From a virus, in IMG/VR virus record IMGVR_UViG_3300001679_000064, positions 1 to 31,200 of that record: a DNA stretch of 31,200 bases. One strand, 5' to 3'. The notes beneath the pieces were generated by a model. It did no database searches. It saw only the letters and a program-made list of their open reading frames with translations, and was not told the DNA's origin. Below are positions 1 to 31,200 of the stretch, one piece after another (positions within the stretch are counted from its first letter, which is position 1; every line of letters begins with the position of its first letter). The translations under genes and the position numbers were made by a program.

Positions 1-167
1 TTGTCTGCGTACGCAAAATCAAAATCAGTTGTTCGGAGTCCTTCAGCCCAGGCAGCCGACTTTCCTAAGTCTTCTAGGTCTGCCTTGGTATTCCGAAGCC
101 TTACTTCGTATTGCCAGCAGTGATTCTCTTGAAGGTCTTTGAATCGTTCAAAGGGGTCTGCTCTCAC
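1..167 (-). CDS. Partial hypothetical protein, 3' end cut by the window edge
   Basis: An open minus-strand frame begins with GTG at 167, 19 bases after the stop of the preceding gene, and runs off the left edge. The visible product starts M(V)RADPFERFKDL and continues with a charged, helix-prone stretch containing HCWQYEVRLR. A GAGGG sequence lies three bases before the GTG, a short but possible Shine-Dalgarno spacing. The frame is open further upstream to a TAA just inside the previous gene, but I see no better start codon there. Fifty-five residues are too few to name a family. That it is a gene rests on strand, spacing and the open frame only. Confidence 0.5.
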   Translation of the reverse strand, partial: MRADPFERFKDLQENHCWQYEVRLRNTKADLEDLGKSAAWAEGLRTTDFDFAYAD

Positions 168-186
168 AAGCCCTCGCTTTCTGGTT

Positions 187-603
187 CTATGAAAGAATAC
201 CCGTTAGGATTTCATCAATGATGGGGTCCAAAGAACCACCAAGCCTTGAATGGGCTTCCGCAATGTACGGGTCAACGTCGTTTGGGATGCTCCTGTGCTT
301 TTCAATCTCCGACATTAAAGCTGGGGAGTGGTGGTACAGGTCCTCTTCCACATCTGCGCAGCCGCAAGAGTTAGCAGCACCAGTGACATAGTTCTCTACG
401 CTTGAGGCTCCCTGCCCATCGAGGAACATGTCATGAGAAAAGACGTCATGCTCACGGTCGGTGAAGGTGTCCCACTGAGAATACTCCATCCCATTCATTC
501 TTAGGCGGCGCCCAAGTTCCTTTACTTTGTTTGTAAATTCATGGTTAATGGCAGAGTTGCCGATCATGATATTGATCTGCGCTGGTGTGATCTTACTGTG
601 CAT
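187..603 (-). CDS. Hypothetical protein, 138 aa
   Basis: Not recognised. The 138-residue product is acidic, with a Cys pair (SCGCADVEED, about residues 79-88), an N-terminal helix-like part (KITPAQINIMIG) and a C-terminus rich in Ile and Leu. There is no signal peptide or membrane segment. The ATG at 603 is preceded by AAAGGA with about eight bases of spacing, which supports this start. It follows the 109-aa gene by 12 bases and so belongs to the same run as the acidic prohead-core-like gene and the kinase upstream. A structural or assembly accessory role would be a guess from position only. Confidence 0.75.
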   Translation of the reverse strand: MHSKITPAQINIMIGNSAINHEFTNKVKELGRRLRMNGMEYSQWDTFTDREHDVFSHDMFLDGQGASSVENYVTGAANSCGCADVEEDLYHHSPALMSEIEKHRSIPNDVDPYIAEAHSRLGGSLDPIIDEILTGILS

Positions 604-615
604 TTCTGTTTCCTT

Positions 616-945
616 TTATAAACTCTGTAGTTCTTGGCGGATAAGGTCGCGAATAGAGTCCAGAGTCTCGTCAACCTTCACGGGTGCCGGCTCTTGAGTC
701 TCTTCTTCAAGACCTCCCAGTCGTAGCCGAATGGCGCTAGCAACATCTTGCTTTGTAAAAGATTGATCAGCTGTGGCTGACTCCATCACTTGTGATGTGA
801 AGTCGTCCCAGTGGTTGTCAAGACCTTCGATCGCAGCCTTCAGAGATGGAGAGGTATCTTGCGATGCTTGTTGGTCCGCTAGAGATGAGTACTCTTCTTT
901 TATGATTTCTGCTAATCTTGTTTTTGAGATCTTATATTGTGACAT
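616..945 (-). CDS. Small acidic protein with a phage head-type N-terminal motif, 109 aa
   Basis: The product starts with a Lys-rich amphipathic segment, KISKTRLAEIIKEEY (residues 5-19), a pattern I recognise as common at the N-terminus of marine T4-like phage proteins. The middle is acidic and polar. The C-terminus is again a predicted helix (LDSIRDLIRQELQSL). LAE at 11-13 and IKE at 15-17 fit the L/I-x-E rule of T4 gp21-type prohead protease sites, but the following residues (I and E) are not the preferred small ones. A strong GGAGGAG Shine-Dalgarno precedes the ATG at 945. A role as head-packaged or prohead-core protein is inference; no catalytic motif is visible. Confidence 0.7.
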   Translation of the reverse strand: MSQYKISKTRLAEIIKEEYSSLADQQASQDTSPSLKAAIEGLDNHWDDFTSQVMESATADQSFTKQDVASAIRLRLGGLEEETQEPAPVKVDETLDSIRDLIRQELQSL

Positions 946-983
946 AGTTTGCTCTCCTCCGAGTATAGTCCATTCTTAAGTAG

Positions 984-1697
984 TTAAGTAATCATGTGTT
1001 TTCTTATTTCTTCTTCCGTTAGAAGCGTATAAGTGAAGCTATTGCCATAAAGGTTTGCAGCATCGCGGCACAGTTCAAGGAATTCCTCATATTCACTCAC
1101 CTTCTTGAATACTTGGCAGCCGGCGGACCAGCGACCTACAAGGTATGATTCATTATACGGGTTACTTCTGTGAATGTTAATGCCATAAAAGCCAGAATTT
1201 GGAGATTCTAGCTCAGCGTAGTCAATTTTGCCGTCCTTGCTGTTGTCCCTCCAGACTGGTACCGGCTTTCTCTGTACGAGGGCTTCGTATTTTCCCTGAT
1301 GCTTTCCGAGCTGCCAAGAAGACCTGTACTGTCCGTTTGGCAAAATGGCTGTGCCGTCGGCGTTCTGGGGGTTCTTTAGCCAGTACTCGCCGGGGTCTGT
1401 AGTGATTTCATACAATCGTAGGGTCCATCTTCCCTTTGAACTCCGGTAGATGACTGCCATATAATCATCAAACTTATTCGTGCCGGTGTTCTCGCGGCGG
1501 ATGCCTACCAAGTTCAAATTTAGTCGCTTATCACTGTCAAAAAAGACATAATTCTTAGCCTCAATCGTGGCTCTTATGTTAGATATTGTAAGTAAGTCTT
1601 CTAGCCCTGCTGTCGGGAGGTCAGGTGATACCCTCGGTATCAAAGATGGAGCCTGTTTGCGGAATAGGTTTAAAAGGAATTTTATCAGAGTCTGCAT
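984..1697 (-). CDS. L,D-transpeptidase-like (YkuD-type) cell-wall protein with an EF-hand-like loop, candidate lysis enzyme
   Basis: The 237-aa product carries NIHRSN with His176, then WSAGCQVF with Ser191 and Cys194. This gives H-x14-S-x-G-C, matching the catalytic signature of the YkuD L,D-transpeptidase fold (H, about 14-17 residues, S/T-x-G-C), which acts on peptidoglycan peptides. An acidic loop at 151-162 (DNSKDGKIDYAE) fits the 12-residue EF-hand calcium consensus (D1, S3, D5, G6, I8, D9, E12). The N-terminus (QTLIKFLLNLF) is a short amphipathic helix, not a clear signal peptide. The ATG at 1697 has GGAG nine bases upstream and overlaps the preceding gene by 77 nt. Phage proteins of this kind are usually called putative endolysins; hydrolase rather than transpeptidase activity is inference. 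Confidence 0.6.
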   Translation of the reverse strand: MQTLIKFLLNLFRKQAPSLIPRVSPDLPTAGLEDLLTISNIRATIEAKNYVFFDSDKRLNLNLVGIRRENTGTNKFDDYMAVIYRSSKGRWTLRLYEITTDPGEYWLKNPQNADGTAILPNGQYRSSWQLGKHQGKYEALVQRKPVPVWRDNSKDGKIDYAELESPNSGFYGINIHRSNPYNESYLVGRWSAGCQVFKKVSEYEEFLELCRDAANLYGNSFTYTLLTEEEIRKHMIT

Positions 1698-1974
1698 GCT
1701 TTTTTTCTCCCAAGACTGAAGAGATCACTTTATACAATATTTGTTCACTATTTTCTGTAAAAGCTAAATCTATTATCTCCATCCTATAATATAGTAACAC
1801 TGTTAAATATAGAGGAAGATTGAAATTTTCATCTTCTTGGGTGTGATCCCTTATCCAGCTCATCACTCTGGCAGCAAAAAAAGCTTTGCCTGCCTCAATG
1901 AGGTTTGAATCTTCTGGAATGTTTACAAATTTATCCTGCTTGAGGATGGAAGCTACGCTAAACCCTGGCGGCAT
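1621..1974 (-). CDS. Hypothetical protein, 117 aa
   Basis: Not recognised. The product has an N-terminal Lys/Asp-containing region and a hydrophobic central helix (FNLPLYLTVLLYYRMEIIDLAF, about residues 51-72) that is too mixed in charge at its end to be a confident membrane span. The C-terminus is polar. The ATG at 1974 follows the stop of the kinase gene by four bases and has GGTGAG just upstream. Its 3' end overlaps the start of the L,D-transpeptidase-like gene by 77 nt in another frame. Such a long overlap is unusual here, but both starts have ribosome-binding sites, so I keep both. If the downstream protein is a lysis enzyme this could be a partner, but nothing in the sequence shows that. 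Confidence 0.65.
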   Translation of the reverse strand: MPPGFSVASILKQDKFVNIPEDSNLIEAGKAFFAARVMSWIRDHTQEDENFNLPLYLTVLLYYRMEIIDLAFTENSEQILYKVISSVLGEKKHADSDKIPFKPIPQTGSIFDTEGIT

Positions 1975-1978
1975 GGGC

Positions 1979-2824
1979 TCACCTTTCTTGCTTACGGCGA
2001 AGCTCTTGACTTATCCACTCTTGTCCGATTATATTCTCAACCGGTGAGGAGACGAAAGTGTTCAGTACTTTTACTATCTCTTTTGGCGGAGGACCGTAGA
2101 CATCGTTCTGTACTATTGAGAGTTGTTCTCCAAACAGTTCCGAAAGAGTCAACTTGTTGTCCTGAACCTGCTGCCAAATCTCTGAGACTTTTCTATCGCC
2201 CAGACTTCTGTCCCTCTTGGCGTCGCGAGCTATAGCAACTTCGCGAGTAGTATCTACAAAGAGAAGATGGGTGTCATACCCCAAGCTCTCTAGGGCTGCC
2301 TTATCGCGAGCGACTTTATAATAGTTCTTTCCCGTTCCGTCAATGAGCATTCCCAAGCGGCCGGTCTCGTAAAATCCACGAATCTTTGATAACTTTCTCT
2401 TGGCTATGCTGCGGATTGACTCAGGATCAGTTGGGTCCTGAATGTAATCCCACATTGCTGGGTCTTCTTCTGCAATTTGACCGAGCATCTTTGGACTGAT
2501 GCCGGCGGCGGCGAGCCCCTGCTCAAAAAGGTTATCTGAGTTTACATACTTTAAGCCGGTGTCGGCGACGAGAGAGGCTTTTTTGAATAGCCTGTCGCCT
2601 TCATCGTCGCGAACACCGAAAATGGTGTCGGCGATATGAGATTTGCCGCTGCCCGGACCGCCGGCAGTAAACACCGCCTTTAGGATACCGGGATCGTAGA
2701 CGCCCTCGTGAAGGGTCTCTGGGCGTTCCAGAAGAATCTCTAGGAAGTCTAGCTGTGACTCCTTAAGAGAAAAGACGACCTCCTTGATTATTTTAAGGAG
2801 ATCGTCTTTTTGAAGATTATTCAT
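1979..2824 (-). CDS. Zeta-toxin/polynucleotide-kinase-like P-loop kinase with a cleavable-looking N-terminal segment
   Basis: The 281-aa product has a Walker A motif GGPGSGKS at 55-62, a DNLFE segment near 96-101, IDGTGKN at 161-167, and an R-x2-K-R lid-like stretch (ARDAKRDRSLGDR, 199-211). This arrangement is that of the zeta toxin/T4 polynucleotide-kinase P-loop group, which phosphorylates small molecules or nucleic-acid ends; the substrate cannot be read. The first 40 residues (KDDLLKIIKEVVFSL, then ERPETLHEG) are a Lys/Glu-rich helix ending in L38-H39-E40 before G41. This is a good match to the L/I-x-E|G rule of T4 gp21-type prohead proteases. It sits between the acidic prohead-core-like gene and small late-type genes. 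Head packaging is inference. Confidence 0.7.
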   Translation of the reverse strand: MNNLQKDDLLKIIKEVVFSLKESQLDFLEILLERPETLHEGVYDPGILKAVFTAGGPGSGKSHIADTIFGVRDDEGDRLFKKASLVADTGLKYVNSDNLFEQGLAAAGISPKMLGQIAEEDPAMWDYIQDPTDPESIRSIAKRKLSKIRGFYETGRLGMLIDGTGKNYYKVARDKAALESLGYDTHLLFVDTTREVAIARDAKRDRSLGDRKVSEIWQQVQDNKLTLSELFGEQLSIVQNDVYGPPPKEIVKVLNTFVSSPVENIIGQEWISQELRRKQER

Positions 2825-2846
2825 CTTAGCTCTCTGAGCTTCTAGC

Positions 2847-3464
2847 TTACTTAGTAGCTAGAAGTCGCTCAATGACGCGCTTGAGGACGGCTTCTGTAAG
2901 ATCGCTTGAGTTATCTTCGTCAGCTTTGTCTTCCTCGGTGTCGTCGGTATCCGCAGTTTCAGTCGCGGATGCCTCGGTCACTTGGTCAGCGTCTTCTTCT
3001 TCCGTATTCTTATCGTTACGGTTGAACGCCATCTCTTCGTCGCCAAGCTCTGGTTCTAGCTCGTCGGCTGGCATCTCGTCGCCCATTTCTGGAGCGGGAG
3101 CTTCTAGCTCGTCGGCTGGCATTTCGTCGTCGGAGTCGGCTTCAACTGCGACTTCAACGCCGGTTACTTGAGACAGGGCGGTAGCGAAAGCTTTGGTAAG
3201 CGCCTCTACTTGGTCCTGGTCTAAAGCGACTTCGGGGCCGGCAGCAACTGGTGCTTCGGCGTCCATTTCGGCTGGCATTTCTAACTCGGCGTCTTCTAGA
3301 CCTTCTGACTCATCAGCAGGTAGCTCCACCTCTAGCTCTTCTTCGTCTTCTGAGACAACTACTGTGCTGTCTATGAAAGATTCTGTCAACTTATTGAGGT
3401 TTGCTAGTTTGCCCCAGCGGCGAACTACACCTTCATTGATGAGGTCAATATTCTTCTTGGTCAT
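2847..3464 (-). CDS. Acidic prohead core/scaffold-like protein
   Basis: The 205-aa product is extremely acidic (runs such as EDEEELEVEL and DTDDTEEDKADED) between a basic N-terminus (LINEGVVRRWGKLANLNKL) and a basic C-terminal helix (AVLKRVIERLLATK). T4 prohead core proteins such as gp67 are similarly acidic, and the N-terminal pattern is one I associate with marine phage structural proteins. Several sites fit T4 gp21 protease specificity: I9-N10-E11|G, L26-T27-E28|S and L189-T190-E191|A. A short tandem-like repeat, DEMPADELE, occurs twice around residues 113-140. AGGAG precedes the ATG at 3464. Low-complexity acidity alone is weak evidence, so the core-protein role is a moderate-confidence inference. 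Confidence 0.6.
   Translation of the reverse strand: MTKKNIDLINEGVVRRWGKLANLNKLTESFIDSTVVVSEDEEELEVELPADESEGLEDAELEMPAEMDAEAPVAAGPEVALDQDQVEALTKAFATALSQVTGVEVAVEADSDDEMPADELEAPAPEMGDEMPADELEPELGDEEMAFNRNDKNTEEEDADQVTEASATETADTDDTEEDKADEDNSSDLTEAVLKRVIERLLATK
3054..3122 (-). repeat. Two identical 21-bp direct repeats inside the acidic protein gene
   Basis: The 21-bp stretch at 3054-3074 recurs exactly at 3102-3122, 48 bp apart, and encodes the repeated ADELE-type peptide of the acidic core-like protein. The spacing is a multiple of three, so the reading frame is preserved. This points to a recent internal duplication or slippage. Confidence 0.75.
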
Positions 3465-3491
3465 TACTAATATCTCCTAATAATATATAGT

Positions 3492-3512
3492 TTGCCGCGG
3501 CAATCATTTATA
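3492..3512 (-). promoter_or_regulatory. Possible T4-late-like promoter next to a 12-bp palindrome
   Basis: On the minus strand TATAAATG (3505-3512) matches seven of eight bases of the T4 late promoter TATAAATA, about 40 bp before the start of the acidic core-like gene. A perfect 12-bp palindrome, TTGCCGCGGCAA, lies directly downstream at 3492-3503, where transcription would begin. A TATAAT sequence further upstream (3524-3529) has no convincing -35 hexamer. The late-promoter idea fits a structural gene but rests on one short A/T-rich match. Confidence 0.3.
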
Positions 3513-3545
3513 AATAGGTCAGGATTATATAAAACACCCTGTTTC

Positions 3546-3872
3546 CTATTCGAATTCTTCTAATACGCCCAAAGCTTGTAGCTTCTTAAAGGCGCCGTGC
3601 TCAATTTGGCTAATTCTCGGAAAACTAACACTCATTCGTTCTGCGACTTCGCGAAGGCTAAGCCCGTTGTCATGCTTCCTTGAGCATACCACTGCGCAAT
3701 TCAGGTCCTCTTCAAAGTCAATCCAGTTCCTGCAGTCGGTCTTATCACAGCCGACACACCACTTTTCATGCACCTCAAAGCAGGTCGGGTCAACGCTGTA
3801 CTGGGTTTCTGTTTCCGTCGGTTGGCGATCGCTCTTTTCCTGCAGCGTCTTGGGGTCTTCACGATAAAACAT
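3546..3872 (-). CDS. Sigma-70 region-4-like DNA-binding protein with an N-terminal Cys cluster
   Basis: Residues about 72-98 (LSLREVAERMSVS then FPRISQIEHGAFKKL) closely follow sigma-70 region 4.2, the helix-turn-helix that reads the -35 element (typical form: L-x-EVA-x-x-x-x-VS-x-x-RI-x-QIE-x-x-A-x-x-KL). Ahead of it are cysteines at 31, 39, 42, 47, 59 and 63, including CVGC, which could bind zinc or an Fe-S cluster. There is no region 2, so it is not a full sigma factor. I start it at the second Met (3872), one base after the IMPDH-like stop and eight bases after GGAG; an upstream in-frame ATG at 3890 has no such site. A transcriptional regulator or sigma-like adaptor for later phage promoters is the likely role. 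Confidence 0.65.
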   Translation of the reverse strand: MFYREDPKTLQEKSDRQPTETETQYSVDPTCFEVHEKWCVGCDKTDCRNWIDFEEDLNCAVVCSRKHDNGLSLREVAERMSVSFPRISQIEHGAFKKLQALGVLEEFE

Positions 3873-3873
3873 A

Positions 3874-4920
3874 TTATTTTCTCCGCGCATTATGCGTAGT
3901 GAGGATGTGGGTATTACTTTCTTGGGTTCCGGCTGAGGTTTGGCGGGACCAAATAGCTTTGCTTCTCAGTTCTGAGAGGTTGCGGGCTCCGGTGTAAGAG
4001 AATCCGCTCTTGGTTCCGCCGGTTAGATCTGCCAGGATGTTTCCAACATCTCCCTTATAAGGAATGTAACTTGCGACGCCTTCGGGGGTTGACGATTTAT
4101 TCCGCCAATCCAACTGTGCGTCCTTTGACGCCATTCCTCTGTATTCTTTTACTTGCTCGCCAGATCGGAGAGTCATTGTTGCGCCGGGTGATTCAGTCGT
4201 GCCGGCAAGAAGTGAGCCGCACATAACAAAGTCAGCGCCGGCAGCCAAAGCTTTCACAATGTCGCCAGAGGTTTTGATTCCGCCGTCAGCAATAATCTTT
4301 ACGTCGCGATCAGTCTGAGCGCAATCAAAGATTGTCTGCAAGCCGGGCAAGCCGTGACCTGTGACAATCCTCGTGCTGCAGATTGATCCGCCGCCAATGT
4401 TACAGCGTACTGAGTCAGCACCCCAATCGGAGAGGTCGTTGATTCCCTCAAGCGTGCAAACATTGCCAGCCATGATGTGGATGTCGTTGCCAAGTTCTTG
4501 GCGTAAAGCTGCCAAGGCGAGCTTCATCATAGTGTGGTGACCGTGGGCAACGTCAACGCACAGAATGTTTACTCCGGCGTTGACGAGTGAGGTGGCTCGC
4601 TCTAGGTAGTCGCCAGTCACTCCGATTGCACAGCCGAAAACAGCTTGACCACCCGATGCCTCAATGATGTCGGTCGCCATGGCTGTCTGCTCTTCCACCG
4701 TGTTGTACCGATGCAAGAGCGCCATCCCTCCGGCGTTGTTCATCGCCATGGCCATGTCCACTCCGGATACAGTATCCATTGGAGAGGAGATGACCGGTAG
4801 CTTAAGCGATACGCTGTCTGATAAGTTACTTGTCAAGCTTACTTCTGAGCGGCTCTTGATATCACTGTACTGTGGTACCAAGAGTAGGTCGTCGTAAGTG
4901 ACTGCTTCTTTAAATTTCAT
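3874..4920 (-). CDS. IMP dehydrogenase/GMP reductase family protein without CBS domains
   Basis: The 348-aa product has the family's (beta/alpha)8 landmarks: [10 protein letters not shown] at 8-17, SSPMDTVS at 45-52, the GGGSICSTR loop with catalytic Cys181 at 176-184, [10 protein letters not shown] at 211-220, and the YRGMAS flap at 260-265 followed by IPYKGDV. The CBS pair found in most IMP dehydrogenases is missing, as in GMP reductases. YRGMAS followed by PEGV looks IMPDH-like, while PYKGDV plus [14 protein letters not shown] also fits GMP reductase. The enzyme therefore either oxidises IMP to XMP or reduces GMP to IMP; I cannot decide. I start it at the ATG at 4920, six bases after GGAG, not at an upstream TTG at 4935. 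It overlaps the preceding gene by 11 nt. Confidence 0.88.
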
Positions 4921-5191
4921 TTTGTTCTCCAGCAATTTTCTTAGCTTTCTCTTGACAATCTGGGCAGAAAATCCTGACCAGTTCTTCTGAGTTTCTCACT
5001 GCCACTTGCCAACTCATGTGAGCTTCTTGTGTTAGTGGGAACTCTGCACTACAAGCAGAACATGCTTTTGGCATTTTGTCAAACATGTTCATCCTTTTGT
5101 TCATGCGCTGTTGGCTCTGCTGTGTGAGAGCCTTCTCTTTTTTCTTCTTCTTGTTGCGCTTGACTTGCTTTTTGTGCTTACTGTCGTTCAT
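4910..5191 (-). CDS. Small zinc-ribbon-like protein, 93 aa
   Basis: A very basic Lys-rich N-terminus (first 30 residues, including KRNKKKKKEK) is followed by two CxxC pairs, CSAC near residue 44 and CPDC near residue 77. They are separated by a Trp-containing beta-like region (SWQVAVRN). This is a typical four-Cys zinc ribbon. I recall similar small proteins with a Met-Phe-Asp-lead-in and two CxxC pairs in marine phage genomes, always without function. The basic tail could bind nucleic acid or RNA polymerase; that is inference. The stop overlaps the start of the IMPDH/GMPR gene, so the two are probably translationally coupled. Confidence 0.7.
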   Translation of the reverse strand: MNDSKHKKQVKRNKKKKKEKALTQQSQQRMNKRMNMFDKMPKACSACSAEFPLTQEAHMSWQVAVRNSEELVRIFCPDCQEKAKKIAGEQNEI

Positions 5192-5203
5192 AGCTTTTCT
5201 CTG

Positions 5204-5638
5204 CTAAAATCCAAAACCTGAGTCAGGCTCAATTTCCAGATCATTGTGCTGCTCATCGTAGGTCAGGTGAGTAGACTGAACCGTAATGCGTTCAACCTCT
5301 ACAGCATACGTCTGATCGCAGGAGCCCATCTCGGGTTCCCAAATGGTCTCAGCATGAGTCTGGAAAAACATGAGAAGTTCCGATACGCTGTTTGCCGTGA
5401 TCACTTGTCCAATCTCGGACTCGTAAGTAAGCTCCGTGCCAAACAAGTTAGTAAACTTCTCAGACAAGTCTTCGAAGCACTCACAGTTTTCGCTGAACTT
5501 CGTGAGGTATTGGTCGGCTTGGCAGCGAAGGGCTGCCTCTTCATTGTCAAAGATGCCGACGGTTTCGGTGTAGGTGCTCTGGTCATCATACTCATCGTTG
5601 TTAGTGTGAGTTGATACGATATAAACATTATTATTCAT
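5204..5638 (-). CDS. Hypothetical acidic protein, 144 aa
   Basis: Not recognised. The product is acidic and soluble, with a beta-like start (NVYIVSTHT), a helix with DNEEAALRCQADQYL around residues 31-45 and a C-terminus that ends in EPDSGFGF. There is no membrane segment. I start it at the ATG at 5638, which has GGGA eight bases upstream; a TTG at 5656 in the same frame lacks support. The pattern of a short strand, then IFDNEEAA and a helix, recalls small phage proteins where an argument such as 'time or event' is followed by a helix, but this is not enough for a family call. Confidence 0.65.
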   Translation of the reverse strand: MNNNVYIVSTHTNNDEYDDQSTYTETVGIFDNEEAALRCQADQYLTKFSENCECFEDLSEKFTNLFGTELTYESEIGQVITANSVSELLMFFQTHAETIWEPEMGSCDQTYAVEVERITVQSTHLTYDEQHNDLEIEPDSGFGF

Positions 5639-5662
5639 TCTATTTTCCCTTTCCAAGGATCT

Positions 5663-5833
5663 CTAGTCGTTCAGGATATCTGCTTCTCGTTCAGCGGTGG
5701 TTTCTCGCTGACCCCATTGAATAGTCCACCATCGTTCTCCGCGGCGGGTAAATGGACCCAAGAGACGACCGTGTTCTTCGGTGTCGGGTCGTTGTACAAT
5801 AGTTCCGGGCGTCAAGGGCTCTACTTCACTCAT
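5663..5833 (-). CDS. Small beta-barrel-like protein, 56 aa
   Basis: This frame was found by hand and is shorter than 60 residues. It starts MSEVEPLTPGTIVQRP at an ATG (5833) with AGGAG seven bases upstream and ends ADILND at a TAG. The sequence has the PGTIV...G.L.GP...RGERWWTIQW pattern of a small SH3/KOW-like barrel, the same general style as several neighbours (GDLV proteins). It lies between the 144-aa gene and a 53-aa gene in the same orientation, and fills what would otherwise be a gap. Function unknown. Confidence 0.65.
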   Translation of the reverse strand: MSEVEPLTPGTIVQRPDTEEHGRLLGPFTRRGERWWTIQWGQRETTAEREADILND

Positions 5834-5848
5834 TTTATTCTCCTTGTT

Positions 5849-6010
5849 TTATGAGTCTTCTAAAGAAAGTCGTAGCTTCTCTAGGGCAGTTCGTGCTTCT
5901 GAGGTTGTGGATGTCTGCGAGATTGTCTGGTCCGTGTGTTTTGATTCATAATACATCTTTTTTGCATACCATCCAATAATTTCCATATATTCCTGTTTTG
6001 TTAGTTTCAA
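5849..6010 (-). CDS. Small hypothetical protein, 53 aa, coupled TTG start
   Basis: Found by hand. A frame begins with TTG at 6010, overlapping the stop of the preceding gene as TTGA, and reads MKLTKQEYMEIIGWYAKKMY before a Ser/Thr-rich linker and a helix (ALEKLRLSLEDS). AAGGA lies nine bases upstream. The overlap with the previous stop and the gap-filling position argue for a real, translationally coupled gene. The helical sequence gives no family. The ATG nine codons in would give a shorter version. Confidence 0.55.
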   Translation of the reverse strand: MKLTKQEYMEIIGWYAKKMYYESKHTDQTISQTSTTSEARTALEKLRLSLEDS

Positions 6011-6228
6011 CGCTCTTTGTCCTTTTTGTTTTTGACCAGACGTAATTTCTTCTGATCAATATAATCTGATTCTGTTTTTGGAGGCGGGATGCCGCACCAC
6101 TGCAGCTTGATGACGATGGGGTCGCCTCGTCGGCGTGCAGGGATAGTCTGCTGGACTAGTCCTAAAAACTCCGGGTCGGGGATATATTCCACCAGGTCGC
6201 CAGGTTTTAGTTTGGGCATAATTGCCAT
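6007..6228 (-). CDS. Small SH3/KOW-like 'GDLV' protein, 73 aa
   Basis: The product starts MAIMPKLKPGDLVEYIPD and has the pattern of a small five-strand barrel: KPGDLV, LGLVQQT, then IVIKLQW and a C-terminal KKLRLVKNKK. It is one of several such proteins in the window. I start it at the ATG at 6228 because the promoter at 6268-6295 would start transcription near 6260, which makes the in-frame ATG at 6255 nearly leaderless. The ribosome-binding site (AGAAG) is only moderate. Function is unknown; many lytic phages carry early genes of this kind. Confidence 0.65.
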   Translation of the reverse strand: MAIMPKLKPGDLVEYIPDPEFLGLVQQTIPARRRGDPIVIKLQWCGIPPPKTESDYIDQKKLRLVKNKKDKER

Positions 6229-6267
6229 GTTGCTTCTTTCACACGAGGGTGTCATTCCCTCAACACT

Positions 6268-6295
6268 ATAATAGCAGACTTCTACGAATGGTCAA
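6268..6295 (-). promoter_or_regulatory. Sigma70-type promoter, TTGACC-N16-TATTAT
   Basis: In the gap after ftsH the minus strand has TTGACC (6290-6295), a 16-bp spacer and TATTAT (6268-6273). Transcription would begin near 6260 and give a leader of about 30 nt to the ATG at 6228. The same CTTGACC-N16-TATTATA arrangement occurs at 9038-9065, which argues that it is a real phage promoter class served by the host sigma factor. Confidence 0.65.
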
Positions 6296-6319
6296 GTATA
6301 TTTGTTACTTTTTTTGAGT

Positions 6320-8122
6320 TTATCCCAAAACACTAAACATTTCATCCAATTCGGCTGCCATTACAGTGTCTTTGTCCATCAGGGCGCTGGTCAGAAGAGC
6401 GACGTGCTCCCTCTTGTTGTGCAGTAGGTCGCGAGCTTCCAAGAGAGCGAGCCTCATTATCTCTTGGACGGAGTCGTCAAAATCCTTCTTCTGAGATTCC
6501 GAGGCTTCTGTTTCTCTTGGGAGGTAGTTGCTGTCATCCTTTCTCCCGAAGTACACCGGTCCTATGCTGCCCATGCCGTAATCCTTGACCATTCTTTCTG
6601 CGATTTGTTTTGCTCGCATGAGGTCGTTGGATACTCCGGTAGAGGTTCCGTCGGCACCTAAGAACATTTCCTCTGCTATGAATCCGCCGAACAATACTTT
6701 AATTCTTGCTATGTTCTCTTTCTTGTTCCATGAATACCGGTCATCCTCTGGCATCTGGATTGTTAGACCGAGGGCGTGACCGTGGGGGATGATAGTTACT
6801 TTGTGAAGAGGGTCAGCAGACTCTAGATAGTGAGCGATGATGGCGTGACCAGCCTCATGAACGGCTGTTGCTCGGCGGGCATCTTCAGACATACGCATAG
6901 ACTTCCTGGGCTTGCCAATCGTGACCTTGTCTTTGGCTGCCTCTATGTGCTCCTGTTCCACTAGAATAGACTTCTGCATTGCTGCGATAATACTGGCTTC
7001 GTTAATCAGGTTCGCTAGGTCGGCGCCGGACAAGCCTGGCGTTGTTGCTGCTAGCTCTTTTAGGTTGACGGCCAGGCTCAGTGGTGACTTCTTCGTGTGG
7101 ACCTTTAAAATCTGAAGGCGACCGTGAGAGTCGGGAAGTGGGACAGGAACTTTTCTGTCAAAACGACCGGGGCGGGTCAGAGCCTTGTCCAGTACATCGG
7201 CACGGTTTGTGGCTGCTAAGATAATGATTCCAGAGTTATCCTGAAATCCATCCATCTCCACCAGAATCTGGTTTAGAGTTTGTTCTCTTTCGTCGTTCCC
7301 GCCTGCGCCGCTGGCTGCTCTCTTCTTACCAATAGCATCTAACTCGTCAATGAAGACAACGCATGGTGCCATCTTCTTTGCCTGTTCAAACAGGTCGCGA
7401 ACTCTGGCGGCGCCGACTCCAACAAACATCTCAACGAACGCTGAGCCGGAAGTCAATAAAAAGGGGACCTGGGCTTCGCCAGCCATAGCTCTTGCCAGCA
7501 GCGTCTTTCCTGTGCCGGGTGGCCCATGAAGCAGGACACCCTTTGGCAGCTTGCTTCCCATCTTTATAAATCGCTGTGGGTTCTTTAGGAACTCTACTAA
7601 TTCCTCTAGCTCTGACTTCGCCTCATCACAGCCGGCAACGTCGGAAAATCTCACGCCGTCTTCACTAGGCATGATGACCTTTGTCTTGGAGCGGCTAAAG
7701 GTATTCATCTTATCTGGACCTGTCTTTGACATAAAGGCACGGAAAAGATAGAATACTAATATTATTATAAGGATTGACGGCAGCCAGGAAACCAAAATCG
7801 TCATAAGAAACGATGGTCTCTTTGGAGAGAGGAATAAAAGCTCTACATTCTTGTTGTGAGATAAGTCCCTCAAGAGGTCCTCAGAGAGTGGTGCGGTGGT
7901 CTCATATTCTGAGCCGTCTAACTTGAGGGTCCAGTGGTTTTCCCGTATTGTTATTTGCGCAGGATTTGACTTATCTACCGTAGAGATGAGGCTTAACAAC
8001 CGGCTATATGAGATGCTAGAGACTGGGTCCTTAACGGACATCGCTGGCGAGATCGCCAGCATTACTACAACCAGTACAAAACCCCATATAAGTATGGCTC
8101 TTCCCCTTCCTTCTCTATGCAT
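6320..8122 (-). CDS. ftsH: FtsH, ATP-dependent membrane zinc metalloprotease
   Basis: The 600-aa product has the complete FtsH layout: membrane span at about 10-28, a periplasmic region, a second span at about 105-128, an AAA+ module with Walker A GPPGTGKT (200-207), pore FVG (233-235), Walker B VVFIDE (255-260), second region of homology near 304-323 ([12 protein letters not shown], then RPGRFDR), and the zinc site HEAGH (422-426). FtsH extracts and degrades membrane and some soluble proteins. Length and all key residues are normal, so it should be active. FtsH is known from cyanophages and marine phages as a host-derived gene. AAAGGAG precedes the ATG. Its role here (turnover of host membrane or regulatory proteins) is inference; no photosynthesis genes are in the window. 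Confidence 0.95.
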
Positions 8123-8169
8123 ACATCGTCTCCTTTAAGGGTATAGAGTATCTAGTTCTCAGGAAGATC

Positions 8170-8373
8170 TTATTCAGAGAATATCTCCCAGTTGGGCTCG
8201 TAAAAAAAGACCCGAAGACCGGTGGGGTATAGAGCTTCCCAGTTCGCGTAACCATTTTCTTCCGGGTTGGCTAAAATGGCATATTCCCCGTTCTGAAGGG
8301 TGAGGGCGTTATTCCGGCAATGGGGGCGGATTCGCATGAGAACGCCCGCACGTTTGTGCTTATACTTTTTCAA
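8170..8373 (-). CDS. Small hypothetical protein, beta-barrel-like, up to 67 aa
   Basis: The frame reads MKKYKHKRAGVLMRIRPH from a TTG at 8373, overlapping the preceding gene's end by 14 nt, or starts at the ATG at 8337 (MRIRPHCRNNAL). Neither start has a strong ribosome-binding site; GGGGGTGG lies very near the TTG. The rest has alternating short strands (LTLQNGEYAIL, NWEALYPT, LRVFFYEPNWEIF) similar in style to the neighbouring GDLV barrels. It ends 48 bases before ftsH. Function unknown. Confidence 0.55.
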   Translation of the reverse strand: MKKYKHKRAGVLMRIRPHCRNNALTLQNGEYAILANPEENGYANWEALYPTGLRVFFYEPNWEIFSE

Positions 8374-8545
8374 ACCACCCCCTATGAGTCCTTATGGTCT
8401 TCTTTCCGTCCAGTAAGATGAGCAGCTCGTCGTAGGCTTCAGTTACGAGATAATACTTACCGTTCAGTTCTTTCGGGATATGATCGTTATCCACAGTGAC
8501 GACGAGGTCGCCGGGATGGATAGGGTTGTGGTAGTGGCTCTTCAT
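8360..8545 (-). CDS. Small SH3/KOW-like 'GDLV' protein, 61 aa
   Basis: The product contains HPGDLVVTVD, NGKYYLVTEAYDELLILLDG and ends HRGWFEKV. This is the strand order of a minimal SH3/KOW-like barrel. The ATG at 8545 overlaps the stop of the preceding GDLV gene as ATGA, with GAGG close upstream, so translation is probably coupled. Together with the two flanking small genes it forms a cassette of three barrel-like proteins ahead of ftsH. No function is known. Confidence 0.65.
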   Translation of the reverse strand: MKSHYHNPIHPGDLVVTVDNDHIPKELNGKYYLVTEAYDELLILLDGKKTIRTHRGWFEKV

Positions 8546-8757
8546 CGCCTCATTCTCTTGGTGGTATAGTCGCTCTGGACATAGCAGATTGTTCCGCCCG
8601 GACCTAAGAGCTTTAGGTGCGTATCCGACCCCGAAAAGCGCTCAAGGACCTCTACAACTAACAGGGGTGTGTAGGCATCAGCAAAATCAATCGCCCACAA
8701 GTCTGTCCTGGCGTCGATTGATGTCTTTTTGATGCGAACGAGGTCGCCCAACTTCAT
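8542..8757 (-). CDS. Small SH3/KOW-like 'GDLV' protein, 71 aa
   Basis: It begins MKLGDLVRIKKTS and continues with LLVVEVLERF, HLKLLGPGGTICYV and a basic C-terminus (TTKRMRR), again the pattern of a small five-strand barrel. AGGAGG stands six bases before the ATG at 8757, one of the best ribosome-binding sites in the window, which suggests high expression. It is the first of three barrel-like genes in a row. Its function is unknown; barrel folds of this size often bind RNA or act as protein adaptors. Confidence 0.7.
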   Translation of the reverse strand: MKLGDLVRIKKTSIDARTDLWAIDFADAYTPLLVVEVLERFSGSDTHLKLLGPGGTICYVQSDYTTKRMRR

Positions 8758-8778
8758 TTTGCGCCTCCTGAGTTCTTA

Positions 8779-9036
8779 TCATTTGGGGAAAAGACAGTTC
8801 CAGAATCTGGAAAATATAGAGCGAGGATTTTGCGGTACCAATTGGTTTTTAGTAATCTCATCGCGGCGGCGGAAATAGTCTTGATCTTTATATTCATCTA
8901 GGAGGTCTTCTTCAATTACCCATTCGCGAAGGCATCGCCATTCGTAGAGTTCTGGTAGTGTCCTTATCGGGTAAGTCTCCAGCACGGCGAGGCGGTGAAG
9001 ATCTATATCCCTGGCTGTAGTGTCTTCCTTCACCAT
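8779..9036 (-). CDS. Hypothetical protein, 85 aa
   Basis: Not recognised. The product is charged and mostly helical (DIDLHRLAVLETY, LYEWRCLREWVIEEDLLDEY, FRRRDEITKN), without membrane segment, ending SRFWNCLFPK. The ATG at 9036 has AAGGTGG seven bases upstream. A sigma70-type promoter lies on top of this start (9038-9065), so a transcript from it would begin at or just inside the start codon. Either this gene is leaderless from that promoter or it is read from an upstream one. Confidence 0.65.
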   Translation of the reverse strand: MVKEDTTARDIDLHRLAVLETYPIRTLPELYEWRCLREWVIEEDLLDEYKDQDYFRRRDEITKNQLVPQNPRSIFSRFWNCLFPK

Positions 9037-9037
9037 T

Positions 9038-9065
9038 ATAATACCACCTTTTTGGCGGAGGTCAA
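9038..9065 (-). promoter_or_regulatory. Sigma70-type promoter, TTGACC-N16-TATTAT, overlapping a start codon
   Basis: The minus strand has TTGACC at 9060-9065, a 16-bp spacer and TATTAT at 9038-9043, the same design as at 6268-6295. The -10 hexamer ends two bases before the ATG at 9036, and the spacer contains that gene's AAGGTGG ribosome-binding site. Transcription from here would give a leaderless message or serve only the following barrel-like genes and ftsH. Confidence 0.55.
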
Positions 9066-9095
9066 GCAAAAACTATTCGTCTAGCCCCGCCGATG

Positions 9096-9275
9096 TCAAT
9101 CGTTTGCGTCGCTGCATACGTCACAAGGATAGGCTGTATCAGAGGGACCTGCATCACCAGCGTCCAGACCAAGACTGGCATCGGCAGGAACAATAACGTC
9201 CGGAAGGGCCGGGAGTCGGGGTCCGCAGGAAGCCAGGAAGGCTATCATTAGTATTATTAGCGACTTGTATCTCAT
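9096..9275 (-). CDS. Small lipoprotein, 59 aa
   Basis: Found by hand. The frame starts MRYKSLIILMIAFLASC at an ATG at 9275. It has a positively charged start, a hydrophobic core and a lipobox L-A-S-C with Cys17, then Gly, so the mature product would be a 43-residue lipid-anchored peptide. The mature part is rich in Asp, Ala, Gly and Pro (ADASLGLDAGDAGPSD) and has a C-terminal CDVC. No clear Shine-Dalgarno is visible, which lowers confidence. It follows the aminotransferase gene by 19 bases. A superinfection-exclusion or lysis role is possible, but no Rz-like partner overlaps it. The D-A-G-rich linker recalls lipoproteins of Myxococcota-like bacteria. Confidence 0.65.
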   Translation of the reverse strand: MRYKSLIILMIAFLASCGPRLPALPDVIVPADASLGLDAGDAGPSDTAYPCDVCSDAND

Positions 9276-9294
9276 ACAGTAAGTATACCGCTGA

Positions 9295-10545
9295 TCAACT
9301 ATTCGCCCGGGCGACCATTCTCTGGAGTCGCAGGATACCCTCTTTGATCACTTCTATGTCCGGACCATATGAGAACCTCAGGTGTTGGCTGAATCTTGAG
9401 GAGGCCTTCCCGCGGCGTTTGCCCGGATTCACATCAAAGAATTCGCCGGGGACGACGATGACTTGGTCCTCTAGTGCTGCTCTGAAAAACTTCATTCCGG
9501 TGTTGATTGATTCTGGTAATGCTGATACGTTCCCCCATGCGTAGAAGGCTCCGTCGGGCTCCCTCTCAAAGGTTACGCCTAGTTTCTGTAGACCGTCTAG
9601 CATTATTCTTCTTTTCTCCCGAAAGTTGGCTTTGAGGGCTTTGGTCTCCTGCTTCATCTTCGCGGGGTCCATAAGCGGGATGATTGCTCGCTGTACTGGA
9701 CGGCAGGCACCGCCGTCAAGGAAGCTGCCGGCACTGGTGACTGATTCAATCACGTGTTCGGGTCCAACAATCCAAGATATTCTCCAGCCGGGATAGCGCC
9801 AGTTTTTGGTTGCTCCGTCCAGGATGACTACTGGGTCAGCGTTGACGTCGTTGACGTACTTGGCGGAGCTGAGTGTCTCGTCTAAACGTATTCCGGAGTA
9901 AACGTATGAGCTATAGAACTCGTCCATTAACATGTAGCAGTCAAAGTCGCGACCGGTCTGGACCCACTCCTCTAGTGCCTTCCCTTTAATTGTCTTCCCC
10001 GTTGGGTTGCAGGGGTTGGAAACCAGTACGGCTCCGAGTCCTCTGCCCTGAACTTCTCTTCGGAGTTCGTCGGTGGTGAAGGCATATCCTTTTTCGGGGT
10101 CCAGAAGAATTGGGATCGGGTTAAAGCGGTTGAAGGTTGCCAGTAGTTCTTCGTATGCTGTATAGTCCGGCACAAAGTGACCGAGGTTGATGTTGCCCAA
10201 AGAGGCAGCCAGTCTTGCGAGAGCTAGGCGACCTCCAGAAACTACTGACACGTTCTTAGCGGTATACTTGGAGTCCTTATCTTTTCGGAAGGTCTCGTTG
10301 TAGTAGTTTGCTATGGCTTGGCGTAGCTCTGGGAGTCCTGAGACAGGGGCGTACTCGTTGTCAGCGTCAGAAACTGGAATGTTTGTGATCCTCTCAATGC
10401 CGCCTTCAAGGAAGTCTGTCTGTGGCTGTCCTTGACCGAAGTTTACCCAGTCTGGGCTCCCACGATAAAAGCCTAGTTTTGAGGCTTCTTGTATAACGTA
10501 TACCACGCCGGTTCGCGGTACTTGTCTGAAGGTTTCGTTTGCCAT
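9295..10545 (-). CDS. PLP-dependent class I/II aminotransferase
   Basis: The 416-aa product is a complete fold-type I aminotransferase: SGGRLALARLA (103-113) at the phosphate-binding turn, SNPCNPTGK (176-184), DEFYSSYVYSG with Asp208 and Tyr211, GATKNWRYPGWRISW with the Schiff-base Lys247, and LRFSYGP with the carboxylate-binding Arg390. Such enzymes move amino groups between amino and keto acids; the substrate cannot be read. I start it at the ATG at 10545, six bases after GGAG. A longer frame back to 10731 would overlap the dUTPase gene and is unlikely. An aminotransferase is unusual in a phage. It could serve amino-acid supply or a modified-nucleotide pathway, since a SAM synthetase and a glycosyltransferase are encoded nearby. 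Confidence 0.85.
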   Translation of the reverse strand: MANETFRQVPRTGVVYVIQEASKLGFYRGSPDWVNFGQGQPQTDFLEGGIERITNIPVSDADNEYAPVSGLPELRQAIANYYNETFRKDKDSKYTAKNVSVVSGGRLALARLAASLGNINLGHFVPDYTAYEELLATFNRFNPIPILLDPEKGYAFTTDELRREVQGRGLGAVLVSNPCNPTGKTIKGKALEEWVQTGRDFDCYMLMDEFYSSYVYSGIRLDETLSSAKYVNDVNADPVVILDGATKNWRYPGWRISWIVGPEHVIESVTSAGSFLDGGACRPVQRAIIPLMDPAKMKQETKALKANFREKRRIMLDGLQKLGVTFEREPDGAFYAWGNVSALPESINTGMKFFRAALEDQVIVVPGEFFDVNPGKRRGKASSRFSQHLRFSYGPDIEVIKEGILRLQRMVARANS

Positions 10546-10591
10546 TTTGTTCTCCGCTAAAGTGCCAATACTAAGTAGGTTGCAGGAACGC

Positions 10592-11113
10592 TTATCTGCT
10601 TCCTGTTGAGCCCAAAGCGCCGGCACCGCGAGAGGTTGGCTCATCGTCGTAAATGGAGTCAGATTCTCGCAGTTGTACGGAATCAGAAATACGAACAAAA
10701 ACTCCCTGCGCGACCTTCTCTCCAGGCTCAATGTGCTGAGTTTCTAGCCCGACATTGTGAAGATTGACAAATATCTCACCGGTGTATCCGGTGTCAACAA
10801 CACATGCTCCAACATGAAGGCTGCGACGGCTGGCAATTCCGGATTTGTTCTTCATCTCTAGCATGTATCCTGATGGCACCTCCATCTGGATTCCTGTCGG
10901 AATCAGGGCTGAGTCGCCGAGGTCAATTCTTATCTTTGAGTCTCCACAATAAAAGAAATCCATTCCAGCATCTGTGGCATGGGCGCGAACAGGCGTCTTT
11001 GCTCTCTTGTTAATCTTAACGAACTTCACGATCATTCCATCTTCTCCTTCATAATTTGGGCATGCTGGGCGCAGGTCGCACCCGCAGTTATAACATTCTG
11101 ATTCATTTTGCAT
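10592..11113 (-). CDS. dut: dUTPase (dUTP diphosphatase) with N-terminal Cys cluster
   Basis: All five trimeric dUTPase motifs are present: ATDAGMDF (46-53), NKSGIASR (89-96), VVDTGYTGEI (105-114), EPGEKVAQGVF (129-139) and the C-terminal SRGAGALGSTG. The enzyme hydrolyses dUTP to dUMP and PPi, keeping uracil out of DNA and feeding dTMP synthesis together with the deaminase at 23187. The first 26 residues are an extension with CYNCGC and a further Cys (C7, C10, C12, C18) not found in standard enzymes. The ATG at 11113 has a strong GGAGGAG site. A second ATG at 11035 with AGGAG eight bases upstream would make a normal-length enzyme, so two forms may be produced. Confidence 0.93.
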   Translation of the reverse strand: MQNESECYNCGCDLRPACPNYEGEDGMIVKFVKINKRAKTPVRAHATDAGMDFFYCGDSKIRIDLGDSALIPTGIQMEVPSGYMLEMKNKSGIASRRSLHVGACVVDTGYTGEIFVNLHNVGLETQHIEPGEKVAQGVFVRISDSVQLRESDSIYDDEPTSRGAGALGSTGSR

Positions 11114-11295
11114 TATCTCTCCTCCAATGCTTTCTTGTGGATCTTTTTGTCTCCGGAGTCAAACTTGACTGTGTAAATATCTCCGTCAATAGACATAACT
11201 ATCCCCTCGTTATCATATATGGACAAGAGTTCCCACACCAGGCAGTAAACGCTTTGTCCGATAGAAAAATCATGGGGTCCCCTAGAGACCGGCAA
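11113..11295 (-). CDS. Small barrel-like protein, about 60 aa, start uncertain
   Basis: The C-terminal part reads FSIGQSVYCLVWELL, NEGIVMSIDGDIYTVKF and DSGDKKIHKKALEE, a clear KOW/SH3-like strand pattern. The frame is open upstream to 11427, but that part is an antisense-like low-likelihood sequence overlapping the previous small gene. I place the start at the TTG at 11295, which overlaps the previous gene by 14 nt; no good ribosome-binding site supports any start. Its stop touches the dUTPase start. Function unknown. Confidence 0.5.
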   Translation of the reverse strand: MPVSRGPHDFSIGQSVYCLVWELLSIYDNEGIVMSIDGDIYTVKFDSGDKKIHKKALEER

Positions 11296-11455
11296 GGGGT
11301 CTGTCTGCCGGCAAGAGGTTATCCTTGTGGATATACCGTAACTCACTATCAACAACCACCAATTTAACGTCAGGGGCGCCTGGACAGGACCCGACAACAA
11401 AGCCAGCCATCCCGCCGATAGCGCCAAAAGGTTTTCTAACTCTACATTCCGGCAC
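11282..11455 (-). CDS. Small barrel-like protein, 57 aa, GTG start overlapping dnaE stop
   Basis: The frame starts with GTG at 11455, overlapping the dnaE stop as TAGTG, with AGGAG nine bases upstream, and reads M(V)PECRVRKPFGAIGGMAGF, then VKLVVVDSELRYIHKDNLLPA. The short strands and the ...YIHKDNLLP ending resemble the neighbouring barrel (KKIHKKALEE), so the two may be distant duplicates. An in-frame ATG at 11506 lies inside dnaE and is less likely. Function unknown. Confidence 0.55.
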   Translation of the reverse strand: MPECRVRKPFGAIGGMAGFVVGSCPGAPDVKLVVVDSELRYIHKDNLLPADRPLAGL

Positions 11456-14400
11456 TACGTCAGTCTCCTGAAGCTTCTCTTGATGCTTCGTGTACTGAAG
11501 CCCCACTTCTCATTATATTCTAGGTTCGCAATATATACCTTGTTCAAGGAGATTCTGTCATCTTCTTTTACTCCCCAACATCTGATGTTCGCGTCATATG
11601 AGTTGCTGTCCGTTGTGGAAATTACCCAATACTCTGCGCCATTCTTTGTCTTCTTTACCTTCACTTCGCGGGGAATAAACCAGACCAGTTTTAGGTCCGG
11701 ATCATATTCGCTGATCGGTGGGCAGCCACGAGTCAGCAAGTTGTCTTGAATCTCTTGTGGCATGATGTCGTGAATCGGGAAGATGCCGGTAAGAGATGCA
11801 AAGTGCTCTAGCTTCTCTTCTTCTGAGAAGTCTCCCTCCGGAGCGTAGAGTTCAATGTTGTCTATGAGGTTCTTCTCCTTGCGAGGTCGGTCAACTGCTA
11901 CAGCGGACCAGAAGTGACGCAAGCCGGTGAACCTGTCGTCCATCAGATCATCTAGCGATTTGCTTCGGACCAAAACATCAATAGCCTTTTTGTTGAGTTT
12001 AGAATAAACCATGTCCTCGTTGAACAGGAACTCTTCAATCGTATCAAACGGTCTGTGGTTCAGAATCTGGTCCAATGCGCTGTCGCCAAGACCCTTGATA
12101 CCTGTCAGCGGCTGGATGAGCGTCTTGCTGTCTTCGCTGATTTCCCACACTCGTCCCGAAGTGTTGACACTTGGAGGGGCAATCTCAAAACCAAAAGCTT
12201 TGGCTGTGTTGATTGCTTGTGCCTTCTTCTTTTCTGGCTCTTTGTCCAAGAACGCAGCCATCCATTCAACTGGATAGTAATAGCTCAGCCAAGCGCACTG
12301 GAAGGACACTGCTCCATAAGAAACTGCGTGAGATAAGTTGAAGCCGTAACCCGAGAAGAACTCCATGTTTGCCCACTGTTTGTCAGCGACTGCTTTAGAG
12401 AGTCCGTGCGATGCACATCCTGCGATAAACTTCTTATAGATGTTCTCTTTGACCTTATCTTTTCCTGTTCCCTTTTTCGTTAGAACTTTGCGGAGCAGGT
12501 TGCCTTCGTCAAGAGAGATATCCTTGCCAAGCTTGTGTGCTAGCAATGCTAGCTGTTCTTGGAACACCAACAAGCCGTGAGTCTCTCCGAGCACTTCTTT
12601 GATGATCGGGTGATCATAGTGTACTTGCTCTGGGTTTGTCTTGTTTGCCACGTACATGCTGTGAGCCTTGGCGCTAAGTGGACCAGGGCGGAAGATAGCC
12701 GTGACTGCTGCGAAGTCTAGCAACGATGTGGGCTCTGCTTCTTGGCAGAACCGCTGGGCTCCACCGTTGGTCATCTGGAAGATGCCTGCCCACTTGCCTT
12801 TGTGGAAAACTTCTCGCCAGACTTCTTGGTTATCAAAATCAATCGTATCTGGGTGGAGGTTCTTGTCATAATACTCCCGCACTTGCTGGAACGTTGGCTC
12901 CTCATTGTCGTAATGACGTTTGAGGATATGACGGATCGCTCCGGAAATCATCCGGAGAGTTGACAGACCAAGCAAGTCAAACTTAATGAAGCCGAGTGGC
13001 TCAAGGTGGCGAACGTTTTGACCTTCACTCCATGGAGTCTGGATCACACCGCCGGAGTTAATGAGGGGCATGTGCCGGTCAAGGTTCTCAGCTACAAGCA
13101 CCCCTCCAGCATGCCTGGATATGCTCCGCATGTTGCCGACAAGATTATCAACGTGAGTCTCAATGTGAGGATACTTCCGGAAGAATGCTTGAAGAGTTTC
13201 ACTGTATTCCTTTACTTCGTCAAATGTTGGAGTGTAGACTCCAGCAGTCTGCCCGTGAGCTTTCTTAGCGAGGGGCGTGGCTTCGCTCATCATCACGCCG
13301 GTGACCTTATTGACCTCCATGAATGGCACGTCATAAAACTTGCCGATGTCTTTAATGAGTGAGCGGAGTTGGAGCGTGTTGAAGTTGCTGATTGGGACGA
13401 CCGTTGTTCTCCCCCAGTCTTCGGCTAATTGCTCCTTGAGGATCATTGGCTCCTCAACATCAAAGTCGATATCTGGATAACCAGCGCCGCCCTTTGTTAA
13501 GAATCTCTCAAATTGTAGGCTGTACTTGATTGGGTCAATCTGTGTGATGTCCAGAACATATGACAACAGTGAGCCAGCCGCTGATCCGCGACCAAGACCT
13601 ACCAGCATATCCTCTTGTGCCCGATCACTAATAGCTTTCATCGTCAAGAAATACTGCGCGAAGCCTCGGTCCTTAATGATGCCGAGTTCGTACTTCAGGC
13701 GGTCAACGTATTCCGGACTAGTCAACTCCTTCTTTTGGAGTCCCTTGAGAGCGTCCTGAGTCAGAGCCTGAATCGCCGTCTTATCTTTCGGTACAACAAA
13801 CTCTGGTAAGCGCACTTCGCTGTTTGGGAGGAAACTCTCAACGCGGTCAAAGGCGATGTGATGAGTCCGCTCAATTGAGTCGCGAATAAAAGTATCGTCG
13901 TATTCAATGTTGTGCTTAGCAGAGTGACGTTTGTAACTCTCCCACATCTGGTCGCCGTTCTTTGGGTAGAGTTCCATCCCCACCTCTTCCACTGTCTCGG
14001 GAAGTCCGTTGTCACCTTCGGCATACGATGGAATCTTACCACCCCAACCAATGCGTTTATACATCTCCCGGTCTTTCCATAGCTCGGGGCGGGGGTAGTG
14101 GCTGTCAGCCGTTGAAATTACTTCTACGCCCATCTCCATACAAGCCTGGATGATGAAGTTATTTCCCAGGTGTTGGTCTGCAATATTATTCCACTGGACC
14201 TCTCCGTAAAAGCGATCTCCGAAAATCTCTTTGAACTGAGCGATTGTGTTTTTCATTGCGTCAACAACGTGGTCGGGGCTCTTGTCTCTGTTCCGCCAAA
14301 AGTCCTCAAAGAGGGGACCGGACATGCAAGCACTTGAAATAATCAACCCCTCACTATACTTGTCCAACATCTCAAAATCCATACGCGGATATCGGTAGAA

Positions 14401-14865
14401 GTTTTCTGGTCGGTAACTATCCGAGATCAACTGAAACAAGTTGCTCAGCCCGGTCTGGTTCTGTGCAACCATAACAAGATGGTGGCGCTTGTTGAGGGGG
14501 TTACGCTTCTTACCGCGATTCTCGTCCTCAACGACCATTCCGTATTCTTCTTTTTTCTGGCGCTTGGCATTAGCCTTGTGCTCTTCATACATTGTTCGCC
14601 ACTTACGGTGGGACTTGATGAAGTAGGATTCGCAGCCATAAATAGCTTTGAAATCCTTGCCGGCTTCATGCATCTTCTTCAGGTGTTCTACCTGAAAGGA
14701 CAACCCATTCATGTGACCGTGGTCGGTCAGGGCGTGGGCGTTCATCCCGTTCTCGTAGGCGAAATCCATATGTTCGCCGGGCATTCCCAAGCCGTCAAAG
14801 GGTGAGAGACCAGAGTGGGCGTGAAGACCCACAAACGGGATATTACTAGCGATGCGTTCAGACAT
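11455..14865 (-). CDS. dnaE: DNA polymerase III alpha subunit (DnaE-type replicase)
   Basis: The 1136-aa product is a near full-length C-family polymerase (E. coli DnaE is 1160). The PHP domain has HAH at 15-17 and TDHG at 47-50. The palm has GLGRGSAAGS (423-432) and PDIDFD with the catalytic aspartates at 464-469. The fingers include SGYGFNLSHAVSYGAVSFQ. After the helix-hairpin-helix (GIKGLGDSALDQIL) there is an OB-like C-terminus. It would synthesise phage DNA. No separate epsilon proofreading subunit, clamp or clamp loader is visible in the window; the intact-looking PHP residues leave PHP-based proofreading possible. A strong promoter and leader precede it, and AAAGG stands six bases before the ATG. 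A bacterial-type replicase is uncommon in T4-like phages. Confidence 0.95.
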   Translation of the reverse strand: MSERIASNIPFVGLHAHSGLSPFDGLGMPGEHMDFAYENGMNAHALTDHGHMNGLSFQVEHLKKMHEAGKDFKAIYGCESYFIKSHRKWRTMYEEHKANAKRQKKEEYGMVVEDENRGKKRNPLNKRHHLVMVAQNQTGLSNLFQLISDSYRPENFYRYPRMDFEMLDKYSEGLIISSACMSGPLFEDFWRNRDKSPDHVVDAMKNTIAQFKEIFGDRFYGEVQWNNIADQHLGNNFIIQACMEMGVEVISTADSHYPRPELWKDREMYKRIGWGGKIPSYAEGDNGLPETVEEVGMELYPKNGDQMWESYKRHSAKHNIEYDDTFIRDSIERTHHIAFDRVESFLPNSEVRLPEFVVPKDKTAIQALTQDALKGLQKKELTSPEYVDRLKYELGIIKDRGFAQYFLTMKAISDRAQEDMLVGLGRGSAAGSLLSYVLDITQIDPIKYSLQFERFLTKGGAGYPDIDFDVEEPMILKEQLAEDWGRTTVVPISNFNTLQLRSLIKDIGKFYDVPFMEVNKVTGVMMSEATPLAKKAHGQTAGVYTPTFDEVKEYSETLQAFFRKYPHIETHVDNLVGNMRSISRHAGGVLVAENLDRHMPLINSGGVIQTPWSEGQNVRHLEPLGFIKFDLLGLSTLRMISGAIRHILKRHYDNEEPTFQQVREYYDKNLHPDTIDFDNQEVWREVFHKGKWAGIFQMTNGGAQRFCQEAEPTSLLDFAAVTAIFRPGPLSAKAHSMYVANKTNPEQVHYDHPIIKEVLGETHGLLVFQEQLALLAHKLGKDISLDEGNLLRKVLTKKGTGKDKVKENIYKKFIAGCASHGLSKAVADKQWANMEFFSGYGFNLSHAVSYGAVSFQCAWLSYYYPVEWMAAFLDKEPEKKKAQAINTAKAFGFEIAPPSVNTSGRVWEISEDSKTLIQPLTGIKGLGDSALDQILNHRPFDTIEEFLFNEDMVYSKLNKKAIDVLVRSKSLDDLMDDRFTGLRHFWSAVAVDRPRKEKNLIDNIELYAPEGDFSEEEKLEHFASLTGIFPIHDIMPQEIQDNLLTRGCPPISEYDPDLKLVWFIPREVKVKKTKNGAEYWVISTTDSNSYDANIRCWGVKEDDRISLNKVYIANLEYNEKWGFSTRSIKRSFRRLT

Positions 14866-14894
14866 ATTAGCCTTTCTGTTGAACTATTGTTTCG

Positions 14895-14963
14895 TCGCGA
14901 AGAGATCGCGAAGAAGACTTCTCAAGTATAGGTATATTATAGACTAGTTTTGAATATATTCAA
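14895..14963 (-). promoter_or_regulatory. dnaE promoter TTGAAT-N16-TATAAT with palindromic -35 and leader repeats
   Basis: The minus strand has TTGAAT (14958-14963), a 16-bp spacer and a perfect TATAAT (14936-14941). The -35 lies in a 14-bp palindrome, TTGAATATATTCAA (14950-14963), a possible operator. In the leader, TCGCGA recurs at 14895-14900 and 14906-14911, 11 bp apart, as part of a TCGCGAAGA direct repeat on the plus strand. Start of transcription would be near 14929, giving a leader of about 65 nt. Confidence 0.65.
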
Positions 14964-14997
14964 GTTAAAAAGTGAAAGAGTCCCAACCTCTCTTTCA
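14964..14997 (-). terminator. Rho-independent terminator after the glycosyltransferase gene
   Basis: The minus strand has an 8-bp perfect stem, TGAAAGAG (14990-14997) pairing with CTCTTTCA (14973-14980), a 9-base loop and then CTTTTT. It lies between the stop of the glycosyltransferase gene (15038) and the dnaE promoter, exactly where one operon should end and the next begin. Confidence 0.75.
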
Positions 14998-15037
14998 GCC
15001 ACCTGTCACAGCAGGGTACCAATTTTATTAAAAATGA

Positions 15038-16297
15038 TTAATACTTTGTCATAGGGGAGATAATACCTTCTGAGTGGTCTAGGTCGCTGTCCAGATTCTC
15101 AATGTATTTAGGAAGTTCCGGCTCAACCTTGCTGTCCAGTAGGTTTGCCAAGAGTGTTTGGTATCCGCGGATGTTTTCTTGGTTATGTATAGAGAATTTA
15201 TGAAGAACCTCGGCGCATTGCCTGTTATATCCCTCTAGGTCGTCGCGATCTTCGTGACAAAGAGCTGCCTCTAGCTGGTGGGTCGCGGCAGTTACGTTGG
15301 CTCCCCGATAGTAGTATCCCAAGTCCGGCATGAACTCGGAGTTGTGGACCACTGGAATTTGCAGGTATGCTGCTTCAAGAAGAGTATAGTTTAGGCCGTT
15401 CGCGAAGTGGTGGTGGAACATTATCCGGGCGGTCTTCAGTATGGTGGGGAAATTATGCCTTAGTTCAAAAGAGACCTTGATGTCCCTGGCGAGCGGGAAA
15501 TACTTAACATATCGGTTGACCGCGTCATTGTGCTTGAATACCTGCAGTCCGTTGAATAAATAAAGCTTGGAGAACTCCTCTTTGCCGCGGGTGTGCAAGA
15601 AGTTTGTAGCAATGTATGGAAACATAGAAGTCTTTAGGATGTTCAGGTTTGGTTCAGTGCAGAATATTGCCTTATTGCGAGGGTCATCTTTGAAAAAGAA
15701 TGGGTTATCTTTCCCCTCAGAGTAGACCTTGTCCTCCTCAACTAGTATTTCCAGCAACTTGGAGTCCCAGATATATGGACACGTATGTCCTCGGTCGGCG
15801 TTGTAGCGGTGGATCATATAGTCTTTCTGCCAGGAGAAGTGAGGGCTCATCCATACGGCGTCTATGGAGGAATCCTCTCTCAGGAGACCCAGAGATGATG
15901 GGTTTTTGCCGGTGTCCGGGTCGGCGGTCAAGTGACCGAAGACAAAGGTCTCTTGATCCATTATGTATCGGTTCCCGTAAATGACCGCGGCGATCTTCAC
16001 TCCGAGATCACGGTAGGGCTTTAAGTATGTGCTGCTCAACATCAGGCTGATCAGCAAAAGAATATCCAGATGGTACTTTTCCAGAAAAAGATCTAAATGA
16101 TATGCCTTAACGCCGAAGACGTCCATCTCTTCGGGCTCGCCGTCAACCTGACCGCGAGGGTAGACCAATATCGGAGAAACAGATGGAATTAAGTTTAACA
16201 GAAGATAGAGATAATATGCGTTCTGGTGTAATCCATTAGAGAAGTATCGTTTAGATTCTGGGTTTACGACTATACCAACAATTATCTTTCTAGACAT
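15038..16297 (-). CDS. DUF2827-like GT-B glycosyltransferase
   Basis: The 419-aa product has a GT-B-like layout. An N-terminal Rossmann-like half starts KIIVGIVVNPE. The second half has TEPNLNILKTSMFPY (214-228), then HHHFANGLNYTLLEAAY (295-311), IPVVHNSEF (314-322) and LGYYYRGANV (326-335). The HNS...DLGYYY ending is what I know from the DUF2827 group, treated as glycosyltransferases. The donor-site Glu308 fits the E-x-A pattern. No signal peptide or membrane span is present, so it acts in the cytoplasm. The target could be phage DNA bases, a virion protein or a host glycan; nothing in the sequence decides. GGGGG precedes the ATG and a terminator follows the gene. Confidence 0.65.
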   Translation of the reverse strand: MSRKIIVGIVVNPESKRYFSNGLHQNAYYLYLLLNLIPSVSPILVYPRGQVDGEPEEMDVFGVKAYHLDLFLEKYHLDILLLISLMLSSTYLKPYRDLGVKIAAVIYGNRYIMDQETFVFGHLTADPDTGKNPSSLGLLREDSSIDAVWMSPHFSWQKDYMIHRYNADRGHTCPYIWDSKLLEILVEEDKVYSEGKDNPFFFKDDPRNKAIFCTEPNLNILKTSMFPYIATNFLHTRGKEEFSKLYLFNGLQVFKHNDAVNRYVKYFPLARDIKVSFELRHNFPTILKTARIMFHHHFANGLNYTLLEAAYLQIPVVHNSEFMPDLGYYYRGANVTAATHQLEAALCHEDRDDLEGYNRQCAEVLHKFSIHNQENIRGYQTLLANLLDSKVEPELPKYIENLDSDLDHSEGIISPMTKY

Positions 16298-16359
16298 CCA
16301 CGTTCCCCCGGAAATTCTACTGTATTTTAAATAGAACAGAGAACAAGAAGGTGACCGTC

Positions 16360-16740
16360 TTATTCTTCTTTTCCCTCTACATCGTTTATTGGTTCCGGCA
16401 TGCCGTAGAATTGCTGCTCGCCATCCTCAAAGGTGATAATAGTACCGTTCTTTGGGTGAGGGGCGATGTGGACTTTAATAAAGTCTGAGAATGAGTCAAA
16501 AACTGCGATAGAGCCTCGGGGACGAGGCCATAACCAGTGTAGGACAGCTTGTCCTGTCGCAAGCTCAATGCCCTCAATAACTACGCCGTCGCCACTGATG
16601 CCCGTTTCATCTGAACGGCGGCACACCGTGAAGGTGCGGATGCCTTGCGGGGCTAAGTGTCGGGGCGGCTTTGGCTTGAGGGTTTCGGAGGTCATCGCCT
16701 GCTCTTCCTCAGTTACCTCTTCTTTATTTTCTTCGTTCAT
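16360..16740 (-). CDS. Conserved phage hypothetical protein, 126 aa
   Basis: After an acidic, Glu-rich, disordered first 25 residues, the product has FTVCRRSDETGISGDGVVIEG, VLHWLWPRPRGSIAVFDSFSDFIKVH and a C-terminal GTIITFEDG. I recognise the T-G-x-S-G-x-G-V-x-x-EG ... W ... S-x-A-x-(Y/F)DS pattern from small proteins in many phages and bacteria, without known function; it looks like an all-beta domain. I start it at the ATG at 16740, six bases after AGGAG and ten bases after the metK stop, rather than at 16770 inside metK. Confidence 0.7.
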   Translation of the reverse strand: MNEENKEEVTEEEQAMTSETLKPKPPRHLAPQGIRTFTVCRRSDETGISGDGVVIEGIELATGQAVLHWLWPRPRGSIAVFDSFSDFIKVHIAPHPKNGTIITFEDGEQQFYGMPEPINDVEGKEE

Positions 16741-16750
16741 GTGGTTCTCC

Positions 16751-17719
16751 TCATCCCCAAGTAAAGCCATTTCCGAAATGACCCCACCCGGCGGTCTGAC
16801 TATAGGTAGGGGTCTTTAGTTCAAGTAAACTGGCTATGCCGTCAGGCGTTAAATCATATTCAGTAATCTCGTGAGACGTCCCATCAACAATGGCTGTGGC
16901 TTGAACTGGTTCAGGGTGTCCAATTGCGTAGGCAAGGTATACTCTTACCTCGTCTGCGTTGTGTGCCTTGAGATAATCTACCGCAATGCGGCGAGCCATG
17001 TATGCGGCTGAGCGGTCAACCTTAGACGGGTCCTTGCCGCTGAATGCACCACCGCCGATTGGAACTCTTGGTCCATAGTTATCGACTACAAGCTTGCGAC
17101 CCGTAAGACCCGTGTCGGCATCAAAGCCGCCAACTTCCCAATCGCCAGCAGGGTTAGCATGTATCTCTACTTCAGTGTCTCGGGCGAAGGCGGACTCGCC
17201 AAGAGAGTCGAGCCAGTATCTTATCCTCTCTTGGAGCACTCGCCGAGGAGCGTTTTGAAAACTTGCGACGACGGCAGAGATTGTGCCGGCGTCTAGCGTA
17301 ATTTGGGTCTTCCCGTCAAAGGGAAACTCCGCATACAGTAGCTGACATAGTTGCCTTGCTAAGAAGAGTTCCTGCGGAATAAGCGACGGGTTTTCATTAC
17401 AGGCATAGCCGACCATGATTCCTTGGTCGCCAGCACCGCCGACATCTACCCCTTGTGAAATAAAGTTGCTCTGTTTGACGATGTTGATGTCAACTACGTC
17501 TACTTCATTATAAACGCTGCGAACTACTTGTTCAAAATCAACTTCGGCGTCGGTGGTAACTTCTCCCATCAACACGATTTTTCGGTGTCCGCCCATAGTT
17601 TCAACTGCGACCCTTGAGTGAGGGTCCTGGGCTAAACAGGCATCTAACACGGCATCTGATATCCTATCACAGATTTTATCTGGATGATGCGGGCTAACAC
17701 ATTCTGCGGTTCTAATCAT
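16751..17719 (-). CDS. metK: S-adenosylmethionine synthetase, short form
   Basis: The 322-aa product keeps the MetK signatures: HPDKICDRISDAVLD (12-26), the GAGDQGIMVGYA loop (95-106), DTGLTGRK (202-209) and the triphosphate-binding GGGAFSGKDPSKVDRSAAY (222-240). The enzyme makes SAM from methionine and ATP. It is about 60 residues shorter than the roughly 384-residue bacterial enzyme, with parts between the conserved blocks compacted, yet the catalytic segments remain. Phage MetK would raise SAM for methylation or for a SAM-consuming modification, or replace SAM lost during infection; no methyltransferase is visible in the window. The start at 17719 has AGAAAG upstream and follows the ADP-ribosyltransferase-like gene by 12 bases. 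Confidence 0.92.
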   Translation of the reverse strand: MIRTAECVSPHHPDKICDRISDAVLDACLAQDPHSRVAVETMGGHRKIVLMGEVTTDAEVDFEQVVRSVYNEVDVVDINIVKQSNFISQGVDVGGAGDQGIMVGYACNENPSLIPQELFLARQLCQLLYAEFPFDGKTQITLDAGTISAVVASFQNAPRRVLQERIRYWLDSLGESAFARDTEVEIHANPAGDWEVGGFDADTGLTGRKLVVDNYGPRVPIGGGAFSGKDPSKVDRSAAYMARRIAVDYLKAHNADEVRVYLAYAIGHPEPVQATAIVDGTSHEITEYDLTPDGIASLLELKTPTYSQTAGWGHFGNGFTWG

Positions 17720-17731
17720 GATTGTTTCTTT

Positions 17732-18253
17732 CTAGCCTTCTTCTTGGGCTTTGTCTTCGTCCGAGACAGGGGTTACTTCAATTGGGCTGAACCAGGCAAC
17801 TACATCAAAGTTGGCAGTTGAATAGTAAATGCCATCAAAATCTTCACGAATGTCCTCTAGGATTTCGTCCCACTCTATTCCTTTTCTGAGACCGTATACG
17901 GGGTGGCGGTGACCTTTCGGGAACTCTTCCGACTGGACCTGTCGGTATCCAAGTGGATCGTTGCGGAAGTCGTATACTCTATTTGTCGGGACCGCGGTCG
18001 TATATAAAGTTGAGCTGTTGAAAAAGTGTTCCTTCTGGTTTGGGTCCAGATAAAAGAAGACTCGCGGGGTGCTTGCAGTATCAAACTCACGTCGTGAATA
18101 GCTCCCCTTCTCGTGCTTCGGGTCTAGTACTAGCGGGTCCTGCTTCGCTGTTGTGTAATGATACAGTGATAACGTGCCGCCCTTATCATAACTGGCGAGG
18201 TCATTCTCGGTCTCCGTTAGAAACTTCCGGAAGTCTTCTATAAGGTCTTTCAC
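17732..18253 (-). CDS. ADP-ribosyltransferase-like protein with N-terminal capsid-targeting-like tag
   Basis: The 173-aa product begins MKDLIEDFRKFLTETE, a charged helix ending L12-T13-E14, like the short targeting peptides of T4 Alt and internal proteins that are cut after L/I-x-E. The body has SLYHYTTAK (29-37), LDPKHEKGSYSRREF (43-57), RVFFYLDP (64-71), VYDFRNDP (93-100) and a final FDGIYYS...VVAWFSPIEV (139-160). This series resembles the ADP-ribosyltransferase-like domain at the C-terminus of phage MuF-type head proteins: H-Y near the start, an R-rich turn, F-Y strand and a terminal strand pair. Catalytic residues would be His32 and an acidic residue near the end, not certain. Activity and head packaging are inference. 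Confidence 0.5.
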   Translation of the reverse strand: MKDLIEDFRKFLTETENDLASYDKGGTLSLYHYTTAKQDPLVLDPKHEKGSYSRREFDTASTPRVFFYLDPNQKEHFFNSSTLYTTAVPTNRVYDFRNDPLGYRQVQSEEFPKGHRHPVYGLRKGIEWDEILEDIREDFDGIYYSTANFDVVAWFSPIEVTPVSDEDKAQEEG

Positions 18254-18272
18254 TGTTTTCCTCCTGCGGCGG

Positions 18273-18527
18273 TCAGTCGGCGACGCAAATCAAGTGGCTC
18301 TCTCCGATAAATATATAGGTTTCAGAGTTCACTCTTACCTCTTCTTTACCGAAAGTGTGGAAAACAACAGTCTTTCCTGACAAATCCTCAGCGCAGTCAG
18401 AGGCACATGAAAGTACTACAGCCGTCATGAACTCCTGCACCTTCTCTTCCGTTGGCACGAAAAACATTCCTTGCTTCGGTTCGGTCTTGATCTCTTCAAT
18501 GTGTAATCTGCGGTTTAGTGGCTTCAT
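18273..18527 (-). CDS. GroES-like co-chaperonin
   Basis: The 84-aa product starts MKPLNRRLHIEEI, the strand that opens GroES (typically I-x-PL-x-D/N-R-V), then has a GMFFVP segment (20-25) in the place of the mobile loop, AVVLSCAS (36-43), GKTVVFHTFG (51-60), EEVRVNSETYIFIGESHLICVAD (62-84), matching the GroES order of V-x-x-G-D-x-V-x-F, then E-x-Y-x-x-(I/M)-x-E-x-(D/H)-(I/L). It is shorter than GroES (about 97) because the roof region is reduced. Phages use such proteins (T4 gp31) to direct host GroEL to the major capsid protein. I start it at the ATG at 18527, overlapping the previous stop as ATGA with AAGGA seven bases upstream. Confidence 0.7.
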   Translation of the reverse strand: MKPLNRRLHIEEIKTEPKQGMFFVPTEEKVQEFMTAVVLSCASDCAEDLSGKTVVFHTFGKEEVRVNSETYIFIGESHLICVAD

Positions 18528-18757
18528 TGTAATTCCTTCCAAGATTCCTGAAGTCTCTCAAAGTCAGGTCGTGATAGTTGGGTCCATTCTCTCAAGTTGC
18601 AGTGTTTGCAGTAGCACTCAAGAGCGATTTGACCGGTTGCGATTGCGCGGGATTGCCCTGACGGCTTCCAGGCGTGAGGATTCTTTGCCTTCTTCTGTTC
18701 TCTGTCACAAAAACCGTTCTTTAGGTTTTCCGGCATAAGGTAATTTAGAGTAGCCAT
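18524..18757 (-). CDS. Small Cys-containing protein, 77 aa
   Basis: A basic N-terminal half (DREQKKAKNPHAWKPSG) is followed by ALECYCKHCNLREW, with Cys at about 48, 50 and 53, and a helical C-terminus (DFERLQESWKELQ). An N-terminal Cys (GFC, about residue 17) could complete a four-Cys metal site. No family is recognised. AAGGGG precedes the ATG at 18757, and its stop overlaps the GroES-like start as ATGA, so the two are coupled. Confidence 0.65.
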   Translation of the reverse strand: MATLNYLMPENLKNGFCDREQKKAKNPHAWKPSGQSRAIATGQIALECYCKHCNLREWTQLSRPDFERLQESWKELQ

Positions 18758-18781
18758 AATAAGCCCCTTTCAACTTCGTTT

Positions 18782-18810
18782 ATGATACTCTATATTTGTG
18801 GTTTCGTTAA
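18782..18810 (-). promoter_or_regulatory. Possible promoter TTAACG-N17-TATCAT
   Basis: In the 57-bp gap between the reductase and the Cys-containing gene the minus strand has TTAACG (18805-18810), a 17-bp spacer and TATCAT (18782-18787), four and five of six consensus bases. Transcription would begin near 18775, about 18 nt before the ATG at 18757. Confidence 0.35.
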
Positions 18811-18814
18811 ATCT

Positions 18815-20692
18815 TTAGGTGATTTCACAGCTTCCACCGGCACAAGCTAACTCGCCCTTCAGATCTGTATTATCATCTTCCTCAATGATCTTGGAAAGAT
18901 CAATGCCGACAAGAGATTCCATCATCACTTGATATTTCTCTTTTGAGCAGCCCTCGAAGGGTGCTTGCTTGTAGCTGTGCTCGTTTTCATCGTAAGGGAG
19001 AACAGCCAATCCATTATAGGAGTTGCGGTTATCCCACATCCACTCGCCTGCGTCATCCCACTCGTTTGGTCTTAAGGATACAGTTGCTGAAACGTTGTGT
19101 CCGTTCTGTCCTGTTCTCTTGCCGGGCTTGACCCATTCTTGTGTGATCTTCTTTACTCTCCGTAAAAGCTGGAAGGCAGATTCGGTGCGAAGGATTGAGC
19201 CTTCTGGTGCCTTCTGTGGGACCGAGATAACTGCAGTATCGTGGGGTCGGAAGTATTCATCTTCCACGAGTTCTGGGTGGTGAATTGCTAGGTGCCAATA
19301 AATTGGCTCATTTTTGCCAACTCTGATCCGTCGGATGTAATAATCGTTATGCCAGGCATGGATACCACTGGAGGTGCCGAGGGTCAAACTCGTGGTGCCT
19401 GCTGGTTTAACACAGGTTGTACGGGCAGCCTTGTTGATCTCAATCAGTTGGGCGATGCGAGCATTCTCTTCTTTGACGACATGTGCTGCAGCCGTCAAAT
19501 CTATGTCGTCTTCCAAAACTCGTCCGGATGCAATGCCCGTCATAGATACGCCAACAAGAGCGTCCTTCTCTGTGGTTCGTTGCCAGACTGGGCGGAGATA
19601 GTGGAAGTCCGTGTAACCAGCCTGAAGTGTGCCTATAAACGCTGCGGAGCGTACTCTGTCCTCTAGGTCTCGCTGGTCTTTAACATTGCTAACGTTGACT
19701 TCCGTGAGGTTGCAGAACTGGAATGGTCTGAGTGCGATCTCGCAACACGGGTTGGTGCCCCAGTCTTTATCGTTTGATAAATAGATGCCTGGTTCACCGG
19801 CGTTGGATGCCTCTACTCGCTTCCAGATGTCTAGGAAGAATTCTTTTGTGATTCTGTGCCGCAAAAGCACGGCTGAGTTGTTAGCTCTGCCTCGTTGGGG
19901 ATTTGTCTCCCACCAGTTGCCAGTCTTGCAGGAGAGCATATCGTTGTCGCAAGCTGAGAATAGCGAAATGAGAGCGGCGCGACGGATGCCACCGGCTAGA
20001 ACTGCGTCGGCAATGTAGCACACGATGTCGTGAACTTCAATCGGAGTGAGCTTGTCGCCGTCAGATTTATCTTGTAAAACGCCCTCGACCTTAACGAGGC
20101 ACTCTCTTAACGGCTGTGGTCCTGGCGCTGAGCCGCCAGAGGTTACTAGGCGAGCACCCTTTGGGCGGATGTCGCTGAAATCAAACCGAAGGCGGGAGCC
20201 TCCAAAGAAGTAGCTGCGCACAAGATGTTTTACTGCGTCTGCCCAGCCCTCTATACTGTCATTGATTAAATACCGCCGGGATCGCTCTTGGTTTGGCTTC
20301 CTAATCTCTGGCAGTTGCTCAACGTGATGCTTCTGGACAGAATACCCAACACCTGTGCCGCCAAGGAGCAGGAACATGATCTCACTGAAAACTCTCCAGT
20401 CATCAATGGGTGCGTATGCACAATTGAATACGCGATTGGGAGAGATCTCGATAGGCTTGCCGGCAAATTGCATTGAACGCATTGACGGAAGGACCTTCTT
20501 CTGAAGAACAAAAGAATAAGCAGACACGATCTCTGCCTTGAGGGCTGGGTACTTCTTGATATGCATCTGCATATTCCGAGCTACCAGTTCTTCCCAAGTT
20601 TCGCGGCGGCTCTGTTCCGGTAAGTAGCGAGCATATTTCATATAGACAGTGATGTCTGATAATATCTTATTGGATAAGTCTAGTTCACTCAT
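18815..20692 (-). CDS. Class II (adenosylcobalamin-dependent) ribonucleoside-triphosphate reductase, monomeric type
   Basis: The 625-aa product matches the monomeric B12-dependent RTPR family. Compared with the Lactobacillus leichmannii enzyme the key residues fit: Cys91 (NCAY) for one redox Cys, NPCCE with Cys316 and Glu318 for the thiyl-radical Cys and Glu, Cys327 eleven residues on for the second redox Cys, and the C-terminal pair Cys617-x4-Cys622. KPAGTTSLTLGTSSGIHAWH (429-448) is the substrate phosphate region. It makes dNTPs from NTPs and needs no oxygen or small subunit but does need cobalamin, so the host must have B12. It is shorter than the 739-residue L. leichmannii protein. The start overlaps the helicase stop as ATGA. 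Confidence 0.93.
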   Translation of the reverse strand: MSELDLSNKILSDITVYMKYARYLPEQSRRETWEELVARNMQMHIKKYPALKAEIVSAYSFVLQKKVLPSMRSMQFAGKPIEISPNRVFNCAYAPIDDWRVFSEIMFLLLGGTGVGYSVQKHHVEQLPEIRKPNQERSRRYLINDSIEGWADAVKHLVRSYFFGGSRLRFDFSDIRPKGARLVTSGGSAPGPQPLRECLVKVEGVLQDKSDGDKLTPIEVHDIVCYIADAVLAGGIRRAALISLFSACDNDMLSCKTGNWWETNPQRGRANNSAVLLRHRITKEFFLDIWKRVEASNAGEPGIYLSNDKDWGTNPCCEIALRPFQFCNLTEVNVSNVKDQRDLEDRVRSAAFIGTLQAGYTDFHYLRPVWQRTTEKDALVGVSMTGIASGRVLEDDIDLTAAAHVVKEENARIAQLIEINKAARTTCVKPAGTTSLTLGTSSGIHAWHNDYYIRRIRVGKNEPIYWHLAIHHPELVEDEYFRPHDTAVISVPQKAPEGSILRTESAFQLLRRVKKITQEWVKPGKRTGQNGHNVSATVSLRPNEWDDAGEWMWDNRNSYNGLAVLPYDENEHSYKQAPFEGCSKEKYQVMMESLVGIDLSKIIEEDDNTDLKGELACAGGSCEIT

Positions 20693-22173
20693 GATTTCCT
20701 AGTCTCCTCTGCCTGCTTTTCTTTGAGTTCGCGAAAAGATTGCTTTAGTGATTTCTTAAATGTTGATTCTTCTTTTTTAGCCTCTTCGCGGGTGGCGCGG
20801 TCAGCTTTGAACTTCTTATACTTTGCGCGGAGGTGAGCGTCCTGTTCTTGTTTTGTCTTGGTCACTACCGCGTCAATTGTAGAGTGTTCATCCGGAGCCA
20901 TGACCTTCAGGTGGACTTTGGACGTATCAATCTCCATTGGATATACGATTCCGTCAATGCCGTTGCGGTTCTTCGCGACGAACATCCTGCCGCGGTTCAC
21001 GGTCTTGTCTTCCGTTGTTCTGGAAATTGTGCAGATAAAATCAGCCACGAAACATTTGTTGAATGCCTCGCTAATAGATTCCATAGTAATTACCTCGGCG
21101 TTTAGACCGCTGCGGTTTGTTTGGCTGGCAGTCCAGACAGGGATATCCCAAACCTGACCAATGGCTCTCAACTCCTCGTAGGTGTTCCCCAGAGAGTGGC
21201 GAAGTTCTTGGGATTTGAAGCCGGTTGCAGTTGGGCGTAGAAGGTCAGCATAGTCTACGATAACCATATCCACATTGACCCCTTTCTGTTTCAGCTTTTC
21301 AAGGTGCCCGCAAATCGTCCTCGTTGAGGCGGATTTAGATGGGTACTCTTTAATAATTAGTTGACCAGGGATGTGTTTCACGACTTCTAAGATAGAATCT
21401 TTCTGGGTCATCAACTGACCTAAGTCAATCCCGGTGATGCAAGAATCATAACGCTGACCGACTACCGTGTCTGCTAGCTCTAAAGTATAGTGGACAACCG
21501 TCTTCCCCTTGAGGACAGCATGGGCGCCCAAGTGGACCAGAGCCATTGACTTGCCGACGCCGGTTGGGGCGACGACGACTCCAAGCTCTCGCTTGCCTAG
21601 ACCGCCCTTTGTGATAAGATCGATCTCTTCCCAGTGAGTTGAGACGGGGCTCCTCATCTTAAGTTCAAAGCGGTCTTCAACATCTTTGTGGTAGTCGTGA
21701 CCGTGATCGTTGTCAGCACCGAGATTCATCGCCTCGTTGATAGTCTTTTGAATTTCCTCAAAACTTTGAGTTTGCAGGAGACCGACAGACTTCAGGATAG
21801 CCTCTTTAAGCTTCTGTTTCTTGCAAAAGTCTAAAGACTTCTCCTTCACGTACTCGTCGTCGTCTCCGCTGATCGCATTGCTCTTAACACGAGCAAGAAA
21901 ATCAATGACCTGCTTAATGATACTGTCAGAATAATCTTCGGTCTGGGTCCTCACGACGGAAACCATTGCTTCGTAGGTCGGGTGGGGATAAGATTGTTTG
22001 TGCTGGAAAAGCAAATCTACGAACACTTGCAAATACTTCAGTTCAAGATAGCTAGTGTCAAGGACTTCCTCCATTTGATTCGCAAAGTTGCGGTCAAACA
22101 AAACAGCTTTTACTAGTTTTTCTTGAAATGATTTTCCGAACTTGCTAAACGTATCAAACTGTTGCTCGGTCAT
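20689..22173 (-). CDS. Replicative DNA helicase, DnaB/T4 gp41 family
   Basis: The 494-aa product has an N-terminal helical domain (about 1-150), a linker and a RecA-like core with KGGLGKRELGVVVAPTGVGKS (Walker A 203-209), DMVIVDYADLL (Walker B, Asp307) and WTASQTNRSG with an H3-like Q-T-N-R sensor. RGRMFVAKNRNG fits the C-terminal Arg-finger region of DnaB proteins. The tail is long, basic and coiled (KKFKADRATREEAKKEE...). It would unwind DNA ahead of the DnaE-type polymerase; a primase is not visible in the window. It starts a new transcription unit: a promoter and a terminator lie just upstream. AAAGGA precedes the ATG. Confidence 0.92.
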   Translation of the reverse strand: MTEQQFDTFSKFGKSFQEKLVKAVLFDRNFANQMEEVLDTSYLELKYLQVFVDLLFQHKQSYPHPTYEAMVSVVRTQTEDYSDSIIKQVIDFLARVKSNAISGDDDEYVKEKSLDFCKKQKLKEAILKSVGLLQTQSFEEIQKTINEAMNLGADNDHGHDYHKDVEDRFELKMRSPVSTHWEEIDLITKGGLGKRELGVVVAPTGVGKSMALVHLGAHAVLKGKTVVHYTLELADTVVGQRYDSCITGIDLGQLMTQKDSILEVVKHIPGQLIIKEYPSKSASTRTICGHLEKLKQKGVNVDMVIVDYADLLRPTATGFKSQELRHSLGNTYEELRAIGQVWDIPVWTASQTNRSGLNAEVITMESISEAFNKCFVADFICTISRTTEDKTVNRGRMFVAKNRNGIDGIVYPMEIDTSKVHLKVMAPDEHSTIDAVVTKTKQEQDAHLRAKYKKFKADRATREEAKKEESTFKKSLKQSFRELKEKQAEETRKS

Positions 22174-22196
22174 CTGTTTTCCTTTGTCTCTATTCT

Positions 22197-22224
22197 AATA
22201 TACCGCATATTCTAAAACTGTGTA
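22197..22224 (-). promoter_or_regulatory. Probable promoter TACACA-N16-TATATT ahead of the helicase gene
   Basis: The minus strand has TACACA (22219-22224), a 16-bp spacer and TATATT (22197-22202), four and five of six consensus bases, with a predicted start near 22190 and a short leader to the ATG at 22173. It directly follows a hairpin terminator, and the 16-bp spacing is the same as in the other promoters of the window. Confidence 0.45.
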
Positions 22225-22228
22225 GGGG

Positions 22229-22250
22229 AAAACTCACATTTTTTTGTGAG
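22229..22250 (-). terminator. Hairpin terminator overlapping the end of the exonuclease gene
   Basis: The minus strand has CTCACA (22245-22250), six A, TGTGAG (22233-22238) and then TTTT. The stem includes the stop codon of the exonuclease gene. The stem is only six base pairs and the U-run short, so termination may be partial. Confidence 0.5.
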
Positions 22251-23190
22251 AGTTCAACATCAGCATTAGCTCGTCAATATTAAGCGTACCAATACCGTCG
22301 CGAAGGAGCATCGTCCTAATTTGGGTGCGATTCAAAATGACCCCGTCATTCTGGATCGCGTATTTGAGTTTTTGGACTCCTTGCGAAGATATGGTAGAGG
22401 TATATAGCTGCATGATCTCGTAATTTGATGCAATGATATCCTCACTTTCAAGAACTTTTTGAAATGCCTTGACTTTATTTTTATTATCTTCTGCGTGCGA
22501 CAAAATGTCTTTCAGCACATAGTCTTTGTTTTCCGAAAGGAATGAAAATCTTTTGGAAACCGTCTTAAGCCCAAGACCTTTGACTCCCACAAGGTTGTCC
22601 GACTTATCTCCGACGATGGCTCTTGCCAGTGCAAAATTTCGTGGGTGGATTTCGTACTGCTCAAGGATTTTGTTTCGGTTCAGAACCTCTTCATTCTTGC
22701 CGGGTCTGATCAGCACGGTCTTGTCATCACACAGTTGGATGAAATCCTTGTCCGAAGAGATAATAACTTTTTGCCAATCGGTGTACTCATAACAGTGGCA
22801 CAGCCATGCAATAATATCATCAGCCTCTACGCTCTCTAACATTAATTGAAGCACCGGGAGTTCGTCCAAATATTCTGTCAGCCGGACCATCTGCTGGTAT
22901 TTGTTCTCTCGCTCTTCATCTTCTGTATTGAACTCATACTGCCGGTTAAGCTTTGGTGGCTTTCTGCCGAGCTTATAGTTCTTGTTCTTCTCTTTGCGAG
23001 ACTGGGAGCCACCGGGACCTTCCCAAGCAATGACGACTCTGTCCGGCTTTGCCCGGCGTACCTCTTTTTGGAGGGATCGCATAAATCCAGTCAAGCCACC
23101 GATGGGCTTGCCATTAACGTCCAGTTGGGGGCTCATAACATAGTTTCTGATGAACATATTGGCAGCATCAATGATTAATAATCTCTTCAC
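22234..23190 (-). CDS. 5'-3' exonuclease/flap nuclease (PolI 5' domain or T4 RNase H type)
   Basis: The 318-aa product has the FEN/5' nuclease metal-binding residues: Asp8 in LLIIDAANMF, Glu122, Asp124 and Asp125 in ESVEADDII, Asp147 and Asp149 in ISSDKDF, and Asp195 and Asp198 in VGDKSDN, followed by the helix-hairpin-helix VGVKGLGLKT (201-210). It would remove RNA primers and flaps from Okazaki fragments. I start it at the GTG at 23190, which overlaps the deaminase stop as GTGA with AGGAG seven bases upstream; the longer frame to 23298 lies inside the deaminase gene. The separate PolA-type polymerase lacks this domain, so the pair would together replace PolI. Confidence 0.9.
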   Translation of the reverse strand: MKRLLIIDAANMFIRNYVMSPQLDVNGKPIGGLTGFMRSLQKEVRRAKPDRVVIAWEGPGGSQSRKEKNKNYKLGRKPPKLNRQYEFNTEDEERENKYQQMVRLTEYLDELPVLQLMLESVEADDIIAWLCHCYEYTDWQKVIISSDKDFIQLCDDKTVLIRPGKNEEVLNRNKILEQYEIHPRNFALARAIVGDKSDNLVGVKGLGLKTVSKRFSFLSENKDYVLKDILSHAEDNKNKVKAFQKVLESEDIIASNYEIMQLYTSTISSQGVQKLKYAIQNDGVILNRTQIRTMLLRDGIGTLNIDELMLMLNSHKKM

Positions 23191-23615
23191 GCGACTTCTC
23201 CTGTAAACTCTAGTGTGCCTGTGCCGTAGTCTGTTGTGAAGACTGCTCGCTTCAAGCCGTACCTGTTGATTTGATTCTGGCACATTGTGCAGGGACATGA
23301 CATGCCGGGAGCGCCGGTCTTTCCCTTGCGGGCAACGTAGATGATCGCTCCCCTAAGCTGCTCCTTGTTCTTGACTCTGGCAATGGCGTCCATCTCTGCG
23401 TGGATTGACCGACAAAAGGGTTTCCCGTATTCGTCACTGCCGATCGCGTCGGGATGTGTTTTGTTTCTGTTTCTTCCTACAGACAGGACGCGACCGGCTT
23501 TTACGATCACAGCAGAGTGCTTATATTGAAGGGCTTCACTGTAATTCTCGCCGTCAATGCGGCGAAGTGCTAATCGTAGGTACTTGTTAGGTACCTTTTT
23601 CGGGTCGTACTCCAT
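23187..23615 (-). CDS. dCMP/cytidine deaminase family protein
   Basis: The 142-aa product has the zinc-deaminase signature HAEMDAI with His72 and catalytic Glu74, and SCPCTMC with ligands Cys109 and Cys112. Length and arrangement fit the deoxycytidylate deaminase group, which makes dUMP from dCMP for dTMP synthesis; the lack of the second, structural zinc site of T4 Cd and the compact form leave cytidine or other deaminases possible. With dUTPase and the class II reductase it completes a route to dUMP. AAGGTGA precedes the ATG at 23615. Confidence 0.82.
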   Translation of the reverse strand: MEYDPKKVPNKYLRLALRRIDGENYSEALQYKHSAVIVKAGRVLSVGRNRNKTHPDAIGSDEYGKPFCRSIHAEMDAIARVKNKEQLRGAIIYVARKGKTGAPGMSCPCTMCQNQINRYGLKRAVFTTDYGTGTLEFTGEVA

Positions 23616-23627
23616 AACTCAGTCACC

Positions 23628-24701
23628 TTACTTCTTCTTACCTATCCTACACTCATCCTCTAGAATGTCAAGGATTCTTTTGCGGAAAGGCTTCTCTTTA
23701 AGGAGGTCTTCAAATTCTTTTGATTGGAATTTCTTTTCTTTGCCCGCGATTTGGACTGTATACCAGGCACCTGAGCGACTGCATCCGGGAGTTCCGGCGA
23801 TGGCGTTGAGCCAAGAAGGCTCGTCATTGATACCGACACGATCGTTGGCAAGGTCAAACAAAACCTCAAACTCACAGGTTCTCGGTGACGGACCAAAGCG
23901 AGACTTAATTGTCTTAGCAGAGGTTCGGAAGCCAATGACCTGTTTCTTCTCGTTGCGGATTTCTCCGTTTGCTTTTCCTTTGTGCTGGGTCATCCAAATG
24001 CGAGTAGAGGCGTGATAAGGCAGAGCCTTGCCGCCGGGCTCAACTCGGTTGTCCCCAAACATTACTCCGATATTGGTCTTCAATTGATTTGTGAAAACCA
24101 GAGCAATCTGTGCCTTGCCGAGAGTCTCTGTTACTTTGCGCATTCCTTTTGCTAATGCTTTGGCTGTCAGACCAATGCGGCTGTTGGGGTCATAATCTCC
24201 CTCAACCTCTGCCCTGACCGGTGTGCCGGCAACGCTATCCCAGGCAATACACACAAGGCGATCGGGAGCTTTCTCTCTGATGAGATTAATGAGACGTTCA
24301 ATAGTCTCAAAGACCTCCTCAATCGTTCCTGGCTGAACATACATAAAGTTGTTCTTTGTGTCAAGCCCTAGCTGTTCCATAAACTCTGGGGAGGCTGAAT
24401 TCTCTGTATCAATGTAGATTGCCAGCCCTCCCATCTTTTGTGTGTTCGCTAGAATCTGGGTGACGACAAGGCTCTTACCGCTGGCAGATTCGCCAGCAAT
24501 CGTAGTGAGCTTGCCGACAGGAATCCCACCGTTTCGCCTGTTGGATATAAGATAATCCAAAAGCGTTGAGCCGGTAGGAATCCAAGTCTTCACATCTGTG
24601 GGGTTGTCCCCGTGCAGATCATAAGCAATAGTCTCTTTAGCTGCCTTGTTTAATTCGCTGCGCAAATCATTTACAAGGCTAGATGTAGACGGCTTTGTCA
24701 T
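23628..24701 (-). CDS. recA: RecA-type recombinase
   Basis: The 357-aa product has RecA features: GGIPVGKLTTIAGESASGKS (Walker A 70-77), YIDTENSASPEFMEQLG, AWDSVAGTP for Walker B, then FTNQLKTNIGVMFGDNR and EPGGKALPYHASTRIWM, which correspond to the NQ-x-R motif, loop L1/L2 region and GG-x-ALKFYAS motif of bacterial RecA rather than T4 UvsX. The first Walker A residues GESASGKS depart from the usual GPESSGKT. It would drive recombination and recombination-dependent replication. GGAG lies six bases before the ATG at 24701, and a hairpin precedes it. Confidence 0.92.
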   Translation of the reverse strand: MTKPSTSSLVNDLRSELNKAAKETIAYDLHGDNPTDVKTWIPTGSTLLDYLISNRRNGGIPVGKLTTIAGESASGKSLVVTQILANTQKMGGLAIYIDTENSASPEFMEQLGLDTKNNFMYVQPGTIEEVFETIERLINLIREKAPDRLVCIAWDSVAGTPVRAEVEGDYDPNSRIGLTAKALAKGMRKVTETLGKAQIALVFTNQLKTNIGVMFGDNRVEPGGKALPYHASTRIWMTQHKGKANGEIRNEKKQVIGFRTSAKTIKSRFGPSPRTCEFEVLFDLANDRVGINDEPSWLNAIAGTPGCSRSGAWYTVQIAGKEKKFQSKEFEDLLKEKPFRKRILDILEDECRIGKKK

Positions 24702-24711
24702 TTATTACTCC

Positions 24712-24744
24712 AAAAATGGAGAGGCACCTGTAACCCCGTGCCTC
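24712..24744 (-). terminator. Hairpin terminator or attenuator between ssb and recA
   Basis: The minus strand has GAGGCAC (24738-24744), a ten-base loop, GTGCCTC (24721-24727), then TCCATTTTT. The 7-bp perfect stem followed by a T-run fits a terminator or attenuator that would lower recA expression relative to the abundant SSB. The T-run runs into the recA ribosome-binding site. Confidence 0.55.
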
Positions 24745-24762
24745 CCTGCGGGTGGCGGTCAA

Positions 24763-25554
24763 CTACGCCAGTAGATCATCAAAAGCGGTTTCAATGTCTG
24801 AAACGCCCTCTAGATTATTGTCACCCTTGTCGGCAGTTGCGGTCGCGACTGTCGTGTCGTTACTGTACCGGGTGGTTTCGGCGGTGTTGCCGGTGGACTC
24901 TGAGTCTCCGAGCGTATCATTGAGAACCTTTTCACAGTCCTCGTATGATGCGACATCAAAGACATCTTCTGCGTTCTTGAGGCTCTCTAAAAGAGTGTTG
25001 ACCTCATCTTCCGTCGCAGCGAGTGGGCTGGTTCGGCGCATTGGACGTACGTCCGTCGTTGGGAACTGTTGACCGGACTTCTTGCCGTAATCAATACGAA
25101 TGTCCGTGCCCTTCTCCGTGTCCGTGACGTCGCCGTACTCTGGGTCCATCACCACATCAAGCAATGCCTGATAAGTGGTGCGTGAGAAGCCCCACCAGCG
25201 AACGCCCTTGTCCTCTTCGCCACGAACGACGATTGGAGCAAAGATTCGCATCTTAGGCCAGAAGCGCTTGGCTGCTTCCTTGGAGCCGTCAGTGCCCTCG
25301 TTCCAGAGGCGGGTTCCCCACTCTGCGATAGGATCGGCGTCGCCATTAGTCCGCGGGCTCAAAACAGTGGTCTTGCCCTCTGCTCCCATGCCGTAGTGGT
25401 AATACGCCTCAAAGAATGGATCGCCATTCGGCGGACATACCAAACGAATCTGGTGTGTGCCCTCAGTTGGCTTCCAATAGTTTTCTGAGGAGTCTCCCCC
25501 TCGGTTGGTCAAAGCAGCATGCTTCGCCCGCATCTTAGTAAGATCAATACCCAT
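24763..25554 (-). CDS. Single-stranded DNA-binding protein, T4 gp32-like
   Basis: The 263-aa product has a basic N-terminus (MGIDLTKMRAKHAAL), a core with NYWKPTEGTHQIRLVCPP and FFEAYYHYGMG, WGFSRTTYQALLDV in the middle, and a long acidic C-terminus ending DIETAFDDLLA, the gp32 layout: cooperativity region, OB core, acidic protein-interaction tail. In T4 gp32 a zinc site (H64, C77, C87, C90) lies after the core strand; here the equivalent segment reads LSPRTNGDADPIAEW, without cysteines, so zinc binding seems lost. I start it at the ATG at 25554, six bases after AAGGAG. It covers ssDNA at the fork and is expected to bind helicase, RecA and polymerase. Confidence 0.82.
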   Translation of the reverse strand: MGIDLTKMRAKHAALTNRGGDSSENYWKPTEGTHQIRLVCPPNGDPFFEAYYHYGMGAEGKTTVLSPRTNGDADPIAEWGTRLWNEGTDGSKEAAKRFWPKMRIFAPIVVRGEEDKGVRWWGFSRTTYQALLDVVMDPEYGDVTDTEKGTDIRIDYGKKSGQQFPTTDVRPMRRTSPLAATEDEVNTLLESLKNAEDVFDVASYEDCEKVLNDTLGDSESTGNTAETTRYSNDTTVATATADKGDNNLEGVSDIETAFDDLLA

Positions 25555-25590
25555 TATATTCTCCTTTTCTGGTTTGTTGACCGTGCATAT

Positions 25591-25618
25591 ATTGTAGCAC
25601 ACCATTAAGGAATGTATA
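25591..25618 (-). promoter_or_regulatory. Possible ssb promoter TATACA-N16-TACAAT
   Basis: The minus strand has TATACA (25613-25618), a 16-bp spacer and TACAAT (25591-25596), four and five of six consensus bases. The predicted start near 25584 leaves a leader of about 30 nt before the SSB start, like the promoter at 6268-6295. Confidence 0.45.
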
Positions 25619-25672
25619 GTGATTAATGTTCTTTTTTTTGGTTTCCCTGAAAAAGGAGGAGCTTAGATCAGC

Positions 25673-26149
25673 TTACTCAGAATCGGAGGGGGCTGCGGCT
25701 TCTGGCGAAGGGTCGGCTTCGGGTGCTGGACCGTCTTCTATCTTGAATATCTTAGAGACGCTGATATTGTGGATTTTGAGGTCATTGCCGGCAGTCAAAA
25801 GGATGTTGTCCTGGTAGGTTTCCCAATTAAGCTTGAGGTCCTTGCCCGTCCTGCCGTCATGCTCTAGGGCTACGGCTTTATTGAGGGCGTTGATGGTATA
25901 TAATGTGTTTGTCTGCTTCTTGCGGTGAACGCGGATGGTGTAGAGGCGCGGGTTAAACGTGCGGTCTCTGCTGACGACGGCGTTGTACGTCAAGAACTTA
26001 GTGTCGGGATCATCTTTGTCTTCCAGCAAGAAAATGAAACTGTTCGTAAGGTTGATGTTGGTTGCGATAAATTCAACCTCTGCAAATATTTCTTCTTCCG
26101 TCATCTTCTTCAAAAAAGATGCGAGTAATACTCCGCGAACTTTGTTCAT
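25673..26149 (-). CDS. Conserved phage hypothetical protein, 158 aa
   Basis: The product has an N-terminal helical part, a beta-rich centre (SFIFLLEDKDD, FLTYNAVVSRDR, NPRLYTIRVHRKKQTNTLYTIN), then KLNWETYQDNILL and an acidic, Pro-rich C-terminus (PAPEADPSPEAAAPSDSE). The RLYTIRVHRK...TNTLYTINALN stretch is a pattern I associate with marine T4-like phages, without a known function. Its position between the tubulin-like protein and SSB suggests a replication-region role. The ATG at 26149 has GGGAG ten bases upstream. A 46-bp inverted repeat lies just ahead of it. Confidence 0.65.
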   Translation of the reverse strand: MNKVRGVLLASFLKKMTEEEIFAEVEFIATNINLTNSFIFLLEDKDDPDTKFLTYNAVVSRDRTFNPRLYTIRVHRKKQTNTLYTINALNKAVALEHDGRTGKDLKLNWETYQDNILLTAGNDLKIHNISVSKIFKIEDGPAPEADPSPEAAAPSDSE

Positions 26150-26168
26150 TTATAAAAGTCTCCCTGCT

Positions 26169-26214
26169 GTTGAATAAGTAGTTTTGAGTTAACTCTTTGA
26201 ACTATTTATTCAAC
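26169..26214. repeat. 46-bp inverted repeat with nested palindrome
   Basis: Arms of 15 bp (26169-26183 and 26200-26214) are complementary except for one position. The 16-bp centre contains a perfect 10-bp palindrome, GAGTTAACTC (26186-26195). The stop codon of the tubulin-like gene (26210-26212) is inside one arm and the next gene starts 20 bp away. No U-run follows on the minus strand, so it is not a standard terminator. It could be an RNA hairpin protecting mRNA, an operator or a cruciform binding site. Confidence 0.8.
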
Positions 26215-27067
26215 TTTCCAGAAGAGGCTGTATTTTGGAGGAATATGCGAGACATAGTACCATTATGGCTTCATGCTTTGTGGAGTAAACAGAGAAACTT
26301 GTTGAGACTCCCGCTTCCCTATGATCTTTCACATGTTTCTTGATTCTCTTCATCAAAGAGGCGTCGCTCGCAAGGGCCTCTTCTGGTATCCCATAGAAGA
26401 AGTGAATGTCCCGAGAATCTTCTAAAGGGAAGAGCATTTTAATGTCTTGTTGGTCCTCATCTAGAGAAGAAATGCCGAAGGTTATAATCTTTGATATGTT
26501 TCGTGGCTCTATTTTACTCGCCAAAATTGGGGCAGTGTGGTTGAAATAATTAACCATTGCAACGACATAAGAGACGAAATGAGCGATGCTATGCTCGTAC
26601 TTTTCAATTGAGACATCCCCAACGAGGGTTTCCACCGTTGATTTGCTGACTAAATAGATGCCTGAGAAGACCGCGCTGCGAGCATATTCTTGCAAAACGT
26701 TAAAGGCGACCTTGTCATCCCTTTTTCTTGTTTCGGAACTCATTGTACGATCTGGACAGACATACAGGATATTTAAGGTTGAGTCCTTTACGGTCTCCAG
26801 TATCTTAAGGATGACTCCTGTTGTTGGGTCTCCTCCTTCGGTTATCAGTAATACTGTGTCTTTTTTCTTGATGCCCTTAAGATATATCTCAATCTCTTTC
26901 TGATCTATGCTCTCTTCGTACTCTTTCATGTCATCGCACGAGTCTAGAGAAAAGCTGCCTCGCTCATCCGTATCTGTGTCAAATTGATAGATTCTGTATT
27001 CTGGGTGTTCTGTGAGTTGTTCTGCAATTGCGCAGCCAAGCTTCCCCACCCCAATGATCTTATCCAA
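26210..27067 (-). CDS. Divergent tubulin/FtsZ-like protein candidate
   Basis: The 285-aa product begins with a glycine-rich turn, IIGVGKLGCAIAEQL (4-18), followed by YRIYQFDTD (24-32), like the first Rossmann strand, loop and helix of tubulin/FtsZ. VLLITEGGDPTTGVILKILE (72-91) resembles the FtsZ/tubulin signature region (GGGTG-T/S-G), with GGDPTTG at 78-84; LNILYVCPDR (98-107) fits the next strand and VLQEYARSAVFSGIYLVSK (124-142) the FtsZ 'L.....D.LI.I.N' region. These are at the places expected from the fold. The start is a TTG at 27067, overlapping the PolA-like stop, with GGAG ten bases upstream. If right, it may organise phage DNA like PhuZ. The signature loop is degenerate, so GTP binding is unproven. 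Confidence 0.45.
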   Translation of the reverse strand: MDKIIGVGKLGCAIAEQLTEHPEYRIYQFDTDTDERGSFSLDSCDDMKEYEESIDQKEIEIYLKGIKKKDTVLLITEGGDPTTGVILKILETVKDSTLNILYVCPDRTMSSETRKRDDKVAFNVLQEYARSAVFSGIYLVSKSTVETLVGDVSIEKYEHSIAHFVSYVVAMVNYFNHTAPILASKIEPRNISKIITFGISSLDEDQQDIKMLFPLEDSRDIHFFYGIPEEALASDASLMKRIKKHVKDHREAGVSTSFSVYSTKHEAIMVLCLAYSSKIQPLLES

Positions 27068-28280
27068 TAGTTATTTGCTCCATAGAACCTAGTGTCTCGC
27101 CCTTACTTATGTTGACTTCAAACTGTCCAAAATTAGTTGAAGCCATTAATGCTAGCAGTGACTTAATTAGGTGTTCATCTTCGTTTTTCATATCAATTAC
27201 AACGGCATCGTGGATCAAAAAGGCAATCTGCGAGCCGTGACTCCTAGTTCTAAGGAGATAGTCAAGCTTTAGAGCCTGCTTTAGAGTCAGTTCTGCGGCG
27301 GTTGACTGCACGAGGTAGTTCAGGGCGTGATGCCGGCTTGTGTCGCTTATCTGCTTCCCAAATGGCGTTGTAACTGTGTTGCCAATCCAGTGTTTTTCCA
27401 GCAAACTATCCTTCTCGTAGAACTTCTCTAACTTCTGGACGTCTTCCTTGACGACTGCCGAGCGTGATCCGTATAGCCAGGCGAAGAAGGCTACCTTGGC
27501 AGCGTTGCGATCAGTGATCTCTGAGAATATCTCTTCAATGTGGAAGTTGTGTACGTCGCCGGTTGGCTGCTCTTTCCCGAGAAGCCCCAAGAGGGTCCTC
27601 ACTTCGGCACCGTTGAAGTCTAGTTCTAAGAAGTAGTCGTTTGTCGGTCTGACTGCCGTTCTCATTGTTTTGCTCATTGTCAGGATTGGGAAGCTACCCT
27701 TCTTTGTGGTCAGTCTTCCGGTCTTTGTTCCAAATTGATTATATTTGACATATTTTTCTGATTCTATTATTGTGTTCGCAAGGTTTGCGAGCTTCTTAAC
27801 TGATTTGTAGGATGAGATGGTTCTCATGTCTACATTGACCTTCCGATGGGAGAGGTCCTCTAGCATCATTGCTACGCCTCTGTGGAATCCGTATCTTTTT
27901 GGCTTTGGCTTAGTTTTCAAGATGTGCTCGCAGATGCGGTTCTTCACTTCACAGAACTCCATCAGAAAACGCTGAGGGACAAGATCAAAGAAGCAGTTTT
28001 CGTTGGTATCAACTCTTGCGAGCAACAAAGAACGCTTAAATGCTTGAATCTTCTTGGCAACATCGGACCAGTCATCTTTGAGGAACTCGGGGATGTTGTC
28101 GTCAAGTGTTCCACCCTCAAGATAGAGAGAAACATACTCAACGTCCATATTACGTAAATACGATGAGTACTTCCAAGTGCTGCTTAGATTTTTAGGAAAC
28201 TCTTCCAAATCAAAGATAAGCTTGTTATCGGTATAGATTCCTACGCACTCGGTTTTGTCGTCTAGAGTCTGAAAGATCAT
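27060..28280 (-). CDS. Small PolA-family DNA polymerase (palm/fingers only)
   Basis: The 406-aa product has A-family polymerase motifs: TKTGRLTTKKGSFPIL (185-200), motif A LDFNGAEVRTLL with Asp221, Glu226 and Arg228 (220-231), motif B RNAAKVAFFAWLYG (258-271), NYLVQSTAAELTLKQAL (321-337) and motif C LIHDAVV with His357 and Asp358 (355-361). In standard PolI motif C is HDE; here the Glu is Ala359. The 3'-5' exonuclease domain is absent or reduced to a short N-terminal region without DEDD residues, so no proofreading is expected. As DnaE is also encoded, this may act in gap filling, Okazaki maturation or lesion bypass. The ATG at 28280 overlaps the preceding gene by 56 nt. Confidence 0.82.
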   Translation of the reverse strand: MIFQTLDDKTECVGIYTDNKLIFDLEEFPKNLSSTWKYSSYLRNMDVEYVSLYLEGGTLDDNIPEFLKDDWSDVAKKIQAFKRSLLLARVDTNENCFFDLVPQRFLMEFCEVKNRICEHILKTKPKPKRYGFHRGVAMMLEDLSHRKVNVDMRTISSYKSVKKLANLANTIIESEKYVKYNQFGTKTGRLTTKKGSFPILTMSKTMRTAVRPTNDYFLELDFNGAEVRTLLGLLGKEQPTGDVHNFHIEEIFSEITDRNAAKVAFFAWLYGSRSAVVKEDVQKLEKFYEKDSLLEKHWIGNTVTTPFGKQISDTSRHHALNYLVQSTAAELTLKQALKLDYLLRTRSHGSQIAFLIHDAVVIDMKNEDEHLIKSLLALMASTNFGQFEVNISKGETLGSMEQITIG

Positions 28281-29736
28281 CGCGTCCCCTATCAGACCTT
28301 ATTATATCGCCTACTGTGTCCAATGTTAATGGCGCGACGTCATAAGGTCCTATGAATTCTTCCTGCAGAACTCTGAGCGCTCGGGAATAGTTGTTAGAAG
28401 TGCTGAGATTGTATACATTCATCGCCCTCTGTATCTGCTTCTTCATTAAGTGTCGGTCACGGCGTGGATCACGCTCTGAGAGTCTCGCTGCGTAGAATGC
28501 CTTCAGTTTCCATCGTTCACCGAACTTGGCGTGGAAATCATCTCTTGTTATCTGGGTGCGCTCAACGATCTCTACCGGAGGGATACAATTGACATTCACA
28601 AATCGTTCGCGGATACTTACAACTGGAGTTGCTGCGACGTATGCATTATAAAAAGACAGGAGATGCTCCTGTAGGACGTCGGCATCAGTGCTCCAAGTCT
28701 CAGTATATGCTGTTGAGAACATCGCCTCAAAAACTTGATTCTGAGTATATCCCCGAATCTCCTGATACTCTGGGTATCCTGGAACCGGGTCGCCATTCTC
28801 GTCAAAATGATATGCGATGCGGCGGTAGATTGATTCCATTCCCGGAACCTGTGAGAAACCGAAAGCCTCAGGAAGGATTTCCGGCAACACCAACCCAGGA
28901 TCACACTCATCAATTTCAGGGGTGTTGTCAAACTGGTCAATTGGGACGCCGTGCATATATTCCTGCATTGCTGGACTTCTTAGGTCTGCCACCAGACGCC
29001 ACGGGATGTTCTTATCTATCATGAACCCGTACTCGGCAGCGATGTGTGCTACAAGTAGGAAGTTGTCGTCATAATATTCATACGATTTCTGAAAATCGTC
29101 GTCGTACTGACCGTCTGCCATCTCTATCATCAGTCCTGAGCATAGTGGCGACATATGACCACACTCTAAGAATCCACTGAGGGTCAGTGGTCCGACGCTT
29201 TTAATTACGTTGTCGGCGTACTCGTCAAACAGGCTCAGAAAACTGTTCATTCCCCTTATCTCACCATCTCTGCCGGCGGTTGGAAGGAATACTGAATCAA
29301 ACACTGGATAGACTAGCGTTCTCATGTATTCGTCGTATGCCGCGGTTGGCGGGTCCCAGGCTTTGTAGACTTCTGCTTTCGCCCATGGGCTGTCTTTGAA
29401 AAGGATGTTGTCGTTTGCTAATTTTCTGATCTTCTCCGAAAAGTCTCTCCAGGCATCGGCAACGAAGTTGACGGCATATTGAGTTTCGCCGGCGGTATAC
29501 CGAAGTGGCTTTAGATGCTTTTGGTCAACTAATACGACGTTCCCCTTTGTGCTGACGGTTCCGTAGAACCTGTCGGCATTCCAAGTCTCTATGAAGTTCG
29601 GGATTAGGTCGTCAGGGAACACGTCAGAGTCGTACCTCTGCCTCTCGCTGAATATAATGTCTGCCGGCGAAGAGTTGGAGCCGTAAGCATACATTTCTGG
29701 GCGAGTGGTGTCCACCCTCTTGTTTTGATTAGCCAT
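28225..29736 (-). CDS. Probable virion structural protein, 503 aa
   Basis: I do not recognise a domain with certainty. The product is soluble, without signal peptide or membrane span, rich in aromatic and acidic residues (KSYEYYDDNFLL, ECDPGLVLPEILPEAFG) and ends in an Arg-rich tail (RRQNRVRRNLYR). FYGTVSTKGNVVLVDQKHL and YAVNFVADAWRDFSEKI are of the kind seen in marine phage tail or neck proteins. It overlaps the hub-like gene upstream by 8 nt, which suggests co-expression with structural genes. The start MANQNKRVDTTRPEM at 29736 is likely. The structural call rests mainly on size and neighbours. Confidence 0.5.
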   Translation of the reverse strand: MANQNKRVDTTRPEMYAYGSNSSPADIIFSERQRYDSDVFPDDLIPNFIETWNADRFYGTVSTKGNVVLVDQKHLKPLRYTAGETQYAVNFVADAWRDFSEKIRKLANDNILFKDSPWAKAEVYKAWDPPTAAYDEYMRTLVYPVFDSVFLPTAGRDGEIRGMNSFLSLFDEYADNVIKSVGPLTLSGFLECGHMSPLCSGLMIEMADGQYDDDFQKSYEYYDDNFLLVAHIAAEYGFMIDKNIPWRLVADLRSPAMQEYMHGVPIDQFDNTPEIDECDPGLVLPEILPEAFGFSQVPGMESIYRRIAYHFDENGDPVPGYPEYQEIRGYTQNQVFEAMFSTAYTETWSTDADVLQEHLLSFYNAYVAATPVVSIRERFVNVNCIPPVEIVERTQITRDDFHAKFGERWKLKAFYAARLSERDPRRDRHLMKKQIQRAMNVYNLSTSNNYSRALRVLQEEFIGPYDVAPLTLDTVGDIIRSDRGRDDLSDSRRQNRVRRNLYR

Positions 29737-31200
29737 TAGAGTGGGTCCTGTGCTCTAGCTTGGCATCTATTGTTGTGGTATACCCGCGATTTGAGATGCG
29801 GTTTGAGGACCTGACGACCCTATAATACCCTCCGAGCGTCAGAATCTCGTTTGCCATCGTTCCCAGCGCTGCACGGCTATCGACATATATCATATCACCG
29901 TTGCGGTGAATGGTATTGCCAACCATCTCAATGCTGATCTGTTGGGGTTGGATGAGGGCTTGATAGTTTGATGCAGCGGTCATTCCCTCAATGTTCATTG
30001 CTTGGAAAAACGGAGTGTCGTCCTTTGAGAAATTGAAGTTTTTTGCAATGCCTCTGTCGGCTCCTAAGACATAATGATATATTCCGTTTTTCTCATCTAT
30101 GATGCGATTGCCGCCGGAAGGGGTGCCCATCTGCTTGGCGTACAGAAGATAATAGCTCTTGATCGGTTTTGATGTTGAATATATTGTGTCCTTCAGGTTT
30201 TTGGCAGCCTTCTTGAGGTCTTTGGCGTAGATGGTTGACCAGTCGCCTTCTTTGCCATATATCTTTTCATACGTCATATAGAGAGTATAGTCAAACGAAA
30301 TCCTCATTTTGTAGTCGGTGACGCTATTCAAGAGACGGGTCACTGCCGTAAGAAGGCTGTCGAAGAAGGATCGGAATGGGTATTCATCTAAGTCGCGAGC
30401 GACGACGTTGTCAAACAAAAATTGGGATAAGTAGTCGAGTGAGATCGGGATGTCATAGATAGAACCATGGGTGATCGCGCCGCCTTGGGAGCGGTTGCCC
30501 GTAGAGAAGCCCTCTAGCCCTACCTTCCCTGGAAGGAACGTGCCGAAGATAAATCCAATGTCTTCTGGCATGCCGGCATTTTCCATGGCTGCCAAAACAA
30601 CATCTCCGAAGCGCACGAATGGGATTGCCATTGACTCACCAGGCATTGCGTCGGCGGTGGTGCCGTCGGTTGAGCGGGTGAAGGTGCTTCGCTCTCTCTT
30701 GACCGACTCGTCCTTCTTTTCTGTTGATGTCTTCTTTGCCCTCTCTTTGGCGAGGCGGTCACGGGTTTTATCGGCTATTTGTTTGGACTCTTTTCTATTG
30801 TAGAAGGATATATCAATCTGACCCCCTTCTGACTCTTTGGCGTATGCGACGAAGACCTTGCTGTGCTTAGACCCGTCCTCTCCGCCAAGAAGATTAGTCA
30901 TAAGTCCTGAATATCTCTCAGCCTGGATCGCCTTCCTGGCTCGCGAATAAGCCTCGTCAATCGTCGCTAGGTTGACCTTAAGGAGTTCTATCTCGGTCGC
31001 AGGTCCTTTTCCATGAGAAGTCTCCTTCCGGAATGTCATTAGCTCTATCTTCGCGCTTAAAAACTCTGCCTCGTTAGTTAGTCTGTCCAATCGCACCGGC
31101 ACGTTTGTCTTTGAGATAGCGCTGCCGAGGAAGGCTGTCTCACCGGCGCTGCGGTCAAAGGAGTTATGACTAATCTTCTTGGCGGAGAGGACGGGTCTAA
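29729..31200 (-). CDS. Probable baseplate/tail-hub protein, 5' end cut by the window edge
   Basis: The frame stays open from the right edge of the window; a GTG at 31102 is an internal Val, not needed as the start, so at least 490 residues are coded. The C-terminal 90 residues read QQISIEMVGNTIHRNGD, MIYVDSRAALG, then LGGYYRVVRSSNRISNRGY and TTIDAKLEHR. This is the beta pattern of tail hub/baseplate proteins (gp27- or late-control-D-like): a short 'x-GNT-x-x-R-GD-x-I-x-V' strand pair followed by 'GGYY-V-x-x-x-x-N-x-x-x-x-G-Y-T-T'. The middle has KDEEKKAKT-rich charged helices (EERAKK, KKDESVKRE). The call is moderate; the N-terminus is not visible. Confidence 0.5.
   Translation of the reverse strand, partial: RPVLSAKKISHNSFDRSAGETAFLGSAISKTNVPVRLDRLTNEAEFLSAKIELMTFRKETSHGKGPATEIELLKVNLATIDEAYSRARKAIQAERYSGLMTNLLGGEDGSKHSKVFVAYAKESEGGQIDISFYNRKESKQIADKTRDRLAKERAKKTSTEKKDESVKRERSTFTRSTDGTTADAMPGESMAIPFVRFGDVVLAAMENAGMPEDIGFIFGTFLPGKVGLEGFSTGNRSQGGAITHGSIYDIPISLDYLSQFLFDNVVARDLDEYPFRSFFDSLLTAVTRLLNSVTDYKMRISFDYTLYMTYEKIYGKEGDWSTIYAKDLKKAAKNLKDTIYSTSKPIKSYYLLYAKQMGTPSGGNRIIDEKNGIYHYVLGADRGIAKNFNFSKDDTPFFQAMNIEGMTAASNYQALIQPQQISIEMVGNTIHRNGDMIYVDSRAALGTMANEILTLGGYYRVVRSSNRISNRGYTTTIDAKLEHRTHSNG

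Follow-up and report, generated by a model that had tools for sequence, protein, structure and literature searches.

The locus analysed here raises the question of what a 285-residue protein with tubulin-like features does between the polymerase and single-strand DNA-binding protein genes of an uncultured virus, and whether it could work as a tubulin at all. The stretch of DNA under study, called the window throughout, is a fragmentary virus record of 31.2 kb, which stops 4 kb upstream of the gene, here named TUBL. The open reading frame that an earlier note had reported, made from the letters of the window, is indeed present with the length and position given there, on the minus strand and with a TTG start (see the table). 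Homologues with 46–86% identity were found at 42 IMG/VR loci, all of them from uncultured viruses; the start (TTG, ATG or GTG followed by Asp-Lys) is kept in most of these loci, a Shine-Dalgarno-like motif lies 5' of the gene in 34 of them, and dN/dS amounts to 0.03–0.10 where measurable, indicating strong purifying selection. Together with the constant gene order, these features argue that TUBL is a real and constrained gene and not a chance open reading frame.

As far as the contigs reach, all 42 loci share the order p457 – p503 – polA – TUBL – p158 – gp32-like SSB – UvsX – (dCMP deaminase) – 5'-3' exonuclease – DnaB – ribonucleotide reductase, with TUBL always placed between polA and the SSB/UvsX genes. 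The neighbours named in the earlier note, a PolA-type polymerase, an SSB (gp32-like) and a RecA (UvsX/RecA), were thus recovered in the window, and the unusual location of a tubulin within a replication operon holds across the relatives. The 8-nt overlap of polA and TUBL, seen in the window and in most relatives, suggests translational coupling. Motif C of the PolA-type protein reads HDA, the usual family A form being HDE, and the same phage also encodes a DnaE-type polymerase (11455–14865). The product of p158 was considered as a TubR-like adaptor; its model is mixed α/β with no significant PDB match and lends this idea no support.

Table. Features of the window around TUBL, with positions counted from its first nucleotide
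Feature	Position	Strand	Remark
TUBL, putative pseudo-tubulin, 285 aa, TTG start	26210..27067	minus	ORF call, structure model, hhalign
Shine-Dalgarno-like GGAG	27078..27081	minus	10 nt before the TTG start of TUBL
T1 loop codons, residues 6–12, GVGKLGC	27032..27052	minus	all 35 relatives keep G6, G8 and G11
Degenerate T4 loop codons, residues 77–84, EGGDPTTG	26816..26839	minus	G78, G79, G84 invariant; P81 in 33/35
Core helix H7, residues 154–176	26540..26608	minus	DSSP of the model
T7/H8 position, residues 177–193	26489..26539	minus	lacks a conserved acid and, in the model, a helix; comparatively variable
p503 and p457 (503 and 457 aa), upstream genes of unknown function	28225..31102	minus	syntenic in relatives
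PolA-type DNA polymerase, 406 aa	27060..28280	minus	last 8 nt (27060–27067) shared with the TUBL start
p158, downstream neighbour of TUBL	25673..26149	minus	occurs in at least 596 viral stretches; model lacks a clear PDB match
gp32-like single-strand DNA-binding protein	24763..25605	minus	
UvsX/RecA-type recombinase	23628..24701	minus	
dCMP deaminase	23187..23615	minus	
5'-3' exonuclease	22234..23298	minus	
DnaB-type helicase	20689..22173	minus	

A structure model of TUBL, built from an alignment of 35 sequences, reached a pLDDT of 91.6 and a pTM of 0.91. Its secondary-structure elements follow the order E-H-E...H7...E-E-H-H-E-E of the tubulin/FtsZ monomer. In a Foldseek comparison with the PDB, FtsZ and TubZ ranked at the top (E 5e-12, TM 0.64–0.73) and the best rows belonged to these two families throughout, while among predicted viral proteins the annotated FtsZ from an uncultured phage came first (E 5e-11). 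Structural alignment with VIA-align gave Z values of 24.9 for CetZ (264 residues, 3.1 Å), 23.8 for TubZ (281 residues, 3.4 Å), 23.6 for FtsZ (range 22–24) and about 22 for eukaryotic tubulin; the alignments comprise 264–281 of the 285 residues at 3.0–3.8 Å, and values within 1 Z count as tied. The match takes in the N-terminal GTPase domain, the core helix H7 and the C-terminal domain (residues 1–285), a coverage that a generic Rossmann protein would not give. The predicted structure is thus almost certainly a tubulin/FtsZ fold, and the structure prediction and the alignment with FtsZ and TubZ, both proposed in the earlier note, extend its suggestion over the full length, including the second, C-terminal domain.

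On the sequence level the kinship is far less apparent. The TUBL family has no convincing match in Pfam, PHROG or the PDB, and PF00091 did not hit any of 35 members at E up to 1. A profile comparison was carried out with hhalign on a broad TubZ set comprising six Bacillota plasmids, phage G, a 241-kb phage and the TubZ of the TUBL clade itself; it returned a match of 84% (score 48.6, E 7e-6) that runs colinearly from T1 through H7 and exceeds every control, with 200 column shuffles scoring at most 31.1 and reversed and unrelated alignments 14–18. With an alignment restricted to the clade's own TubZ, the comparison stayed below significance (1.8%). Since fold and sequence agree, TUBL shares common descent with the tubulins. 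No relative of TUBL emerged from the plasmid search, where a hit at E 0.5 falls in a helicase, or from a scan of bacterial-genome contigs, which was pattern-based such that distant relatives could escape it. Among annotated phages, HTVC033P gave a hit at E 0.8, which lies within a protein of 1393 aa and is due to chance.

Working tubulins carry the signatures GGGTG[T/S]G in T4 and NxDxx[D/E] in T7 (PMC12583498). In the 35 relatives the T4 loop of TUBL instead reads GG[DE]Px[ST]G; its outer glycines are kept and its centre lacks the G-T-G of the tubulin signature, so that the loop is degenerate as originally described. The T7 signature is likewise missing, with no conserved acid at residues 178–192; in the hhalign columns I186 and R189 stand opposite the two T7 acids of TubZ, and the T6 asparagine is replaced by Lys or Arg in 32 of 35 members. 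Residues 177–193, where FtsZ and tubulin have helix H8, form no helix in the model and are variable (24 of 269 segments of 17 residues are as variable); the model stops at its last strand, with no C-terminal tail. Conservation is seen in T1, T4 and a PEYR turn specific to the family, while T2 and T6 vary. The motifs singled out in the window copy (G-V-G-K-L-G-C, FDTDTD, GGDPTTG) are accordingly of unequal standing: GxGxxG(C) and GG[DE]Px[ST]G are invariant or nearly so, whereas FDTD is not conserved, position 30 being Asp in 18 and position 32 in 13 of the 35 relatives. Judged by these residues, TUBL is very probably a catalytically dead pseudo-tubulin which does not hydrolyse GTP, although it may still bind phosphate or a nucleotide. 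Motifs and model further suggest that the normal contact on the T7 side has been lost; because the T7 acids and the helix at the H8 position are missing, ordinary head-to-tail self-assembly with GTP turnover is unlikely.

A more conventional tubulin is present elsewhere in the related phages. When four long TUBL contigs were searched with PF00091, each proved to encode a separate protein of about 378 aa, which passes the cut-offs of both PF00091 and PF22453 (TubZ-like C-terminal domain), matches the TubZ of B. cereus at 9e-12 and keeps both T7 acids without exception in the alignment. Its gene sits with the packaging genes, a T4-like terminase and a portal following within a few kb. Fifteen contigs carry TUBL and TubZ, on the same strand and 28.6–33.7 kb apart (distances computed by hand from the match positions). 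TubZ was found, at a distance of about 31–34 kb, in eight of the eight TUBL contigs that extend at least 34 kb upstream of TUBL, and contigs with only one of the two genes end before the other is expected, two of them being borderline at ~28 kb. The phage of the window presumably has a TubZ as well, the window ending long before its expected position. TubZ shows at least 84% identity and TUBL 46–64% to the window copy; these very different rates give no sign of tight co-evolution. Type III partition systems have tubR upstream of tubZ and tubC iterons beside it. A scan on the TubZ side showed no iteron array, and the small flanking genes had no PHROG match, no TubR-type gene being recognised among them.

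Several features of the relatives may be recorded in their own right. Their TubZ (e.g. L045:1399-1480, L217) begins with an acidic extension, VDIPTLDIEDYDPDLNEE, a candidate adaptor-binding peptide; its IEDYD core recurs even in the 241-kb phage, whose TubZ is 50% identical. The cluster on the TubZ side of L074, L099 and L107 encodes many small proteins with the N-terminal motif M-K-I-T-K-S-x-L-R-x-I-I-K-E-E; some of the p158-bearing outgroup contigs, namely L145, L153-L155, L158 and L162, carry M-I-K-L-K-D-I-L in its place. The motif resembles a capsid-targeting peptide of the T4 type, which would make these proteins a family of internal proteins. In addition, a single 1050-aa protein (L074:3081-6233, L107:1806-4958, L099:4332-7484) combines SbcD and SbcC profiles, as tested on the L074 copy, and resembles a fused gp47-gp46-like nuclease.

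The phyletic distribution served as a control. Only the few closest among 80 examined p158-bearing viral stretches (of at least 596) also carry TUBL, including the very diverged L142 with the T4 loop GGEHISG; the other p158 loci inspected have different genes upstream of p158. In phages without TUBL among the outgroup loci L145-L166, the slot ahead of p158 is frequently taken by a Nudix-like protein or by one of 490–920 aa starting MNISKVINDV or MDIKQIISNA. Twelve p158 contigs of up to 213 kb, in which, L142 excepted, no TUBL match lies near p158, yielded no TubZ, and nine of the twelve had no PF00091 match; this set contains no positive, the same queries being positive in the TUBL clade. The 241-kb phage contig encodes a 50%-identical TubZ and no detectable TUBL, PolA, SSB or p158, from which it follows that TubZ of this type can do without TUBL. 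Cultured relatives identified by their terminase (Flavobacterium immuto phages, Microcystis phage Mel-JY01) gave no TUBL or tubulin match. Where this could be checked, TUBL has so far occurred only together with TubZ.

These observations are best accommodated, at a probability of roughly 45%, by the assumption that TUBL is an accessory subunit which does not hydrolyse GTP and works together with the TubZ of the same phage, be it as a minus-end cap, nucleator, anchor or regulator. In this arrangement TUBL would use its nucleotide-side (plus-end) face, where T1 and T4 are kept, to bind beneath a TubZ subunit at the latter's T7 face. Its own degraded T7/H8 face would accept no further subunit in the usual way, which would leave TUBL as the minus-end cap, nucleator or anchor, in a manner reminiscent of γ-tubulin. 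Made together with PolA, SSB and UvsX, it might tie TubZ filaments to the replicating phage DNA. The conservation of the nucleotide face is only partial, since T2 and T6 vary there. The partnership is favoured by the eight-of-eight co-occurrence and by the next-nearest p158-sharing phages, which have neither gene. Against it, TubZ and TUBL are not adjacent, and the shared ancestry of one phage clade would explain their co-occurrence without any interaction. The more specific picture of a two-component machine, in which a GTPase-dead tubulin from the replication operon nucleates or anchors the minus end of a conventional TubZ motor filament and, as a viral counterpart of γ-tubulin, links that filament to replicating phage DNA, appears unlikely as it stands.

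Other readings start from the same features. TUBL might be a tubulin-fold accessory of the replisome that never polymerises and serves as a scaffold for PolA, SSB or p158, an unlikely proposal which has in its favour the strict synteny (polA upstream with its overlap, p158, SSB and UvsX downstream), the loss of the catalytic and H8 features and the conservation of PEYR. It fits less easily with the p158-bearing phages that lack TUBL, and wherever PolA and SSB of this type are shared TUBL is always present, which leaves no separating case. Rather unlikely, too, is a role as decoy for host FtsZ, in which TUBL would dock on FtsZ via its retained nucleotide-side face and block or cap the protofilaments of the Z-ring, halting division during infection. 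Small phage proteins that inhibit FtsZ are established, as exemplified by Kil of phage lambda (PMC3961180) and Gp0.4 of T7 (PMC13423816). A subunit that has a good longitudinal face on one side and a degraded one on the other would cap FtsZ, and TUBL resembles FtsZ in structure about as closely as it does TubZ. However, the known FtsZ inhibitors are small proteins without an FtsZ fold, nothing links TUBL specifically to host FtsZ, its gene is located in the replication operon, and the sequence profile matched TubZ, in a comparison made with TubZ profiles.

The reading of the earlier note itself, an independent cytomotive tubulin of the PhuZ or TubZ kind which polymerises despite an altered active site, has on its side the complete tubulin fold and the T1 and T4 glycines under selection; the loss of conserved T7 acids, H8-position helix and C-terminal tail, the replaced T6 asparagine, and the conventional TubZ already present in the related genomes make it decidedly improbable. 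The better candidate for a cytomotive filament is this TubZ of the related phages, not TUBL. The T7 mutant D190A of PhuZ forms non-dynamic filaments (PMC4244570), such that TUBL may still form static polymers. Membership of another Rossmann family (e.g. NAD-binding dehydrogenase-like), with likeness to tubulin in the N-terminal half only, had also been considered, and weak Pfam hits point that way (NAD_binding_2, E 0.16; TrkA_N in three relatives, best E 0.039). It is contradicted by the tubulin match over residues 1–285, including H7 and the C-terminal domain, with Z values of 22–25, and by the profile link to TubZ, and is hardly credible. The check for a missing tubulin topology or a significant match to such a family left the tubulin interpretation standing.

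Of the known systems compared, the TubZ of type III partition systems of plasmids and phages (e.g. B. cereus, 4ei7) shares with TUBL the fold over 281 residues (Z 23.8) and the profile match over the GTPase domain and H7; TUBL differs by the absence of conserved T7 acids, of a helix at the H8 position and of a C-terminal tail, at 10–15% identity. The archaeal CetZ proteins (3zid, 4b45) reach the highest structural Z, 24.9, close to TubZ; they have an intact GTP site, which TUBL lacks, and are ~14% identical to it. FtsZ shares the fold (Z 22–24), whereas TUBL is devoid of the T4 signature, of NxDxx[D/E] and of a PF00091 match. PhuZ of the phiKZ-type jumbo phages is likewise a phage-encoded tubulin fold; TUBL differs in its degenerate T4 and T7 and in the T4-like TerL of its clade, and does not match PHROG 4733 'tubulin PhuZ'. 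The likeness to γ-tubulin is one of function alone and lies in the proposed use of one longitudinal face at the minus end of a filament; γ-tubulin binds GTP and works in a ring complex. The FtsZ-like gp138 of Bacillus phage G is a distant relative of the clade's TubZ; for TUBL, phage G gave no match even with the E limit at 10.

Across the jumbo phages, two different members of the tubulin family have been distinguished (PMC7824862), and TubZ (c-st) and PhuZ each come from a different phage (PMC7950403). The open-access literature yielded no report of the TUBL family, of a paired pseudo-tubulin or of two tubulins in one phage genome, and nothing on plant ARC3 as a comparator. While the reported phage tubulins TubZ and PhuZ are single, recognisable GTPases, TUBL escapes Pfam and PHROG, adjoins replication proteins and co-occurs with a second tubulin. 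At minimum, it represents a new, strongly diverged branch of the tubulin superfamily and one half of a testable protein pair. If TUBL and TubZ do cooperate, the phage would encode a filament with a dedicated pseudo-tubulin partner, and the pair would offer a simple system for the question of how nucleating or anchoring subunits evolve from a polymer subunit.
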